From: Halomonas campaniensis
GTDB taxonomy: Bacteria > Pseudomonadota > Gammaproteobacteria > Pseudomonadales > Halomonadaceae
NCBI RefSeq assembly: GCF_014193375.1
Contig: NZ_JACHZF010000003.1
Location: 124,001-188,000 of the forward strand
Direction: 5' to 3'
DNA length: 64,000 nucleotides
A program made the translations under genes and the position numbers. The notes under the pieces are model-generated. The model saw only the letters and a list, made by a program, of their open reading frames with translations, was not told the DNA's origin and ran no database searches. The number at the start of each line of letters is the position of its first letter. Position 1 is the stretch's first letter. Of this stretch, positions 1 through 64,000 are shown piece after piece.

Positions 1-156
1 TTCACCCCCCGCGGCGAGCACATCTGGATCTCCGCCCGGGACAGCGGCCACATCGTGGTCTACGACACCCGCACCTTCGAGGAGCTGGCCCGCCTGCCGG
101 CGGAGTCGCCCAGCGGGATCTTCTTCACCCACCGGGCCCACCGCATCGGGCTCTAG
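1..156 (+). CDS. C-terminal end of a NirF/NirN-like haem d1 beta-propeller protein (partial)
   Basis: The reading frame is open from the first base and stops at 154-156, leaving 51 residues. They read as the last blade of a cytochrome d1-type beta-propeller and end SGIFFTHRAHRIGL, the kind of terminus I associate with NirF, a periplasmic factor in haem d1 synthesis for cytochrome cd1 nitrite reductase. NirN shares the fold and cannot be excluded. The 5' part lies outside the window. A haem d1 assembly gene fits the nirS gene about 33 kb away, and suggests that the rest of the nir biogenesis cluster lies to the left. Confidence 0.6.
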   Translation, partial: FTPRGEHIWISARDSGHIVVYDTRTFEELARLPAESPSGIFFTHRAHRIGL

Positions 157-199
157 CCCCCGTCAGCCGCGACGACGCCTGTCCTCCCGGGCAGCGCGA

Positions 200-616
200 T
201 CAGGGCTGCCGGGGCCACCCCGGCAGCTGGAACTCCTCCTGAAGGTGGCGCAGCTCCGGCTGGTGCAGCTCGGCGATCCGGGCGGCGAGCTCGGCGCCCT
301 TCGGCAGCAGGTGGACCTCGATACGGCGTCGATCCTGACGAGCCGGGCGTCGCTCCACCAGGCCCAGCTGCTCGCAGCGATCGACCAGCGCCACGGTGCC
401 GTGATGCTTGGCCTGCAGGCGCTCGGCGAGCTCCCCCATGCTGGCCCACTCACGTCCCTCGAATCCCTTGAGGTGCAGCAGCAGCTGATACTGCAGCGGC
501 GTCACGCCATGCTGCCGGCAGATATCCTCGCTCTGGCGCAGGAAGCAGCGCAGCTGGTAGCGGAAGTGCGACAGCCGCTGGAAATCCTGCTTGGTCAATC
601 CTGTTCCCTTGTTCAT
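200..616 (-). CDS. MarR family transcriptional regulator
   Basis: A 138-residue protein with the MarR winged-helix layout: an N-terminal dimerisation helix, a recognition-helix region around residues 55-80 (SMGELAERLQAKHHGTVALV) and a basic wing (RRPARQDRRRIEVHL). MarR proteins usually repress a divergent gene and respond to small ligands or oxidants. It is divergent from a membrane protein gene at 761, and a 7+5+7 inverted repeat lies between them at 679-697, the likely operator. The start at 616 has only a weak ribosome site (GGGG six bases upstream). The ligand is unknown. Confidence 0.85.
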   Translation of the reverse strand: MNKGTGLTKQDFQRLSHFRYQLRCFLRQSEDICRQHGVTPLQYQLLLHLKGFEGREWASMGELAERLQAKHHGTVALVDRCEQLGLVERRPARQDRRRIEVHLLPKGAELAARIAELHQPELRHLQEEFQLPGWPRQP

Positions 617-678
617 GCAAGCCCCATTGCGTCTCGACCGGCGCCTTGACAGGCATCCGGGGGAGGTCTAAAGCTGAT

Positions 679-697
679 AATATCACAACATGATATT
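679..697. promoter_or_regulatory. Candidate MarR operator (inverted repeat)
   Basis: AATATCA-CAACA-TGATATT is a perfect 7-bp inverted repeat with a 5-bp spacer. It is AT-rich in a GC-rich setting and lies in the divergent intergenic region between the MarR gene and the membrane protein gene. This is the size and place expected for autoregulation by the neighbouring regulator; binding is inferred. Confidence 0.5.
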
Positions 698-760
698 AAT
701 CTTCCGGTACGGCGCCACCCTTTCGGGGTGAGCGCCATGCGCCATGAAGAGGAGAGCCCC

Positions 761-1327
761 ATGAACCCGATCACCGTCCTCCGACTGCCCTTCACGCGCA
801 GCGTCGGCTGGAAGGAGCTGCAGCAGCGCCGCCCCTCCATTCCGCTGCTGGCCTGGGCCATCGTCTTCCCGATGTCGCTGCTGCCGCCGGTACTGCTCTA
901 CTACGCCGGCACCCACTACGGGGACGCCTTCGTCGCCGGCTTCGCCGACCGGGAGTGGCGTTTCATCACCACCATCCTGTTCCTGGCGGAGCTGCTGACC
1001 TTCTTCGTGATGGGCTGGCTGATCCACGCCGTGGTGAACAGCAGCCGCCAGCTCAGGATCGATTACCAGGACGCCTACCTGCTGGCCGCCCTGGCCCCGC
1101 TGCCGCTGTGGTCCTCGGCGATCGTGCTGCTGATCCCCAGCCTGCTGCTCAATGCCCTGGCGGTGCTGGTGGCACTCGGCATCTCCATCGGCCTGGTCTA
1201 TCACGGCCTCCAGGCCCTCTGCCAGCGCCAGGATGAGGACGTGGAGACCATGGCGGCAACCTATACCATCATGGCCGCCGGGGTGCTGGCCTGGGGGCTG
1301 CTGATGGCCATCGTCTGGGCCTACTGA
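761..1327 (+). CDS. Yip1-family (DUF1282-like) inner membrane protein
   Basis: A 188-residue protein with about five hydrophobic segments (near residues 28-50, 70-95, 110-132, 135-155 and 165-188) and short charged loops, resembling the Yip1 domain family of polytopic membrane proteins. The function of bacterial members is not established. I chose the start at 761 because GAGGAGAG precedes it at a good distance; an in-frame ATG at 728 lacks a ribosome site. Divergent transcription from marR suggests it is the regulator's target. Confidence 0.7.
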   Translation: MNPITVLRLPFTRSVGWKELQQRRPSIPLLAWAIVFPMSLLPPVLLYYAGTHYGDAFVAGFADREWRFITTILFLAELLTFFVMGWLIHAVVNSSRQLRIDYQDAYLLAALAPLPLWSSAIVLLIPSLLLNALAVLVALGISIGLVYHGLQALCQRQDEDVETMAATYTIMAAGVLAWGLLMAIVWAY

Positions 1328-1357
1328 CCCGGTGCGACATTCTGCATCAGGGCAGGA

Positions 1358-1376
1358 GGTAGCGATCGCTACCTTT
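1358..1376 (+). terminator. Hairpin (16-bp perfect palindrome plus T-run) between membrane protein gene and hmp
   Basis: GGTAGCGATCGCTACC at 1358-1373 is a perfect palindrome. It can form a 6-bp stem with a GATC loop followed by TTT, so it may end the upstream transcript. It abuts the NsrR box of hmp and could also be a regulatory site. Confidence 0.4.
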
Positions 1377-1399
1377 AAGATGTATTTTATATGCATCTT
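1377..1399. promoter_or_regulatory. NsrR binding site upstream of hmp
   Basis: AAGATG-N11-CATCTT matches the NsrR consensus. The symmetry extends outward to 1374-1402 with only two mismatched pairs. NsrR is the NO-sensing [Fe-S] repressor of hmp in many proteobacteria, and an nsrR gene is present at 20132. The site is 38 bases upstream of the hmp start, overlapping the expected promoter. Confidence 0.85.
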
Positions 1400-1436
1400 A
1401 AAAAACACCCCCGACGAACCCGAAGAGGAGCCAGCC

Positions 1437-2606
1437 ATGCTGACCCCTGCCCAGGACGCCCTGATCGCAGCCACCGCCCCCACCGTCGCCGAGCACCTCG
1501 ACGCCATCACCCGGCGCTTCTACCCGCTGATGTTCGAGCGCTATCCCGAGGTGAAGCCGCTGTTCAACGAGGCCCACCAGGTCGACGGCGGCCAGCCGAG
1601 AGCCCTGGCCGGCGCCGTGCTGGCCTACGTTCAGCTCCGCCAGGATCGCGAGAAGGTGCGCGAGACCCTGGCCACGGTGGTCAGCAAGCACGTCTCCCTG
1701 GATATCCGTCCCGAGCACTATCCCATCGTCGGCGAGTGCCTGATGGCCGCCATCGGCGAGGTACTGGGCGACGCCGTGACGCCGGAAGTCGCCGCCGCCT
1801 GGAGCGGCCTCTACGAGGAGCTGGCCGGCCTGCTGATCGAGCTGGAGGAGTACCGCTATCGGGAGTTCGAGCAGCGCCCCGGCGGCTGGCGCGGTATCCG
1901 CACCTTCCGCATCGCCGAGACCCGTCAGGAGAGCGCGGTGATCCGCTCCTTCGTGCTAGCGCCCGTGGACGGCGGCCCGGTGGCCGAGCATGCCCCCGGC
2001 CAGTACATCGGGGTCAGGCTCACCCTCGACGGCGAGCCGCTCTATCGCCACTACAGCCTCTCCGACATGCCCAACGGCAGCACCTACCGGATTTCCGTCA
2101 AGCGCGAGCCGGAAGGGCGCGCCAGCCGCCACCTGCACGACGCCATGGCACTCGGCGACACCCTGGAGCTGCTGCCGCCGGCCGGCGACCTGACCCTGGC
2201 CGAGGGTGACGAGCCGCTGCTGCTGGCTTCCGGCGGGGTCGGCCAGACGCCGATGCTGCCCCTGGCCCGCCAGGCGCTGGCCCAGGGTCGCCGCGTGGTC
2301 TATCTGCACGCCGCCCTGGACGCCGAGCACCACGCCTTCCGCGACGAGGTCGCCGCCCTGGCCGAGGCGCACCCGGAGCGGCTGCAGGCGGTGACCGTCC
2401 ACGAGCGCGGCGAGGCGGCCGACCACACCGGCCGCGTCGACCGCGCGCTGCTGGCTCGGCTGCTGCCGGAAGGGGCACGCTGCTACACCGTCGGCCCCCA
2501 GGGTTTCATGAGCGCCGTCGACCGGGCCCTGGCCGAGCTGGGCGTGCCGGCCGAGCGCCGCCACCACGAGCACTTCGGCCCCTCGCGCCCCCTCGACGCC
2601 GCCTGA
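1437..2606 (+). CDS. hmp: Flavohemoglobin, nitric oxide dioxygenase
   Basis: A 389-residue cytoplasmic enzyme that oxidises NO to nitrate with O2 and NAD(P)H. The globin domain (1-145) carries the expected residues at family positions: Tyr29 (distal), His85 (proximal haem ligand), Tyr95 and Glu135. The FAD domain shows RHYSLS at 204-209; the NAD domain shows GGVGQTPM at 266-273 and ends with the EHFGP flavin-contact motif. Full length for the family. The start at 1437 has GAAGAGGAG just upstream; the frame runs open further upstream but through the NsrR box. Regulation by NsrR, and hence induction by NO, is strongly indicated. Confidence 0.97.
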   Translation: MLTPAQDALIAATAPTVAEHLDAITRRFYPLMFERYPEVKPLFNEAHQVDGGQPRALAGAVLAYVQLRQDREKVRETLATVVSKHVSLDIRPEHYPIVGECLMAAIGEVLGDAVTPEVAAAWSGLYEELAGLLIELEEYRYREFEQRPGGWRGIRTFRIAETRQESAVIRSFVLAPVDGGPVAEHAPGQYIGVRLTLDGEPLYRHYSLSDMPNGSTYRISVKREPEGRASRHLHDAMALGDTLELLPPAGDLTLAEGDEPLLLASGGVGQTPMLPLARQALAQGRRVVYLHAALDAEHHAFRDEVAALAEAHPERLQAVTVHERGEAADHTGRVDRALLARLLPEGARCYTVGPQGFMSAVDRALAELGVPAERRHHEHFGPSRPLDAA

Positions 2607-2633
2607 GGCGGCTCGGCTGCACCGACGACACGA

Positions 2634-2659
2634 AGCGCCCCGGCACATGCCGGGGCGCT
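2634..2659. terminator. Strong hairpin between convergent hmp and RND pump gene
   Basis: A 12-bp perfect stem (AGCGCCCCGGCA paired with TGCCGGGGCGCT) with a CA centre, lying between two converging genes. It probably terminates both directions; T-runs are short. Confidence 0.7.
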
Positions 2660-2691
2660 GTCGTTGGGAGGGCTGCCCGGGCTGTCGGGCG

Positions 2692-5600
2692 TCAGGAGGC
2701 CGTGGCCGGCCGCTCTCCCGCATCGACCCATCCCCAATCGTCCAGCAGCACGTAGAGCGCCGGTATCACCAGCAGCACCAGCACGGTGGCGCTGAGGAGG
2801 CCGAATACCACCGAGATCACCAGCGGCTTGATGGCCGCCGCCTGGGTGCTGGTCTCGGCCAGCAGCGGGAGCAGCCCGGCGATGGTGGTGGTGGACGAGA
2901 TCAGGATGGCGCGCAGCCGGTCGCGGCTGGCCTGGCCGGCGGCCGCCACCGCATCCAGCCCGCGCTCGCGGTGCGTCTTGATGAAATGGATCAGCAGGAT
3001 GGCGTTGTTGACCACGATGCCGGCCAGGGATGCCGCGCCGATCAGCGAGGGCATGGAGAGGTAGTAGCCCATCAGCACATGGCCCCAGATGGCGCCGATG
3101 AAGGCCAGCGGGATGGAGAGCATGACGATCAGCGGCTCCACGTAGCTGCGGAACTGGAAGGAGAGGATCACGAAGATCCCCACCAGGCCGATCAGCAGGC
3201 CGCGGCCGATGGAGCCCCCGGTCTTCGCGGAGCTGGCCACCTGCCCCTCGAAGGAGACCGCCACATCGGGGTGGCGGTTACCGAAATCCTCCAGCCAGCC
3301 GCTGCCGACGAGGTCATCGACGATGGCCTGACCGCTGGCCCGGCGCGCATCCACGTTGGCCTCCACGGTGACGGCGCGTCGGCCATCGATGCGGGTGATG
3401 CGCGCCCACTCGCGCCGCTCCTCGGCGTTGACCACCACCTCCAGGGGCACCCGGCGGCCGTCGGGCAGGGCGATGGTCAGGTCCGCCAGGGCATCGAGGG
3501 TGTTCCGGTCCTCCTCGGCCAGGCGGATCAGCACCTCGATCTCCTGGTCGCCGATGCGCTGGGTATCGGCGATCTCCCCCAGCAGCGCCGCACGCAGCTG
3601 GCCGGCCACCTCGTCGGCGGCGAGTCCCAGGCCGTGGGCACCCTCAGCCATGGAGAAGGCCAGCTGGGGCTTGCCCAGGCGCAGGTCATCGATGACGTTG
3701 TAGACGGCCGCGTAGCCCTCGAGATGCTCCCCCAGCGCCAGCGCCGCCGCCTGCATGGCATCGAGATCGGCTCCCGTCAGGCGCACCTCCACCGGCACGC
3801 CGGCGGGGCCGAAGCCGGGCTCCTGGATGATCAGCCGCTGCAGCCCCTCGATCTCGCCGATGGCCTCCCGCCAGGCGGCGGTCAGCTCCTCCAGGGTCAC
3901 CCGCCGCCGCTCGGCGGTCAGCAGGTCGACGATGACGGTAGCCACATGAGGACCGGCCTCCCGGGCGCTGGGATTGTGGTTGAAACGCACCTGGATCGCC
4001 TCCACCAGGGCGGCGCCTCCCGGCTGCTGCGGCGAGACGCGGGCATCGAGCTCGCGCATCGCTGCCTCGACCCTCGCGACCACCGCCTCGGTGCGCGCCA
4101 GGGGCGTGCCCTGGGGCATCAGGATGCGCGCCTCCAGCACGTCGCCATCGATATCCGGCATCGCCTCGCTGCCCACGTGCCCCCCGGCCATGAAACCGGC
4201 CGACCCCAGGATGATGGCGAGCACCAGGCCCAGCACCGCATGGCGAAAGCGGATCGCCCGGTCGGCCAGCCCCCCGACGGCCTCGCGAAAGCGCGCGAAG
4301 CCTCGCTCGAAGGCGGCCCGAAAGCGGGAGTCGTGGCCCTCGGCCAGGCTCCCCACGCTGCCCTTGAGACTGCCCTTGAGACTGCCCTTGAGACTGCCCT
4401 TGAGACTGCCCTTGAGATGGTGGGGCAGGATCCAGAACGCCTCGATGAGGCTCGCCGCCAGGGCAGCGATCAGCACCACCGGCAGCACCTCCAGCACCGC
4501 CCCCAGCTCCCCGGCCAGGAAGGAGAGCGGCGCGAACACCGCCACCGTGGTCAGGAACGACGAGAGCACCCCGGGCAGCACCTGGCGGGTGCCCGAGACC
4601 ACCGCCTCCAGGGACGTGACCTCCTCGCCGGCGTGGGCGGCGATGTTGTCGGTGATCACGATGGCATCATCCATGACGATGCCGATGGCCATCAGCAGCG
4701 CCACCAGGGTGATCATGTTCAGCGACAGCCCGGTCAGGGCCATGACGATGAAGGCCCCCATGAAGGCTGCCGGCAGGCCCAGCACGGCCCAGATGGCCAG
4801 CCGCGGGCGGAAGAAGAGGCTCATCACCAGCACCACCAGCACCAGGCCCATCAGGCCGTTGCCCACCAGCATCTGCAGGCGGTCGCGGACGATGCTGGTG
4901 GCATCCTGGGTCAGCGTCAGCGAGACGCCGCCGTCGAAGCGACGACGCTCGGCCTCGAGCAGCGACTCGAGCCGCTCCTTGACGGTCAGCGCATCGTCAC
5001 GCAGCGCCTTGCTCACCTCCAGCACCAGCGCCGGCTCGCCGTTGAAGCGGACCTGCTCCTCGGCGCGCTCGCCGGCCTCGGTGATGGTGGCCAGCTCGCC
5101 CAGGGTCAGCTCGCCGCCGCCGGCGTCGGAGACCACCACCAGCGCTGCCAGCTCGGCGGGCGAGCGGCGCTGGTCGGTGAAGCGCAGCAGGAGATCGCGG
5201 TCGGCGGTCTCCAGGGTGCCCAGGGGCAGGTCGAGGCTCTGGCCGGCCACCCGCCGCGCCAGCTCCTGTGCCGAGAGGCCATGCTGCCCCAGCACCTCGC
5301 GGGGCACCTCCACCTGCCACTGGCGCCGGGACATGCCGTGGATCGCCACCCGGGCCACGCCGGGCAGGGTCATGATGCGCTCCTCCAGGCGCAGGGCGTA
5401 CTCCTCGAGCTGGCTCATTGGCATGTCGCCGGAGACCGCCACCGCGGCCACCAGGTCGCTGCGGTGGAGCTCGCGAACCACCGGGGGATCGGCCCGGGCC
5501 GGCAGCTCGGTGATGGCGCTCACCTCGGTGTCGATCTCGTTGAGGAAGCGGATGGCGTCGCCGCCGGCGGCCATGGTCGCCGTGGCGCTGGCCAGGTTGT

Positions 5601-5850
5601 CCTGGGCCACGCAGCCGAATTCGTCGAGAAATTCCACGCCCTTGACGGCATCGAACAGGCGCCGGCAGACCGCATCCTCCACGTCGGCGGCGCTGGCCCC
5701 GCGGTAGACCACCTCCACGGACACCTCCACCGGACGATAGTCGGGGAAGGTCTCGCGCTTGAGGTGGGGGGCGGCGAACAGCCCGGCAGCCAGCAGCAGG
5801 ATCAGCAGCAGGTTAGCGGCGGTGGGGTGGGCGGCAAACCAGCGGATCAT
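2692..5850 (-). CDS. RND-family efflux pump, inner membrane transporter
   Basis: A 1052-residue AcrB/MexB-type proton-driven pump subunit. It starts with the usual first membrane segment (residues 10-30), has a porter region, then a membrane cluster containing GIVMDDAIVI, where the paired Asp are the proton-relay residues, and a second half with the same plan. It overlaps the stop of the upstream membrane-fusion gene by four bases (ATGA). No outer membrane channel gene is adjacent, so TolC or another channel must be supplied elsewhere. Odd feature: residues about 479-498, just after a membrane helix, are a run of LKGS repeats encoded by a 12-bp tandem repeat. Substrates cannot be read from sequence. 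Confidence 0.93.
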   Translation of the reverse strand: MIRWFAAHPTAANLLLILLLAAGLFAAPHLKRETFPDYRPVEVSVEVVYRGASAADVEDAVCRRLFDAVKGVEFLDEFGCVAQDNLASATATMAAGGDAIRFLNEIDTEVSAITELPARADPPVVRELHRSDLVAAVAVSGDMPMSQLEEYALRLEERIMTLPGVARVAIHGMSRRQWQVEVPREVLGQHGLSAQELARRVAGQSLDLPLGTLETADRDLLLRFTDQRRSPAELAALVVVSDAGGGELTLGELATITEAGERAEEQVRFNGEPALVLEVSKALRDDALTVKERLESLLEAERRRFDGGVSLTLTQDATSIVRDRLQMLVGNGLMGLVLVVLVMSLFFRPRLAIWAVLGLPAAFMGAFIVMALTGLSLNMITLVALLMAIGIVMDDAIVITDNIAAHAGEEVTSLEAVVSGTRQVLPGVLSSFLTTVAVFAPLSFLAGELGAVLEVLPVVLIAALAASLIEAFWILPHHLKGSLKGSLKGSLKGSLKGSVGSLAEGHDSRFRAAFERGFARFREAVGGLADRAIRFRHAVLGLVLAIILGSAGFMAGGHVGSEAMPDIDGDVLEARILMPQGTPLARTEAVVARVEAAMRELDARVSPQQPGGAALVEAIQVRFNHNPSAREAGPHVATVIVDLLTAERRRVTLEELTAAWREAIGEIEGLQRLIIQEPGFGPAGVPVEVRLTGADLDAMQAAALALGEHLEGYAAVYNVIDDLRLGKPQLAFSMAEGAHGLGLAADEVAGQLRAALLGEIADTQRIGDQEIEVLIRLAEEDRNTLDALADLTIALPDGRRVPLEVVVNAEERREWARITRIDGRRAVTVEANVDARRASGQAIVDDLVGSGWLEDFGNRHPDVAVSFEGQVASSAKTGGSIGRGLLIGLVGIFVILSFQFRSYVEPLIVMLSIPLAFIGAIWGHVLMGYYLSMPSLIGAASLAGIVVNNAILLIHFIKTHRERGLDAVAAAGQASRDRLRAILISSTTTIAGLLPLLAETSTQAAAIKPLVISVVFGLLSATVLVLLVIPALYVLLDDWGWVDAGERPATAS
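4358..4416. repeat. 12-bp minisatellite (about 5 copies) inside the RND pump gene
   Basis: The unit CTTGAGACTGCC repeats at 4363, 4375, 4387 and 4399 with partial units on both ends. It is in frame and encodes LKGS on the minus strand. Copies are identical, suggesting recent slippage-driven expansion. A gain or loss of one unit keeps the frame. Confidence 0.95.
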
Positions 5851-7214
5851 GGCGCGTCACCCCGGGCCCGGGCGGCCAGGCGCGCCTCGGCGGCCTCGTC
5901 CCGGCGCACGGCGAGCGCCATGCCCTCGATGGCCGGCTGCAGGTCGTCGAGCACTACCCGATCCCCCGGGGCCAGGCCCGCCTCGATCACCGCCAGCCCT
6001 CCCTGCTCGAAGGCCACGGAGACCGGGCGTCGCACCAGCCGATCCTCGCCGTCGGCCAGGTAGAGCTCGCCGCGGTGCAGCGCCGACGCCGGCACCACCA
6101 TCGCGGCCTCGGGGCCGGGGGCCGAGAGCCGCACCCGGGTATACATGTCGCGCTGCAGCGGTGGATGATCGGGAGGGCGCGCATCGCGCCAGGGGTGGTC
6201 CACCCGCACCACCACCCGCACGGCACGGGTGGCCGGATCGAGGCCGCTGGCCACCCTGACGATCCGGCCCTGCCAGCCCACGCCGGGCGCCCCGACCAGC
6301 TCCAGCTCTGCATTGATCGCATCGAGGTCGAGGCGTTCGCCGAGGTCCAGGGTGCCGGGCGGAAGCTCGGACGGCGCCACGCTGCCCAGCAGGCGCCGCA
6401 TCATGCTGAACGGGATACGCGCCTCCACCTCGGCGGCGGCCAGGCTGTCCGCCTCGAACAGTCGCTGCCCGGCGCTCACGAACTGGTAGAGCTCCACCGC
6501 CACCTCGGCCAGGCGCAGGTCATAGGGCGCCTCGAAGCTCGTATCCGCCAGGTCCTGCCGGGCCTGGGCCAGGCGCACCGCGGCGCGCTCGCGCTGGGCC
6601 TCGAGCACCTGGCGCCGCGACGGCAGCAGCGCCAGGCTGTTCTCCAGCGACGCCACCGCCTGGCGCTGCCCCAGGGTGCTGCGCCGCTGGGCATCACGCT
6701 GGGAGGTCGACACCGACCCGCTGGCCGCCAGGCGCTCGATGCGCGACAGCTCCTGCTCGGCGAGGGCCAGGGCCTGGCGTTCCAGCGCCAGCAGGCGACC
6801 GGTGTTCTCCTCCTCGGCGGCAAGCTGGGCCAGCTCGCCGGCCAGGCTGGCCAGCTCCGCCTCGGCCTCGGCGATAGCCAGCTCGTAGCGGCTCGGGTCC
6901 AGCGCCAGCAGCAGGATGCCTTCGCGCAGCAGGGTGCCGCTCTCCAGCCCCGGATGGCGCTCCACCACCCGGCCCGAGACATTGGCCACGGCCTGCCAGG
7001 CCTCGGCGGGGCGCGCCACGCCGTGGCCGCGCGCCTCCAGGCGAAACGCCAGAGGACGGGCCTCGATCACCGCCACCGCGGCCGGGGCAGGCGGCGTATC
7101 GCGGCGCTCCGGGACCTGGCGATTGGCCACGAAGACCACCAGCAGCGCCACGCCCAGGGCGGCTCCCGCCAGCACCATGAGCCCCCGGCCCAGTCGCCTC
7201 GCCCGGGTGCTCAT
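5847..7214 (-). CDS. RND efflux periplasmic adaptor (membrane fusion protein)
   Basis: A 455-residue HlyD/AcrA-type adaptor: an N-terminal membrane anchor (about residues 10-30, VLAGAALGVALLVVFVAN), a split lipoyl region, a long alpha-helical hairpin rich in Leu, Ala, Glu and Gln (about 110-220), and a beta-barrel and membrane-proximal domain. It bridges the RND pump to an outer membrane channel. It is the middle gene of a tetR-adaptor-pump operon with ATGA overlaps on both sides, so the three are translationally coupled. Confidence 0.92.
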   Translation of the reverse strand: MSTRARRLGRGLMVLAGAALGVALLVVFVANRQVPERRDTPPAPAAVAVIEARPLAFRLEARGHGVARPAEAWQAVANVSGRVVERHPGLESGTLLREGILLLALDPSRYELAIAEAEAELASLAGELAQLAAEEENTGRLLALERQALALAEQELSRIERLAASGSVSTSQRDAQRRSTLGQRQAVASLENSLALLPSRRQVLEAQRERAAVRLAQARQDLADTSFEAPYDLRLAEVAVELYQFVSAGQRLFEADSLAAAEVEARIPFSMMRRLLGSVAPSELPPGTLDLGERLDLDAINAELELVGAPGVGWQGRIVRVASGLDPATRAVRVVVRVDHPWRDARPPDHPPLQRDMYTRVRLSAPGPEAAMVVPASALHRGELYLADGEDRLVRRPVSVAFEQGGLAVIEAGLAPGDRVVLDDLQPAIEGMALAVRRDEAAEARLAARARGDAP

Positions 7215-7828
7215 GCCTCACCTCCGCGATCCGCTCGGATGCCGTGCCGATAGAGGTCGAAGGCCGCCGGCGCGCGGTCGACGATCCCGGCCACGTCGCC
7301 ATCGATCAGCGCCTGCAGCACCAGCCCCTGGAGGCAGCCGATGAACTGGGCCGCCGCGGCGTCCAGGTCGAGCCCGGGTCGCAGCTGGCCGCGGCGCCGG
7401 GCCTCCTCGAGCCGCCCTGTCAGGCGCTGTCGGTAGCTCGCCAGCAGGCCCTTCACCATGCGGCTGGCCGGGCCGGGACGCGGCTGCTGCAGCTGCCCCA
7501 TCAGCACGCGCGGCACCCCGGGATGTTCGGCGATGAAGGCCACATGGGCCCGGAACATCGCCTCCAGCGCCTGCAGGGGGTCCTCGACGCCCTCGGCGGC
7601 GGCACCGACCCGCGCCATGACCCGCTCGGCCACCCAGGCCACCACCGCCTCCCAGATCGCCTCCTTGTTGGGAAAGTGGCGAAACAGCGCCCCTTGGGTC
7701 ACCCCCATGCGCTGGGCGATCCGGCCGGTGGTCAGGGTCGCGGGATCCTCCTCGCCGCACAGGGCGACGACGGCCTCCACGGTGCGCTCCCGGCGCTCGT
7801 CGGCGGGGAGATGCTGGCGTTGCGACAT
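7211..7828 (-). CDS. TetR family repressor of the RND efflux operon
   Basis: 205 residues; N-terminal helix-turn-helix at about 25-60 (TTGRIAQRMGVTQGALFRHF), followed by an all-helical ligand domain. I prefer the ATG at 7828 (GAGG seven bases upstream) over the ATG at 7834 two codons earlier. It is the first gene of the efflux operon and a 22-bp palindrome lies just upstream, so autorepression and control of the two downstream genes is likely. The inducer is unknown. Confidence 0.9.
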   Translation of the reverse strand: MSQRQHLPADERRERTVEAVVALCGEEDPATLTTGRIAQRMGVTQGALFRHFPNKEAIWEAVVAWVAERVMARVGAAAEGVEDPLQALEAMFRAHVAFIAEHPGVPRVLMGQLQQPRPGPASRMVKGLLASYRQRLTGRLEEARRRGQLRPGLDLDAAAAQFIGCLQGLVLQALIDGDVAGIVDRAPAAFDLYRHGIRADRGGEA

Positions 7829-7842
7829 GCTCATGCCTCGAA

Positions 7843-7864
7843 AGATAGTAATTGATTACTATCT
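7843..7864. promoter_or_regulatory. TetR-type operator
   Basis: AGATAGTAAT and ATTACTATCT form a perfect 10-bp inverted repeat around a central TG, 15 bases before the preferred tetR start. It is AT-rich in a GC-rich genome and has the size of TetR operators. Confidence 0.75.
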
Positions 7865-7952
7865 AGCATGACGGCGAGACAGCCGCCAGCCAACATCATC
7901 CGACGCTGACCTCGGTCAAGAGGATGGCACCGAGTAACGCCATCAGCGTCCC

Positions 7953-8000
7953 CTCGCCCCCGGGCGATGAGGGGCGAGACGGGGGGCGACAATTCGCCCC
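7953..8000. other. Two adjacent GC hairpins in the tetR-ytfE gap
   Basis: CTCGCCCC/GGGGCGAG (7953-7978) and GGGGCGA/TCGCCCC (7983-8000) are perfect short stems lying just before the NsrR box of ytfE. No T-run follows. The rest of this roughly 300-bp gap shows only the TetR operator and the NsrR site. Confidence 0.4.
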
Positions 8001-8017
8001 ATGTCAGCCCCGTCACA

Positions 8018-8040
8018 AAGATGTATTAAATATACATCTT
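8018..8040. promoter_or_regulatory. NsrR binding site upstream of ytfE
   Basis: AAGATGTAT and ATACATCTT form a 9-bp inverted repeat around a 5-bp centre, extended by one A/T pair to 8017-8041. It matches the hmp box in arms and spacing. ytfE is a known NsrR target in other bacteria. Confidence 0.87.
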
Positions 8041-8129
8041 TAAAACCCTACCTCGATGCACCTGCCAGCGGCGTCGGTCATTCCACCCCGCCAGTCAGGC
8101 AGAGCACACCACCCCAGGAGGACCTCACC

Positions 8130-8786
8130 ATGAGCCTGATCGAACAGACCGTCGGCCGCACCGCCCTGACCCTGCCCGGCGCCACCCGGGTATTCCGCGA
8201 CCACAACATCGACTTCTGCTGCGGCGGACGCATCAGCCTGCGCGAAGCCGCCGAGCGCATCGGCCTGGCCCCCGAGGCCCTGGTCGCCGAGCTCGAGGCG
8301 CTGCCGCAGGGCACGAGCGAGGAGCGCGACTGGCGGGAGGCCAGCAACGACGAGCTGATCGACCATATCCTGACCCGCTATCACGACGTCCACCGCCAGC
8401 AGCTGCCCGAGCTTACGCGCATGGCCCGTCGCGTCGAGCAGGTCCACGGCGAGCGGGACACCTGCCCCAACGGGCTGGCCGACCTGCTCGCCACCATCCA
8501 CCAGGAGATGGAGAGCCATATGCAGAAGGAGGAGCAGATCCTCTTCCCGATGCTGCGCCGGGGCATGGGCGCCCAGGCCCAGGGGCCCATCGCGGTGATG
8601 CGCCACGAGCATGACGACCACGGCGAGAACCTCGAGCAGGTCTTGGCACTGACCGACAACATCACCCCGCCCAAGGGCGCCTGCACCACCTGGCGCGCCC
8701 TCTACACCGGGCTGCGGGAATTCCGCGACGACCTGATGCAGCACATCCACCTGGAGAACAACCTGCTGTTCGAACGCGCCGGCTGA
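8130..8786 (+). CDS. ytfE: Iron-sulfur cluster repair di-iron protein (RIC, YtfE/ScdA)
   Basis: A 218-residue protein. The N-terminal ScdA domain has the paired Cys30-Cys31 (DFCCGG), and a hemerythrin-like four-helix bundle carries His and Glu ligands of the di-iron site (HDVHRQQLPEL, HQEMESHMQKEE, RHEHDDHGEN, HIHLENNLLF). Family members repair Fe-S clusters damaged by NO or oxidants. The start at 8130 has AGGAGGA upstream; the frame is open further 5' but would include the NsrR box, so the shorter start is right. A GC hairpin follows the stop. Confidence 0.95.
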   Translation: MSLIEQTVGRTALTLPGATRVFRDHNIDFCCGGRISLREAAERIGLAPEALVAELEALPQGTSEERDWREASNDELIDHILTRYHDVHRQQLPELTRMARRVEQVHGERDTCPNGLADLLATIHQEMESHMQKEEQILFPMLRRGMGAQAQGPIAVMRHEHDDHGENLEQVLALTDNITPPKGACTTWRALYTGLREFRDDLMQHIHLENNLLFERAG

Positions 8787-8812
8787 ACGATGTCGCGCTG
8801 ACCCGCCCGTCA

Positions 8813-8832
8813 CGGCCCCCGCCCGGGGGCCG
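8813..8832 (+). terminator. Hairpin after ytfE
   Basis: CGGCCCCC and GGGGGCCG pair as a perfect 8-bp stem with loop GCCC, 27 bases after the ytfE stop. The tail is T-poor, so termination efficiency is uncertain. Confidence 0.6.
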
Positions 8833-8908
8833 CTTGCGTTCAGGAGTGCTTGGATTCAAGAAAAAGTGCCGACGCCTGGCCCGCCCGGACACCCAACCCG
8901 GGTCCCCC

Positions 8909-8950
8909 ATGACCCGCGTCAAAAGGCCATGGGGAATGGTCGACTAGCAT
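8909..8950 (+). promoter_or_regulatory. FNR/DNR-type class II promoter of ubiUV
   Basis: ATGAC-CCGC-GTCAA (8909-8922) differs from the TTGAY-N4-RTCAA core at one base. A -10-like TAGCAT sits at 8945-8950, exactly where a class II FNR promoter with its box centred at -41.5 would place it. Confidence 0.65.
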
Positions 8951-8980
8951 GGTCGGGTTTCCCACCACAGGAGGCTCACC

Positions 8981-9976
8981 ATGGAGCTCGTCTGCCCCGC
9001 CGGCAACCTGCCCGCCCTGAAGCGCGCCGTGGACGAAGGGGCCGATGCCGTCTACTTCGGCTTCCAGAACACCACCAACGCCCGCCAGTTCGCCGGTCTC
9101 AACTTCACCGACAGGCGCGCCCGGGAGGGGATCGACTACGCCCACGCCCGCGGCAGGAAGGTGTTCTGCGCCATCAACACCTACCCGCAGCCGGACGGCT
9201 GGGCGCTGTGGACCCGCGCCGTGGACCAGGCCGCGGAACTCGGCGTCGATGCCCTGATCATGGCCGACATGGGGCTGCTCGACTACGCCGCCCGCCGCCA
9301 CCCGGACCTCGCCCGCCACCTCTCGGTGCAGGGCTCGGCGACCAGCCATGAGGCCCTGCGCTTCTACCACGACCAGTTCGGCATCCGGCGCGCCGTGCTG
9401 CCCCGGGTGCTCTCCATCACCCAGGTGCGCGACCTGGCCAAGCAGAGCCCGGTGGAGCTGGAGGTATTCGCCTTCGGCAGCCTCTGCATCATGGCCGAGG
9501 GGCGCTGCTACCTCTCGTCGTATCTCACCGGCGAGTCCCCCAACACCCGCGGGGTCTGCTCGCCGGCCGCCCACGTGCGCTGGGAGGAGACCCCGAAGGG
9601 TCTGGAGTCGCGCCTCAACGGCGTGCTGATCGACCGCTACGGCGAGGGCGAGAACGCCGGCTATCCGACGCTGTGCAAGGGGCGCTTCGAGGTGGGGGGC
9701 GAGACCTACCACGCCATCGAGGAGCCCACCAGCCTCAACACCCTGGAGCTCTTGCCCGAGCTCGCGGAGCTCGGCATCAGCGCGGTGAAGATCGAAGGCC
9801 GCCAGCGCAGCCCGGCCTATGTGTCGAAGGTGGCTGGCATCTGGCGCCAGGCCCTGGATCGCCTCGAGCGTGCTCCCGGCCGCTTCCACGCCGAACCCGC
9901 CTGGATGACCGGCCTCGGCGAGGTCTCCGAAGGCAGCACCACCACCCTGGGCGCCTACGAGCGCCGCTGGAAATAG
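8981..9976 (+). CDS. ubiU: O2-independent ubiquinone biosynthesis protein UbiU (U32 family)
   Basis: 331 residues of the peptidase-U32-like family. Cys169, Cys176, Cys193 and Cys232 fall at the positions of the four [4Fe-4S] ligands of E. coli UbiU. UbiU and UbiV form a complex needed for hydroxylation steps of ubiquinone synthesis without oxygen, with UbiT as lipid-binding partner. It is first in a ubiU-ubiV-nrdG-like operon behind an FNR/DNR box; ubiT is at 16660. The start has AGGAGG seven bases upstream. Confidence 0.95.
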   Translation: MELVCPAGNLPALKRAVDEGADAVYFGFQNTTNARQFAGLNFTDRRAREGIDYAHARGRKVFCAINTYPQPDGWALWTRAVDQAAELGVDALIMADMGLLDYAARRHPDLARHLSVQGSATSHEALRFYHDQFGIRRAVLPRVLSITQVRDLAKQSPVELEVFAFGSLCIMAEGRCYLSSYLTGESPNTRGVCSPAAHVRWEETPKGLESRLNGVLIDRYGEGENAGYPTLCKGRFEVGGETYHAIEEPTSLNTLELLPELAELGISAVKIEGRQRSPAYVSKVAGIWRQALDRLERAPGRFHAEPAWMTGLGEVSEGSTTTLGAYERRWK

Positions 9977-9987
9977 GAGAGAGCCCC

Positions 9988-10908
9988 ATGTCCGAGACCC
10001 CCAAGCTCCAGCTGTCGCTGGGCCCGGTGCTCTTCTACTGGACCCACGAGCGCTACGCCGACTTCTATCGGGAGGCCGCCGACTGGCCCGTCGAGATCGT
10101 CCACCTGGGCGAGTCGGTCTGCTCCCGGCGCCGGGACATGAAGCTCGACGACTGGCTGGGCATCGGCCGCGAGCTGACCCAGAGCGGCAAGCAGGTGGTG
10201 CTCGCGAGCCAGACCCTGATCGAGTCCGAGGCCGACCTGCGCGACCTGCGCAAGCTGTGCGACAACGGCGAGTTCCTGGTGGAGGCCAACGACCAGAGCG
10301 CCCTGCAGCGCCTCTCCTCGGCCGGCCTGCCCTTCGTCGCCGGCGCCGCCCTGAACCTCTACAACCCGGCCACGCTTGCGGTGCTCTCACGCGCCGGCAT
10401 GCAGCGCTGGCAGGCGCCGGTAGAGATGTCGAGGGAGGACCTCGCCCGGCTGCTGGCCGACTGCCAGGACGAGGGCCTCGAGGCGCCCTGCGAGGTGTTC
10501 GCCTACGGCCACCTGCCGCTCGCCTGGTCGTCGCGCTGCTTCACCGCACGGCGCTACCAGAAGCCCAAGGACCGCTGCCAGTTCGTCTGCCAGAAGCACC
10601 CGGAGGGCCTGGCGCTGCGCTCCCAGGAAGACCAACAGGTGTTCACCCTGAACGGCATCCAGACCCTCTCCGGGGCCTGCCAGGACCTGCGCCACGAGCT
10701 GCCCGCCATGGCCGAGATGGGGGTCGGCATCGCCCGCCTGAGCCCGCGCCCCGAGGGCATGGCCGAGGTGGTCACCGCCTTCGACGCCGCCCGCCGCGGC
10801 GAGCTGGCCGCGCCGGACCCGCTCAGCCTGGTCGACGCCGAGATCTGCGACGGCTACTGGCACGGTCGACCCGGCATGGACCACAGCCGGGCCGCCGCCC
10901 TCGGGTAA
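9988..10908 (+). CDS. ubiV: O2-independent ubiquinone biosynthesis protein UbiV (U32 family)
   Basis: 306 residues, 11 bases after ubiU. Cys45, Cys184, Cys197 and Cys201 reproduce the spacing of the [4Fe-4S] ligands of UbiV. It is the obligate partner of UbiU in anaerobic ubiquinone synthesis. The ATG at 9988 is preceded by AGGAGAGAG; the frame is open upstream only by chance. Coexpression with denitrification genes fits, since nitrite and N2O respiration draw electrons from quinol. Confidence 0.95.
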   Translation: MSETPKLQLSLGPVLFYWTHERYADFYREAADWPVEIVHLGESVCSRRRDMKLDDWLGIGRELTQSGKQVVLASQTLIESEADLRDLRKLCDNGEFLVEANDQSALQRLSSAGLPFVAGAALNLYNPATLAVLSRAGMQRWQAPVEMSREDLARLLADCQDEGLEAPCEVFAYGHLPLAWSSRCFTARRYQKPKDRCQFVCQKHPEGLALRSQEDQQVFTLNGIQTLSGACQDLRHELPAMAEMGVGIARLSPRPEGMAEVVTAFDAARRGELAAPDPLSLVDAEICDGYWHGRPGMDHSRAAALG

Positions 10909-10915
10909 GCGCCCC

Positions 10916-11653
10916 ATGATCCCGCTACAGGACGCGCTCGCCGGCGAGATCCGTCTGCCCATCGCCGGCTTCGACGCCCGTGACGATCACGCCTTCCCGG
11001 GCCGGCGGGCGGCGGTGGTCTATCTGCAGGGCTGCCCGCTGGCATGCGGCTACTGCGAGACGGCGGGCAGCATGGGGCCGGCGCGCCGGGCCGCCCCGGG
11101 CGAGTGGCAGGCCATGGAGGCGCTGCTGGCCACGCGGCTGGGGGAGATCGACGCCGTGGTCTTCAGCGGCGGCGAGCCCACCCTGCACCCCGACCTGCCG
11201 GCCGCCGCCGAGGCCTGCCGGACCCTGGGCCTGGCGGTGGGGCTGCACACCGCCGGCCCCTACCCGGAGCGGCTCGAGGCGCTGCTGCCGGGGCTCGACT
11301 GGGTGGCGCTGGATACCAAGGGACGCGGCGCCGACTTCGATCGCATCAGCGGCCGGCCCGGCATCTGGCGGCGCCACGCGCGCAGCCTCTCGCTGCTGCT
11401 GGAGGGCGACACCCCCTTCGAGTGCCGCACCACGGTGCACTGGCGCGACTTCACCCTGGAGGAGCTCGAGCGCCTGGCCATGACCCTGGCCGACTGCGGC
11501 GTGAGCCACTACGCCATCCAGCTCGCCCGTCGGGAGCGCTGCCTCGACCCCGGCTACTGCACGCCGGTGGAGGGCGCCCCGCCCCGGGAGGCGCTGGAGG
11601 CCCTGGTGCGGCGGCTCAGGCGCCACTTCGAGCACGTCGAGTTGCGCGGCTGA
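10916..11653 (+). CDS. NrdG-like radical SAM activating protein
   Basis: 245 residues; radical SAM cluster motif Cys40-Cys44-Cys47 (CPLACGYC) and a GGEP motif in FSGGEPTLHPD. It resembles the anaerobic ribonucleoside-triphosphate reductase activase NrdG, which installs a glycyl radical on NrdD. No NrdD is in the window; the class II reductase NrdJ nearby needs no activase. The gene is seven bases after ubiV and clearly in its operon. It could instead belong to another subgroup of activases serving a different glycyl-radical partner. Confidence 0.75.
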   Translation: MIPLQDALAGEIRLPIAGFDARDDHAFPGRRAAVVYLQGCPLACGYCETAGSMGPARRAAPGEWQAMEALLATRLGEIDAVVFSGGEPTLHPDLPAAAEACRTLGLAVGLHTAGPYPERLEALLPGLDWVALDTKGRGADFDRISGRPGIWRRHARSLSLLLEGDTPFECRTTVHWRDFTLEELERLAMTLADCGVSHYAIQLARRERCLDPGYCTPVEGAPPREALEALVRRLRRHFEHVELRG

Positions 11654-11680
11654 CGCGGAACACCAGAGCGAGTCACCACC

Positions 11681-12808
11681 ATGTATCTGACGCTGGTTGA
11701 TCTTCTGCTGGCCACCAGCATCATCCAGTCGCTGGGCCTGGCCGCCTTCCTGCTATTGCCGGAGATGTTTCGGCTGATCAGCAACCGCCTGCTCGCAGCC
11801 AGTGTCCTGGCTTTCGCGGCCGGCCTGGGCGAGGTCTTCCTCTATTCCACCGGGCTGGCCCTTCAGCACCCCAACCTGGCCTACCTGGGCAGCCTGGTCG
11901 GCCTGCTCCAGGCGAGCCTGCTCTACCTCTATGCCCAGTCACTGATGTATCGCGACTTCCGCCTGATGCCCCGACACGCCGTGCATACCCTGCTGTTCTG
12001 GGTCGTGTCGGCGATCTTCCTGGTGGAGTACTATCTGCAGCCCGGCGAGGTGAAACTGCAGATCCTGCAGAGTCGCGACCATCCGGGTGTCCTCACCTCC
12101 CCGCTGCTGGCCGCCGCCATCCACCTGGTCTTCCTGGGCTACCTCTGGGCCACCATTCGAGCGCTGAGCCGCTTCGGCACCACGCTGCGCCGCCTCTTCT
12201 CCAACCTGGAGAACAAGCAGCTGGCCTGGCTGCGAACGCTGCTGATCGGCTACGCCTTCGTCTGGACGCTCAGCCTCATCTACTGCCTCTCTGCCCATGT
12301 CTTCAGGAGCCATGCCCTGTGGGTCTCCACCATCGGTGCAGTCACCGGCTTCCTGTTCATCAACTACCTGATCATCAACGCCCTGCGCCAGCCCGTCATC
12401 TTCTCGGGGCTGAGTGCCGAAGAGGCCCGCCTCGCGCAGGCAGAAGCCGACCCGAGTCCGCCAGGCAGGGAGATGGATGACGCACTGCTTCGGCGTCTCG
12501 AGACCCACATGGCAGAGGCCAGGCCCTACCTGGACGCCAACCTGACGGTGGAACAACTGGCCCGGCAACTCGGCGTGCCCACCCGTGAACTGTCGCGAGC
12601 CATCAACCAGGGGCTCGACAAGAACTTCTTCGAGTTCGTCAGCGACTACCGCATCGCCGAGGCCTGTCGCCAGCTGAGAACCGTCGAGGCCGGCACCACC
12701 ATCCTCCAGGTGATGTACGACTCCGGCTTCAACTCCAAGTCGGTGTTCAACACGGCCTTCAAGAAGGCCACCGGCATGACGCCCAGCGCCTATCGCGCCC
12801 GTTCATGA
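11681..12808 (+). CDS. Membrane-anchored AraC-family transcriptional regulator
   Basis: 375 residues. The first ~245 contain about seven hydrophobic helices, and the C-terminal 100 residues are a typical AraC double helix-turn-helix ending with the family signature GFNSKSVFNTAFKKATGMTPSAYR. Such seven-helix AraC proteins are thought to sense signals at the membrane. The gene lies 27 bases after the nrdG-like gene in the same direction. Codon use is slightly less GC-biased than its neighbours. Target unknown; the exported-protein gene downstream is one possibility. Confidence 0.88.
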   Translation: MYLTLVDLLLATSIIQSLGLAAFLLLPEMFRLISNRLLAASVLAFAAGLGEVFLYSTGLALQHPNLAYLGSLVGLLQASLLYLYAQSLMYRDFRLMPRHAVHTLLFWVVSAIFLVEYYLQPGEVKLQILQSRDHPGVLTSPLLAAAIHLVFLGYLWATIRALSRFGTTLRRLFSNLENKQLAWLRTLLIGYAFVWTLSLIYCLSAHVFRSHALWVSTIGAVTGFLFINYLIINALRQPVIFSGLSAEEARLAQAEADPSPPGREMDDALLRRLETHMAEARPYLDANLTVEQLARQLGVPTRELSRAINQGLDKNFFEFVSDYRIAEACRQLRTVEAGTTILQVMYDSGFNSKSVFNTAFKKATGMTPSAYRARS

Positions 12809-12871
12809 CCGCCCGACGTGCTCATCGACCTGCCCGCGATGTTCGACTTTCCGAAATACGCCGCAAGAACC

Positions 12872-12885
12872 ATCAATATATTGAT
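12872..12885. promoter_or_regulatory. Palindrome upstream of the DUF6448-like gene
   Basis: ATCAATATATTGAT is a perfect 14-bp palindrome in a locally AT-rich stretch between the AraC gene and the exported-protein gene. It is probably part of a promoter or operator; the binder is not identifiable. Confidence 0.4.
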
Positions 12886-13012
12886 ATTAATAGAGTTATG
12901 GCGAGGTTCGATCTCAGGCCTTCGAACGACCCCGACCTCTCGGCTCCCTAGCATGGAGGAACAGTCGGCATGCCGCTCGACTGGCCCATCCACGATTTCG
13001 GAGCAAGACACC

Positions 13013-13606
13013 ATGACCCTGCCACTTCGCAAGCATCTTCTGGCCATCGCCGCCACTTCCGCCCTTGCCCTGCCGCTGGCCACCCCGGCGTTCGCCCACT
13101 GCGATGCCATGGACGGCCCGGTGATCTCGGAAGCTCGGCTGGCGCTGGAGTCGGGCGATATCACGCCGGTTCTCAAGTGGGTTCCCGCCGACGATGAAGC
13201 AGCGCTCGCGTCCATGTTCGACAAGACCCTCGAGGTGCGCGCGCTCGGTGACAATGCCCGGGAGCTGGCTGACCAGCAGTTCTTCGCCAGGCTGGTAGCC
13301 ATTCACCGCGCCCATGAAGGTGCGCCTTTCACCGGTATCAAGCCGGCCGGCGACATCGACCCCGCCGTCCAGCTGGCTGACAGGGCGCTGGAAGAGGGCG
13401 AGATCGATGCCTTCCTGGCGCGTATCGTAGAGAAGTTCGAACAGGAGGCTCGCTCGGCCTTCGAGACCACCCTGGCCGCCAGGCAGCAAGCCGGTAACGA
13501 CCCCGAGCTGGGACGAGAGTTCGTCGACCACTATGTGCACTACGTCCACTATCTGGAAGATGTACACAATGTGATCGCCGGCAACGCCAGTGCTCACGAT
13601 CACTGA
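13013..13606 (+). CDS. Exported DUF6448-like protein
   Basis: A 197-residue protein with a clear Sec signal peptide cleaved after about residue 28 (TPAFA-HCDAMDGP). The mature part is helical, starts with HCDAMDGPV and ends with a His-rich tail (HYVHYVHYLEDVHNVIAG, then HDH), suggesting metal binding. It matches what I recall of the DUF6448 family, of unknown function. The start at 13013 is supported by GGAG nine bases upstream and by the signal peptide. Confidence 0.75.
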   Translation: MTLPLRKHLLAIAATSALALPLATPAFAHCDAMDGPVISEARLALESGDITPVLKWVPADDEAALASMFDKTLEVRALGDNARELADQQFFARLVAIHRAHEGAPFTGIKPAGDIDPAVQLADRALEEGEIDAFLARIVEKFEQEARSAFETTLAARQQAGNDPELGREFVDHYVHYVHYLEDVHNVIAGNASAHDH

Positions 13607-13623
13607 GCGCCACCCCAGAAACG

Positions 13624-13661
13624 CCACCGCCCCGGGCCACTCTCGTGACCCGGGGCGGTGG
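13624..13661. terminator. Bidirectional terminator between the DUF6448-like gene and nrdJb
   Basis: A 13-bp perfect stem (CCACCGCCCCGGG with CCCGGGGCGGTGG) around a 12-base loop, placed between two convergent genes. Confidence 0.75.
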
Positions 13662-13687
13662 GCGTTCGTCGCCTGGGGATCAGCCTG

Positions 13688-14440
13688 TCAGCCGCACTTG
13701 GACCAGCCGCAGCCGGAGTAGCAGGTGGGGCAGCCGTCCATCATGATCAGCTCGCCGTTGCACTCGGGGCAGTGGCCGACCACGGTGGGGCCGTCGCCCT
13801 TGGCGTGGGCGGCCTCCTGGGCCTTGCGCTCGGCCTGCTCGATCTCCTCGGGCGTGGGCGGCTCCCACAGGTGGCCGCTGGCCTGGCGCTGGGCGTAGCG
13901 CGCCACCAGCTCCTCCACCGGCACCTGGTTGCCGTCCTGGTCGAGGAAGCCGCGGCGGTAGAGGATCTGCTGGATCGACCAGGCGATGGCCGCCACTTCG
14001 GAGTCGTGGAACATCGGCTTGCCCCAGCGGTTCATGCCGCAGCGCACCAGGCCCTTGTCCCAGGCCACCTTGCGCAGGTCGGCCACCGCCTGGGTGACGT
14101 AGCCGCCCCGGGCGGCCAGCGACAGGCTGCGCATGGTAGCGGTGATCCACTGGTGCTCGCTGGAGAGCTGGCCGGAGGGGAAGAAGAACTCCACCGGGCG
14201 CTCGATCACCACCCGCTTGCCGTTGAGCACGCCCTCCACGGGCATGAAGGAGACCAGCAGGTAGACCTTCTTGCGCCCCTCGGCGCCGACGTAGGAGATC
14301 TTCTCCGAGACGGCCTCCAGGGTGCCCTCGGGGCGCGAGGGGATGCGCACCGTGAGCGGGTTCTCCTCGGCCAACGGCGGCTCTTCCACCGCCTTCTTGA
14401 CGCTGTAGGACACGATCTTTGACGAAATCTCGACGGCCAT
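13688..14440 (-). CDS. nrdJb: Class II ribonucleotide reductase, NrdJb subunit
   Basis: 250 residues, the separate C-terminal part of a split adenosylcobalamin-dependent ribonucleotide reductase as in Pseudomonas aeruginosa. It ends with a Cys-rich tail (CPECNGEL, then CPTCYSGCGWSKCG) that probably binds a metal and carries the redox thiols that re-reduce the active site. The start at 14440 has GGAGGAG seven bases upstream. It lies 75 bases after nrdJa and is presumably cotranscribed with it. Confidence 0.9.
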   Translation of the reverse strand: MAVEISSKIVSYSVKKAVEEPPLAEENPLTVRIPSRPEGTLEAVSEKISYVGAEGRKKVYLLVSFMPVEGVLNGKRVVIERPVEFFFPSGQLSSEHQWITATMRSLSLAARGGYVTQAVADLRKVAWDKGLVRCGMNRWGKPMFHDSEVAAIAWSIQQILYRRGFLDQDGNQVPVEELVARYAQRQASGHLWEPPTPEEIEQAERKAQEAAHAKGDGPTVVGHCPECNGELIMMDGCPTCYSGCGWSKCG

Positions 14441-14515
14441 CAGGGGGCTCCTCCGGAAAGTTGTTGGGTGGCACTGGGCATCCATCGCTCGGGGCTGATC
14501 CGGCAAGTGCCGTTA

Positions 14516-16627
14516 CTACCACTTGCCATAGGTGCCTTCCTTCAGCGCGTCATAGAGGTTCGCCGCGTTGTGCTCCTCGCCGTCATAGACCACCTTCTCG
14601 TCGCCACGCAGCTCCACGGTCTCGCCGTTCTCCAGCTCGAAGACATAGGTGGTGTTCTTGAGGTCGTCCTCGCGCACCAGCACGCCCTGGAAGGCCTCCG
14701 GGTTGAAGCGGAAGGTGGTGCAGCCCTTGAGCTTGCTGGCGTAGGCGTCCAGGTAGAGGTCCTTGAACGAGTCGAAGGCAAACTCGGTGGGCACGTTCAC
14801 CGTCTTGGAGATCGCCGAGTCGACCCAGGCCTGGGCGGCGGCCTGCACCGCCACGTGCTGCTTCGGGCTCACCGCGTCGGCGGTGATGAAGTAGTCCGGC
14901 AGGTCGCTCTCCACGGCGTCGGCGGCGATGAAGTGGCGGTAGGCCGCCAACTCGAAGGAGACCACCTCCACCTGCCCCTTGGTCTTCTTGCCCGACTGGA
15001 TCACGTTGCGGAAGTAGCGATGCGAGAACGACGGCTCGATGCCGTTGGAGGCGTTGTTGCCCAGCGACAGCGAGATGGTGCCGGTGGGCGCGATGGAGCT
15101 GTGGTGGGTGAAGCGCGCGCCGTGCTCGGCAAGCTGGGCCACCAGCTCCGGCTCCACCTCGGCGACCTTCTGCATGTAGCGGCTGTAGCGGGCGTGCAGG
15201 ATGCGGCCCGGCACCTTGTCGCCCACCTCGTAGCCGTCCTGCTTGAGCTCGGGGCGCTCGCGCATCATCCGCGGGGTGATCTCGTAGTCCTCGTCGAGTG
15301 CCGGAGCCATGCCCTTCTCGCGGGAGAGTTCCAGGGCCTGCTTCCAGCCCTCGATGGCCAGGTTGCGGCTCACCTCCTCGGTGAAGGCCAGCGACTCCGG
15401 CGAGCCGTAGGGGATCTTGAGCATGGTCAGGGTGGAGCCCAGGCCCAAAAAGCCCATGCCGTGGCGGCGCTTGGCCTCGATCTCGCGGCGCTGGCCCGGC
15501 AGCGGCAGGCCGCTGATCTCCACCACGTTGTCGAGCATGCGGGTGAAGATCGCCACCACCTGGCGGTAGCGCTCCCAGTCGAAGCGGGGCTTCTTGCCGA
15601 AGGGGTCGATGACGAAGCGGGTCAGGTTGACCGAGCCCAGCAGGCAGGCGCCCTCCGGGGGCAGCGGCTGCTCGCCGCAGGGGTTGGTGGCGCGGATCTC
15701 CTCGCAGAACCAGTTGTTGTTCATGCGATTGACCTGATCGATCAGGATGAAGCCCGGCTCGGCGAAGTCGTAGGTCGACTTCATGATGGTGTCCCACAGC
15801 TCGCGGGCCTTGATCACCTCCACGATGCGGCAGGCCACGCGGCCCTCGGCGTCGACGGTGTAGCCCTCTTCCACCACCGGCCAGTCGCGGTAGAGCAGCT
15901 CGCTCGCGTCGACGTCCTCCTTCTCGCCCTCGTGGAGCGGGAAGGCCAGCGGCCAGTCGGCGTCCTGCTTCACCGCTTCCATGAACTCGTCGGTGATCAG
16001 CAGGCTGAGGTTGAACTGGCGCAGGCGCCCCGCCTCGCGCTTGGCCTCGATGAACTGGCGCACGTCCGGATGGCCGACATCGAAGGTGCCCATCTGGGCG
16101 CCGCGGCGCCCGCCGGCGGAGGCCACCGTGAAGCACATCTTGTCGTAGATATCCATGAACGCCAGGGGGCCGTTGGTGCCGGCCCCGGCGCCGAACACGA
16201 AGGCCCCCTTGTGGCGCAGGGTGGAGAAGTCGTAGCCGATGCCGCAGCCCGCCTTGAGGGTCATGCCGGCGTCGACCACGGAGTCGAGGATGTCGTGCAT
16301 GGAGTCGCGGATGGTGCGCGACACCGTGCAGTTGATCAGGCTGACCGCCGGCTTGTAGGCCTCGGCGCCGGCGTTGGACATGATCCGGCCGGCGGGAATG
16401 GCACCGTTCTCCAGGGCCCAGCGGAACTTCGGCAGCCACTCGTCGGCCTTGTCGCCTTCCACCGCGGCCAGGGCGCGGGCCACCCGCTCCCAGGTGGCGG
16501 AAACGTCCTTGTCCACGGGCTTGCCGTGGCGGTCCTTGAGGCGGTACTTGGCATCCCAGATGTCGCGGGAGGGGGCCTGCAGGGGCACCTCGTTGGATGA
16601 CTTCACTGCCTTGGTGGAAGTGCTCAT
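14516..16627 (-). CDS. nrdJa: Class II (adenosylcobalamin-dependent) ribonucleotide reductase, NrdJa catalytic subunit
   Basis: 703 residues with the ten-stranded barrel signatures of ribonucleotide reductases: NPCGEQPLPPEG, GCGIGYDFSTLR, MGFLGLG and APTGTISLSLGNNASNGIEP. It reduces ribonucleotides using a cobalamin-derived radical and so works with or without oxygen. Split NrdJa/NrdJb is known from pseudomonads. It follows ubiT by 33 bases, and the gap is far too short for a cobalamin riboswitch. Transcription therefore probably starts at the FNR/DNR promoter ahead of ubiT. Confidence 0.95.
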   Translation of the reverse strand: MSTSTKAVKSSNEVPLQAPSRDIWDAKYRLKDRHGKPVDKDVSATWERVARALAAVEGDKADEWLPKFRWALENGAIPAGRIMSNAGAEAYKPAVSLINCTVSRTIRDSMHDILDSVVDAGMTLKAGCGIGYDFSTLRHKGAFVFGAGAGTNGPLAFMDIYDKMCFTVASAGGRRGAQMGTFDVGHPDVRQFIEAKREAGRLRQFNLSLLITDEFMEAVKQDADWPLAFPLHEGEKEDVDASELLYRDWPVVEEGYTVDAEGRVACRIVEVIKARELWDTIMKSTYDFAEPGFILIDQVNRMNNNWFCEEIRATNPCGEQPLPPEGACLLGSVNLTRFVIDPFGKKPRFDWERYRQVVAIFTRMLDNVVEISGLPLPGQRREIEAKRRHGMGFLGLGSTLTMLKIPYGSPESLAFTEEVSRNLAIEGWKQALELSREKGMAPALDEDYEITPRMMRERPELKQDGYEVGDKVPGRILHARYSRYMQKVAEVEPELVAQLAEHGARFTHHSSIAPTGTISLSLGNNASNGIEPSFSHRYFRNVIQSGKKTKGQVEVVSFELAAYRHFIAADAVESDLPDYFITADAVSPKQHVAVQAAAQAWVDSAISKTVNVPTEFAFDSFKDLYLDAYASKLKGCTTFRFNPEAFQGVLVREDDLKNTTYVFELENGETVELRGDEKVVYDGEEHNAANLYDALKEGTYGKW

Positions 16628-16659
16628 TCGGATGGCTCCGGAAGTTTGTCGGTTGCGGT

Positions 16660-17154
16660 TCAGCTCGTTCGGTTCGCCAGCCGCTCAAGGCGGACCAGCA
16701 GTTCGCCGAAGGGGCCCTGGGCCAGACCCTCCTCGCGACCGTCGAGCAGGTTCTTGACCATCAGCCCCAGTTCGGTGTCGCCCTCGATCAGCAGGCGGCG
16801 CTGGAAGAACAGCGCATCGGGATCCTCGCGGCGGGTGGCCAGGCAGAGGAACTCCCGCCAGCCGCCGCGGATGGTGGCCTCGCCGGACTGGACACACACC
16901 CTCAGGCGCTCGCCCTCCAGGGTGAGGGTCAGCGCCATGCCGAGGTCCTCGATGGCCAGGGTGATGCGGCGCCCCTCCAGGGCGTCGAACTCCCCCTCGG
17001 CCAGGGGCTCGGCGAAGGTGCGGTTGAGCAGCGGTTCCACCAGGCGGCGCTTGACGCCGACCGGCACACGCGGATCGATGGCGCGAATCAGGCGGGCGGG
17101 GGCGGGAGGACGCGGCAGGGCCTGTAACGGTAGAGGCAACAACGGCAGGGACAT
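16660..17154 (-). CDS. ubiT: O2-independent ubiquinone biosynthesis accessory factor UbiT (SCP2 domain)
   Basis: 164 residues with an SCP2 lipid-carrier domain; the stretch FFQRRLLIEGDTELGL is characteristic of UbiT/YhbT. UbiT binds ubiquinone intermediates and works with UbiU-UbiV. The ATG at 17154 is preceded by AGGAGAG. It heads an apparent ubiT-nrdJa-nrdJb operon. Placing it apart from ubiUV but under a similar box suggests shared anaerobic control. Confidence 0.92.
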   Translation of the reverse strand: MSLPLLPLPLQALPRPPAPARLIRAIDPRVPVGVKRRLVEPLLNRTFAEPLAEGEFDALEGRRITLAIEDLGMALTLTLEGERLRVCVQSGEATIRGGWREFLCLATRREDPDALFFQRRLLIEGDTELGLMVKNLLDGREEGLAQGPFGELLVRLERLANRTS

Positions 17155-17202
17155 GACAGCTCTCCTGAGGGTAACCATGCGGCCGGGGCCGCCGAACCGT
17201 TC

Positions 17203-17244
17203 ATCCTAGGCCGGTGCTCCGGAGGCTGCACTGACATGCATCAT
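17203..17244 (-). promoter_or_regulatory. FNR/DNR-type class II promoter of ubiT-nrdJab
   Basis: Read on the minus strand, ATGAT-GCAT-GTCAG (17244-17231) matches TTGAY-N4-RTCAA with two outer mismatches. TAGGAT at 17208-17203 is a -10 placed exactly for a box centred at -41.5. Confidence 0.55.
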
Positions 17245-17396
17245 GTCGGCGGTCGGCCTCGATCACCCGCGGCCCGCCTACCATATATAGACCATATCCT
17301 CTCGGCAAGCCCCATATCTGGTGCAAGCGTGGGCGCATCATGATCCATTTTCATTTGACAGCGACACCACCACAGGGCGGTGGGGAGGAGCGCGAA

Positions 17397-17424
17397 GGCG
17401 GCGCCCGCGCTTGCGGACGCCGCC
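17397..17424 (-). terminator. Hairpin after hemN
   Basis: A GGCGGCG/CGCCGCC stem extended by an inner CCGC/GCGG stem, about 30 bases past the hemN stop. The rest of the hemN-ubiT gap (to about 17200) holds only AT-rich patches that I could not assign. Confidence 0.5.
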
Positions 17425-17452
17425 TCCCGAGTGGGCAGCGGCCGGTGGGCTC

Positions 17453-18838
17453 CTAGACGGTGCGGGAGTAGCGCCCCTGGCTCTTCGCCAGGTAGGCATC
17501 GAAGGCCATGGCGGCGTTGCGCATCATCAGCCGGCCGGTGGGCAGCACCTCGATCTCGCCCTCGCGGATCGCCAGCAGGCCGTCGTCGGCCATCTCCTGG
17601 AGCTCCTCCAGGGCATCGGCGAAGTAGTCGCGGAAGACGATGGCGTGCTGGCGCTCGATGGCGGCGAAGTCGATGCGGTTGTGGCACATCAGGGCGTTGA
17701 TCACGTCCCGGCGCAGCCGGTCGTCGTCGCTGAGCCGGTAGCCGCGGAACACCGGCAGGCGCCCTTCCTCCAGGCGGTGCTGGTACTGGGCGGTCTCCTT
17801 GACGTTCTGGCTGTAGGTATCGCCCACCTTGCCGATGGAGGTGATGCCGAGGCCGATCATGTCGCAGTCGGCGTGGGTAGAGTAGCCCTGGAAGTTGCGC
17901 TGCAGGGTGCCGTTCTCCCGGGCCAGGGAGAGCTCGTCGTCGGGCAGGGCAAAGTGGTCCATGCCGATGTAGACGTAGCCGGCGGCGGTGAGGCGGCGGA
18001 TGGTCAGCTCGAGCAGCTCCAGCTTGCGCTCCGGCGGCGGCATGTCCTCGGGGCGGATCAGGCGCTGAGCCTTGAACAGCTCGGGCAGGTGGGCATAGCT
18101 GTAGCTGGCGATGCGGTCCGGCTGCAGGGCGATGATCTTGTCGAGGGTCGCATCGAAGCTGGCCACCGTCTGCAGCGGCAGGCCGTAGATCAGGTCGACG
18201 CTCACCGATTCGAAGCCCGCCTCGCGGGCGGCGTGCACCAGGGAGATGACATCATCCTCGCTCTGCACGCGGTTGACCGCCTTCTGCACGTCGAGGTCGA
18301 AGTCCTGGACGCCGAAGCTCAGCCGGTTGAAGCCCAGGGCATGGAGCTCGTGGATCTGCTCGGGGGTGACGGTGCGCGGGTCCACCTCCAGGGAGAACTC
18401 TCGCTCGGCGGGCGGAGCGAAGTGGAACGCCTCGTCCAGGGCCGCCATCAGCTCGCCGAGCTGGACGTTGCTCAGGTAGGTGGGCGTGCCGCCGCCCAGG
18501 TGCAGCTGGGTCATGCGCCGCGACTCGTCGAACAGCGCCCCCTGCACGCGGATCTCCTGCTTGAGCCACTCGAGGTACTCGGCGGCGCGCTCGGTGTTGT
18601 GGGTGATGATCTTGTTGCAGGCGCAGTAGTAGCAGAGGCTCTTGCAGAACGGGATGTGCACGTAGACCGACAGCGGCTTGGGCGCCTCGGCCCGGTTGCT
18701 GCGCTCGGCGGCGGCGCGGTAGTCATCCTCGGCGAAGGCCGCATGGAACTGGGGCGCCGTGGGGTAGGAGGTGTAGCGCGGTCCCGGACGGTCGTACTTC
18801 TCCACCAGGGGGCGATCGAACAGCAGGTCGTCTTGCAT
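17453..18838 (-). CDS. hemN: Oxygen-independent coproporphyrinogen III oxidase
   Basis: 461 residues; radical SAM enzyme with Cys65, Cys69, Cys72 and Cys74 in HIPFCKSLCYYCACNK, and GGGTP in HLGGGTPTYL. It converts coproporphyrinogen III to protoporphyrinogen IX without oxygen, supplying haem for the many cytochromes of denitrification. I place the start at 18838 (MQDDLLF), with GAGG ten bases upstream. An FNR/DNR box lies at 18941. Full family length. Confidence 0.96.
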   Translation of the reverse strand: MQDDLLFDRPLVEKYDRPGPRYTSYPTAPQFHAAFAEDDYRAAAERSNRAEAPKPLSVYVHIPFCKSLCYYCACNKIITHNTERAAEYLEWLKQEIRVQGALFDESRRMTQLHLGGGTPTYLSNVQLGELMAALDEAFHFAPPAEREFSLEVDPRTVTPEQIHELHALGFNRLSFGVQDFDLDVQKAVNRVQSEDDVISLVHAAREAGFESVSVDLIYGLPLQTVASFDATLDKIIALQPDRIASYSYAHLPELFKAQRLIRPEDMPPPERKLELLELTIRRLTAAGYVYIGMDHFALPDDELSLARENGTLQRNFQGYSTHADCDMIGLGITSIGKVGDTYSQNVKETAQYQHRLEEGRLPVFRGYRLSDDDRLRRDVINALMCHNRIDFAAIERQHAIVFRDYFADALEELQEMADDGLLAIREGEIEVLPTGRLMMRNAAMAFDAYLAKSQGRYSRTV

Positions 18839-18940
18839 CGTGAAACAGCCTCTTGAACCGGAGGGCGGCACCGCAGCGCCGCCGTATGGGGCAGAGTATG
18901 CCATTCAGGGCCGGGCGCGTCGGTACCCTTCTCGAGGTAG

Positions 18941-18954
18941 CTGACCTGGATCAA
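18941..18954 (-). promoter_or_regulatory. FNR/DNR-type box upstream of hemN
   Basis: On the minus strand TTGAT-CCAG-GTCAG has one mismatch to the consensus. A CATACT -10 candidate at 18900-18895 would put the box near -60, the class I position. hemN is a classic Anr/Dnr target in pseudomonads. Confidence 0.6.
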
Positions 18955-18979
18955 ACACCACCGTTTGAGATTCACTCGG

Positions 18980-19085
18980 GGCTGATCCGTCGACAATCCT
19001 GCGAGGAGGCGCTGTGAATACTTCCCTGTACGCTACCGACGCCATCCCTGGCGTAGGACCTCCTCTTCGGCTTGCCCCCGGCGCC
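18980..19085 (-). repeat. 106-bp dispersed intergenic repeat, copy A
   Basis: Read on the minus strand it aligns without gaps to 40043-40148: 88 of 106 bases are identical by hand count. The core ACGCCA-GGGA-TGGCGT forms a hairpin. This copy supplies the 3' end and stop codon of the nnrS remnant. Confidence 0.85.
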
Positions 19086-19573
19086 CCTCGCTATCGGCCA
19101 TTGCACGCGCAGTGCCGCGAAATACCATGCGGCGGCTCCAGTGGAGCAGCCGCCAGGCGGCCAGCCCCCAGGCCAGCGCCGAGCCCCACAGCAGGGCAAG
19201 CCAGTGCTGGCCGGCCTCCAGCGCCAGCAGGCGCAGCACCGCGGCCAGGGAGAAGAGCAGCGCCAGGGGCAGCAGCAGCGGCTCCGCCTCGGGGCGCGCC
19301 CTGGCGCGCCACCAGCCAGAGCCCGACCAGCAGCCGGAGCCAGCGGTGGGAGAGCGGTCCCAGCAGGTAGCCGGCGATCACGGCCAGGGCGAAACCGAAC
19401 ATCAGCTCGCGACCATGTGCCGCAGGCGAGGCCAGCAGCGCCACGCCTGCCGGGTGGTAGAGTGACAGCAGGGAAAGCGGCACCAGGAGCGCCGCGTGCA
19501 GGGCCGCCAGCGGGAAGAACCAGCGCCAGGCCGGGGTGGATGACGCGGCCAAGGCGGGCCTCAGGGACGACAC
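19033..19573 (-). pseudogene. NnrS-like membrane protein remnant, frameshifted and shortened
   Basis: A GTG start at 19573 (AAGGGA seven bases upstream) opens a frame whose first ~90 residues resemble the N-terminus of NnrS, a haem-copper membrane protein linked to NO tolerance (FFPLAALHAALLVPL, then GRELMFGFALAVIAGYLLGP). Near 19295-19310 the hydrophobic coding signal moves to another frame, where LLFSLAAVLRLLALEAGQHW continues an NnrS-like C-terminus to a stop at 19033. Even repaired, it would be about 180 residues against roughly 400 for NnrS, so the middle is missing. An NsrR-type box precedes it. It could be a sequencing error in a short paralogue, but an internal deletion plus frameshift is the simpler reading. 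Confidence 0.6.
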
Positions 19574-19600
19574 TCCGGATTTCCCTTTGCGTGAATCTTA

Positions 19601-19623
19601 AACATGCATATAAAATACTACTT
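19601..19623. promoter_or_regulatory. NsrR-type site between nnrS remnant and DUF454 gene
   Basis: On the minus strand the 23 bases match the hmp box at 20 positions (AAGTAG...GCATGTT against AAGATG...GCATCTT). The site lies between divergent starts and could control both. Confidence 0.7.
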
Positions 19624-19659
19624 AATGTCACCGCTGCCAATTCACGAGGTCCGGTTGCC

Positions 19660-20073
19660 ATGAGACTCCCTGCCACGCGCCTTGCCTGGAGCGGACTGGC
19701 CTACGGCTGCATCGGGCTCGGCACCGCCGGGCTGGTGGTGCCGCTGCTGCCCACCACGCCCTTCCTGCTGGTGGCCGCCTGGGCCGCGCCCAAGGGCTCG
19801 CCACGGCTGGCCCGCTGGCTGCACGCGCACCCCCGCCTGGGGCCGACGCTGCACGCCTGGCGCGAACGGCGCGCCGTGCCACGCCGTGCCAAGCGGCTGG
19901 CGGCGACACTGCTGCTGGCCAGCTGGGGGGTGCTGTGGCTGGGAGGCGCCAGCGGCGCCGTGCTGGCCGCCACCGGCGCACTGTTCTGTGGAGTCGCCGC
20001 CTTCGTGCTGACGCGCCCCGCCGCCGAGGGGCACGGAACTCTCCGCCCGGGCAGGCATCAGGTGGTAGAATGA
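19660..20073 (+). CDS. DUF454 (YbaN-like) inner membrane protein
   Basis: 137 residues with two to three hydrophobic hairpins. The N-terminal GLGTAGLVVPLLPTTPFLLVA is the hallmark of the DUF454/YbaN family, whose function is unknown. The start at 19660 has GAGG ten bases upstream. Lying downstream of an NsrR-type box and upstream of nsrR, it is a candidate NO-responsive gene. Confidence 0.8.
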   Translation: MRLPATRLAWSGLAYGCIGLGTAGLVVPLLPTTPFLLVAAWAAPKGSPRLARWLHAHPRLGPTLHAWRERRAVPRRAKRLAATLLLASWGVLWLGGASGAVLAATGALFCGVAAFVLTRPAAEGHGTLRPGRHQVVE

Positions 20074-20094
20074 AAGGCGCTTAGCTTATCAACA

Positions 20095-20108
20095 TTGACT
20101 AATATCAA
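20095..20108 (+). promoter_or_regulatory. FNR/DNR-type box just upstream of nsrR
   Basis: TTGAC-TAAT-ATCAA is a perfect core match. Its centre is only about 30 bases before the nsrR ATG, so class II activation would start transcription inside the gene. It may instead repress nsrR or act on an overlapping promoter. Confidence 0.5.
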
Positions 20109-20131
20109 GCCGCAAAGCACCGGGACGCCCC

Positions 20132-20605
20132 ATGCATCTGACCCGCTTCACCGACTACTCCCTGCGTGTCCTCATCTTCCTGGCGGTCAAGGGAGAGGAG
20201 CGCTCCACCATCCACGAGATCGCCGGGCGCTTCGATATCTCGCGCAACCACCTGATGAAGGTGGTCCAGGACCTCAGCCACAAGGGCTACATCACCGCCA
20301 TCCGCGGCAAGAACGGCGGCCTGCTGCTCAAGAAGGCGCCAGACGAGATACGCCTCGGCAAGCTGGTCCGCGACACCGAGCATGACCTGCTGCTGGTGGA
20401 GTGCTTCGGCGAGAGCAACGAGTGCCGGATCACCCCGGCCTGCCGGTTGAAGCCGATCCTGGCCGAGGCACTTCGCGCCTTCATGGCCGTGCTGGACAAG
20501 TACACCCTGGCCGATATGCTCGGCCCCCGGGAACCGGAGCTGGCCCAGCTGCTGAGGATCGAGCCGGCCTGCCGCGACGGCGCCCCCCCGAACCCGGCGA
20601 GCTGA
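20132..20605 (+). CDS. nsrR: NO-sensing Rrf2-family repressor NsrR
   Basis: 157 residues starting MHLTRFTDYSLRVLIFLA, the typical NsrR N-terminus. The winged helix covers about 25-65 and the cluster-binding segment has Cys91, Cys98 and Cys104 (CX6CX5C, ending ITPACRL). NsrR carries an Fe-S cluster that reacts with NO and releases target promoters. Sites fitting its motif occur upstream of hmp, ytfE, the nnrS/DUF454 pair and a cytochrome c in this window, so it is very likely their regulator. Confidence 0.95.
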   Translation: MHLTRFTDYSLRVLIFLAVKGEERSTIHEIAGRFDISRNHLMKVVQDLSHKGYITAIRGKNGGLLLKKAPDEIRLGKLVRDTEHDLLLVECFGESNECRITPACRLKPILAEALRAFMAVLDKYTLADMLGPREPELAQLLRIEPACRDGAPPNPAS

Positions 20606-20663
20606 CCCACGCGGGGCTTGCGCCGACGGCCGTCAGGGACGACGCTTACCGGGACATGCTGTC

Positions 20664-20705
20664 GTGACCCAGGTCATGGCGCCCCATGAGCCCCCGGGCG
20701 ATCAT
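20664..20705 (+). promoter_or_regulatory. FNR/DNR-type promoter of small cytochrome c gene
   Basis: TGAC-CCAG-GTCA (20665-20676) is a symmetric core with both outer bases off consensus. GATCAT at 20700-20705 is a moderate -10 at the class II distance. Confidence 0.5.
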
Positions 20706-20754
20706 GGCCGACAACCAGCGGAGGCGAGGACGCCCTCCGATTTTTTACCGCCAT

Positions 20755-20777
20755 AAGATGTATTCAGGAGACATGTT
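20755..20777 (+). promoter_or_regulatory. Degenerate NsrR-type box over the cytochrome c ribosome site
   Basis: AAGATGTATT and CATGTT occupy the two ends of a 23-base window matching the hmp box at 16 positions. The AGGAG ribosome site lies in its middle, so binding would sit downstream of the predicted start of transcription. Support is moderate. Confidence 0.4.
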
Positions 20778-20778
20778 C

Positions 20779-21090
20779 ATGAAGCGACTGGCCACCCTGA
20801 CCCTGACCGGCGTCGCCGCCCTGGCCCTCTCGGCCGCCGTGCAGGCCGAGCCCGACGGCGAGGCGATCTACAACCAGGCCTGCATGGCCTGCCACATGAC
20901 CGGTGCCGCCGGCGCCCCCATCAAGGGCGACGAGGCCGCCTGGGCCCCGCGCCTGGACCAGGGCATGGAGACCCTCTACACCCACTCCATCGAGGGCTTC
21001 AACGCCATGCCCGCCAAGGGCGGGTTCACCAACCTCAGCGACGAGGAGGTGAAGGCCGCGGTGGACTTCATGCTCGAACCGGTGCTCTGA
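20779..21090 (+). CDS. Small periplasmic cytochrome c (c5-like)
   Basis: 103 residues: a Sec signal peptide (cleavage after about residue 23, AVQA-EPDG), one haem site CMACH at 35-39 and a likely Met ligand in FNAMPAKGG. The plan is that of cytochrome c5/c555 electron carriers. Between nsrR and the nos operon and with an FNR/DNR box, it is a candidate electron donor for nitrite or N2O reduction. The ATG at 20779 has AGGAG eight bases upstream; an ATG two codons earlier is too close to it. Confidence 0.85.
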   Translation: MKRLATLTLTGVAALALSAAVQAEPDGEAIYNQACMACHMTGAAGAPIKGDEAAWAPRLDQGMETLYTHSIEGFNAMPAKGGFTNLSDEEVKAAVDFMLEPVL

Positions 21091-21123
21091 GCCACAGGGC
21101 CACAGGGCCAGCATCCGACCGCA

Positions 21124-21156
21124 AGCGCCCCCGGCAGCCAGGCTGCCGGGGGCGCT
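21124..21156. terminator. Bidirectional terminator between cytochrome c gene and nosL
   Basis: A 16-bp perfect stem (AGCGCCCCCGGCAGCC with its complement) closes on a very short loop and is followed by GTGTTT on the plus strand. It separates convergent genes. Confidence 0.8.
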
Positions 21157-21203
21157 GTGTTTGCGGGCCGGGCCGCCGCCCGGCCCCCTCTACCCCGCCC
21201 CCT

Positions 21204-21731
21204 CTACATGGTGCGCTGGATATGCGCCCGAGCCAGGTCGTTGAGCACCTGGACGTCGATCTCATCAAAGCGCAGCAGCCGCCCCTCGTGCTCGGCCATG
21301 AAGGCCCGGGCGTCCTCCTCGCGGCCAAAGGAGGCCAGGGTGGGCCCCATGGCCCCCATCAGCGGCTGCTCGGTCACGTAGACCGCCACGTCGGCGGCGA
21401 TGAAGGCGTCATACGAGGGCCGCTCCCAGTCGGTGGCGCCCATGTCGTGGACATAGGCCTGGCGCAGCTGAGGCACCGAGTCGGGCTGCAGCAGCCAGAC
21501 GAAGAGGTCCGAGGTGGAACAGAAGGTCAGCAGGCGGCCGTCCCGCAGGCAGGCCTGGGCCTTGGGGCCCGCGAACCCGGCGATGAACATCCCGCACACC
21601 GCGCACTCGTCGTCGTCCCGGAAGGGGCGCGGCTCGCAGGCGACCGCCACCTCCTCCTCGCCGCCGCAGCCGGCCAGCCCCGCCAGGGTCACGCCCCCCA
21701 GCACGATGATGAACTTCCTGCGTGTCAGCAT
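21204..21731 (-). CDS. nosL: NosL copper chaperone lipoprotein
   Basis: 175 residues with lipobox LAGC (Cys22 lipidated) and the copper motif CAVCGM (Cys43, Cys46, Met48). NosL delivers Cu(I) for the CuZ centre of N2O reductase. It is last in the nosRZDFYL operon, 15 bases after nosY. Confidence 0.94.
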   Translation of the reverse strand: MLTRRKFIIVLGGVTLAGLAGCGGEEEVAVACEPRPFRDDDECAVCGMFIAGFAGPKAQACLRDGRLLTFCSTSDLFVWLLQPDSVPQLRQAYVHDMGATDWERPSYDAFIAADVAVYVTEQPLMGAMGPTLASFGREEDARAFMAEHEGRLLRFDEIDVQVLNDLARAHIQRTM

Positions 21732-21746
21732 TCGTCGGTTTCCTTG

Positions 21747-22577
21747 TCAGAGCTCGCGGCGGCGGAAGATCCACAGCGCCAGGCCCAGCGGCACTGCCAC
21801 CCAGGCCAGCAGCGTGCCGAGCAGCAGCGCCGGGTGGAAGGCCGCATCGGCGCCGATGGAGGCCAGCCCCGCCTGGGTCCGCGCCGCCTCGAAGAAGGTG
21901 AGGTTGACGATGCGGAAGATATCGGTGGGGTTGAGCAGCAGCAGAGTGTGGAAGAGCCCCTCGCTGACCTGGCCGCCGGTGCTCACCAGCACGCCCAGCA
22001 GCGCCAGGTCGAAGACGATGACGAAGGCGAACCACACCACCAGGGCGATGCCCGCCGCCCGGGACTTCTCCGCCACGCTGACGCTGATCAGGTAGGCGAA
22101 GCCGATGAAGGCCCAGCCCAGCAGCATCGCCGAGAGGATGAACAGCGCCAGCGCCGCCACCAGCTCGCCCAGCTGCTCCACGCTGCCCAGGGCGGCGATG
22201 ATCGCCCCGGCCACCCCGAAGCCCACCAGGGTGGAGACGCCGAGGATCGCCGCATGGCCCAGGAACTTGCCGGCGAGGATCTCGACCCGGCTCATGGGGT
22301 AGGTGAGCAGCAGCAGCAGGGTGCCCTGCTCGTCCTCACCGACGATGCTGTCGTAGGCCAGCATCAGGGCGATCAGCGGGATCAGGAACACCGCCAGGCT
22401 CGACAGGCTGACGATGGTGGTGGAGACCCGGGTGAAGCCCACCTGGCCCGAGGCCGCGGCGCCGAAGTAGGCCAGGCCGATGGCCAGCAGGCCGAATACC
22501 AGGGTAATGGCCAGCACCCAGCGGTTGCGCAGGCCGTCGCGGAACTCCTTGCCGGCCACGATGAACAGGTTTCTCAT
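21747..22577 (-). CDS. nosY: NosY ABC-type permease for N2O reductase maturation
   Basis: 276 residues with six membrane helices of the ABC-2 type. With the ATPase NosF it forms the inner membrane complex that, through periplasmic NosD, helps assemble the NosZ copper-sulfur centre. It overlaps nosF by four bases. Confidence 0.93.
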   Translation of the reverse strand: MRNLFIVAGKEFRDGLRNRWVLAITLVFGLLAIGLAYFGAAASGQVGFTRVSTTIVSLSSLAVFLIPLIALMLAYDSIVGEDEQGTLLLLLTYPMSRVEILAGKFLGHAAILGVSTLVGFGVAGAIIAALGSVEQLGELVAALALFILSAMLLGWAFIGFAYLISVSVAEKSRAAGIALVVWFAFVIVFDLALLGVLVSTGGQVSEGLFHTLLLLNPTDIFRIVNLTFFEAARTQAGLASIGADAAFHPALLLGTLLAWVAVPLGLALWIFRRREL

Positions 22578-23551
22578 GCGCTCACTCCCTGCTGCGCGTC
22601 AATGGCCGTGGCGGGGGCCGGCTCGGCCGCCGCCCGGTCGCGAATGGTGCCGTCGAAGTGGGCGTAGAGCGACTCCAGGGTGGGCGGCTCCAGCGCCAGG
22701 TCGGCGGTCTCGGGGTCGGCCGCGAGCTCGCGGAGCACCGCCATCTTGGCGCGCACCGGCACCTCCAGCTCGAGGCGGCCCTCGCCCGACTGTCTCGCCA
22801 GCACGCCGTGGGGCCGCAGCGACTCGGCCAGGCGCTCCGGCGCCCGGGCCGTGCGCAGGCGCACCACCAGGGGGAGATCGGCGGCCTGGCGCAGCTCGTC
22901 GATGCTGCCGGAGGCGAGCATGCGCCCCTGGCCGAGGATCGCCGCGCGGTCGATATGGCGCTCCACCCCGGGCAGCACGTGGGAGCAGAGGATCACGCTG
23001 ACCCCGCGGCCGCGCAGCTCGTCGACCATGCCGTAGAAGTCGCGGGTGGCCATGGGGTCCAGGCCCACGGTGGGCTCGTCGAGCAGCATCAGCCGCGGCT
23101 CGCCGATCAGCGCCTGGGCGAGGCCGAGGCGCTGGCGCATGCCCTTGGAGTAGGTCTTCACCCGGCGATGCATGGCGTGGCCCAGCCCCACCCGCTCCAG
23201 CAGAGGCTTCACCACCCCGGTGCCGATGCGCTTGAGGCGGGCGAAGTAGTCGAGCACCTCGAAGCCCGAGAGCTGCTCGTAGAACTGCACGTTCTCGGGC
23301 AGGTAGCCCAGGCGCAGGCGCAGGTCGTTGGCCGCGGCACCGCCGGGGTCGTGGCCGAACACCTTCAGGGTGCCGCGGGTCGGGCGGATCAGGCCCAGGA
23401 TCAGCTTCATGGAGGTGGACTTGCCGGCGCCGTTATGGCCCATCAGGCCCAGCACCTCGCCTTCGCCCAGGGTCAGGCTCACCTCGTCGAGGGCGGTCAG
23501 CTTGCCGAAGCGCTTGCCGACCGCGCTCATCTCGATCACCGGTTGGGTCAT
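22574..23551 (-). CDS. nosF: NosF ABC transporter ATPase
   Basis: 325 residues; Walker A GHNGAGKST, signature YSKGMRQRLGLAQAL and Walker B LMLLDEPTVGLDP, with a C-terminal regulatory extension from about residue 220. It energises the NosDFY complex. It overlaps nosD by four bases and nosY by four. Confidence 0.94.
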   Translation of the reverse strand: MTQPVIEMSAVGKRFGKLTALDEVSLTLGEGEVLGLMGHNGAGKSTSMKLILGLIRPTRGTLKVFGHDPGGAAANDLRLRLGYLPENVQFYEQLSGFEVLDYFARLKRIGTGVVKPLLERVGLGHAMHRRVKTYSKGMRQRLGLAQALIGEPRLMLLDEPTVGLDPMATRDFYGMVDELRGRGVSVILCSHVLPGVERHIDRAAILGQGRMLASGSIDELRQAADLPLVVRLRTARAPERLAESLRPHGVLARQSGEGRLELEVPVRAKMAVLRELAADPETADLALEPPTLESLYAHFDGTIRDRAAAEPAPATAIDAQQGVSA

Positions 23552-24852
23552 TGCAGTGTCTCCGCCATCCAGTCGGGAAGGGCCATCAGCGGATGGCTGT
23601 CGCGCACGCCCGGCGGGCGCAGGATCGGGAACTCGCGCTGCACCCAGCGCAGCACCTGTACCGCCGGGCTGTTCATCAAGATCTTGGCCATGGGGTAGGT
23701 CCAGATCAGCCGATCCACCGAGTCGTTGGGCTCGTAGGGGATGTCGCCCAGGCCGTCGCCGCTGAGGTCCCAGCCCAGGTAGTCGCTCCAGTAGTTGCCG
23801 CTGCCCTCATGGGACCACTCCTGCTCGCGCAGGGCCACGTACTTGACCTGGGTCTCGTTGGCCACGAAGGCGTTGCCGTGGAAGACGTTGTCCTCGGAGC
23901 CCGCGGTCATGTGGATGCCGATCTCGGTACGGGCGAAGAGGTTGTCGCGGATCTCGTTGAACAGCGAGTTGTAGACGAACAGCGCCTTGCCCTCGGTACC
24001 GCTGATGGCGTGGCCATCCGGTGCGGCCGAGAGGCTGCCGCGCTGCGCCTCCACGGCGACGTTCTCGGCGATCACCGAATCGACGATGAAGTTCATCAGG
24101 AAGCCGTAGTTCTGGTCGCGAATGGAGCGGTTGCCCACCACCTCGAGCTGCCGCGACTGCATCAGCGCATAGCCCAGGCGGTTGTTGCGGGTCTCGTTGT
24201 CACGCACCTCGTTGGAGTGCGAGAACATGTAGTGCACGCCGTAGCGCTGGTCGCGCAGCAGGTTGCCGATCAGCCGGTTGTGGTTGCTGACGTCGATGTA
24301 GATGCCGTCGCGGGCCTCCCACACCTCGTTGCCGCGGATCTCGGCGCCGGTGACGTTGTAGAGCTGCAGGCCGTTGCCGCGGTCCTGGGAGCGCAGCGCG
24401 GTGTCGCCGCTGATGCGGTTGCCGATCACCTTCACGTCGGGCACGGCATCGAGCCAGATGCCGAAGCCGCGGGCCTCGATGCGGGTGTTCTCGATGACGG
24501 CACCCGCCGCCTCGCGGGCCACGAAGATGCCGCTGTCCATGGTGTTGATGTCGGCGCCATCCTCGCGGATGTGAAGGTCGCGCACCGTGGCGCCGGGGGC
24601 GGCCAGGGTCAGCACGCTGCCGCGGCGCTGGCCGTCGAGGATGGCACCGGGCTCGCCGACCAGGGTAAGGGGCACCTCGACCACGAAGTTGCCGAGGTGG
24701 ACGCCTTCGGCCACCCGCACCGTGTCACCGGGCGCGGCGGCCGCAAGCACCTGCTGCAGCGGGGCCTCGCCGGGCACGGCGCGCCATTCGGCGGCCAGGG
24801 CGGGGCCGGCCAGCAGCAGGAAGAAAAGAGGGAGCAACCATCTCGAGCGCAT
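23548..24852 (-). CDS. nosD: NosD periplasmic copper-site maturation protein
   Basis: 434 residues with a Sec signal (cleavage after LAGPALA-AEW) and a right-handed beta-helix built of repeated short coils (N-x-I-x-x-N patterns such as NETRNNRLGYA), the CASH-domain plan of NosD. It works in the periplasm with NosFY and NosL to build the CuZ centre of NosZ. Standard order and length. Confidence 0.95.
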   Translation of the reverse strand: MRSRWLLPLFFLLLAGPALAAEWRAVPGEAPLQQVLAAAAPGDTVRVAEGVHLGNFVVEVPLTLVGEPGAILDGQRRGSVLTLAAPGATVRDLHIREDGADINTMDSGIFVAREAAGAVIENTRIEARGFGIWLDAVPDVKVIGNRISGDTALRSQDRGNGLQLYNVTGAEIRGNEVWEARDGIYIDVSNHNRLIGNLLRDQRYGVHYMFSHSNEVRDNETRNNRLGYALMQSRQLEVVGNRSIRDQNYGFLMNFIVDSVIAENVAVEAQRGSLSAAPDGHAISGTEGKALFVYNSLFNEIRDNLFARTEIGIHMTAGSEDNVFHGNAFVANETQVKYVALREQEWSHEGSGNYWSDYLGWDLSGDGLGDIPYEPNDSVDRLIWTYPMAKILMNSPAVQVLRWVQREFPILRPPGVRDSHPLMALPDWMAETLQ

Positions 24853-24932
24853 GGCGTTCTCTGTCTGTCGGGAGAGGAACTGCCGGACCGGCGTGGGTCG
24901 CCGGGCCGGCAGGGGCTGCCGAGGGTCTGGGA

Positions 24933-26846
24933 TCAGGCCGGCTCGACCAGCAGGCGGCCGACCATCTCCATGTGCAGCGCGTGGCAGAACCAGTTGCAGT
25001 AGTACCAGAACACCCCGGGCTTGTCGGCCGTGAAGGTGATCGAGGCGGTCTGCTGCGGGCTGATCTCCATGCTGACCCCGTGATCCACCACGCAGAAGCC
25101 GTGGGTGAGGTCCTCGACGCGGTCCAGGTTGGTGATGGTCACCGTCACCTCGTCGCCCTGCTTCACCGGAATCTCGGTGATGCCGAAGTTGGGCGCCACG
25201 GTGGTCATGTAGACCCGCACCTTGTTGCCGTCGCGGATGATCTCGTTGTCGGTCTCCAGGGTGATGCCATCCTCGCGGGCCATGGCCACGGTGTCGGCGA
25301 AGTAGGGGTCATCGCGCTCCCAGATCTGCTTGGTCTGGATCTGGTCGCGGCGGATGATCACCGCATCGTGGGGCTCGGCGAAGGTCGGGGTGTCGTGGAG
25401 CAGCACCATCTCGTCGCCGGAGATGTCGATCATCTGGTCGTTCTCGGGATGCAGCGGCCCCACCGGCAGGTAGCGATCCTTGGAGAACTTGTTCAGGGAG
25501 AACAGGTACTTGCCATCGGCATCCTTGGACTCCGCGAGGGTCGCGTGGTTGTGGCCCGGCTGGTAGTGGACGTCGATCTTCTGGCGGATGTAGTTGACGT
25601 CCTCGCCGTTGTAGTGGCGTACGGCGTCCTCCATGTTCCACTTCACCACCTGGCTGTCGATGAACAGGGTGGTGTAGGCGTTGCCGCGGCCGTCGTAGGT
25701 GGTGTGCAGCGGCCCGAGGCCCAGCTCCGGCTCGGCGGCGATGACGTCGCGCTCGTCCGCCAGGTTGCCCGCGAAGAGGTCGTCCAGCCTGGCGATCTCG
25801 ATCATCGACACGGTGGGCGAGAGCTTGCCGGCGGCGATGAAGTACTTGCCGTCGGTCGAGGTGTTGAGGCCGTGGGGGTTCTTCGGTACCGGCACGTAGC
25901 GGGTGACGTTGAGGTCGGAGCTCTTGCGGCCATCCACCACCGGCACCTCGGAGTCGCCGATGGTCATGAAGTCGCCGCTGGCCACCGCCGCCTCGATGTT
26001 CTCGATGTTGAACACCACCACCCAGTCGCGGTCGGCGCGCATCTTGCCGGCCAGGTCCACGGCGCCCTCGGAGTTGTAGCAGGTCGCCGCGCAGTACTTG
26101 CCGTTGTAGTCGGCGTCCATGTTATCCAGGTTGCCGTCGACCATCACCTGCCACTTCACCTCCATGGTGTCGGCATCGATGGCATTCCACAGGGTGTAGT
26201 ACTTCGACGGGTCGTTGATGTCGCGGCCGTCGTTGGGCTGGGGGATCATGTATTCGCCGTTGGCGAACACGTAGCCGGTGCGCGGCGCCTTCTGCAGGCG
26301 CAGGCCGTGGATCGCCTGGACGTTGGGCACCGTCACCATGGCGTCGGTCTTGAAGACGTCGAGACGGATACGCGCCACCCGGGTGTTGGCCTTGTCGTTG
26401 ATGAACAGGTAGCGGCCGTCGTGGCTGCCGTCGGTGTAGCTGACGTGGGGGTGGTGGGCATCGCCGTTGGTGAAGCGGTGGCTGTCACCCATGATGCGCT
26501 TGGACTCGTTGGTCATCCCCCAGCCGGAGGCCGAGCAGTGGTTGAACACCGGGATGCGCATGATCTCGCGCATGGAGGGCACGCCGTAGACGCGCACCTC
26601 GCCGCTGTGGCCACCGCTCCAGAAGCCGTAGTACTCGTCGAGCTCGCCCGGCGGCACATGGATATCGGCGGCGCCGCCGTGGCTGGCCGCCTGGGCCGGC
26701 TGGCTGCGGGTCAGCGCCCCCACGCCCGCCACGCCGGCGGCACCGGCCATGCTGGCCGCGCCGACCGCGGCGCTGCCCGCCAGGAAGCGGCGGCGTCCCT
26801 CGTTGACGGCCCCGGTGGGCTTGTCGTCCCTCTGCTTGTCGCTCAT
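24933..26846 (-). CDS. nosZ: Nitrous oxide reductase, TAT-exported (clade I)
   Basis: 637 residues. The twin-arginine signal GRRRFLAGSAAVGAASMAG marks it as the TAT-exported clade I type. The seven-bladed propeller carries the His ligands of CuZ (HHPHVSY, PGHNHA), and the C-terminal cupredoxin domain has the CuA motif CNWFCHALHMEM. It reduces N2O to N2 in the periplasm, the last step of denitrification. It follows nosR by 127 bases containing a GC hairpin. Confidence 0.98.
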   Translation of the reverse strand: MSDKQRDDKPTGAVNEGRRRFLAGSAAVGAASMAGAAGVAGVGALTRSQPAQAASHGGAADIHVPPGELDEYYGFWSGGHSGEVRVYGVPSMREIMRIPVFNHCSASGWGMTNESKRIMGDSHRFTNGDAHHPHVSYTDGSHDGRYLFINDKANTRVARIRLDVFKTDAMVTVPNVQAIHGLRLQKAPRTGYVFANGEYMIPQPNDGRDINDPSKYYTLWNAIDADTMEVKWQVMVDGNLDNMDADYNGKYCAATCYNSEGAVDLAGKMRADRDWVVVFNIENIEAAVASGDFMTIGDSEVPVVDGRKSSDLNVTRYVPVPKNPHGLNTSTDGKYFIAAGKLSPTVSMIEIARLDDLFAGNLADERDVIAAEPELGLGPLHTTYDGRGNAYTTLFIDSQVVKWNMEDAVRHYNGEDVNYIRQKIDVHYQPGHNHATLAESKDADGKYLFSLNKFSKDRYLPVGPLHPENDQMIDISGDEMVLLHDTPTFAEPHDAVIIRRDQIQTKQIWERDDPYFADTVAMAREDGITLETDNEIIRDGNKVRVYMTTVAPNFGITEIPVKQGDEVTVTITNLDRVEDLTHGFCVVDHGVSMEISPQQTASITFTADKPGVFWYYCNWFCHALHMEMVGRLLVEPA

Positions 26847-26918
26847 GACTCTGTCTCCGTTTCGTTGTCGAGATCACATCTCGTCGCCGACTCTGCGGCC
26901 GACCTTTCTGCTTCCGTC

Positions 26919-26948
26919 GCGGCGCCGTGCTGCGGGGCGCGGCGCCGC
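26919..26948 (-). other. GC hairpin in the nosR-nosZ gap
   Basis: GCGGCGCCG and CGGCGCCGC pair over 9 bp with a 12-base loop, between the nosR stop and the nosZ start. It may act as a processing or attenuation element giving different nosR and nosZ levels; no T-run follows. Confidence 0.4.
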
Positions 26949-26973
26949 CTACGGTTCACTGCCTCGGCAGCCC

Positions 26974-29136
26974 TCAGCTGCCGTCGGCGGACACCTCGGT
27001 GGCGGCGATGCGCCGACTCTCGGCCACCTTGCTGCTCAGGCGGGTCGCCTTCTCCCGCTTCTTGCGCTGCACCACCATGGGCGGACACTTGCGGTCGTCG
27101 TGGTAGGTGATCTGGCAATCCAAGCAGTAGTGGCACTCGTTGGGATTGATCCGACCGTCCGGGTGGATCGCCTGGATATGGCACTCGTGGGCGCAGATCT
27201 GGCAGGGCTTGCCGCACTCCCTGTGGCGACGCAGCCAGTCGAACAGGCGAATGCGCGCGGGGATCGCCAGGCCGGCGCCCAGCGGGCAGACATAGCGGCA
27301 GTAGAACTTGTGGTTGAAGGCGCTGATCACCAGCAGCAGCACCGCATAGAGCACGAAGCCCCATTCGCGCTGGAACTTCAGCAGCACCGCGGTCTTGAAG
27401 GGCTCCACCTCGGCGTAGACCTCGGCCTGCCCCAGCGACTGCAGGGAGACGGCGAACAGCCCCAGCAGGATGATGTACTTCAGCGCCCAGAGCCGCTCGT
27501 GGACCGCGAAGGGCAGCTCGAACTGCGGCACCTTGAGCCTGAGCGCCACCGCGCTGATCAGCTCCTGCATGGCGCCGAAGGGACAGAGCCAGCCGCAGTA
27601 GACGCCGCGTCCCCACAGCAGCAGGGTGACCGCCACGAAGCTCCAGAGGATGAACATCATCGGGTCCATCAGGAAGGTGGACCACTGGAAGTCGGTGAAC
27701 AGGGCATTGGCGAAGGTCAGGATGTTGACCACCGACAGCTGCGCCAGGGCGTACCAGCCGATGAACACCACGGTGTAGACCAGGAAGGTGTAGCGCAGGG
27801 TATGCAGCAGGCGGGGGCGCCTGGCCAGCCAGTCCTGGAACAGCAGGATGAAGGTGAGCACGCCGAGGCCGGCGCCCAGCACCACGATGTGCACGACGCG
27901 GTCTTCCCACACCGAGACCCACAGGGGCTGGGCGTCGTCCTCCTCCAGCAGGGCGTCGGCCGGCGGCTCGGGAATCTCCAGGAAGCGCTCCGGCACCTTC
28001 ACCTCCGTGGAGAAGCCGGCGAACTCGGTGTCCAGGGCGCCCACCTGGCGGCGCACCAGCAGCTCCAGCTCCCAGGCCTGGCCGGGATCGAAGCGGGTCT
28101 CCTCGCGCAGGATGAAGATATCGCGCTCCGGCAGGCGCGGCGCCCCCTCGGCCTCGATGCCCCACAGGCGGCGCATGTCGGCATCGTGGAACTGGTCGGT
28201 GCGACCGCCGTGGTGGATCATGATGCGGTCGTAGATGCCCCCGCGCACGAACCCCGAGCCCTTGAAGGAGTAGCGGCCGTCGGCCATGATCGCCAGCGCG
28301 TGCTCGCCCTCGCCGAGTTCCGCCATCAGCTGCTCGAACTGCCGTTCGCCGAGCAGGTTGCGGCCCACGGTGGGCACGTTGAGGTGGGCCACGTAGAGGT
28401 CGATGAAGGTCTCGTCCCCGCGGCCTTCCGGGGCGGCGTCGACCCCCTCGGCGTCGGTGCCGACGAAGGCCTCGTCCACCTCGCCACGGGTCAGTTGCAG
28501 ATGGCCGATGGCGCCCTCCTCGAGCAGCGCCTCCCAGCTTGCCTCCTCGAACAGCTCGTCGCGGACCGTCGCCGCCTCGGCGGGGCCGCCGCCGACCAGG
28601 ATGCCCAGCTCCCGGGCCACGCGGCGCGCCGAGCGCATGATCCCCTCGCCCATCACCACCACGGTGACGGTGGCCCCGGAGACGGCGTCGACCTGCTCGT
28701 AGCCCTCGCGCTGCTGACGCGACAGGCCCACGCGGACCTTCTGCCGCACCGACTTGCCGGCGTACTGGCCGACGAAGTCGTCGAGCACCGTCTCGGGAAT
28801 TCCCACCAGCATGATCGGCTCGGAGTGCTCGAGCACCTCGACGCCGGTGATGCGTCCCTCGAGGTCCATGCCGACGCGCATGTTGACCGGATGGCCGGAG
28901 TAGGCCGGGATCGGCGCGATATCGTTGGTCTCGAAGACGTAGCCCACGGTCTCGCCGTCGCGCAGCACCGGCAGCGCCGGCGGCGCCTCGATGGGCTCCC
29001 CGACGGCGTCCGCGTCGGGAAAGACCATGGGCAGCCACTCGGCCGCCCGGGCCGTGGCGGACAGGGCGGTCATCGACAGGGCCACCGCGAGCAGCAGCCC
29101 CAGGGTCACCCACCAGATACGCACTAATGTTGTCAC
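26974..29136 (-). CDS. nosR: NosR, membrane flavo-iron-sulfur protein for N2O reduction
   Basis: 720 residues from a GTG start at 29136 (GGAG six bases upstream), which gives a proper signal segment WWVTLGLLLAVALSMTAL. A periplasmic FMN domain (SGATVTVVVMGEG, with covalent-flavin Thr) is followed by membrane helices with CPFGA and CPLGA motifs and a C-terminal ferredoxin domain (CGKPCQICAHECHIQ, CHYCLDCQ). NosR feeds electrons to NosZ and is needed for its expression. An earlier ATG in frame at 29241 would add 35 residues without a ribosome site. Confidence 0.95.
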   Translation of the reverse strand: MTTLVRIWWVTLGLLLAVALSMTALSATARAAEWLPMVFPDADAVGEPIEAPPALPVLRDGETVGYVFETNDIAPIPAYSGHPVNMRVGMDLEGRITGVEVLEHSEPIMLVGIPETVLDDFVGQYAGKSVRQKVRVGLSRQQREGYEQVDAVSGATVTVVVMGEGIMRSARRVARELGILVGGGPAEAATVRDELFEEASWEALLEEGAIGHLQLTRGEVDEAFVGTDAEGVDAAPEGRGDETFIDLYVAHLNVPTVGRNLLGERQFEQLMAELGEGEHALAIMADGRYSFKGSGFVRGGIYDRIMIHHGGRTDQFHDADMRRLWGIEAEGAPRLPERDIFILREETRFDPGQAWELELLVRRQVGALDTEFAGFSTEVKVPERFLEIPEPPADALLEEDDAQPLWVSVWEDRVVHIVVLGAGLGVLTFILLFQDWLARRPRLLHTLRYTFLVYTVVFIGWYALAQLSVVNILTFANALFTDFQWSTFLMDPMMFILWSFVAVTLLLWGRGVYCGWLCPFGAMQELISAVALRLKVPQFELPFAVHERLWALKYIILLGLFAVSLQSLGQAEVYAEVEPFKTAVLLKFQREWGFVLYAVLLLVISAFNHKFYCRYVCPLGAGLAIPARIRLFDWLRRHRECGKPCQICAHECHIQAIHPDGRINPNECHYCLDCQITYHDDRKCPPMVVQRKKREKATRLSSKVAESRRIAATEVSADGS

Positions 29137-29234
29137 GGGACGCTCCACCTCTCCGCCAGCCTGTCCGGAACAGAACATGTATCCGGAAAACCTCTTTAGT
29201 GGTGAAGGATGGGATAGATTGCCGCACCCGACAA

Positions 29235-29248
29235 CGAACACAGGTCAA
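29235..29248 (-). promoter_or_regulatory. Weak FNR/DNR-like half site upstream of nosR
   Basis: On the minus strand TTGAC-CTGT-GTTCG keeps one perfect half only. No -10 sits at the class II distance; TATCCC is about three bases off. Listed because nosR is normally DNR-controlled. Confidence 0.3.
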
Positions 29249-29343
29249 GGTATTCGCCTTTTACCCCTGTGACTCGGGTGCTATGTTGAATCGCACGCCC
29301 CTCTCAGCGGGCCCAGGCTCGACCTCAGGAGATCCTCGCGCCC

Positions 29344-29676
29344 ATGGACATCCCGGCCGCCATCCGGCACCCCCTGATTCACCAGCAGCGCTTCCTGGTG
29401 ACGGAGCTGACCTTCCAGCTTGGCGAGATCCCCACCCCCATCCGCCTCCGCTGCTACCGGGAAGCGGGGAGCGAGCGGGTCACCTGCGAGCAGAGCCACT
29501 ACCTGCAGACGCCGCTCCAGGCCGAACCCTCCTTCGAGACCAGTGACGACCACCCCAGCGTCGACGCGGCGCTGGCGGCCATCACCGACGAGATGGTGGC
29601 GCAGTACCAGCGCGCCGAGGCGGCCGGCTACCGCCCCGACGAGGGCTGGCTGCTGCCCAGTCGCGACTTCGACTGA
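29344..29676 (+). CDS. Hypothetical protein divergent from nosR
   Basis: 110 residues, soluble, no signal peptide or membrane segment. Codon use is typical of real genes here. Notable stretches are HPLIHQQRFLVTELTFQLGE and a C-terminal GYRPDEGWLLPSRDFD. I do not recognise the family. A ribosome site AGGAG lies 12 bases before the ATG, rather far. Its position facing nosR and ahead of a cytochrome c gene suggests a denitrification-linked role, but that is inference only. Confidence 0.65.
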   Translation: MDIPAAIRHPLIHQQRFLVTELTFQLGEIPTPIRLRCYREAGSERVTCEQSHYLQTPLQAEPSFETSDDHPSVDAALAAITDEMVAQYQRAEAAGYRPDEGWLLPSRDFD

Positions 29677-29689
29677 GCGCCGCCCCGGC

Positions 29690-29731
29690 ATGACCTGCAT
29701 CAAGGGCGCTCGCCACCGCGGCGCCTAGACT
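29690..29731 (+). promoter_or_regulatory. FNR/DNR-type class II promoter of a cytochrome c gene
   Basis: ATGAC-CTGC-ATCAA (29690-29703) has one mismatch to the consensus. TAGACT at 29726-29731 is a -10 exactly at the class II distance. Confidence 0.65.
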
Positions 29732-29764
29732 GGAGGCAGGTTCCCTCCACGGAGTGAGTGGATC

Positions 29765-30088
29765 ATGCCGAAGGTTGCCCAGGCCTGGCTGACCGCCCTG
29801 CTGATGCTCGCCGCCGCCCCTGCGGTGATGGCCGAGTCCGCGACGCCCATGGGGGATCCCGAGCGCGGCGCCGAGCTGGCGCCGCGATGTACCGGCTGTC
29901 ACGGCCCCGAGGGCCGCAGCAACATCACCCGCTACCCCAGCATTGCCGGCATGGAGCCGTCGCTCTTCCGGGAACGCATGGCCGGCCTGAAGGCCGGGGA
30001 AGGCGGCCACCTCCTGAAGAACATGACCCGCGGGCTGAGCGAGCAGGATATCGCCGATCTGGCCGCCCACTTCGCCACCCGGGAGTGA
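29765..30088 (+). CDS. Small periplasmic cytochrome c
   Basis: 107 residues with a Sec signal (cleavage after VMA-ESATP) and one haem site, CTGCH at 42-46, followed by GPEGRSN; a Met in KNMTRG is the likely sixth ligand. It resembles class I c553/c4-half cytochromes. The FNR/DNR promoter and its place between nos and nir loci suggest electron transfer to NirS or NosZ. Confidence 0.85.
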   Translation: MPKVAQAWLTALLMLAAAPAVMAESATPMGDPERGAELAPRCTGCHGPEGRSNITRYPSIAGMEPSLFRERMAGLKAGEGGHLLKNMTRGLSEQDIADLAAHFATRE

Positions 30089-30155
30089 ACCGCCGGTCGG
30101 CAGCCCCGGCCTGCGGTGCTACCATTCGGCGCATCGTCCTCCAGGAACCCCGGTC

Positions 30156-30710
30156 ATGCCCAAGCCGTTCACTGCCGCGTCGGCCGCCCTGCTGCTGAAC
30201 GCGCTGCTGCTGCTCCCGGCGGCACACGCCACCACCTTCAACACCGACGACGCGGCAACCCACGGCCACTGGCAGTCGCTGACGCTGTCGCTGGGCGAGG
30301 AGCGCCACTACCGCGCCCTGGAGGCCCACAGCTACAGCGACTCCCTGCTGAGCCTCAACTTCACCCCGGGCGACTGCGAGCGGCCCTGGCTGGAGCTGCG
30401 GGTGGAGCTGGGCGAGCGCCAGCCGCAGAGCCGGGTGGTCAATCGCGTGCCCGCCGACCTGCGCGTGGATCACGAGACCATCCACAGCGGCGAGGCGGCG
30501 TTCATCACCCAGCGCGGCGACGGCGGCTTCTACGTGCAGTTCGCCCTGGACGAACGGCCCCTGCTGGTGGAGGAGATGCGCCGGGGGGAGACCCTGCGCC
30601 TGCGGATGATGCGCGGCGAGGATGACCCCTGGTTCATGGTGTTCTCCCTGGAGGGTGCCGCCGAGGCCATGGACCGGGCCCGGCAGCGGTGCCGGTCGGG
30701 TACCGATTGA
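30156..30710 (+). CDS. Hypothetical exported protein
   Basis: 184 residues with a signal peptide (cleavage after LLPAAHA-TTF). The mature part is mostly beta, with two Cys (GDCERPW and QRCRSGTD) that could form a disulfide. I do not recognise the family; the layout (an extreme C-terminal Cys, many polar strands) resembles small periplasmic proteins of unknown role. It starts 67 bases after the cytochrome c gene and is probably cotranscribed. A hairpin follows. Confidence 0.65.
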   Translation: MPKPFTAASAALLLNALLLLPAAHATTFNTDDAATHGHWQSLTLSLGEERHYRALEAHSYSDSLLSLNFTPGDCERPWLELRVELGERQPQSRVVNRVPADLRVDHETIHSGEAAFITQRGDGGFYVQFALDERPLLVEEMRRGETLRLRMMRGEDDPWFMVFSLEGAAEAMDRARQRCRSGTD

Positions 30711-30744
30711 GGGAGGCATGGCGTGACCCGCTGCCTACTTGAAA

Positions 30745-30767
30745 GGGCCACTCCTGCCGGGTGGCCC
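30745..30767. terminator. Bidirectional terminator between convergent exported-protein genes
   Basis: GGGCCAC and GTGGCCC form a 7-bp stem flanked by A- and T-runs (AAA before, TT after), 35 bases past the plus-strand stop and 20 bases before the minus-strand one. Confidence 0.65.
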
Positions 30768-30787
30768 CTTGTATGCCGGCGACCCCG

Positions 30788-31372
30788 TCACTCCTGGCCG
30801 GCGAGCAGCCGGGTGTCCAGGGTCTCCACGCTGAGGTACTCCTCGAAGGTCCAGAGTCGCACGAAGCGGTCGCGCTGCGCCTCGCCCCCGCCCCAGGCGG
30901 TCAGGGCCACGGGGGGCTGTGGCATGCCCTCGGCGAGCTGCTCCAGCCACCACTCGGCCATCTCCTCCTCCCACGGCTGGCCATGCTCGGCGATCAGCCG
31001 CGCCTTCACCGCGGCGTGGTCCTCCACCTCGGGATGGAAGGCCACCACCAGCGCCAGCCGGTCGCTGCCCGCCGGGAAGACATAGCGCAGGTCGGTCTCC
31101 ACCGCCGGAGCGCCGGCCGCCGGAGCGCCGGCCGCCGGATCCCCCCCCAGGCGGCCATCGATGACCAGGTCGCCGTCGTCGGTGCGTGCCTCGGTCACCT
31201 CGGTGACGCCATCCTGCGCCAGGCGCTCACGCACCTGCTCCGGGGACATGCCGAGCTCGGCGCTGCCGTAGCCGGTGATCCCCTCCGCCGCCAGCGCCGT
31301 GCCGGCGACCAGCAGCAGGGCGGGCCAGAGCCCGCCGAGCCACTTGCCGGGATGCCTCATCCCTGCCTTCAT
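30788..31372 (-). CDS. Hypothetical exported protein downstream of nirT-like gene
   Basis: 194 residues with a signal peptide (LWPALLLVAGTALAA). The mature part opens GYGSAELGMSPEQVRERL, a pattern seen in small periplasmic proteins with an LGMS segment, and contains an Ala-Gly-Ala-Pro linker encoded by a 15-bp repeat. It begins 12 bases after the hexahaem cytochrome gene behind AAGGAGG, so it belongs to the nirS-nirT operon. Function unknown; a role in electron transfer to, or assembly of, the nitrite reductase system is a guess from context. Confidence 0.7.
   Translation of the reverse strand: MKAGMRHPGKWLGGLWPALLLVAGTALAAEGITGYGSAELGMSPEQVRERLAQDGVTEVTEARTDDGDLVIDGRLGGDPAAGAPAAGAPAVETDLRYVFPAGSDRLALVVAFHPEVEDHAAVKARLIAEHGQPWEEEMAEWWLEQLAEGMPQPPVALTAWGGGEAQRDRFVRLWTFEEYLSVETLDTRLLAGQE
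31104..31139. repeat. 15-bp tandem repeat (2.4 copies)
   Basis: GCCGGAGCGCCGGCC repeats at 31104 and 31119 plus a partial unit at 31134, in frame, encoding an AAGAP linker in the exported protein. Confidence 0.9.
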
Positions 31373-31384
31373 GAATCCTCCTTA

Positions 31385-33052
31385 TCAGCGCTCGATGCGC
31401 GTGGCGTTGATCTCGACCATCTCCTCGTCCACCTCGTCGGCGCCGAACATCAGCCCGAACTGCCAGGAGACGTGGTGGAAGCGCGAGGCCGCGTGGTCAT
31501 CGTGCAGCGCGAAGTTGACGTTGTACTTGCCGTCCAGGGCGAGCGGCTTGTCGCCGGGCGCGCCGGTGCGCAGGGCGCGGGTCAGGTAGGCGGTCCACAC
31601 CCCGTCCGCCTCGCTGGCGCTGAACACCACCGCCTCGCTGTCGTCGAAGTGGCGCTCCTCGAGGATGTAGCCGGACTCGGTGCGCTCGCTGCCGCTCTTG
31701 TAGCGCGCCATGTCCAGGTAGACCCCGCCGCCGAACAGCTCGTCGATCTCCTCGCGCTCCTTGAGCTTGTCCCAGCCACCGCGGGCGGCGCCGCGACGAC
31801 CGCGCACCTCGACCTCGGTGCGGCTCTCGGTGAGGTACTTGGTCACGCCGTTGCCGCTGATCAGGTCGAGACGCTCGGCCAGCTCGCTCTCGGCCAGGGC
31901 CTCCGCCTCGGGGGCGTCGGGCATGTAGGCGGAGTCGTGGTGGCAGCTGGCCCAGCAGCCGCCGCGGTCGGCCATGTCGACGCGATCGTCGGCGAAGCTC
32001 ACGGTCAGCTTGATCGCGTTCTCGGGGTCCATCATGCCGCCGTCGACAAAGGGCAGCGGCGCGTGCTCGCCGGCCTCCCACTGGAAGCGCATGTAGAGGT
32101 AGTCGTCATCGAAGGCGGCCTGCACGGCCATCGGCACGTGGCCGCGCTTGTCACCCAGGTCATAGGTCTCGATCTTCTCGGCACTGGTGGCCAGGGCGCC
32201 GATATCGGCCTCCTCGCCCTGGTGGCACCAGACGCAGCGGTCGCCGAAGCTGAAGGCGCGGCCGCCGCCGTGCTCACTGCCGTCCTGGATCCACTCGATG
32301 GAGGCCTGGCCCGGCAGGAACAGGGTCACGTCCAGCGCCGGGACGGCGTCCCAGGCCAGGCCGGAGGCGATGTCGCCCTCGGCGGCCACCGCCTCGCCCA
32401 GCTCCTCGGCCTCCAGCGGCAGCTCGGGCTCGCCGCGATCCTGGTCGGCCTCGGTGTCATGGGCGAAGCGGGCGGCCCAGACCGGCGACTCGTCCCAGGC
32501 CTCGGGGAGCTCGTGGGCGATGCCCTGGTGGCACTCGATGCAGGTCTGGCCCTGCTCGAACCCCCGGGCATGCTCGCGGGCGGCGCGGGCCGGCTGCTGC
32601 TCCAGGTCCATGGCGGACCAGTCGTGGCAGTTGCGGCACTCGCGGGAGTCGGTGCGCAGCATGGAGCGCCAGACGTTCTCGGCCAGCTGCAGCCGCTTGC
32701 CGTCGAACTTCTCCTTGGTGTCCACGGTGCCCAGCATCCAGTGCCACACCTCGCGGCTGGCCTGGATCTTGCGGACCATCTTCGGGCCCCAGGCGTCGGG
32801 CACGTGGCAATCGGAGCACTCGGCGCCCACCCCGGTGGGGTTCCGGTAGTGGGGGCGGTCCTGGTACTCCTCGTAGACCCAGCTCATCTCGTGACAGGCC
32901 GAGCTGCAGAACTTCATGTTGTTGGTGGCCTCCATCACCGTGTTGAAGCCCCCCCAGAAGATGATCCCGGCCACGAAGAAGATCACGGCGCCCCCCAGGG
33001 TGGCTCCCATGATCGTGATCTTGCGCCAGCCGCGCAGGCGTTCCCTAAGCAT
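31385..33052 (-). CDS. Hexahaem cytochrome c: NapC/NirT domain fused to an ethylbenzene-dehydrogenase-like haem domain
   Basis: 555 residues. One N-terminal membrane anchor (about 13-34) precedes a NapC/NirT tetrahaem domain with haem sites at Cys49-Cys53-His54 (CSSACH, a CX3CH), 79-83 (CSDCH), 139-143 (CRNCH) and 171-175 (CIECH). From about residue 230 a beta-rich domain resembling the haem-binding subunit of ethylbenzene/DMSO-type dehydrogenases follows, with haem sites CVWCH (273-277) and CWASCH (366-371, also CX3CH). NirT-type proteins oxidise quinol for periplasmic nitrite reductases; nirS-nirT order is known from Pseudomonas stutzeri. Classical NirT is about 200 residues, so the fusion is more than twice the usual size. 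GGGAGA precedes the start. Confidence 0.85.
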   Translation of the reverse strand: MLRERLRGWRKITIMGATLGGAVIFFVAGIIFWGGFNTVMEATNNMKFCSSACHEMSWVYEEYQDRPHYRNPTGVGAECSDCHVPDAWGPKMVRKIQASREVWHWMLGTVDTKEKFDGKRLQLAENVWRSMLRTDSRECRNCHDWSAMDLEQQPARAAREHARGFEQGQTCIECHQGIAHELPEAWDESPVWAARFAHDTEADQDRGEPELPLEAEELGEAVAAEGDIASGLAWDAVPALDVTLFLPGQASIEWIQDGSEHGGGRAFSFGDRCVWCHQGEEADIGALATSAEKIETYDLGDKRGHVPMAVQAAFDDDYLYMRFQWEAGEHAPLPFVDGGMMDPENAIKLTVSFADDRVDMADRGGCWASCHHDSAYMPDAPEAEALAESELAERLDLISGNGVTKYLTESRTEVEVRGRRGAARGGWDKLKEREEIDELFGGGVYLDMARYKSGSERTESGYILEERHFDDSEAVVFSASEADGVWTAYLTRALRTGAPGDKPLALDGKYNVNFALHDDHAASRFHHVSWQFGLMFGADEVDEEMVEINATRIER

Positions 33053-33165
33053 GTCGGTCTCCCGAAGATGTCATGACAGCCGATGTTCTGGTCTCGTTGT
33101 GGCGTCCGGCCCCTTGCCCGGCCACTCCACCGCGGAACCGGCGGCGGGGAGTGGCTGGAGAAGGA

Positions 33166-33191
33166 GCCGGAGCACCCGAAGGCGCTCCGGC
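33166..33191 (-). terminator. Hairpin after nirS
   Basis: GCCGGAGC and GCTCCGGC form an 8-bp perfect stem with a 10-base loop, 18 bases past the nirS stop. It may partly separate nirS from the cytochrome gene and so favour nirS mRNA. Confidence 0.5.
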
Positions 33192-33208
33192 GCGTCGCTG
33201 ATGCGCGA

Positions 33209-34822
33209 TCAGCCGACGTGGTTCTTGCGGTTGTAGACGTTGAACTTGCCGGTCGGCGTGTTCAGGTTCTCGACCCGGGCCTTCTCCTCCAGGGTCTTGT
33301 CGTCGAAGATCACGATGGCGCCGTCATCCTGGTGACCGCGACCGCGGGCCCAGATGGAGACCCACACCTCGGAGCCGGTCTGGTCGTACTCCATGTGCAC
33401 CGCCACGGCGTCATGCTCGACGGGACGGTCGGCGACGTGGATCGGGGTCAGCTCGCGGGTCTCCTTGTTCATGACCATGACCCACTGGTTGACGTCGGCC
33501 TCGGGGTGCATGGCCTGGTCGATCCAGACGTTGTCGGACTCCGGGTGGGTACGCACGAACAGGCCGGGGCCGTCGGTCTCGACGCTGCCGCAGATCTCCC
33601 AGGCCTGGTCCGGATAGTTCTCCGGGTCGTTGCCCCAGAAGGTCATGCGGCCCTCGCCGAGGTGGGTGGTGCCGGCCACCGGGCCGCACTCGGGGTCGAC
33701 CCAGTTGGCGCCCGGGCCCGGGTGCGGGATCTGCCCGGTCTCCAGCATGCCCACCCGCTTGCGGGTCTCGGTGTCGACGAACACCATCTTGTTGCTGTAG
33801 TTGGCGGCGATCTGGAAGTAGCGCCCGGAGGGATCGAAGAATCCGTCGTGCAGGTACTCGGCGGTCTCCATCTGCTCGATGCGCAGGTTCTCGATATCGC
33901 TGTAATCGACCTGCCAGACCTGGCCGGTCTCCTTGACGTTGACCAGGAAGCTCGGCGCGTTGGGGGTGTTGTAGAGCGCCGCGACGCGGGCCTCATGGAC
34001 GTAGTTGCCCTCGGTGTCGTAGCCGCGGGTGGAGACGACCTTCAGCGGCTCCATGGTCTCGGCGTCGGCGATCACGAAGTGGGGCGGCCAGTAGGCGCCG
34101 CCGATGACGTACTTGTCTTTCCACTCGCCATAGTGGGAGACGGCCACGTCGCGGGCGTCGATGCCGATGAACACCTCGGCGGTCACCTGGGGCGGGTCCA
34201 TCCACAGGTCGATCTTGGAGAGGCGGCCGTCGCGGCCCTGGACGTACCAGAAGCGGCCATCGGAGCTCTCCTTGGCCACGTGCACGGCATAGCCGGTCTC
34301 GGCCTCGGTGACCAGCTCCTTGGTGTCGCCGTCGATGATCCCCATGGCGCCCCGGTCACGCAGGATGGTGACCATGAAGTTTTCCCAGTTGCGGTCATGC
34401 TGGGGCTCGGTGGGCCACTCCTCCTGGGGGACGACGATCTTCCAGGTCTCGCGGATGTCGGCCAGGGACATCTCCGGCGGCTCTTCCGGGGTCTGCTGGA
34501 TGTACTTGGCGATCAGCTCGATCTCGTCCTCGTCGAGGATGCCGTCGAAGTTGTTCATGCCACCCTCGGTGCCGAAGGTGATGATGCTCTCCAGGCGGCG
34601 CTGGCCCATGTCGACGGTGGTCTCGGGCAGCAGGTTGGGGCCGGTGGCCCCCTTGCGCAGGGTGCCGTGGCAGCCGGCGCAGCGGGAGAAGTAGATCTGC
34701 CCCGCGCGATCCAGCTCCTCGGCCGACATCTCCGGCGCCGCCGCCTGCACGCCGCCCGCCATCATGGCGGCCAGCGGGAAGCTGAAGGCGAAGATCCCCT
34801 TGCTCAATGCTCTCTTGGTCAT
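33209..34822 (-). CDS. nirS: Cytochrome cd1 nitrite reductase
   Basis: 537 residues. After a signal peptide (cleavage near VQA-AAPE) comes a cytochrome c domain with CAGCH at 48-52, then an eight-bladed haem d1 propeller from about residue 140, with the motifs GGAYWPPHFVI, HDGFFDPSGRY and HPGPGANWVDPECGPV. It reduces nitrite to NO in the periplasm. The ATG at 34822 has GAGG six bases upstream; the open frame continues 5' only by chance. Two FNR/DNR boxes lie upstream. Confidence 0.97.
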   Translation of the reverse strand: MTKRALSKGIFAFSFPLAAMMAGGVQAAAPEMSAEELDRAGQIYFSRCAGCHGTLRKGATGPNLLPETTVDMGQRRLESIITFGTEGGMNNFDGILDEDEIELIAKYIQQTPEEPPEMSLADIRETWKIVVPQEEWPTEPQHDRNWENFMVTILRDRGAMGIIDGDTKELVTEAETGYAVHVAKESSDGRFWYVQGRDGRLSKIDLWMDPPQVTAEVFIGIDARDVAVSHYGEWKDKYVIGGAYWPPHFVIADAETMEPLKVVSTRGYDTEGNYVHEARVAALYNTPNAPSFLVNVKETGQVWQVDYSDIENLRIEQMETAEYLHDGFFDPSGRYFQIAANYSNKMVFVDTETRKRVGMLETGQIPHPGPGANWVDPECGPVAGTTHLGEGRMTFWGNDPENYPDQAWEICGSVETDGPGLFVRTHPESDNVWIDQAMHPEADVNQWVMVMNKETRELTPIHVADRPVEHDAVAVHMEYDQTGSEVWVSIWARGRGHQDDGAIVIFDDKTLEEKARVENLNTPTGKFNVYNRKNHVG

Positions 34823-34929
34823 AACGTGCCTCGCTTGATTTCCCCTTGGGGTGTGCCTGGCGGGTGCCCGGCATGACCTTTCCAACCCCGGTCGGTCATC
34901 ACCAGCCGTCACCCTCCACCTGCCGGTAA

Positions 34930-34971
34930 GTAGTAGCAGCTTTACCTCTTTACTCACTTGACCACTGTCAA
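34930..34971 (-). promoter_or_regulatory. DNR/FNR class II promoter of nirS
   Basis: TTGAC-CACT-GTCAA (34958-34971) is a perfect symmetric core. On the minus strand TACTAC at 34935-34930 is the -10 at the class II distance, giving a predicted transcript start near 34923, about 100 bases before the nirS ATG. Confidence 0.8.
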
Positions 34972-34987
34972 TTGATGCACCGGGGAG

Positions 34988-35001
34988 TTGACTTATGTCA
35001 T
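34988..35001. promoter_or_regulatory. Second FNR/DNR box upstream of nirS
   Basis: TTGAC-TTAT-GTCAT, one mismatch, centred exactly 30 bp from the perfect box. It would lie near -71.5 relative to the nirS start, on nearly the same helical face. Confidence 0.6.
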
Positions 35002-35057
35002 GGGTGGCGCCGAGAAAGTCGCGGCGGCACTCCCGAGGGGGTCCGGCGCGGCCTCGC

Positions 35058-35831
35058 TCAGCGGGCCATGGGCCGGGACGGCAGGTCGGCAGGCAGGTCG
35101 CTGCCGTTGAGGCGAGGACAGGCCGGCATCGGCTGCATCGGGTCGCCGGCGCCGGACAGGCGCCTCAGGGCCGCGAGGTCATCGATGCACACGGCGTTGC
35201 GCTCGCAGCTGACCCCGAGCCCCTTGAGTCGCGCCATGGCCCGGGAGAAGCTCTCCGGCTTCATGCCCAGGCGGCCGGCGATCAGCATCTTGTCGCAGGG
35301 CAGGCAGACCTTGGCGCGGGCGGCGTCGTCCGGGCAGAGCGAGACCAGGAAGGCCGCCAGCCGCTGATGGGTCGACTGGTTGGTGAGCTGGTCGAGCTGC
35401 CGCACCATTCCCCTGAGCATCGCGGTGAGGTTGGCCAGCAGGTTGAGCGTCAGGCCGTGGTGCTGGCGCAGGGTCTCCAGGAAGTGCTCCGCCGGGAAGA
35501 CCAGCAGCCGGGCCTCCTCGGCGGTGGCGGCGTTCACCGGGAAGCCCAGCCGGTCGAACATCGCCGCCTCGGCGAAGGACTCGCCGCGGGTGAAGAGCCC
35601 CACCAGGCACTCGCTGCCCTGGGGATTGTCGCGGTAGAGCTTCACCCAGCCGTCCAGTACCACGTAGAAGCGATCCGCGGGCTCCCCCTCGCTGAACAGC
35701 CGGGTGCCGCGCGGACAGCGGCGCTCGTGGGCGCCGCCGGTGAGAAGCGCCAGGGTGTCATCGCCGAGACCGGCGAACAGCGGCACCTGGCGCACCGTAC
35801 GCAGCGTCTCGCGACTCAAGCGAACCGTCAT
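35058..35831 (-). CDS. dnr: Crp/Fnr-family regulator, DNR-type
   Basis: 257 residues: cyclic-nucleotide-like sensor domain (about 10-130), long dimer helix and a C-terminal helix-turn-helix (about 180-215, IAGRLGMKPESFSRAMARL). It lacks the N-terminal Cys cluster of FNR/Anr, as expected for DNR, which senses NO through haem and activates nir, nor and nos genes. GGAGG lies five bases before the ATG at 35831; the frame is open further upstream only by chance. Lying directly upstream of nirS, it is the obvious reader of the FNR-like boxes, although an FNR/Anr protein encoded elsewhere binds the same motif. Confidence 0.88.
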   Translation of the reverse strand: MTVRLSRETLRTVRQVPLFAGLGDDTLALLTGGAHERRCPRGTRLFSEGEPADRFYVVLDGWVKLYRDNPQGSECLVGLFTRGESFAEAAMFDRLGFPVNAATAEEARLLVFPAEHFLETLRQHHGLTLNLLANLTAMLRGMVRQLDQLTNQSTHQRLAAFLVSLCPDDAARAKVCLPCDKMLIAGRLGMKPESFSRAMARLKGLGVSCERNAVCIDDLAALRRLSGAGDPMQPMPACPRLNGSDLPADLPSRPMAR

Positions 35832-35896
35832 CTTGACCTCCTTGGCCCTTGACGCCAGGGCAGCAGCGGAAGCACCGCGGGCTGGCCCGGCGGCAC

Positions 35897-36784
35897 TCAC
35901 TCCTGGCGAAGCGAGAGTTGTGACAGGTTGCCGCGAATCACCTCGGCCTCGGCCGAATCCGCCGGCAGCACCGCCAGCAGGCGCTCCCAGTAGCCGCGCG
36001 CCTCGTCGAAGGCCTCGGCGCGATAGGCCCGGGTGCCGGCCAGCCACAGCCCCTGGGCATGCTCGGGGTCGATGGCCAGGGCCTGCTCGATCAGCGCCGC
36101 CGGTTCGCCCGCCAGCCCCCCCTCGAGTTCCGCCAGCACATCGGCATAGCGCACCAGCACGTTCGGGTCGCGATCGCCGCCGTGGCGAAGCGCCTCGCCG
36201 AAGGCGCGGCCCGCCGCCTCGAACTCGTCGAGGAACACCAGGGTGCGGCCCAGCAGCACCCAGCTCTCCAGATCCTCGGGATCCTGGGCCAGGCGGGCCT
36301 GGAGCCCCTCCACCAGCCGCGTGAACTCGCGGGTCATCTCCGCCTCGCTGGGCGCCTCTTGCGCAGGCGGGGCCAGCTGGCCGGACGGCGCACGGGCGGC
36401 GAAGACCTCATCGGCGTGGCCCACCGACAGGTAGATCCCGGCGGCGGCGAAGGGCAGCAGCGCCAGGCTCGCCGCGGCCAGGCCGGTGACCAGCCGACGC
36501 TGACCGCGGCGCTCGACGCCGGCATCGCCATCGGTGTCCAGGCCTCCGCTGTCGAGCAACTCGCGCTCCAGGTCGGCCAGGGCGCGGGCATGGCGCGCCG
36601 CGGTCAGGGTGCCGGCCGCCAGGTCCTGGTCGAGCTCGGCGACGCGGTCGCGGTGCACCGCCAGCAGCGCCTCGCGGCGCCCGGGGGCCTCGGCGCCCCG
36701 GGGCTCGCGCAGCAGCGGTATCAGCACGAAGGCCAGGGCCAGCACGCACAGGCCCAGGGCCAGCAGCAGGAAGACGCCGTTCAT
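35897..36784 (-). CDS. ccmI: Cytochrome c maturation protein CcmI
   Basis: 295 residues: two membrane helices (about 4-24 and 100-120) flanking a cytoplasmic loop, then a periplasmic TPR domain (about 150-290). CcmI holds apocytochromes and passes them to the CcmF-CcmH haem ligation complex. Last gene of a ccmF-G-H-I run. Confidence 0.92.
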   Translation of the reverse strand: MNGVFLLLALGLCVLALAFVLIPLLREPRGAEAPGRREALLAVHRDRVAELDQDLAAGTLTAARHARALADLERELLDSGGLDTDGDAGVERRGQRRLVTGLAAASLALLPFAAAGIYLSVGHADEVFAARAPSGQLAPPAQEAPSEAEMTREFTRLVEGLQARLAQDPEDLESWVLLGRTLVFLDEFEAAGRAFGEALRHGGDRDPNVLVRYADVLAELEGGLAGEPAALIEQALAIDPEHAQGLWLAGTRAYRAEAFDEARGYWERLLAVLPADSAEAEVIRGNLSQLSLRQE

Positions 36785-36799
36785 CGCATCCCTCCGGGG

Positions 36800-37273
36800 T
36801 CAGTTGCCACGGCGCAGGCGCTCCAGCGCCGCACGCTCCTGGTCGGTGAATTGGGGCTCGTCATCGGGCCGGGCGCGCCGGCGCATCACCTGCCACCACA
36901 CCAGCAGGCCGCCACCGAACAGCAGGAAGGGGCTGGCCCAGAGCAGGGCGGTGTTGGCCTGCAGCGGCGGCCGATAGCGCACGTAGTCGCCGTAGCGGGC
37001 CACCATGAAGTCGACGATGGCGTCGGCGGACATGCCGTCCCGGGTCATCTGGTAGACCCGCCGGCGCATGTCGGCGGCGAGCTCGGCGTTGGACTCGTGG
37101 ATCGTCTCGCTCTGGCACACGGTGCAGCGCAGCTCCCGGGTCAGCGTCTCGTACTGCTGGCGCTGGGCCTCGGTCTCGAACTCGAGCGGCTCGCCGATGG
37201 CCGTGGCCAGGGCGATGCCGGGCGAAAGCGCCAGCGCCAGCAGCATGAGCAGGCCTGCCGTCCAGCGGGTCAT
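36800..37273 (-). CDS. ccmH: Cytochrome c maturation thiol reductase CcmH
   Basis: 157 residues with signal segment, the LRCTVC motif (Cys50, Cys53) and a C-terminal membrane helix followed by a charged tail. CcmH keeps apocytochrome thiols reduced. The usual motif is LRCPVC/LRCLVC, so Thr at the first intervening place is a mild variant. It overlaps ccmG by four bases. Confidence 0.93.
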   Translation of the reverse strand: MTRWTAGLLMLLALALSPGIALATAIGEPLEFETEAQRQQYETLTRELRCTVCQSETIHESNAELAADMRRRVYQMTRDGMSADAIVDFMVARYGDYVRYRPPLQANTALLWASPFLLFGGGLLVWWQVMRRRARPDDEPQFTDQERAALERLRRGN

Positions 37274-37815
37274 GACGCCCTCCCCGCCGACTCGGCTCTC
37301 AGCCTTTCGATCAGGGGCAGCACCTCGTCGAGCAGCAGCTGGCGGGTGAGCGGGCCGATGCGCTTGTAGCGAATCACCCCCTCGGCATCGAGCACATAGG
37401 TCTCCGGCGTGGCGTAGACGCCCCAGTCGATGCCGGCATCGCCCGCGGGGTCATAGGCGATGGTGCGGTAGGGGCTCTCGGTCATCGCCAGGTAGCGCAG
37501 CGCGGCCTCGCGCTCGTCGCGGTAGTTGAAGGCGTGGATGGGGATGCCGGCCCGGGCCAGCTCCATCAGCAGCGGCTTCTCGGCGCGGCAGGTGCTGCAC
37601 CAGGTGGCCCAGACGTTGACCAGCGCCACCTCACCGATGAAGTCCTGCTCCGTCAGGATCGTCTGTGGGTCCTCCAGGGCCTCCAGGGCGAAGGCCGGGG
37701 CGGGCTTGCCCACCAGCGGCGAGGGCAGGTCCCGGGAGTTGAGCCCCAGCCCCAGCAGCAGCAGGCCGAGCAGGGCGGTGACCGCCACCAGCGGAATCAG
37801 CAGCTTGAGCTTCAT
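37270..37815 (-). CDS. ccmG: Periplasmic thiol:disulfide oxidoreductase CcmG/DsbE
   Basis: 181 residues: one N-terminal membrane anchor, then a thioredoxin domain with active site Trp-Cys73-Ser-Thr-Cys76 (family norm WCPTC or similar) and the GVYATPETYVLD segment. It reduces apocytochrome or CcmH disulfides. Overlaps ccmF and ccmH by four bases each. Confidence 0.94.
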   Translation of the reverse strand: MKLKLLIPLVAVTALLGLLLLGLGLNSRDLPSPLVGKPAPAFALEALEDPQTILTEQDFIGEVALVNVWATWCSTCRAEKPLLMELARAGIPIHAFNYRDEREAALRYLAMTESPYRTIAYDPAGDAGIDWGVYATPETYVLDAEGVIRYKRIGPLTRQLLLDEVLPLIERLRAESAGRAS

Positions 37816-39809
37816 GAGGCGGTCACCTCGCGGTTCAGGCCGGTCGCGGTCGCCGGCTCGCGCTCGCGCTCGCGGCGCCGGGCCAGCCGATAGCGCCGGT
37901 CACCGGCCGCCAGCAGGCCGCCCAGGGCGAGCAGAATGGCGCCGCTCCACATCCAGGCCATGTAGGGCTTGTAGTAGAGCCGGAAGCTCCAGGCGTCCCC
38001 CACCAGCCGCTCGCCCAGGGAGACATAGACGTCGCGGGTCGCCGCGCGGTGCAGCGAGGCCTGGTGCATGGGGTTCTGGGGCTGGGTGTCGTAGTAGCGG
38101 CGCTGGGGCAGCAGGGTGGCCACCGGGCGGCCGTCGCGGGTCACCGCGACCACCGCCTGGTCGGCGTCGTAGTTGGGGCCGCGCACCTCCTCCATGCGCA
38201 GCAGGGTGAAGTCGAAGCCCGCCGCCGCGGTGGTCTGGCCGGGCTCCATGCGCACGTCGCGCTCCACCTCGTAGGTGTTGACCATGGCGATGGCGACCAC
38301 CACCAGCGCCAGGCCCACGTGGGCCAGGTGCATGCCCAGGAAGCTCGGGCGCAGCACCCGGCGGAGGCGCGTGGCCAGGGGCTGGCGGCCGGCCAGCCGC
38401 CGGCGGATATCGAGCGAGGCGGTCAGGACGATCCAGATCGCCAGCATCAGCGACAGGGCGGTGAGCGGTTGCCAGGCGCCCAGGGTCAGCGGCCAGAGGC
38501 CGCCGGCCACGACGCTTGCCAGCAGCACCCAGCGCAGCTGGCGCACCACCTCGGCGGGGTCGGCCTGCTTCCACATCACCGTGGGGCCGAGGCCCACCAG
38601 CAGCAGCAGCGGCAGCATCAGCGGCGCGAAGACGGTATCGAAGTAGGGGGGGCCCACCGAGATCTTGCCCAGGCCGAAGGCGTCGAGCACCAGCGGGTAG
38701 AGGGTGCCGATGAAGACCGCCGCGAAGGCCACGGTGAGCAGCACGTTGTTGGCCAGCAGCAGCGACTCCCGGGAGAGCCAGTGGAAGCCGCCGCCCAGGC
38801 CGACCCGCGGCGCCCGCCAGGCGTAGAGGGTCAGCGAGCCGAGCAGGGTCGCCGCCAGCATGGCGAGCAGGAAGACGCCGCGGTCCGGATCGGTGGCGAA
38901 GGCGTGCACCGAGGTGATCACCCCCGAGCGCACGATGAAGGCCCCGAGCACGGTCAGCGCGAAGGTGATGATCGCCAGCATCAGGGTCCATACCTTGAAG
39001 CCGCCGCGCTTCTCGGTCACCGCCAGGGAGTGGAGCAGGGCGGTGGCGGTGAGCCAGGGCAGGAAGGAGGCGTTCTCCACCGGGTCCCAGAACCACCAGC
39101 CGCCCCAGCCCAGCTCGTAGTAGGCCCACCAGGAGCCCATGGCGATCCCCAGGGTGAGGAAGACCCAGGCCACCGTGGTCCAGGGCCGCGACCAGCGCGC
39201 CCAGGCGGCGTCCAGCCGGCCGCCCATCAGCGCCGCCATGGCCAGGGCGAAAACCACCGCGGTGCCCACATAGCCCATGTAGAGCAGCGGCGGATGCAGG
39301 ATCATGCCCGGATCCTGGAGCAGCGGGTTCATGCCGCGGCCGTCGACGGGACCGGGCACGATGCGTTCGAAGGGGTTGGAGGTGAAGACCGTGAAGGCGA
39401 TGAAGGCCACCGAGATCATGCCCATCACCGCCAGCACCCGGGCCAGCATCTCCCGGGGCAGCGCGCGGCTGAAGCGGGCCACGGCCACGCCCCAGGCGCC
39501 GAGCAGCAGCACCCACAGCAGCAGCGACCCCTCGTGGCCGCCCCACACCGCGGTGACCTTGTACAGCGTCGGCTGGGCCAGGCTGGAGTGGCTGGCCACG
39601 TAGCGCACGCTGAAGTCGCTGGCCAGGAAGGCCCAGGTGAGCACCCCGTAGGCGATCGCCAGGAAGACGAACTGGCCGCTGGCCAGGAAGCGGCCCGAAC
39701 GCATCAGTCGTGCATTGCCCAGCCGGGCGCCCGCCAGCGGCAGCACGCTCTGGAAGAGCGCCAGGCAGAGCGCCAGGATCAGCGCGAAGTTACCGAGTTC
39801 CGCCACCAT
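37812..39809 (-). CDS. ccmF: Haem lyase CcmF
   Basis: 665 residues, about fifteen membrane helices, with the haem-handling tryptophan-rich motif GGWWFWDPVENASFLPWL. CcmF ligates haem to apocytochrome c with CcmH and CcmI. I place the start at 39809 (MVAELGNFALIL), preceded by GGGAGG; the frame is open 19 codons further. ccmABCDE are not in the window, so the system is split. Confidence 0.95.
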   Translation of the reverse strand: MVAELGNFALILALCLALFQSVLPLAGARLGNARLMRSGRFLASGQFVFLAIAYGVLTWAFLASDFSVRYVASHSSLAQPTLYKVTAVWGGHEGSLLLWVLLLGAWGVAVARFSRALPREMLARVLAVMGMISVAFIAFTVFTSNPFERIVPGPVDGRGMNPLLQDPGMILHPPLLYMGYVGTAVVFALAMAALMGGRLDAAWARWSRPWTTVAWVFLTLGIAMGSWWAYYELGWGGWWFWDPVENASFLPWLTATALLHSLAVTEKRGGFKVWTLMLAIITFALTVLGAFIVRSGVITSVHAFATDPDRGVFLLAMLAATLLGSLTLYAWRAPRVGLGGGFHWLSRESLLLANNVLLTVAFAAVFIGTLYPLVLDAFGLGKISVGPPYFDTVFAPLMLPLLLLVGLGPTVMWKQADPAEVVRQLRWVLLASVVAGGLWPLTLGAWQPLTALSLMLAIWIVLTASLDIRRRLAGRQPLATRLRRVLRPSFLGMHLAHVGLALVVVAIAMVNTYEVERDVRMEPGQTTAAAGFDFTLLRMEEVRGPNYDADQAVVAVTRDGRPVATLLPQRRYYDTQPQNPMHQASLHRAATRDVYVSLGERLVGDAWSFRLYYKPYMAWMWSGAILLALGGLLAAGDRRYRLARRREREREPATATGLNREVTAS

Positions 39810-39958
39810 CTGCTGCACCCTCCCGCCGCAGGTGATGCCCGGCCGCCCGGCCGGGCCTGGATTCACCGGGTCGACGCGTCGCGCCGACCCTCTGCAGCGA
39901 ATGGTCGGGGAATCCCCTCATAAGATCCATACTCGATACCTCTTTTCAGCCCTCCCTC

Positions 39959-39972
39959 GTGACCCATGTCAA
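39959..39972. promoter_or_regulatory. FNR/DNR-like box in the ccmF-cyclophilin gap
   Basis: GTGAC-CCAT-GTCAA, one outer mismatch. It faces ccmF at about 150 bases but no -10 sits at the class II distance; TATGGAT lies five bases off. The remainder of this ~430-bp gap is the dispersed repeat (40043-40148) and unassigned sequence. Confidence 0.4.
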
Positions 39973-40042
39973 ACAATGCCGAGCCCGTGGCCAACGGGCT
40001 GCCCCCAGCGCTGTCGCCGCAGCCTATGTCACACTGGCGAAA

Positions 40043-40148
40043 GGCGCCGGGGACAGGCCGGAGAGGGGGTCCTATGCCAGGGATGGCATCGGAAGCGCCC
40101 AGGGAGGGGTTTACAGCGCCCCCTCGCAGGCCTGTCGCCGGAACAGCC
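40043..40148 (+). repeat. 106-bp dispersed intergenic repeat, copy B
   Basis: Aligns without gaps to copy A at 18980-19085 (opposite orientation), about 83% identity by hand count. The core hairpin is ATGCCA-GGGA-TGGCAT, in which the second pair is T-A where copy A has C-G, a compensatory change. Confidence 0.85.
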
Positions 40149-40236
40149 TTGAGCAATACGCCGGCCTAACGCTGACAGGGAAGCGTCCGGCGCTTATGCT
40201 GGGGGCCCATCCTTCGGCCACAAGGTGAAACGCCCC

Positions 40237-40824
40237 GTGAAACGCCCGCTGATTCCCGCCCTGCTGCTCGCCGCCGCCCTGCCCCTGGGCCTCGCCGCCA
40301 CCACGGCCCAGGCCGAGGAGGCGACCCCCGACGTGATCCTGCACACCAGCCATGGCGCCATCGGCATCGAGCTGTTCCAGGCCGAGGCCCCGGAGAGCGT
40401 CAACAACTTCCTCACCTATGTGCAGGAGGGCCACTACGACGGGACGATCTTCCACCGGGTGATCGACGGCTTCATGATCCAGGGCGGCGGCTTCGATGCC
40501 GAGATGCGCCAGAAGCCGACCCGCGACCCGATCACCAACGAGGCGGACAACGGCCTGAAGAACCGCCGCGGCACCCTGGCCATGGCCCGCACCGGGGCCC
40601 CCCACTCCGCCACCGCCCAGTTCTTCATCAACGTCGACGACAACGGCTTCCTCGACCACGTCAGCCCGCAGTCCAGCCAGACCTGGGGCTATGCGGTGTT
40701 CGGCCAGGTGGTGGACGGCATGGAGGTGGTGGATGCCATCAAGCGGGTTCCCACCACGCGCCGCGGCCCCTTCCAGGACGTGCCGCAGGAGCCGGTGGTG
40801 ATCGAACGCGCCGAGCTACCCTGA
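40237..40824 (+). CDS. ppiA: Periplasmic cyclophilin-type peptidyl-prolyl isomerase
   Basis: 195 residues with a signal peptide (LLAAALPLGLAATTAQA) and the cyclophilin fold: TIFHRVIDGFMIQGG, NRRGTLAMAR, SATAQFFINV and YAVFGQVVDGM carry the catalytic Arg, Phe and Gln residues. It speeds proline isomerisation during periplasmic folding. Both possible starts are GTG (40225 and 40237); I prefer 40237 because AAGGTG lies nine bases before it. Gene symbol by similarity. Confidence 0.9.
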   Translation: MKRPLIPALLLAAALPLGLAATTAQAEEATPDVILHTSHGAIGIELFQAEAPESVNNFLTYVQEGHYDGTIFHRVIDGFMIQGGGFDAEMRQKPTRDPITNEADNGLKNRRGTLAMARTGAPHSATAQFFINVDDNGFLDHVSPQSSQTWGYAVFGQVVDGMEVVDAIKRVPTTRRGPFQDVPQEPVVIERAELP

Positions 40825-40833
40825 GCCCACGCC

Positions 40834-41397
40834 ATGCACAACCGCTACCTGCTGATGCGCCATGGCCACAGCCAGGCCAACGCCCGCGGGCTGATCATCA
40901 GCTCGCCCGAACGGGGCCTGGACGACTTCGGCCTCTCCCCCCGGGGCGAGGCCCAGCTCGAGGGGCTGCTGGCCGACTGGGCCTGGCCGACGCCGACCCG
41001 GCTGCTGCACTCGGACTTCCTGCGCACCACCCAGACCGCCGCCCGGGTGGCGGCACGCTTCGGCCTCGCCCTGGAGGCCGAGACACGGCTGCGCGAGCGC
41101 CACTTCGGCGAGCTCGAGGGCGGAACGGATGACGGATATGCCCGGGTCTGGGCCCATGACGCCCGCGACCCGGCACATGGCGAGTACGGGGTGGAGCCGG
41201 TGGCGGCGGTGGCCCGGCGCATGTGCGAGGTGATCGACGCCCTGGAGCGCCGCCACGCCGGCGAGACGATCCTGCTGGTCAGCCACGGCGACCCGCTGCA
41301 GATCCTGCTGACCGCCCTTGAGGGGCGCGCGCTGACCCGCCACCGGGAGCGCGAGCCGCTGGCGCCGGCCAGCATCACCCCGTGGGGTCAGCCGTGA
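40834..41397 (+). CDS. Histidine phosphatase family protein
   Basis: 187 residues; phosphoglycerate-mutase-like fold with catalytic RHG (LLMRHGHSQAN), RTTQTA and the second catalytic His in LLVSHGDP. A phosphatase of unknown substrate. It starts nine bases after the cyclophilin gene and is probably in one unit with it and the DUF6164 gene. Confidence 0.88.
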   Translation: MHNRYLLMRHGHSQANARGLIISSPERGLDDFGLSPRGEAQLEGLLADWAWPTPTRLLHSDFLRTTQTAARVAARFGLALEAETRLRERHFGELEGGTDDGYARVWAHDARDPAHGEYGVEPVAAVARRMCEVIDALERRHAGETILLVSHGDPLQILLTALEGRALTRHREREPLAPASITPWGQP

Positions 41398-41420
41398 CGG
41401 GCGGCCCGGGGAGGTAGACG

Positions 41421-41786
41421 ATGGCAAGGCTGCTGTTCCGGCTGGGCAACGTGCCCGACGCGGAGGCCGAGGAGGTGCGCGAACTGCTCGAGGCCCACGG
41501 CTTCGACACCTTCGAGACCCGGGCCGGTTTCTGGGGGCTCGGCGTGGCCGCCATCTGGCTCCACGACGAGGCCCAGTTTGATGCCGCCCGGGAGGTCCTG
41601 GACGCCTACCAGCAGGGGCTGGCCGAGCGCATGCGCCGGGAACGCGACGACCTGGCCGAACGCGGCGAGGCGCCGACCCTGTGGACGCGGCTGCGGCACC
41701 ACCCCGTGCGGATGCTACTGGTGGCCGCCGCGGTGCTGGCGATTCTCGCCGTCACCCTGCTGCCCTTCGTGGGGCTGGTGGAGTAG
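41421..41786 (+). CDS. DUF6164-like membrane protein
   Basis: 121 residues: a soluble N-terminal domain (MARLLFRLGNVPDAEAEEV, with FYETRAGFWG-like FETRAGFWGLG) and one C-terminal membrane helix (MLLVAAAVLAILAVTLLPFVG). This pattern fits the DUF6164 family, of unknown function. A GAGG site precedes the start. Confidence 0.75.
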   Translation: MARLLFRLGNVPDAEAEEVRELLEAHGFDTFETRAGFWGLGVAAIWLHDEAQFDAAREVLDAYQQGLAERMRRERDDLAERGEAPTLWTRLRHHPVRMLLVAAAVLAILAVTLLPFVGLVE

Positions 41787-41798
41787 CCGCCCCGGGCC

Positions 41799-42605
41799 TC
41801 AGCCGACTCGGCTCCGGTACGTCCCTGCCGTCAGCGCCTCGCGCAGCTCCCGGAGCCGCGGCGTCAGGTCCTCACCCAGGGAAGCCACCGCCGGTCGCGC
41901 ATAGAAGTAGCCCTGCTGCCGGGTGAGACCGGCCCGGCCCAGCCAGAGCGCCTCCTCCCGGGTCTCGACGCCCTCGGCGATCACCTGGAGCCCGAGCTCG
42001 TTGGCCAGGCCGCGCACAGCGCGGAGCAGCGCCTGGCGGCGAGGGTCCCGGTCGCAGTCCATCACCAGCTCCCGGTCGACCTTGAGCTTGTCCGGCTCCA
42101 GCACGGTGAGCAGGTCCAGGTTGGCATAGCCGTTGCCGAAGTCGTCCAGCGCCGTGGTGAAGCCCATGGAGCGGTAGCTGTCGATGATGTGCTTGAGGTG
42201 CGCCTGGTCGCTCACCCGCTCGGTCTCGGTGAACTCGAAGACGATCTTGTCCGTGGGCCAGCCCACCCGCCGGGAGACCTCCAGGGTGGCCTGGATGCAG
42301 GCGGAGGGCTCGTAGACCGCGTTGGGCAGGAAGTTGATGGAGAGCTTCTCCTGCATGCCGAGCGCGCTGGCCATCTCGATGGCCCGCACCCGGCAGGCCT
42401 GGTCGAAGCGATAGAGCAGCTCGTCGGTGACCTGGGAGAGCACGCTCCAGGCCGACTCGCCGTTCGGCCCGCGAACCAGGGCCTCGTAGGTGGTGACCCG
42501 CGCCTCTGCAAGGTCGACGATGGGCTGGAAGGCCATGGTGAAGTCGAAGGGCAGCTCGCCCTCGCAGCGACCGCAGTGCCCCGCCACTCGTGCACAGTGT
42601 TTCAT
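41799..42605 (-). CDS. EAL-domain cyclic di-GMP phosphodiesterase in the mot operon
   Basis: 268 residues, essentially one EAL domain. Metal- and substrate-binding residues are kept: YEALVRG, NFLPN, EFTETE, DDFGNGYA, KVDRE and EGVET, so it is probably active. A short N-terminus holds Cys4, Cys11 and Cys14 (a CxxC pair, HCGRCEGELPF), possibly a metal or redox site. It starts 32 bases after motB, so it is expressed with the stator genes and may lower c-di-GMP when the cell swims. Confidence 0.88.
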   Translation of the reverse strand: MKHCARVAGHCGRCEGELPFDFTMAFQPIVDLAEARVTTYEALVRGPNGESAWSVLSQVTDELLYRFDQACRVRAIEMASALGMQEKLSINFLPNAVYEPSACIQATLEVSRRVGWPTDKIVFEFTETERVSDQAHLKHIIDSYRSMGFTTALDDFGNGYANLDLLTVLEPDKLKVDRELVMDCDRDPRRQALLRAVRGLANELGLQVIAEGVETREEALWLGRAGLTRQQGYFYARPAVASLGEDLTPRLRELREALTAGTYRSRVG

Positions 42606-42637
42606 CTCTCGTTCCCTTGCTGCCCCGTCTCTTGTGG

Positions 42638-43327
42638 TTACTGCTTCAGCAACAGCTCGACCCGTCGATTGGCCGCGCGCCCCTCGGCGCTGTCGTTGCT
42701 TTCCAGCGGTTGTGTGTCGGCATAGCCGATGGCCCGGAGCCGCGATTCCGCCACCCCTGCCTCGGCCAGGTAGCGCAACACGGCGATGGCCCGAGCGGTG
42801 GAGAGCTCCCAGTTGGACGGGAAGCGCACCGTGGCGATGGGAATGCTGTCGGTGTGGCCCTCCACCGAGACCTGGCCCTCGAAGGCCTCGAACATTCCCA
42901 CCAGGCCCTGCAGCACCTCGCCCCCGCCGGGGGTGAGTGCCGCCTGGCCGCTCGAGAACAGCAGGTTGTCATCGATGCGCAGGGTAATGCCCTGCTCGCC
43001 CTCCGCGACGCTCACCCCCTCGATCTCCAGCCCGCGGAAGCGCGGCTGCAGGCCATCATGCCGCGGCTGCAGCCCGGTGGCCACGGGCCCGAGCCCGCCC
43101 GCCACCGCCAGGGCAGAGACCTGGGCGGCCGGAGAGACCTGCCGCGTCGACTCGCCGGCATGCTCGCTGCCGGTCACCTCCAGCCCCTTGCCGGCCATGG
43201 ACAGCAGCAGCACGAACAGGGTGATCAGCAGGGTGAGCACGTCGAGGTAGCTCATCAGCCAGCCCTCGCCCTCGTCGCCCCCCGCCCCGCCGGGCAGCAA
43301 CGCCTCCCGGGCGTCCCGATCAAGCAT
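42638..43327 (-). CDS. motB: Flagellar stator protein MotB
   Basis: 229 residues: one membrane helix carrying the ion-binding Asp29 (MSYLDVLTLLITLFVLLL), a plug/linker and an OmpA-like peptidoglycan-binding domain (VEGHTDSIPI, NWELSTARA). It anchors the stator to the wall. Overlaps motA by eight bases. Whether H+ or Na+ powers it cannot be settled from sequence. Confidence 0.92.
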   Translation of the reverse strand: MLDRDAREALLPGGAGGDEGEGWLMSYLDVLTLLITLFVLLLSMAGKGLEVTGSEHAGESTRQVSPAAQVSALAVAGGLGPVATGLQPRHDGLQPRFRGLEIEGVSVAEGEQGITLRIDDNLLFSSGQAALTPGGGEVLQGLVGMFEAFEGQVSVEGHTDSIPIATVRFPSNWELSTARAIAVLRYLAEAGVAESRLRAIGYADTQPLESNDSAEGRAANRRVELLLKQ

Positions 43328-44135
43328 TCTGGCCCGCCCCGTCGGGGGCCTGGCGCGGCGGGCCGGCGTCCCGGATCTCGTCGTGGTAGTTGGCGACGAA
43401 GGAGTTGAGGGTCTCCTCGATGAAGGAGGGCAGTCGCCGCTTGGTGATCAGGGAGATGCCCTCGAGCACCATGTTCATGGCGATCAGCCGCTCCTCGGTG
43501 CGCCGCTCGAGCTTCACCGCGATCGGCTTGAACACCAGGTTGGCCAGCAGGATGCCGTAGAAGGTGGTCAGCAGGGCCACGGCCATGCGCGGGCCGATGA
43601 CCTCCAGGTCGCCGGCCTCCATCACCTCCAGCATGTTCACCAGCCCCACCAGGGTGCCGATCATGCCGAAGGCCGGGGCATAGGTGGCCATGGTGCGGAA
43701 GATCTGCGCCTCGGCCTGCTCGCGGGCCTTGAGCCGCGCGATGCGCCAGCGCAGCAGATCGAAGATCTCCTGCTCTTTGGTGTTGGCGATCACCAGCTGG
43801 ATGCCGGTGCGCAGGAAGGGGTTGCGGGTCTGCTCCAGGGCCGCTTCCACGGCACGCACGTCGCCCTTGAACCACAGCCGCGACATGTCCACCAGCTCCT
43901 TGATGTCATCGCGGCTGTAGGTGTTCTCGCGCCGGAATACCAGCCCCACCAGGCGCACCACCCGCAGCACCTCCTTGAGGGGGTAGCTGATGAAGGTGGC
44001 CGCCATGGTCCCGGCCAGCACGATGGCCAGGCCCGGCAGGTTGAGGAAGCTCTGGGGGGATTCCGCGGTGAAGAACAGGACGCTGACCAGCAGCACGCTG
44101 CTGGCGAAGATGCCGATGAGCGTCGACGGATTCAT
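43320..44135 (-). CDS. motA: Flagellar stator protein MotA
   Basis: 271 residues, four membrane helices, with the conserved cytoplasmic loop and the helix 3-4 motif TYAPAFGMIGTLVGLV. Forms the ion channel with MotB. AGGAG lies six bases before the ATG at 44135. Behind a textbook sigma-28 promoter. Confidence 0.93.
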   Translation of the reverse strand: MNPSTLIGIFASSVLLVSVLFFTAESPQSFLNLPGLAIVLAGTMAATFISYPLKEVLRVVRLVGLVFRRENTYSRDDIKELVDMSRLWFKGDVRAVEAALEQTRNPFLRTGIQLVIANTKEQEIFDLLRWRIARLKAREQAEAQIFRTMATYAPAFGMIGTLVGLVNMLEVMEAGDLEVIGPRMAVALLTTFYGILLANLVFKPIAVKLERRTEERLIAMNMVLEGISLITKRRLPSFIEETLNSFVANYHDEIRDAGPPRQAPDGAGQNA

Positions 44136-44171
44136 GCACGGCTCCTTGCCGGTAGTCGGGGTGTTAACGGG

Positions 44172-44198
44172 ATATCGGCCACCACCCCCCAACCTTTA
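44172..44198 (-). promoter_or_regulatory. Sigma-28 (FliA) promoter of motAB-EAL
   Basis: On the minus strand TAAA (44198-44195), 15 bases, then GCCGATAT (44179-44172), against the consensus TAAA-N15-GCCGATAA. One mismatch. Confidence 0.85.
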
Positions 44199-44296
44199 GG
44201 CGTGCCCGGCGGACAAGGCGCCGGCGGGGGTGATAATCTCATGGCCACGACCTGCCACCCGAGGGCCCGGCGCCCGCTACCAGAAAGGCAGGCATC

Positions 44297-45517
44297 ATGT
44301 CGCAGGGAGAGAGACACATGACCGGAGAGAGGGAGGCCGAGGCCTTCAGCATCGCGCTCCAGCCGATCCACGACGCCGAGGACAAGCACGCCGCCGACCG
44401 GCTGCTCTACCGCCACCACGGGGAGCCCCAGGACGACCCGGTGGCCGAGACCGCCCGGGCGCTCGCCACCGCCATCTACGAACTGGATGATCGCAAGCGC
44501 CTGGGCCGGCGGGACCTAGTCATCGACCTGCCGGTGGAGTGGCTGGATCGCCCCGACCTGCTGCCCGCACCGGCCAGCCAGGTGATCATCGGCCTGCCCC
44601 GGGACCTCGGCCTGACCCCGGAGCTCGAGGCCCGCCTGGACGAGGTCCGCGAGCGCGGCTATCGGCTGCTGGTCCATGCCTCCACCCTGCGCACCCAGGG
44701 CCGTGAACTCCTGGCCCGCACCGACCTGCTGCGCCTGCGCCACCCCGACGAGCTCGACGACGACCGGCTGCGCGCCCTGCGCCTGCGCGGTGTTCGGCTG
44801 CTCGCCGACGACATCCGCGACCGGGACCACCTCGAGCGCTTCCGCGCCCTGGACTGCCACCTCTTCGACGGCCGCTACCTGGCCGAACCGACCTTCTATA
44901 CCGCCCGTCACCACGGCCGCCACGGCAACCGCGCGGCCCACCTGCGGCTAGTCAACGAGCTCTACCGGGATGACGTTGACCTGCTGCGGCTCTACGAGCT
45001 GATCCTGCAGATGCCCCACCTGCACGTGGCGATCCTGCGCCGGGCCAACTCCAGCTTCTACGCCCACGGCGCCCACCAGGCCGACCTCAAGCGGTCGATC
45101 CAGATCCTCGGTCTCAACGAGCTGCGCCGCCTGGTCATGACCCTCTCCCTGGCGGGGGAGATGCCCTCGTCGAAGCTGAAGGTCCGCATCGCCCTGATCC
45201 GCGCCTTCATGTGCCGCAACCTGGCCGCGCCCTTCCGCAACATCGATCCCGAGGACGCCTTCACCACCGGGCTCTTCTCGATGATGGGCCCGCTGCTGGA
45301 CGAGTCCCAGGACGAGCTGCTCGATGAGCTGCCGCTGGATCCGGCCATGAGCGAGGCGCTGACCCGACGCAGCGGTCACCTGGGGGCTATCCTGGCCCTG
45401 GCCGAGGAGCACGAGCGGCAGGTGGCCGAGGCCAGCGACACCCTGACGCCGGACCGGCTGCAGCAGTGCTACCTGGACGCCATGGACCAGACCGACCTGC
45501 TGATGGGGCACCTGTGA
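44297..45517 (+). CDS. HDOD-domain protein with degenerate EAL-like N-terminus
   Basis: 406 residues in the YuxH-like arrangement. The first ~190 resemble an EAL barrel (FSIALQPIHD at the start) but lack the catalytic EAL and DDFG residues. From about 200 to 400 there is an HDOD domain (LQMPHLHVAILRRANSS, then a GLNELRRLVMTLSLAG segment). Such proteins are signalling adaptors without known enzymatic activity. Divergent from motAB, hence a motility or c-di-GMP role is likely. An ATG at 44318 with AGGGAG upstream is an equally good start. Confidence 0.82.
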   Translation: MSQGERHMTGEREAEAFSIALQPIHDAEDKHAADRLLYRHHGEPQDDPVAETARALATAIYELDDRKRLGRRDLVIDLPVEWLDRPDLLPAPASQVIIGLPRDLGLTPELEARLDEVRERGYRLLVHASTLRTQGRELLARTDLLRLRHPDELDDDRLRALRLRGVRLLADDIRDRDHLERFRALDCHLFDGRYLAEPTFYTARHHGRHGNRAAHLRLVNELYRDDVDLLRLYELILQMPHLHVAILRRANSSFYAHGAHQADLKRSIQILGLNELRRLVMTLSLAGEMPSSKLKVRIALIRAFMCRNLAAPFRNIDPEDAFTTGLFSMMGPLLDESQDELLDELPLDPAMSEALTRRSGHLGAILALAEEHERQVAEASDTLTPDRLQQCYLDAMDQTDLLMGHL

Positions 45518-45521
45518 ACTG

Positions 45522-45685
45522 AGGAGCCTGTCGGACTCAACGCTGATCTACTGCGAGATCCGGTCTTTCGGCCAATTTCATTCGATCTGATTCGTTAAAT
45601 AGCCGGCTATTCGCCTCATCAGATCGATAAACTTATCTCGAAATCCGAATCTCTCGCTACGATCGGTCAAATCCGACAGGCTCCT
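45522..45685. repeat. Near-palindromic MITE-like element between convergent genes
   Basis: The ends AGGAGCCTGTCGGA and TCCGACAGGCTCCT are a perfect 14-bp inverted repeat. The centre AATAGCCGGCTATT is a perfect palindrome (45598-45611), and the intervening arms are clearly complementary though diverged (GATCTGAT with ATCAGATC near the middle). It is AT-rich relative to the flanks, fills the gap between the HDOD gene (stop 45517) and fliA (stop 45690) almost exactly, and codes for nothing. It is probably a miniature transposable element or large bidirectional terminator. No target duplication could be confirmed. Confidence 0.75.
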
Positions 45686-45689
45686 GGCG

Positions 45690-46391
45690 TCAGTCGTCCC
45701 GCAGCTTTACACGCAGGCGGCTGACCGCCTGCCCGTGGAGCTGGCAGACCCGCGACTCGGTCACGCCCAGCACGGCGCCGATCTCCTTGAGGTTGAGCTC
45801 CTCCTGGTAGTAGAGCGCCATCAGCAGCTTCTCGCGCTCGGGCAGCGCCTCGATCGCCTCGATGAGCCGCCCGCGCTGCTCCCCATCCAGCAGGGCCGCG
45901 AAGGGTGACGAGAGGGCCTGGTCGTCGTTGCCCGGGTCGGCCCCCTCCGCCACCAGCTCCTCGTAGGGGAGCAGCTGGCCGTTGTTGGTGTCGCTGAGCA
46001 CCTGCCGGTAGTCCGCCAGGTCCATGTCCAGCTCGGCGGCGATCTCGTGCTCCTCGGCGGGGCGACCCAACTGCTGCTCCAGGCGACGCACCGCCTCGTC
46101 CACCGCCCGGGCGTTGCGCCGCACGCTGCGCGGCAGCCAATCGCGGCTGCGTAGCTCGTCGAGCATCGCCCCGCGGATGCGCTGGCTGGCGAAGGTGGCG
46201 AAGCTTGCCCCCTGGCCGGCATCGAAGCGTCCCAGCGCCTCCAGCAGGCCCACCATGCCGGCCTGGATCAGGTCGTCCAGCTCGATGCTCGCCGGCAGCC
46301 TGACCTGAAGCGCCAGCGCCTGGCGCCGCACCTGTGGCAGGTACTGGGTCAGGAGCTCGTTCTGGTCGATCTTGCCCTTTGCTGTGTACAT
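45690..46391 (-). CDS. fliA: RNA polymerase sigma-28 factor FliA
   Basis: 233 residues with regions 2 (ELDDLIQAGMVGLLEAL, FATFASQRIRGAM), 3 and 4 (LNLKEIGAVLGVTESRVCQL). Directs transcription of late flagellar and chemotaxis genes; three promoters fitting its consensus occur nearby. Last gene of the flhB-flhA-flhF-orf-flhE-fliA unit. Confidence 0.95.
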   Translation of the reverse strand: MYTAKGKIDQNELLTQYLPQVRRQALALQVRLPASIELDDLIQAGMVGLLEALGRFDAGQGASFATFASQRIRGAMLDELRSRDWLPRSVRRNARAVDEAVRRLEQQLGRPAEEHEIAAELDMDLADYRQVLSDTNNGQLLPYEELVAEGADPGNDDQALSSPFAALLDGEQRGRLIEAIEALPEREKLLMALYYQEELNLKEIGAVLGVTESRVCQLHGQAVSRLRVKLRDD

Positions 46392-46423
46392 CCCGTTCGA
46401 CTGCCTCTGTCAGGACCCTTCTC

Positions 46424-46846
46424 TTACCGGTAGTTGACGATCACCTGCAATCCCTGGACCGTCACCGCCCCGCGCTGCCCGGGCGCCAGCGAGAAACGAA
46501 AGTGCAGCGGGGTGCCCGCCGGCAGGCCCGCCAGCGCCTGGCTGGTGCCGTGGCCGCCCGGCAGCGGCAGGCAGCCGTCGGCGTGGCAGAGCCGGGCATG
46601 CACCGCCTGACCCGGCGCGGTCCGATACTGCCAGACCACGCTGTCGATCCGTCCGGTCTCCGGTGCGCCGGCCGCCAGGGCGTCGGGCGCCGTCAGCGGC
46701 GCCGAGGCCACCTCGCGCTCGACCATCACCGCGCGCACCGCGGGCGCCGTGGCCACCCAGCTGCCGGCCGCCTCGGCCTCGCCGACGGGCAGCAGCATCA
46801 CCAGTGCGCCCATGACCAGCTGCGTGGCGGTGGCCAGGGCGCTCAT
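46424..46846 (-). CDS. flhE: FlhE-like periplasmic flagellar protein
   Basis: 140 residues with a signal peptide (VMLLPVGEAEA) and a mature domain opening GSWVATAPAVRAVMVERE and closing with QVIVNYR, as in enterobacterial FlhE. Two Cys (LCHADGC) probably pair. FlhE is thought to control proton leak through the flagellar export gate. Enteric flhE follows flhA; here it lies two genes later. Overlaps the upstream gene by four bases. Confidence 0.8.
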   Translation of the reverse strand: MSALATATQLVMGALVMLLPVGEAEAAGSWVATAPAVRAVMVEREVASAPLTAPDALAAGAPETGRIDSVVWQYRTAPGQAVHARLCHADGCLPLPGGHGTSQALAGLPAGTPLHFRFSLAPGQRGAVTVQGLQVIVNYR

Positions 46847-47427
46847 GTCAGTACCACCAGCTGGATGCCCAGGTAGTGCGCCGCGGCCTGCTGCAGGTTG
46901 TCGAGCAGCCCGCGGCGATCGATCCCCGGCGGGTGCACCAGCAGCAGCCGGCGAGGCCCCGCTCGCTCGGCCAGCGCCAGCAGCAGCCGCCAGGTACGCC
47001 GAAAGGCCTCGGCGTCAGCCTCGACCCACAGCGCCCAGTGCGACTGCTGCTCCGCCAGCAGCGGCAGGTGGGGGCTCTCCGCCGCGACCGGCACCAGGCG
47101 CCACTCGTCGGGGTCGCCGACCCAGCGCCGCCCCCGCTGCTGCCAGTGGGCCAGCAGGCCGCGCACCCTCTCCAGGTGGCGCTCCGGCAGGCCGATGACC
47201 AGCAGCGTCGTGGCCGGGGCATCCGCACCGGGCCCGGCGGCGTGACGGGCCGGACGGGCCGGACGGGCCGAGCGCGCCGGGCCTGGCGCCGGCGCGGCCG
47301 TACCGCCACTCGTCTCCTCGCGGGCCAGGGCGACCAGCGTCTCGATCACATGCGCCGGACAGCCTCCGCTGCCCGTCGCCTGCTGCGAGGCCCACTGCCT
47401 CAGTCCCGCCGCCTGATCCATGCCCAT
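46843..47427 (-). CDS. Hypothetical protein between flhF and flhE (flhG position)
   Basis: 194 residues. An N-terminal helical piece, a Pro/Ala/Arg-rich linker (about residues 57-80, DNA with 9-bp ggccggacg repeats) and a C-terminal alpha/beta domain (TTLLVIGLPERHLERVRGLL ... RRLLLVHPPGIDRRGL ... LGIQLVVLT). There is no Walker A motif, so it is not an intact FlhG/FleN ATPase although it holds that gene's usual place after flhF. The start follows the flhF stop by one base. I do not recognise a family. Confidence 0.7.
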   Translation of the reverse strand: MGMDQAAGLRQWASQQATGSGGCPAHVIETLVALAREETSGGTAAPAPGPARSARPARPARHAAGPGADAPATTLLVIGLPERHLERVRGLLAHWQQRGRRWVGDPDEWRLVPVAAESPHLPLLAEQQSHWALWVEADAEAFRRTWRLLLALAERAGPRRLLLVHPPGIDRRGLLDNLQQAAAHYLGIQLVVLT

Positions 47428-47428
47428 C

Positions 47429-49549
47429 TCAGTGCAACCCCTCGAGCCCGACCGACCCCAGCTCACGCAGCGCCTCCCGGGCGAGCCCCAGATGCAGCAG
47501 CGCCTCCAGCAGCGTCTCGGCGTTGCCGCGGCGCCGCCCCCCCAGCAGGCCCAGCAGCTCGGCGCGCAGGGAGATCGCCCAGGCCTCGCCGCTCGCCTCC
47601 AGCTGGACCGCCACCGCGGCCAGGCCCGCCGCCAGGGTCAGGCGCAGGGCCGGCGCCATGGCGGGGTCGACCTCCGCCAGTCGGCGGTTCGCCCGGCGGG
47701 TCAGCGCCGGCAGCGCATCGGCGGCGAGCTGGGCCAGCAGCAGCGGCACCGCCCGGCCCCGCAGCGCCTCGGGGGCCAGCCAGTAGCAGCGTTTCAGGGA
47801 GCGGCCGCTGTCGAGATCGACCAGCTCGCCACGCCAGGCGCGCAGCGGGGCCGGCTCGCTTCCCAGGGTGACCGGGCATGCGGCCAGCCTGAGCTCCGCC
47901 TCGCGGCCCCGCCAGCGAACGCCCCGGGGCTGACGGGGTGTCATGGCCGCCTCCAGGTACGCCAGGGAGTGGCGCTCACCGCCGGCCTCGACGCGCAGGC
48001 TGCCCCGCACCTGGGCGACCCAGTCGCGCCTCCGCTCGGCCAGCCAGCCGCGGGCCGCCTCGCCCGGCAGCCCCGCCAGCAGGTGGGCGCCCAGCGGGCC
48101 CGCGGCTTCGGCCTCGGCCAGTCGTTCGCGCTCCCCGGCCGGCACCAGGTGCTGGGGCCGTGGCAGCGCGGACCACTGTCCGGCGGGATCCAGGCACAGG
48201 TCCGGCTGGGACCACTCCTCGCCTCGCACCCGGGCACGCGGCATCCAGACGCGGCTGCCGCGTGGCGGCTCGGCCCGGGCCAGCAGGGCGTCCAGGCGCA
48301 TCGCCTGCAGGCTGGGCGGCACCCCGGCCAGCGCCCAGGCGGCCTCCAGGTCGCGGAAGCCGGGAATCCGATCGCGCAGGGCGGCCAGCAGCACGGCGAG
48401 GCGCCGGCCCTGGCCCAGCAGCGTCGTCACCCCCGCCGCCGGAAGGGCCTGCCGCCCGGCGGCACGGCGCACCGCCAGCGCCTGGCGCGCCAGGGTTTCC
48501 GCCTCGACCACGGCCAGGTCCTCGGGCACGCGCTGGCCGTGGGCCACGAACAGCAGCCGCAGGCCGTGGCGCATCAGCGCATCGAGCAGCGGCCCCAGGC
48601 TGCCGGCCTCATCCTGCTTGCTGATCACGCAGTCATCCAGGGCCAGGCCGGCCGCGCGGGCCGCCTTGCGATAGTTGGTGATCACCTCCTCCAGGGCCTC
48701 CGGCTGGCTGGCGGCATTCAGCAGCAGCACCGGCCGCACGGCGGCCCCGCCCTGGAGTCGCGCCACCTGATCGATGACGCGCTGGTCGCGCTGGCTCATG
48801 CCCACGGTATCGATGATCACGAACCGCCGGTCGGCCAGCGCCGGCAGCAGCGCCTCGAGGGGCTCGTCGAGGTCCAGGCCGTGCATGGGTATGCCCAGCA
48901 GCTCGGCATAGATGCGCAGCTGCTCGTGGGCGCCGATCCGGAAGCCATCGGTGGAGACCAGCGCCACCTGGTCCGGGCCGTGGCGCATCACGAAGCGGGC
49001 CGCCAGCTTGGCGGCGGTGGTGGTCTTGCCGACCCCGGTGGGGCCGACCAGCGCCAGGATGCCGCCGCGATCGAGCAGCGCCAGCTCGTCCTCCTGCACC
49101 GGGAGCCGGCCCGCCAGGCGGCTCACCAGCCAGCTCTCCTCGTCGCCGTCCGCCAGCGACTCGGGCAGGCCGGCCAGCACCTCGTCGGCCACCGGGCGGG
49201 AAAAGCCCGACTCGGCCAGCCAGCCTGACAGGCGCTGCCGGGGGGTGTCGGCTGCCGTCTCCGGACGCTGGGCGGCGAGCAGGCTACGCATCTCCTGCAT
49301 CTCCTGCAGCAGCCGGGCGCTCATCGCCTGGAAGGCCTCATCCTGGCCCGCGCCGGGCGCGGCCGGCATCGGCGCCTGAGTCACGGAGGGCTCGGCCATG
49401 GCCAGCACCTCGACTCCCGCCTCGGTGCGCCGGTTGGCCAGGATCAGGGCATCCTCGCCCAGGGCAGCCCGCACCTGGCGCATGGCGTCGCGGCTGTTGG
49501 CCCCGGTGAATCGCAAAACGCTCATTGACTCGCTGTGCCTCTCGCTCAT
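47429..49549 (-). CDS. flhF: FlhF, SRP-type flagellar GTPase with a long C-terminal extension
   Basis: 706 residues. The B-region (10-150) and the NG GTPase domain are clear: GPTGVGKT at 169-176, STDGFRIGAHEQL and the G3-like DTVGMSQRD at 247-255. The GTPase ends near residue 370; typical FlhF proteins are about 400-450 residues. The remaining ~335 residues, rich in Leu, Ala and Arg, match nothing I know. FlhF sets flagellar number and position. The ATG at 49549 overlaps the flhA stop (ATGA); an ATG at 49525 (MSVLRFTG) fits the family N-terminus better. Confidence 0.9.
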   Translation of the reverse strand: MSERHSESMSVLRFTGANSRDAMRQVRAALGEDALILANRRTEAGVEVLAMAEPSVTQAPMPAAPGAGQDEAFQAMSARLLQEMQEMRSLLAAQRPETAADTPRQRLSGWLAESGFSRPVADEVLAGLPESLADGDEESWLVSRLAGRLPVQEDELALLDRGGILALVGPTGVGKTTTAAKLAARFVMRHGPDQVALVSTDGFRIGAHEQLRIYAELLGIPMHGLDLDEPLEALLPALADRRFVIIDTVGMSQRDQRVIDQVARLQGGAAVRPVLLLNAASQPEALEEVITNYRKAARAAGLALDDCVISKQDEAGSLGPLLDALMRHGLRLLFVAHGQRVPEDLAVVEAETLARQALAVRRAAGRQALPAAGVTTLLGQGRRLAVLLAALRDRIPGFRDLEAAWALAGVPPSLQAMRLDALLARAEPPRGSRVWMPRARVRGEEWSQPDLCLDPAGQWSALPRPQHLVPAGERERLAEAEAAGPLGAHLLAGLPGEAARGWLAERRRDWVAQVRGSLRVEAGGERHSLAYLEAAMTPRQPRGVRWRGREAELRLAACPVTLGSEPAPLRAWRGELVDLDSGRSLKRCYWLAPEALRGRAVPLLLAQLAADALPALTRRANRRLAEVDPAMAPALRLTLAAGLAAVAVQLEASGEAWAISLRAELLGLLGGRRRGNAETLLEALLHLGLAREALRELGSVGLEGLH

Positions 49550-51627
49550 TGTCCGCCGACCAGCTGGGTGACCCGCAGGGTGCGGTCATCGGGAATTTCC
49601 GCCTGGGACATGACCACCAGGTGGCGCAGCCGCCGCCTCAGGAAGCGCGCCAGCACCGGACGCAGGGCGTGCTGCACCACCAGCACCGGCGGCTCGCCGC
49701 TGGCCTCCTGGCGCTCCAGGGCCTTCTCGGCCTGGGCCATCAGGGTCTCGGCGAGCCCCGGCTCCAGGGCTCCGCTGCCGTTCATGGCCTGCATCAGCAC
49801 CTGCTCCAGCTGCGCCTCCAGGCCGATCACCCGCAGCTCCTCGTCGCCGGGGAACCACTGCTGGGTGATGGCGCGGCCCAGGCCGATGCGCACCAGGGCG
49901 GTCAGCTCGGCGGCATCCTGCTGCTGCCCGGCATGTTCGGCCAGGGTGTCGAGGATAGTGCGCAGGTCGCGGATCGAGACCTCCTCCTCGAGCAGGTTCT
50001 GCAGGATGCGCTGGAACACCGTCAGGGAGAGAGCCTTGGGCACCACCTCCTCCACCAGCGACTTCTGCTCCTCGCCCAGCTTGTCGAGCAGCTTCTGCAC
50101 CTCGGCACGCCCCAGCATCTCCGGGGCATGCCGATGCAGCAGGTGGTTGAGGTGGGTGGCCACCACCGTGCTGGCATCCACCACGGTGTAGCCGTAGACC
50201 TGGGCGTGCTCGCGCTGGCTGCTGTCGATCCACACCGCCGGCAGGCCGAAGGCCGGATCCCGGGTGGGGGTGCCCTGCAGCTCGCCGGAGACCTGGCCGG
50301 GGTCGATGGCCAGCCACTTGCCGGGGAAGGCCTCGGCGCGGCCGATCTCGGCCCCCTTCAGGCTGATCACATAGGTGCTGGGGCCAAGCTCGAGGTTGTC
50401 GCGGATGTGCACCACCGGCGGCAGGAAGCCGACGTCCTGGGCGAACTTCTTGCGTACGCTCTTGATCCGGCCGAGCAGTTCGCCCTCCTGGCGCTGGTCG
50501 ACCAGGGGGATCAGCCGGTGGCCCACCTCCAGCCCCAGGGTATCGACCAGCTGGACGTCGTCCCAGCTGGCCTCGGGGGCCTCCGGCGCCGGCGGCAGCT
50601 CGGCGGAGAGCTCCTCGGCCACCTGCTGCTTCTCCTTCTGGCGGATCAGGTACCAGGCCAGTCCGCCCAACAGCACGGTGAACAGCAGGAACACGAAGTT
50701 GGGCATGCCGGGCACCATGCCGAGCAGGCCCATCACCGCTGCCGCCAGGATCATCACCTGGGGATTGACGAACAGCTGGCTGATCATCTGCTGGCCGACG
50801 TCCTGGTCGGTGTTGACCCGGGAGACGGTGACGCCCGCCGCGGTGGAGATCACCAGCGCCGGGATCTGGGCCACCAGGCCGTCGCCGATGGTCATCAGGG
50901 TGTAGGTGCGGGCCGCGCTGCCGAAGTCCATGCCGTGCTGCAGCATGCCGATCAGCAGGCCGCCGATGATGTTGACCACCATGATCACCAGGCCGGCCAT
51001 GGCATCGCCGCGCACGAACTTGCTGGCACCGTCCATGGAGCCGTAGAAGTCAGCCTCCTGGGCCACCTCGGCGCGGCGCTTGCGGGCATCATCCTCGCCG
51101 ATCAGGCCGGCGTTGAGGTCGGCATCGATGGCCATCTGCTTGCCGGGCATGGCGTCGAGCATGAAGCGGGCGCCCACCTCGGCGATGCGCCCGGCACCCT
51201 TGGTGATGACCATGAAGTTGATGACGATCAGGATCAGGAACACCACCAGGCCCACGGCGAAGTTGCCGCCCACCAGGAACTGGCCGAAGGCCTCGATCAC
51301 CTTGCCGGCGGAGTCACCGCCCTGGTGGCCCTCCATGAGGATCACCCGGGTGGAGGCCACGTTGAGGGAGAGCCGCAGCAGGGTGGTGAACAGCAGCACC
51401 GCGGGGAAGGCCGCGAAGTCCAGTGGTTTCTCGGTGAACATGCTGACCAGCAGCACCATCACCGCCAGGGCGATGTTGAAGGTGAAGAAGAGATCCAGCG
51501 CGATGGGTGGCAGCGGCAGGATCAGCATCGCCATGACGAACAGGATCAGCAGCGGCCCGGCCAGCACCTTCATGGGCACGTTGGCCAGCCAGTCGCCGCG
51601 GCCCAGGTAGTCGCTCCAGGCCTTCAT
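49546..51627 (-). CDS. flhA: Flagellar type III export gate protein FlhA
   Basis: 693 residues: eight N-terminal membrane helices with the FHIPEP-family loop (about 140-215, GAGRIAEVGARFMLDAMPGKQMAIDADL) and a large cytoplasmic C-domain that docks export chaperones. Full length, in the flhB-flhA order with four-base overlaps to both neighbours. Confidence 0.96.
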   Translation of the reverse strand: MKAWSDYLGRGDWLANVPMKVLAGPLLILFVMAMLILPLPPIALDLFFTFNIALAVMVLLVSMFTEKPLDFAAFPAVLLFTTLLRLSLNVASTRVILMEGHQGGDSAGKVIEAFGQFLVGGNFAVGLVVFLILIVINFMVITKGAGRIAEVGARFMLDAMPGKQMAIDADLNAGLIGEDDARKRRAEVAQEADFYGSMDGASKFVRGDAMAGLVIMVVNIIGGLLIGMLQHGMDFGSAARTYTLMTIGDGLVAQIPALVISTAAGVTVSRVNTDQDVGQQMISQLFVNPQVMILAAAVMGLLGMVPGMPNFVFLLFTVLLGGLAWYLIRQKEKQQVAEELSAELPPAPEAPEASWDDVQLVDTLGLEVGHRLIPLVDQRQEGELLGRIKSVRKKFAQDVGFLPPVVHIRDNLELGPSTYVISLKGAEIGRAEAFPGKWLAIDPGQVSGELQGTPTRDPAFGLPAVWIDSSQREHAQVYGYTVVDASTVVATHLNHLLHRHAPEMLGRAEVQKLLDKLGEEQKSLVEEVVPKALSLTVFQRILQNLLEEEVSIRDLRTILDTLAEHAGQQQDAAELTALVRIGLGRAITQQWFPGDEELRVIGLEAQLEQVLMQAMNGSGALEPGLAETLMAQAEKALERQEASGEPPVLVVQHALRPVLARFLRRRLRHLVVMSQAEIPDDRTLRVTQLVGGQ

Positions 51628-52781
51628 GGTGTCGCCTCGTCAGCGGGTCCCGGCACTGCCAACGCGTCGGGCACCGGCAGATCCTCGGGTGTCGGTGGCA
51701 CGTCGCCCCCCTCCTGTGACACCCGCCGCAGCCGGAAGGCCCAGGCCAGGACCTCCGCCACAGCGGTGTAGAGTGCTTCCGGGATCTCGGCATCGAGATC
51801 CACATGGTGATAGAGCGATCGGGCCAGCGGCGGCGCCTCGAGCCTGGGCACCCCGTGTTCCTCGCCCTGCTCGCGGATGCGCTGGGCGACCTGATCGGCC
51901 CCCTTGGCCACCACCCGCGGCGCCGCCATGCCGGCCTCCTCGTACTTCAGGGCCACCGCATAATGGGTCGGGTTGGTGATGATCACGTCGGCCTCGGGCA
52001 CCTGGCTCATCATCCGGCCCCGGGCCATGGCCTGCTGCTGCTGGCGGATCCGCGCCTTCACGTGGGGGTCGCCCTCGGACTCCTTGTGCTCGCGCTTGAC
52101 CTCCTCCTTGCTCATGCGCAGCTTCTTGGCATGGCTCCACAGCTGGTAGGGCACGTCGATCAGGATCACCACCAGCAGGGTCAGCACGATCAGTCCGCAG
52201 GCCAGCGCTGCCAGCTCCAGGGCGTTGGCCAGGGCCTGCTGGATCGGCTGGTCCATCAGGCCCATGTAGGTGCCGCGCTGGCTCCACAGGAAGGTCACCG
52301 CCACGCCGCCCACCAGCAGCGACTTGGCGATGGCCTTGGCCAGCTCCACCAGGGCCTGGACGCCGAACATACGCTTGAGCCCCTTGAGCGGGTTGAGCTT
52401 GGAAGCTTGAGGCTTCAGCGACTTGGCCGAGATCAGCCAGCCGCCGAGCAGGGCCGGCGCCACCAGGGCCACCACGGCCAGCAGCAAGAACAGCGGCAGC
52501 ATCGCCATCAGCGTGCGGCTGCCGAGGTCCAGGGCCTGGCTGAGCATCGGCGTGGTTTCCAGCGCGTGGCGGCGCTCGAACAGGAAGGCCTGCTCCATCA
52601 CCATCCCCAGCTGGTCGTAGAGCATGGCGCCCATGCCCCACAGCCCCGCCACGCCGCCCAGCAGCAGCATGAAGGTGGTCAACTCCCGGGAACGGGCGAC
52701 CTGCCCCTCCTCGCGCGCCTTTTCAAGGCGTCGCGGCGTGGCCGGTTCGGTCTTTTCCTGATCGCTGCTCTGGTCGGCCAT
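51624..52781 (-). CDS. flhB: Flagellar export switch protein FlhB
   Basis: 385 residues: four membrane helices and a cytoplasmic domain with the autocleavage motif NPTHY (ITNPTHYAVALKY). Switches export from rod/hook to filament substrates. I use the ATG at 52781 (MADQSSDQEKTEPATPRRL), the usual FlhB N-terminus; a GTG two codons upstream is possible. First gene of the flh unit. Confidence 0.95.
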   Translation of the reverse strand: MADQSSDQEKTEPATPRRLEKAREEGQVARSRELTTFMLLLGGVAGLWGMGAMLYDQLGMVMEQAFLFERRHALETTPMLSQALDLGSRTLMAMLPLFLLLAVVALVAPALLGGWLISAKSLKPQASKLNPLKGLKRMFGVQALVELAKAIAKSLLVGGVAVTFLWSQRGTYMGLMDQPIQQALANALELAALACGLIVLTLLVVILIDVPYQLWSHAKKLRMSKEEVKREHKESEGDPHVKARIRQQQQAMARGRMMSQVPEADVIITNPTHYAVALKYEEAGMAAPRVVAKGADQVAQRIREQGEEHGVPRLEAPPLARSLYHHVDLDAEIPEALYTAVAEVLAWAFRLRRVSQEGGDVPPTPEDLPVPDALAVPGPADEATP

Positions 52782-52849
52782 GGCCACTCGTCGGGACAGT
52801 CTTACGGACCCTGGCCATTGTGGGGAGGTGGGGGAAGGGGTGATACGTC

Positions 52850-52892
52850 AAAAAGCGCCGATAATCGCGAGCTATTTCACGACTCTCGGCGC
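52850..52892 (-). terminator. Intrinsic terminator of the cheYZ operon
   Basis: On the minus strand GCGCCGA and TCGGCGC pair over 7 bp and are followed directly by TTTTT. It lies 18 bases past the cheZ stop and is the most complete intrinsic terminator in the window. Confidence 0.8.
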
Positions 52893-52909
52893 GTGCCAGG
52901 GGGCGGGGA

Positions 52910-53602
52910 TCAGAACCCCAGCTGGTCCAGCAGGTCGTCGACCTGGTCCTGGCTGCTCACCACATCGGCACCATCTGGCTTGATCTGGGGGCCGTTGAGC
53001 AGCTCCTCGTCGCGCTTCCTGGCGTCCTTGTGGCGGCGATCGTCAGCCAGGCGCTGCATGTCGTCGCGCTTCTCGCCCTCGGGCACGCTGTCGATCAGCA
53101 CCTGGACGAGCTGGCTCTCGATCTCGCGGATGACGTCCATCATCTTCTTGATCACCTGGCCGGTCAGGTCCTGGAAGTCCTGGGCCATCATGATCTCGAG
53201 CAGCTCCTTGTTGGTGGCCTGGGTCTTCTGCGGCACCTCGGCGAGGTACGACCGCGTCTCGGTCACCAGCTCGCGCGCTTCGTCCAGCGACTTGGGCTCG
53301 GCGAACCACTCGGCCCAGCGGCCGTCCAGGGCCTCGGCCCGCTCGCCCAGGTCCTCCTGCAGCGGCTGGGCGCGGTCAATGGCGTTCAACGCCCGCTCCG
53401 CCGCCTGCTCGGTCATGGTCGCCACGTAGCTCAGCCGGTCGCGGGCATCGGGAATCGCCTCGGCGGCCTTCTCGATCTCCTTGTCGAGCCCCAGTTCGCG
53501 CATGCTCTCGCGCAGCATGCGCGTCAGGTGCCCGATGCGCTGAACCAGGTCGTCGCTGGGGGCCCCCTTGCCGGTCTCGAACGCTTCGTTCGGGCTCATC
53601 AT
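52910..53602 (-). CDS. cheZ: CheY-P phosphatase CheZ
   Basis: 230 residues, long helical hairpin with the catalytic segment [15 protein letters not shown] and the C-terminal CheY-binding helix [13 protein letters not shown]. It dephosphorylates CheY. Two adjacent ATGs (53602, 53599) follow AAGGAG. 34 bases after cheY. Confidence 0.93.
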
Positions 53603-53636
53603 CCTCTCTCCTTCGGTCGGGCCTGGGGCCCTCGCA

Positions 53637-54026
53637 TCACATGCCCAGCTTCTCGAAGATCTTGTTGAGCTTCTCTTCGAGGGTGGCCGCGGTGAAGGGC
53701 TTGACCACATAGCCGTTGGCGCCGGCCTGGGCCGCGGCAATGATGTTCTCCTTCTTGGCCTCGGCGGTGACCATCAGCACCGGCAGGTGCTTCAAGCCGT
53801 CGTCGGCGCGGATCTGCTTGAGCATCTCCAGGCCGTCGAGGTTGGGCATGTTCCAGTCGGAAACCACGAACTGGAAGCCGCCCGCCTTGAGCTTGTTCAG
53901 GGCGTCCTGCCCATCCTCGGCCTCCTCCACGTTGGTGAAGCCGAGCTCCTTGAGCAGGCTGCGCACGATGCGGCGCATGGTCGGGAAGTCATCCACCACC
54001 AGGATGCTCATGTTCTTGTCTGCCAT
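53637..54026 (-). CDS. cheY: Chemotaxis response regulator CheY
   Basis: 129 residues, a single receiver domain: acidic pair Asp12-Asp13, phosphoacceptor Asp57 (VVSDWNMP), the conserved VTAEA segment and the Lys in GYVVKPF. Phospho-CheY binds the flagellar switch. Full length; paired with cheZ. Confidence 0.96.
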
Positions 54027-54054
54027 TGGCTTTCCTCTCGATAGCGTCTTGCAT

Positions 54055-54075
54055 GCCGGCGGTTGAGCCGCCGGC
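54055..54075 (-). terminator. Hairpin between mcp and cheY
   Basis: GCCGGCGG and CCGCCGGC form an 8-bp perfect stem with a 5-base loop, seven bases past the mcp stop at 54082. Confidence 0.55.
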
Positions 54076-54081
54076 CATGGT

Positions 54082-55800
54082 TCAGAATTCTTCCCACTCG
54101 TCCTCGGTCACCGCCTCCCGGCGCGCAGGGCGGCGAGTCGGCGACGGCAGTCGCTGCGCCGGCGCGCCCTCCTGCGGGGCGGCCTCGCTGCGGGCGGGCG
54201 CCGGCTCGGCCTCGGTGGCGATGCGGGCCTTCGGGGCCGGCATGCCGGCCAGGCGGAACACCGCCACGGCCTGCTCCAGGCGGGCCGCCTGCTCCTCCAG
54301 GGAGGCCGCGGCGGCGGACGCCTGCTGAACAAGGGCCGCGTTCTGCTGGGTCACCTGGTCCATCTGGCCCACCGCCTGGCTGACCTGCTCGATGCCGTCG
54401 CTCTGCTCCTGGGAGGCCGCGGAGATCTCGTCCATGATGTCGGTGACCCGGCGCACCGCCGCCACCACCTCCTGCATGGTCTCACCGGCCTGCTCGACCA
54501 GCGTCGAGCCCTCCTGCACCTGGGCGACCGAGCCCTCGATCAGCCCCTTGATCTCGCGGGCTGCATCGGCGCTGCGGCTGGCCAGGTTGCGCACCTCGCC
54601 GGCCACCACTGCGAAGCCGCGGCCCTGCTCGCCGGCCCGGGCCGCCTCCACCGAGGCGTTGAGGGCCAGGATGTTGGTCTGGAAGGCGATGGAGTCGATG
54701 ACCCCGGTGATGTCGGCGATCTTGCGGGAGCTCTCGGAGATGCCGTGCATGGTGGTGACCACCCGCTCCACCACCTCGCCGCCCCGCGTGGCCGTGCCGG
54801 AGGCGTCCAGCGCCAGGCCGCTGGCCTGACGGGCGTTGTCGGCATTCTGCTTCACCGTGGCGGTGATCTGCTCCATGCTCGCCGCGGTCTCCTCCAGCGA
54901 GGCGGCCTGCTGCTCGGTGCGCGAGGAGAGGTCGGCGTTGCCGCTGGCGATCTCGCGGCTGCCTACGTGAATGGAGCCGCTGCCGTCGCGCACCTGAGCG
55001 ACGATGCCAGTCAGGCTCTGCTGCATCTCGCGCATGGCGGCGAACAGCCGGCCGATCTCGTTGCGGCCGCGCACCTGGATCTCCCGGGAGAGGTCCGCCC
55101 GGGCGATGGCCTCGAGGTTCTCCACGGCGGCATCCAGCGGGCGGATGATGATGGTGCGCAGCCCGGCATAGATCCCCACCACCAGCAGGCCGATCAGCAC
55201 CAGCAGACCCAGACCGACCCAGGTGAAACGGTCGGTCTGCAGGTCGTACTCGCGCATCATGGCGTCGGTCCGATCGAAACCGTAGGCCACGAACTCGGTC
55301 ATGGCCGCATCCAGCGCCGCGACGGGCGCCTCGAGCTCCTCGCGCAGGCGGTTGAAGGTGGTGGTGTCGAGCTGGTCCAGGGCAGTGTGCTGCCGGCGCA
55401 GCAGCTCGAAGACCGCGGCGAAGGCGGTCTCCACGCGCTCGGCCATGGCCTCCCCCTGGTCGGTCTTGGGGCTATCGGCGAAGTTGCTGACGCGCGCCTC
55501 GGCCCGGTCCAGGCGATCCAGGGCGCTGTCCAGGTGGCCGCTGGCCTGACCCATCCGGCCGATCATGATCAGGTTGGAGGCGACCTCCAGATGGTTGCGC
55601 CCCACGTTCATCAGGGCATCGCCGCGGTTGACCTCGTTGAGCTGCTGGTCGCTGATCAGGCTCAGCGTCTGCAGGGTGCTGCCGGCATTGCGGTCGGCCA
55701 CGACCCCCATCCCGGCGATCACCGCGATGAAGGCCAAGAAGCAGGCCAGGACGGCGACCATGGCCGCGTGGATGCTGATGTTGCGCATGAGTCGAGTCAT
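54082..55800 (-). CDS. Methyl-accepting chemotaxis protein (Tar-like topology)
   Basis: 572 residues: membrane helix at about 12-32, periplasmic four-helix-type sensor (to about 195), second helix, HAMP and a signalling domain with the hairpin tip [17 protein letters not shown]. The C-terminus DEWEEF carries a xWxxF pentapeptide, the tether for CheR/CheB. It starts 37 bases after cheB and is probably cotranscribed from the sigma-28 promoter. Ligand unknown. Confidence 0.93.
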
Positions 55801-55837
55801 TCCGCTGCTTCCTGTGTTGTGGCGTCGTTGTCGTGTG

Positions 55838-56899
55838 CTACACCCGCTGGGCCCGGCCGGAGGCCGCCACCAGCGCCATCAATCGAGGGGCGATCTCGTC
55901 AAGCGTCACCACCTCGGCGGCGCCGCCCAGGGCGATGGCCTCCCGCGGCATGCCGAACACCACGCAGCTCGCCTCGTCCTGGGCGATGGTCGGCGCCCCG
56001 GCCTGGCGCATCTCCAGCAGGCCGGCGGCGCCGTCCTTGCCCATGCCGGTCAGCAGCACGCCGATGGCGTTGCGTCCGGCCTGGGTGGCCGCCGAGTGAA
56101 AGAGCACATCCACCGAGGGCCGGTGGCGGTTGACCGGCGGCCCGTCATCCAGCCGCGCCACATAGTTGGCGCCGCTGCGGGCCAGCCTGAGGTGGGCATC
56201 CCCCGGGGCGATGTAGGCGTGGCCGGGCAGGACTCGCTCCCCCTCCTCGGCCTCCTTGACGCGGATCTGGCAGAGCCGGTCGAGCCGCTCGGCGAAGGAG
56301 CGGGTGAAGCCGCCGGGCATGTGCTGGGTGATCAGGATCGCCGGGCTGTTGGCCGGCAGCGGCTCGAGCACGCGGCGGATCGCCTCGGTGCCGCCGGTGG
56401 AGGCGCCGATGATCACCAGCTTCTCGCTGGAGACCAGCGGGGCCTTGAGGCGCGCCGGCGGCGGCTCGTCGCGGCGCCGGGCCCGCTGGGGCTGCGAGCG
56501 GGCCGCGGCACGGATCTTCTCGGCGATCTCCTCGGCGTACTCCAGCATGCCGTGGCGAATGCCGAGCGAGGGCTTGGCCACGAAGTCCAGGGCGCCCAGC
56601 TCCAGGGCCCGCAGGGTCACCTCCGAGCCGGCCTGGGTCAGCGAGGAGACCATCAGCACCGGCATGGGGCGCAGGCGCATCAGCCGCTCCAGGAAGTCGA
56701 GGCCGTCCATGCGCGGCATCTCCACGTCCAGGGTGAGCACGTCCGGGTTGTGGCGCTTGATCAGGTCCCGGGCCACCAGGGGGTCCGGCGCCACGGCCAC
56801 CACCTCCATGTCGGGCTGGCTGTTGATGATCTCGCTGAGCAGGTCACGAATCAGCGCCGAGTCGTCGACGCACAGCACCCTTATCCTGGCTGCACTCAA
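55838..56899 (-). CDS. cheB: Chemotaxis protein-glutamate methylesterase CheB
   Basis: 353 residues: receiver domain (phosphoacceptor Asp in [12 protein letters not shown]) and an esterase domain with the Ser-His-Asp triad in [18 protein letters not shown] and GMGKDGA. Removes methyl groups from receptors. I place the start at a TTG (56899) because GAGGAGG lies six bases upstream; no ATG or GTG has comparable support. Behind a sigma-28 promoter. Confidence 0.93.
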
Positions 56900-56968
56900 G
56901 GCAGGCCTCCTCTCATTCGGCGTGACACTGCACACAGGCAGCCCCGCAGGATCTGGACTCTGATGGGA

Positions 56969-56995
56969 CTATCGGCAGGCGGCGAGAAGACTTTA
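56969..56995 (-). promoter_or_regulatory. Sigma-28 promoter of cheB-mcp
   Basis: On the minus strand TAAA (56995-56992), 15 bases, GCCGATAG (56976-56969). One mismatch to consensus. Confidence 0.85.
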
Positions 56996-57036
56996 GCCGC
57001 CCGAGGACGGCGGGAGGGGAAGCCGGCGCGAATGGC

Positions 57037-57918
57037 TCACGCCAGGGTGTAGACCGTCTGGCCCCGCAGCCGGAAGGCCTTGGTGATGTAGGAGAAGTTC
57101 TCGGAGTGGCCGGCGAACAGCAGGCCGTCGGGCTTGAGCAGCGGGGCGAAGCGCTCCAGGATTCGGGCCTGGGTCGCCTTGTCGAAGTAGATCATCACGT
57201 TGCGGCAGAAGATCGCATCGAAGGGCCCCTTGAGCGGCCAGCCCGGCGCCAGCAGGTTGAGGGGCTCGAGCTCCACCATGGCCCGCAGGTCGGGGCGCAC
57301 CCGCGCCAGTCCCGCCTGGCGCCCGGTGCCGCGCTGGAAGAACCGCCTAGTACGCGCCTCCTCGAGCTTGTGCACCTGCTCCAGCGGATAGATGCCGGCC
57401 CGCGCCCGGGCCAGCGCCTCGGTGTCGATATCGGTGCCGACCACCCGGGCCTCGCCCGCCCGCGACCCCAGGGTCTCGGCGAGGGTCATGGCGATGGAGT
57501 AGGGCTCCTCGCCGGTGGAGGCCGCCGCGCTCCAGATCCGGATCGGCCCTGGGCGGCTGCGCACATGCTCGGCCAGCAGCGGAAAGTGGTGGGCCTCGCG
57601 GAAGAAGGCGGTCAGGTTGGTGGTCAGGGCGTTGGTGAACGCCTCCCACTCCCGCGCCTCGGGCTGGCGCTCCAGGCGCGCCAGGTAGTCCCCGAAGCGG
57701 GTCAGGCCGTAGTGGCGCAGCCGCTTGGCGAGGCGGCTGTAGACCATCTCGCGCTTGTGCTCCGCCAGCACGATGCCGGCCCGCCGGTAGATCAGCTCGC
57801 GGATGCGGGTGAAGTCGGCATCGGTGAGCTCCAGGTCCCGTTCCATGGCCCCGCTGGATGACCAGCCGCCGGCGGCGAAGGCCGGCTGTTCCCTCGGCTC
57901 GCTCAAAACTCCTCCCAC
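57037..57918 (-). CDS. cheR: Chemotaxis protein methyltransferase CheR
   Basis: Up to 293 residues: N-terminal helical domain and an AdoMet-dependent methyltransferase domain (IWSAAASTGEEPYSIAM, FDAIFCRNVMIYFD). Methylates receptor glutamates. The 5' end overlaps the upstream mcp. Start options are the ATG at 57918, a TTG at 57906 overlapping the mcp stop with GGGAGGAG just before it, and an ATG at 57846 (MERDLELTDADF) closest to the family N-terminus. Confidence 0.92.
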   Translation of the reverse strand: MGGVLSEPREQPAFAAGGWSSSGAMERDLELTDADFTRIRELIYRRAGIVLAEHKREMVYSRLAKRLRHYGLTRFGDYLARLERQPEAREWEAFTNALTTNLTAFFREAHHFPLLAEHVRSRPGPIRIWSAAASTGEEPYSIAMTLAETLGSRAGEARVVGTDIDTEALARARAGIYPLEQVHKLEEARTRRFFQRGTGRQAGLARVRPDLRAMVELEPLNLLAPGWPLKGPFDAIFCRNVMIYFDKATQARILERFAPLLKPDGLLFAGHSENFSYITKAFRLRGQTVYTLA

Positions 57919-60092
57919 TCCTCGACGTCGGCGGCCGGCTGGCGCACCGGCCGTTGCGTGGCCTCGCGGGAGACCGTCGGCCGGGCCCGGGGCGACTCGG
58001 GCTGGCGCTCACCGGCCTGGCCGTCGTCCGACCCGCGCCGCTCGGCCAGGCTCGGCGCCTGCTCCATGCCCGCCCCCCGGGTGCGGAAGGCGGTCACGGC
58101 GATGGCCAGCTGCTCGGCCTGGCGCTCCAGCTCCATGGCCGCCCGGGCCGTGGCCTGGACCCGCTCGGCGTTCTGCTGGGTGACCTGGTCCATCTCGGTG
58201 ATGGCCTGGTTGATCTGGATGATGCCACCGCTCTGCTCCTCGGAGGCCGAGGAGATCTCGCCCATGATGTCGTTGACCCGCGTGGTGGCGGCGACCACCG
58301 CCTCGATGGCGGACTCGGCCTGCTGTACCACCGCGGCACCGGCGCCGATCTCCTTGGACGAGCCGTCGATCAGCGCGCGGATCTCCTTGGCGGCATCGGC
58401 GCTGCGCCCCGCCAGGTTGCGCACCTCGCCGGCCACCACCGCGAAGCCGCGGCCCTGCTCGCCGGCCCTGGCCGCCTCTACCGAGGCGTTGAGGGCCAGG
58501 ATGTTGGTCTGGAAGGCGATGGAGTCGATGACATCGATGATCTCCGCCATCTTCTTCGAGCTCTCGGTGATCCGCCCCATGGTGGCCACCACGTCGTGCA
58601 TCAGCTCGCCGGTCTCGCGCACCCGGGTGGCGTTCTCGGTGGCCAGGCCGCTGGCCTGGCGGGCGTTGTCGGTGTTCTGCTGCACGGTGGTGGTCATCTC
58701 CTCCATGCTCGACGCCGTCTGCTGCAGCGAGGCGGCCTGCTGTTCGGTGCGCGACGAGAGATCGTCGTTGCCCACCGCGATGTCGCGGGCCGCCGGGGTC
58801 ACCACCTTGATGCCCGAGTGAACGTCGCCGACGATGCTGCCCAGGCTCTTGCGCATCACGTCCAGCGCCCCCAGCAGGCGTCCCACCTCGTCGCGGCGCC
58901 GCTCGGGCACCCGGGCCGCCAGGTTTCCGGCGGCGATCTGCAGGGTGAAGTCGATGGCGTGGGTGAGCGGACGCATCACCGCCCGCAGCAGCAGGGCGCC
59001 CAGCAGCACCAGCAGCAGCAGGCCGGCGACCAGCACCCCGAGCTGCATCATCAACATCTGCTGCTGGCCCGCCTCGGCGGCCGCGGCCATGGCCTGGGCG
59101 GCACGCCGCTCGCGCTGGATCAGCGCGTTGACGGACGCGGTCAGCTCGGCCGAGGTCTCGAGGAGCTCAGGCGCGTCGTTGTTGAGGGCCATCATGGCGT
59201 CGAAGGCCTCGCCGGTGAGCGAGCCCGCCACGGGCAGCAGCCCCTCCTGCAGGTAGGTGTGCAGCGCCTCGCCGAAGGCGCGGGTCTCGGGCGCCTGGTT
59301 CACCTCCCGAGCCATGAAGTCCGCCCAGATGCCCTCTACCCGCTCGACGGTCTGCTCCAGGCCCGCCGCCAGCTCGTGGCGGATGTTGAGCAGCGCCATG
59401 CGCTCCTGGCCGGAGAGGCTCTGGGGGGCCTCGCTGACCAGCTGGCCGATCTGCTGCAGACGCACCACGTCCTCGAGGCCGTCACGGTTGAGCTCGGCCA
59501 GCCGCTCGCCGGAGGCCTGGAGGCCGAACAGCCCCATCCCGCCACTGGCCACCAGCAGCAGGGCGGCCACGCCCACCATCAGGGTGATGCGGGCACGCAC
59601 GGTGCCCAGATTGATGCGCGCCAGGGCGCCGCGCAGCCCGCGGCGACGCAGGCGACCGCGCACCAGCTTGAGGTGCCGGCCCTTGCCCTCGCGGATCCGC
59701 GCATAGGCCGCCTCGGCCTGGTCGATCGCCTCGCGTGTCGCCTTGACCCGCACCGAGGCGTAGCCCACCAGGGTGCCGTCCTCGATGATCGGCGTGACGC
59801 TGGCATCCACCCAGTAGTGGTCGCCGTTCTTGCGGCGGTTCTTGACCAGGCCGCGCCAGCTCTGGCCCTCCGCCAGGGTCTCCCAGAGGTTGGCGAAGGC
59901 CTCCGGCGGCATGTCGGGATGGCGCACCAGGTTGTGGGGCGAGCCGATCAGCTCCTCGTGGGCATAGCCGCTGACCTCGACGAAGGCCGGGTTGGCATAG
60001 GTGATCCGCCCCTTGAGGTCGGTCCGCGAGATCAGGAAATGATCGTCCTTGAGCTCGTACTCGTGCCCGGTGACTGGCTGGTTATCGCGCAT
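57903..60092 (-). CDS. PAS-domain methyl-accepting chemotaxis protein (Aer-like)
   Basis: 729 residues. A cytoplasmic N-terminal PAS domain (about 15-115, ITYANPAFVEVSGYAHEEL, then NGDHYWVDASVTPI) resembles the FAD-binding redox sensor Aer; then two membrane helices enclosing an added periplasmic region of about 190 residues, HAMP and a signalling domain ending VEEWEEF (CheR/CheB tether). E. coli Aer has no periplasmic domain, so this is a larger type. Probably reports redox or energy state. Cotranscribed with cheR. Confidence 0.9.
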   Translation of the reverse strand: MRDNQPVTGHEYELKDDHFLISRTDLKGRITYANPAFVEVSGYAHEELIGSPHNLVRHPDMPPEAFANLWETLAEGQSWRGLVKNRRKNGDHYWVDASVTPIIEDGTLVGYASVRVKATREAIDQAEAAYARIREGKGRHLKLVRGRLRRRGLRGALARINLGTVRARITLMVGVAALLLVASGGMGLFGLQASGERLAELNRDGLEDVVRLQQIGQLVSEAPQSLSGQERMALLNIRHELAAGLEQTVERVEGIWADFMAREVNQAPETRAFGEALHTYLQEGLLPVAGSLTGEAFDAMMALNNDAPELLETSAELTASVNALIQRERRAAQAMAAAAEAGQQQMLMMQLGVLVAGLLLLVLLGALLLRAVMRPLTHAIDFTLQIAAGNLAARVPERRRDEVGRLLGALDVMRKSLGSIVGDVHSGIKVVTPAARDIAVGNDDLSSRTEQQAASLQQTASSMEEMTTTVQQNTDNARQASGLATENATRVRETGELMHDVVATMGRITESSKKMAEIIDVIDSIAFQTNILALNASVEAARAGEQGRGFAVVAGEVRNLAGRSADAAKEIRALIDGSSKEIGAGAAVVQQAESAIEAVVAATTRVNDIMGEISSASEEQSGGIIQINQAITEMDQVTQQNAERVQATARAAMELERQAEQLAIAVTAFRTRGAGMEQAPSLAERRGSDDGQAGERQPESPRARPTVSREATQRPVRQPAADVEEWEEF

Positions 60093-60199
60093 CGTCTGCT
60101 CCCTTTGGCGACTTTCGGCGCCGCTCTTCTGGTTGGCTTATGGGTCGGCGGCCAGCGCGGGGCCTTGCCCGGCGCTAGCCGCCACATTCGGTCCCGGGG

Positions 60200-61543
60200 T
60201 CAGAAGGACTCCCACTCCCGGTCGGGGTCGGCCTTTCGCGACGCGCCGTCTGTCACCGGCCGCGCGGCGGCGGCCGGCATCAGCGCCGGCATCCAGCGGG
60301 CCAGGCTGTCGCCCGGCCGCACCGCCTCCGGGGCCTCGCCGGCCCGCGGCGGCACCCGGAACCCCGCCACCGCGCCGGTCAGGCGCTCCGCCTCGGCCTC
60401 CACCTGATTGGCCACCGCGGCGGCCTGCTGCACCAGGTCCGCGTTCTGCTGGGTCACCTGATCCATCTGGGCCACCGCCAGGTTGACCTGGTCGATGCCG
60501 TGGCTCTGCTCCTGGGAGGCGGAGGCGATCTCATCCATGATGTCGCTCACCTTCTGCACGGCGGCGACGATTTCCTCCATGGTCTGGCCCGCCCGGTCGG
60601 CCCGCTGGGTGCCCGCCTCGACGCGGGCCACCGAGGCCTCGATCAGTCCGCGGATCTCCCGGGAGGCGTCCGCCGAGCGGCCGGCCAGGCTGCGCACCTC
60701 GCCGGCCACGACCGCGAAGCCGCGGCCCTGCTCGCCGGCCCGGGCCGCCTCCACCGAGGCGTTGAGCGCCAGGATGTTTGTCTGGAAGGCGATCGAGTCG
60801 ATCACCTTGATGATCTCGGTGATCTGCCGGGAGCTCTGGCTGATCTCGTGCATGGTGGTGACCACCTCGCCCACCACCTGGCCGCCATCCCCGGCCGTGC
60901 GCGACGCCTCCCCGGCCAGCTGGCTGGCATGGCGGGCGTTGTCGGCGTTCTGCTTCACCGTGGAGGAGAGCTCCTCCATGCTGGAGGCGGTCTCCTGCAG
61001 CGCCGCCGCCTGCTGCTCGGTGCGCGCCGAGAGGTCGTTGTTGCCGTTGGCGATATGCTGGGAGCCCTGGTAGATGGCATCGCTACTGCGTCGCACCGTT
61101 CCCACCGTGTGCGACAGGCTCTGCTGCATGGTCTCGACCGCCGCGTAGAGCCAGCCGATCTCGTTGTTGCCCAGGTGCTCGATGGGCACCGAGAGGTCCC
61201 CCTTGGCCATGGTGTCGAAGTGGGTCACCACCCGCGACAGCGGCCGCAGCACGTTGACGGTGACACCCCAGACCACCGCCAGGGTGGTCAGCACCGCCGC
61301 CGCCAGCACGCCGAGGATGGCGAGCCGCAGGGTGGCGGAGAGCTCGGCGAAGGCCTGCTGGTGCCGGGCGCCAGCCTCGCCGGCATGGGGGGCGAGCTCG
61401 GCCATGGCCGCGCCGGATTGACCCAGGACATGGAGCCCCAGGAAGCTGAGGATCAGGATCAGCACGAAGAAGGTGCCCAGTACCAGGAACCAGCTCAGCC
61501 GCACCGTCATGTTGTCGAAGATCCGCTTGATCAGTCGCTTCAC
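60200..61543 (-). CDS. Methyl-accepting chemotaxis protein with minimal periplasmic domain
   Basis: 447 residues. Two membrane helices (about 13-36 and 72-92) are separated by only ~35-40 residues, so there is hardly any periplasmic sensor; HAMP and a standard signalling domain follow, ending REWESF (tether). It may sense through the membrane or through partner proteins. No sigma-28 promoter was found directly upstream. Confidence 0.9.
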
Positions 61544-61626
61544 GCTGCCACCTTGTGTCTGCTGCGAGCGGGCCGGAGCCGCCCGTCATGTTCCGGGAGG
61601 GGCGGCATCTGTCGGCCGGCTCTCCT

Positions 61627-61642
61627 CCCCTGGCGCCAGGGG
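61627..61642 (-). terminator. Palindromic hairpin between two mcp genes
   Basis: CCCCTGGCGCCAGGGG is a perfect 16-bp palindrome 18 bases past the stop of the mcp at 61661. No T-run. Confidence 0.4.
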
Positions 61643-61660
61643 GCGTCGGGTGCCGCCGGT

Positions 61661-63298
61661 TCAGCTCTCGGCCAGCGCCGGTTGCCGCTGCGGCGCCGGA
61701 AGTACCGCGTGAGACTCGGGCTCGGCTGAGGCCGAGGCGGCCGGCCGCGCCGCCTCGCCGCCGGTCCGGAAGCGCAGCACGTGATCGCGCAGGCGGTGGC
61801 TCTGGGTGGCCAGGCGCTGGGAGGCCAGGGTGTGCTCCTCGACCAGGCCAGCGTTCTGCTGGGTCATGCGATCCATCTGCGACACGGCGTCGTTGACCTG
61901 CTCGATGCCGTGGCTCTGCTCCCGGGAGGCCGCGGAGATATCGCCGACCAGGGTGCTGAGCTGGGTGATCTCCCGGGCGATGCCGGCAATGATCTCGCCG
62001 GCCTCCTCCACCCGCCGGCTGCCCTCCTCCACCTGGCCGCCGGAGGTCTCGATGAGCCCCTTGATCTCCCGGGCGGCATCGGCGCTGCGGCTGGCGAGCT
62101 TGCGCACCTCCTCGGCCACCACCGCGAAGCCGCGGCCGTGCTCGCCGGCGCGGGCCGCCTCGACGGAGGCATTGAGCGCCAGGATGTTGGTCTGGAAAGC
62201 GATGGCGTCGATGGTGTCGACGATGGTGATCATCTGGGTGGCGCTCTCGTTGATCGCCGCCATGGAGGCCTCCACGCCGCTCATCGCCTCGCGGCCCCGC
62301 TCGGCGCTGCTGGCCGAGCTGCCGGCCAGCTCGCGGGCCTGGTCGCTGTGCTCGGCGTTCTGCTTCACGGTGGCGGTGAGCTGCTCCATGCTCGAGGCGG
62401 TCTCGGCCAGGGAGGCCGCCTGCTGCTCGGTGCGCGTGGCCAGCTCGTCGTTGCCGGCGCTGAGCTCGTCCACGGCCTCCCCCAGCTCGTCGGCGCTGCG
62501 GTGGATGTCGCCGATGGTGGCCGCCAGGGTGGCGCGCATCCGGTCGATGTCGTGCAGCAGGCTCTCGCCCTCGGCGCGGCCGAGCCTGACATCGCGGGTC
62601 AGGTCGCCGTCGGCGATATGGCGCACCACCTCCGCCGCATAGCGCGGATCGCCGCCCAGGCGGCGGGAGATATCGCGGATCACCAGGCCCATCAGCAGCG
62701 TCAGCGGCAGGCCCACCGCCAGCAGCGACAGCAGGTTGCCGATCAGCGACTCCAGGAAGGCCGCGTCGATGTCGTCGATGTAGACCCCGGTGCCGACCAC
62801 CCAGCCCCAGGGCGCGTAGTAGCCGTGGAAGGAGGACTTCTCGGCCAGCCCCCCCTGTTCCTCGTGGGCCCAGAGATAGTCGACGAAGCCGTCGTCCTGG
62901 TGCACCGACTCCACGAACTCGCGGAACAGGTAACGCCCCTCCTCGTTCTGGAAGTCGCCGACGAAGGTGCCCACCGGCAGGCGCGGGTGGGCCAGCAGCT
63001 CATAGGCCTCGTTGAAGATATAGATGTAGCCGCGACCCTGGTCGTAGGTCATGTCGCGCACCATGGCGGCCGCCACGCTCCTGGCCTCGGCCTCGTCCAG
63101 CTCGCCATCGGCCATCCGCTCGGCCTGGCCGGCGATGGCGTTCATCGCCATGTCGATGCTGTCACCCAGCGCCGCCTTGCGTTCGGCCAGCATGGTCTGG
63201 CGGTTTTCCCAGGCCCCCCAGCCGACCAGCAGCAGCATGGCCAGCCAGATTACCCCCAAAAGCCCCCAGAGCTTCTTCGTCGTCGACAGTCCCTGCAT
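61661..63298 (-). CDS. Methyl-accepting chemotaxis protein with single Cache sensor domain
   Basis: 545 residues: membrane helix (about 10-28), periplasmic sCache-type domain (about 35-190, with [12 protein letters not shown] and [15 protein letters not shown] motifs), second helix, HAMP and signalling domain with [17 protein letters not shown]. Unlike the other three it lacks a C-terminal xWxxF tether (ends PALAES). Cache domains of this kind often bind small organic acids; the ligand here is unknown. Has its own sigma-28 promoter. Confidence 0.92.
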
Positions 63299-63349
63299 GC
63301 GTCCCTCGGTCTTGCTTGTTATTGATAACGAGTGTTGGTGATGAATGTT

Positions 63350-63376
63350 CTATCGGCGGCCGCCGGGTCTACTTGA
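63350..63376 (-). promoter_or_regulatory. Sigma-28 promoter of the Cache mcp
   Basis: On the minus strand TCAA (63376-63373), 15 bases, GCCGATAG (63357-63350). Two mismatches to consensus. The spacer overlaps the downstream arm of the hairpin that follows cheW. Confidence 0.75.
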
Positions 63377-63387
63377 GCCCGGCGGCC
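63358..63387 (-). terminator. Hairpin after cheW
   Basis: GGCCGCCGGG and CCCGGCGGCC form a perfect 10-bp stem with a 10-base loop, 18 bases past the cheW stop. It is interwoven with the sigma-28 promoter of the next gene. Confidence 0.65.
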
Positions 63388-63404
63388 GGCAACGCGACCC
63401 GGCG

Positions 63405-63902
63405 TCAGTCCGAGGCCTTCTCCACCAGCGCCATCTCCTCGCTGGTCAGCAGCTTGTCGATGTCCACCAGTACCAGCATGCGGTCGTCCAGGCTGCCCAG
63501 GCCGCTGAGGAAGTCGGAGGAGAGGGTCACCCCGAATTCCGGCGCCGGCTTGATCTGCTCCGGGGTGAGGGTCATGACGTCGGAGACGCCATCCACCACG
63601 ATGCCGACGACGCGGTCGGCCACGTTGACCACGATCACCACCGTCTGGCCGCCGTACTCCACCCGCTCGAGGTGGAACTTGATGCGCAGGTCGACGATGG
63701 GCACGATCACGCCGCGCAGGTTGGTCACCCCCTTGATGAAGTCCGGCGCATTGGCGATGCGGGTGACGTTCTCGTAGCCGCGGATCTCCTGGACCTTGAG
63801 GATGTCGATGGCGTACTCCTCGTCCCCCAGGGAGAACACCAGGAACTCGCGGTTCTGGGCTTCGGCAGCCGCCATGGCGGCATTGGCATTCAGGCTGGTC
63901 AT
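63405..63902 (-). CDS. cheW: Chemotaxis coupling protein CheW
   Basis: 165 residues, single CheW domain ([43 protein letters not shown]). Links receptors to the kinase CheA. The ATG overlaps the stop of the preceding gene (ATGA), so it is translationally coupled to it. Usual length. Confidence 0.95.
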
Positions 63903-64000
63903 TGGCTGTCTCCTTCCACACGGAAGAGCTGGTCATCGTTGGCAGGCGCGCGGCTCGGGCGGCGCGCCTCCCGCTTGGTTCGGTCCAGGCGATGCAGGCC
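63899..64000 (-). CDS. C-terminal end of the gene preceding cheW (partial)
   Basis: The frame enters from the right edge and stops at 63901-63899, overlapping the cheW start. Only 33 residues are visible, beginning [19 protein letters not shown] and ending [12 protein letters not shown]: charged, with no recognisable motif. In many chemotaxis operons cheA precedes cheW, but this tail is not a diagnostic CheA terminus, so identity is open. Confidence 0.6.

Follow-up and report, generated by a model that had tools for sequence, protein, structure and literature searches.

The window, a 64,000-nucleotide stretch of DNA, carries a gene on its reverse strand, nirTB, whose reading frame occupies exactly the span given in Table 1 from ATG to stop. 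Two modules lie in this one frame, behind nirS. The NapC/NirT module matches PF03264 (Cytochrom_NNT; Pfam) with an E-value of 1.7e-66 and 223.7 bits, against a gathering score of 24.1, and the C-terminal domain matches PF09459 (EB_dh; Pfam) with an E-value of 2e-24 and 87.3 bits, against a cut-off of 33.3. A preliminary description of this locus, made from the sequence, had proposed a fusion of a NapC/NirT tetrahaem module with a second haem domain behind nirS, and the presence of both matches in a single 555-aa frame bears this out. Papers with a PMC number are cited here from excerpts of their text.

Table 1 Features of the nirTB locus and its neighbours in the window.
Feature	Position	Strand	Details
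nirTB, fused NirT (membrane tetrahaem quinol dehydrogenase) and probable NirB (dihaem EB_dh-fold cytochrome)	31385..33052	(-)	555 aa
NapC/NirT module, residues 22-184	32501..32989	(-)	PF03264
Haem 1, F-C49-SSA-C53-H54-E-M56	32885..32911	(-)	CX3CHxM, beside the membrane anchor
Haem 2 motif	32804..32818	(-)	C79SDCH
Haem 3 motif	32624..32638	(-)	C139RNCH
Haem 4 motif	32528..32542	(-)	C171IECH
Acidic linker, residues 185-232	32357..32500	(-)	
Probable NirB domain, residues 233-529	31466..32356	(-)	PF09459; fold like EbdC (2ivf_C) and NxrC (7b04_C)
NirB haem site 1	32222..32236	(-)	C273VWCH (CX2CH)
NirB haem site 2, very probable	31940..31957	(-)	C366WASCH (CX3CH)
nirS, cytochrome cd1 nitrite reductase	33209..34822	(-)	PF02239, E 3.5e-113; directly upstream of nirTB
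Crp/Fnr-type regulator upstream of nirS	35058..35825	(-)	
194-aa protein	30788..31372	(-)	12 bases behind nirTB

Six haem motifs lie in frame (CSSACH, CSDCH, CRNCH, CIECH, CVWCH and CWASCH), and the four of the NirT part, at residues 49, 79, 139 and 171, come after one N-terminal helix. All six sites counted in the preliminary description, including the two with CX3CH spacing (Cys49/Cys53 and Cys366/Cys370), are present and conserved. In the structural model, a helix is predicted for residues 2-43, which by eye appears to be a membrane helix, and the tetrahaem part was modelled poorly (pLDDT block means of 33-47 over residues 41-90). The NirT part gave a profile match to NrfH (E 5e-5), and a single-sequence phmmer search against solved structures returned no match for the whole NirTB or for its C-terminal part. 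NirTB scored below the NCBIfam cut-offs of TIGR02161 (napC_nirT; 235.3 versus 310.6 bits) and TIGR02162 (TorC pentahaem; 202.2 versus 478.2 bits). Like NirTB, the TorC-type pentahaem cytochromes join a NapC-like tetrahaem module to a C-terminal haem domain, but that domain is of another kind.

The matches to nirS and nirTB are separated by 160 bases on the same strand; the nirS queries started at 34834, four codons ahead of the likely ATG. The 194-aa protein encoded behind nirTB, which has a weak PepSY_2 match (E 0.03) and, as read from its sequence, a likely signal peptide, occurs near nirTB in 28 of the 29 genus loci L188-L216 with about 50-76% conservation, the single miss (L216) being cut by a contig end. 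It was not found in L014 and L015, which belong to other genera. On the opposite strand near nirTB, positions 29765-30088 (+) encode a small class I cytochrome c of 107 aa with one CTGCH, a possible soluble partner. In the excerpted text of PMC8014003, Halomonas has two NirS clades, of which NirS1, which may be horizontally acquired, has dnr1 as a neighbour, precedes the nos operon and is far from other nir genes. The window has this NirS1 layout, with the Crp/Fnr-type regulator at the place of dnr1, then nirS, nirTB and nos-like frames, which we read as putative nosR and nosZ. The contig has two more cd1-like frames, one of them with an internal stop, at distances of about 39 and 33 kb from nirS.

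Among 90 genomes of the genus, 30 encode a NirS1-type NirS with 84-100% identity to that of the window, and in all 30 nirTB follows 160-349 bases behind nirS on the same strand. A 31st nirTB-bearing genome, G814, has a contig end 509 bases from the gene. In 28 of the 90 genomes the only NirS is at 44-47% identity (NirS2), and nirTB is present in none of these 28; G825 and G839 have both NirS types together with nirTB. NirS as such therefore does not need nirTB, since the NirS2 genomes do without it. Within the genus, the fused architecture is conserved, adjoins nirS and co-occurs with NirS1 only. In Stutzerimonas, too, nirTB goes with one NirS clade, 1b, according to the available text of PMC13086519.

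The identity of the second domain was addressed by fold comparison, which was clearer than the weak profile matches of this part (NxrC, E 7e-4; EbdC, E 0.025). The C-terminal model aligned with EbdC (2ivf_C) at Z 13.7 over 186 residues with an rmsd of 4.0, and with NxrC (7b04_C) at Z 12.7 over 181 residues with an rmsd of 3.5, the next rows having Z of at most 9.4. The anticipated similarity to haem-binding dehydrogenase subunits was thus found, and the term 'ethylbenzene-dehydrogenase-like', which the preliminary description applied to this half, holds for the fold, but the near relatives are NirB. Judged from these relatives, the domain is best read as NirB, most likely the counterpart of a dihaem cytochrome whose gene adjoins nirT in Pseudomonas stutzeri. 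Locus L217 (genome G056) has nirS, nirT and nirB as separate neighbouring genes in that order: nirT is a 221-aa frame with CISCH, CPDCH, CRNCH and CINCH, haem 1 being CX2CH, and nirB is a 336-aa frame with CAACH and CWASCH, the same kind of motifs as in the NirB part of the window. After nirB comes a 144-aa frame with one CAACH, presumably nirM. The order nirSTBM in P. stutzeri is credited to Juengst et al. 1991 in the excerpts of PMC13086519, and NirB is termed a dihaem cytochrome there and in those of PMC8954225. The same two modules stand in the same order behind nirS in P. stutzeri (Stutzerimonas) and in the window, but in the former NirT and NirB come from two genes and NirB is its own protein. 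The earlier statement that classical NirT is a lone tetrahaem protein had missed this partner gene, which is encoded beside nirT in classical denitrifiers. The gene Psest_0817 of P. stutzeri RCH2, whose locus number is two away from that of nirS (Psest_0815), bears the name 'Ethylbenzene dehydrogenase' (PMC5554334, excerpted), and its name and position fit a NirB carrying the EB_dh Pfam name.

The NirB domains, cut out by HMM, were aligned in 162 rows, including the window (154 distinct sequences). Site 1 is CX2CH wherever it is aligned, with Cys273, Cys276 and His277 in 160 of 160 rows, and site 2 is kept as well (Cys366, His371 and Met377 in 162 of 162, Trp367 and Cys370 in 161 each). The motif spacing (2,3), CX2CH and then CWxxCH, was found in 159 of the 162 rows; the remaining three are L060 and two broken L073 frames. 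By this alignment, the CX3CH of the NirB part is ordinary and constant across the family. It very probably holds the second haem, because NirB is described as dihaem and only one CX2CH is present. The conserved His261, Met377, Lys405, His517 and His526 are candidate axial ligands of the NirB haems.

Fusions in other Proteobacteria were compared at 80 named loci (L053-L132, mostly labelled Gammaproteobacteria), which are the best 80 of 518 relatives, so that counts over them are not frequencies, and at two further loci, L223 and L224. As in the window, the modules share one frame and lie mostly beside nirS; these fusions differ in having CX2CH at haem 1 in readable copies, a longer linker and, in some, a doubled NirB CX3CH site. 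Of the named loci (best 80 of 518), 75 encode NirT and NirB as a single frame, and the other five have no frame with both modules. In 67 of these 75, the end of a NirS-like frame lies at most 600 bases upstream. The eight exceptions comprise six loci that start at a contig end, L115, which overlaps its NirS frame, and L092, which is without an upstream NirS. The survey of nirS neighbours suggested for this architecture thus placed the fusion beside nirS here as well as in every NirS1 genome of the genus. An order-wide search with a NirB query matched 16 of 390 genomes, 9 of the 16 with the fusion.

The same adjacency bears on a different reading of the second domain, as an EbdC-like subunit of b type, docking onto a molybdenum enzyme and linked to NirS by accident. 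EbdC and NxrC, which share the C-terminal fold with NirTB, are Mo-enzyme subunits, EbdC binding a single b haem through Met/Lys ligands (PMC8840923, excerpted), and the fold match to EbdC and the Pfam family name would suit such a role. Two covalent haem motifs, however, characterize nearly all aligned NirB rows, and nirS adjoins in 30 of 30 genus genomes with both matches and 67 of the 75 other fused loci drawn from the best 80 of 518. In addition, NirTB reached only 14.4-16 bits against the cut-off of 169.85 of TIGR03477 (type II DMSO-reductase haem b subunit), a score on which the Mo-enzyme subunit reading was rejected. We therefore disfavour it as highly improbable and retain the assignment to NirB.

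Azospirillum brasilense Sp 7 and Ruegeria sp. AD91A carry plasmids (L223, L224) on which a cytochrome d1 (cd1) gene, nirTB and a plastocyanin/azurin-family gene stand in a row and haem 1 of the fusion is CX2CH. In L015, the gene directly behind that of NirTB (839-1477, (-)) encodes a class I cytochrome c fused to a Cupredoxin domain. Three loci, L042, L045 and L046, have EB_dh/NirB-type frames of 524-640 aa with ten haem motifs, a far longer series of haems on this one fold, adjoining or overlapping a separate NirT-like frame. The window's own genome has in addition, on contig C16 (L002, 604-2010), a 469-aa EB_dh-family frame with no CXnCH motif and a hydrophobic C-terminal stretch, and similar frames occur in several genus genomes.

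The fusions also vary in linker length and in the number of NirB domains. From haem 4 to the first NirB haem there are 93-102 residues in 30 genus copies versus 109-177 (median 145) in 73 other fusions, the genus copies having the shortest linkers. Two NirB CX3CH sites are present in 27 of the 75 fused named loci (from the best 80 of 518). The NirT-NirB-NirB proteins (L056, L057, L071, L101, L119 and others) have 910-946 aa when complete and eight haem motifs; the model of the double-domain form was poor throughout (mean pLDDT 58.5). In the tree, a quick LG+G4 tree without bootstrap in which long branches meet among the unfused rows, the two NirB copies within one protein often pair with each other, and the labels need 11-12 changes, 10-11 of them forced by supported branches. 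The pairing and the changes together suggest repeated doubling or gene conversion. All seven genus rows group in a single clade (SH-aLRT 100) whose stem is long (0.83). Row set A4 consisted of 43 of the 75 fused loci and the window, leaving out 27 copies with a double domain or seven motifs, three that were cut or broken (L066, L073 and L113), L060 (five motifs) and L096 (contig edge); row set A5 consisted of 24 of the 26 complete double-domain copies, leaving out L075 and L118.

A NirT-NirB fusion is already in print, as the excerpts of PMC13086519, citing Li et al. 2018, report a fused NirTB in the denitrifying Halomonas sp. 2A. That protein, likened to the present one by its description, is probably of the same type, and the haem-1 motif is not mentioned in those excerpts. 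NirTB is largely an ordinary protein; its unusual feature is CX3CH at haem 1, found throughout the fusion-bearing genomes of the genus. Haem 1 is CX2CH in all 72 readable copies of the 75 named fusions (from the best 80 of 518 relatives; unreadable in L066, L070 and L113), in 7 of 7 order-level fusions outside the genus and in the two plasmid copies (2 of 5 plasmid records read for motifs), so that none of the 81 readable fusions from outside the genus has CX3CH at this site. The separate NapC/NirT proteins compared also have CX2CH. The pattern FCxxxCHEM, searched as DNA, is present in 31 of the 90 genus genomes, which are the same 31 with a complete or near-complete fusion; a 32nd, G824, has only a 97-residue end of the fusion at a contig edge. 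Of 369 genomes drawn from the class, two contain the pattern, the window's own and G616, which belongs to another family. In G616 (L157), FCAGSCHEM lies in a separate NapC-like frame, a haem-1 CX3CH outside the genus. Among the fusions seen, haem-1 CX3CH is special to the genus of the window; the preliminary description had treated the two CX3CH sites as one oddity, which fits haem 1 but not the family-wide NirB site. A sequencing or frame error at haem 1 was ruled out by the recurrence of the pattern in 31 genomes. Chance haem motifs were likewise ruled out, the NirB motif residues being kept across the aligned rows and the haem-1 motif across the 31 genomes.

A CX3CH at this position might instead be a degenerate site that binds no covalent haem, leaving three c-type haems in the tetrahaem module and needing another entry point for electrons; the confinement of the pattern, among the fusions seen, to the genus of the window, with its long stem branch, would fit such decay. 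However, the two Cys, the His and the Met that follows two positions later are unchanged in 31 of 31 genomes though the codons between them vary; in the copies read, the middle residues are SSA, STA, STS, TGA or SST. The replacement is also length-neutral, FC(X3)CHEM..V.EEY having the same span as FC(X2)CHEM...V.EY. In the excerpts of PMC6295460, moreover, CX3CH beside a membrane segment is listed as an atypical, putative haem-binding motif for ImcH proteins and for two Rhodoferax ferrireducens homologues of CymA, indicating a recurring variant of the haem-1 site. Loss of haem 1 therefore seems quite improbable. Mention of CX3CH at haem 1 of NirT or NirTB was not found in the literature searched, which was mostly in forms other than full text and included PMC10734462, PMC5566968 and PMC4683180.

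Taken together, we propose, with a probability of about 0.8, that nirTB represents NirT and NirB of the P. stutzeri nirSTBM cluster joined in one polypeptide, which would act as a membrane-tethered quinol-to-NirS conduit. NapC-type proteins take electrons from quinol. The N-terminal helix would anchor NirTB in the cytoplasmic membrane, and the NapC-type tetrahaem module would oxidise quinol at haem 1. From there, haems 2-4 would relay the electrons to the haem pair of the tethered NirB domain. The NirB domain would in turn reduce periplasmic NirS, sustaining nitrite turnover and perhaps also activating cd1 reductively. The fusion would remove a diffusion step between NirT and NirB.

The path from quinol through the NirT haems and NirB haems to NirS, which we infer from the genetics of relatives, is well founded. 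In Azospira suillum, the excerpts of PMC5845722 describe pairs of a NapC/NirT tetrahaem protein and a dihaem EbdC-gamma homologue (PcrQ/PcrO and NapC/NapO) as a quinol-to-reductase route: double mutants lacking both tetrahaem proteins (NapC, PcrQ) do not grow anaerobically on nitrate or perchlorate, and neither do double mutants lacking both dihaem proteins (NapO, PcrO). Unlike NirTB, these systems use a separate soluble carrier and serve perchlorate and nitrate reductases, not NirS. In transposon data of RCH2, Psest_0817 behaves nearly as nirS does (control, -0.7 and -0.5; Cr(VI), -2.1 and -2.1), with polar effects possible (PMC5554334, excerpted). Psest_0816, by position nirT of RCH2, has no occurrence in the available text of that paper, so its mutants would be absent from the tables of strong chromate effects given there. 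In strain ZoBell, NirT is needed for nitrite reduction, as cited in the excerpts of PMC13086519. For the direct quinol-to-NirS wire suggested in the preliminary description, these relatives support the direction. Its further suggestion, that the extra domain takes the place of a soluble carrier, is no more than half correct. NirB is tethered, but the window's genome retains a bc1 Rieske match and 24 matches to class I cytochrome c domains, and in some relatives a neighbouring gene encodes an azurin-family protein or a small cytochrome. In the same genome, nirTB is the only PF03264 match, and a profile search gave no PF00127 (azurin-family) match.

The bc1 Rieske gene and the many class I cytochrome domains leave other routes to NirS open. 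NirTB may accordingly serve only to activate NirS1 or to help it mature, delivering the electrons that render as-isolated cd1 active, with the bulk of the turnover electrons travelling via bc1 and a class I cytochrome. Such a limited role would agree with the reductive activation of cd1 by NapC of Paracoccus pantotrophus, as cited in the excerpts of PMC13086519, and with the association of NirTB with a single NirS clade, as in Stutzerimonas clade 1b. By comparison, the equivalent pair of A. suillum carries respiratory flux to the nitrate and perchlorate reductases (PMC5845722, excerpted), and in RCH2 the fitness effects of the NirB-type gene and of nirS are alike, though activation would look the same in those data (PMC5554334, excerpted). 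We consider activation alone a serious possibility, though short of an even chance, and favour the conduit.

The half of the protein first called ethylbenzene-dehydrogenase-like is explained by these results, most likely as NirB tethered to NirT, and in the genomes examined it accompanies a single NirS clade within the genus. With both modules in one polypeptide, NirTB makes it possible to study in a single protein how electrons from quinol arrive at cd1 nitrite reductase or activate it, and the quinol-side CX3CH, found genus-wide, is a natural variant of NapC haem 1. As a tentative extension, which we think rather unlikely as a whole, NirTB might be an extendable tethered wire dedicated to one cd1 clade: NirB would have become joined to NirT, with repeated doublings of NirB in other lineages afterwards, while in this genus the entry haem would have been rebuilt as CX3CHxM as part of a NirS1-NirTB cassette that moved as a unit. 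If this is true, the rebuilt CX3CHxM entry haem may shift the potential or the quinone specificity.
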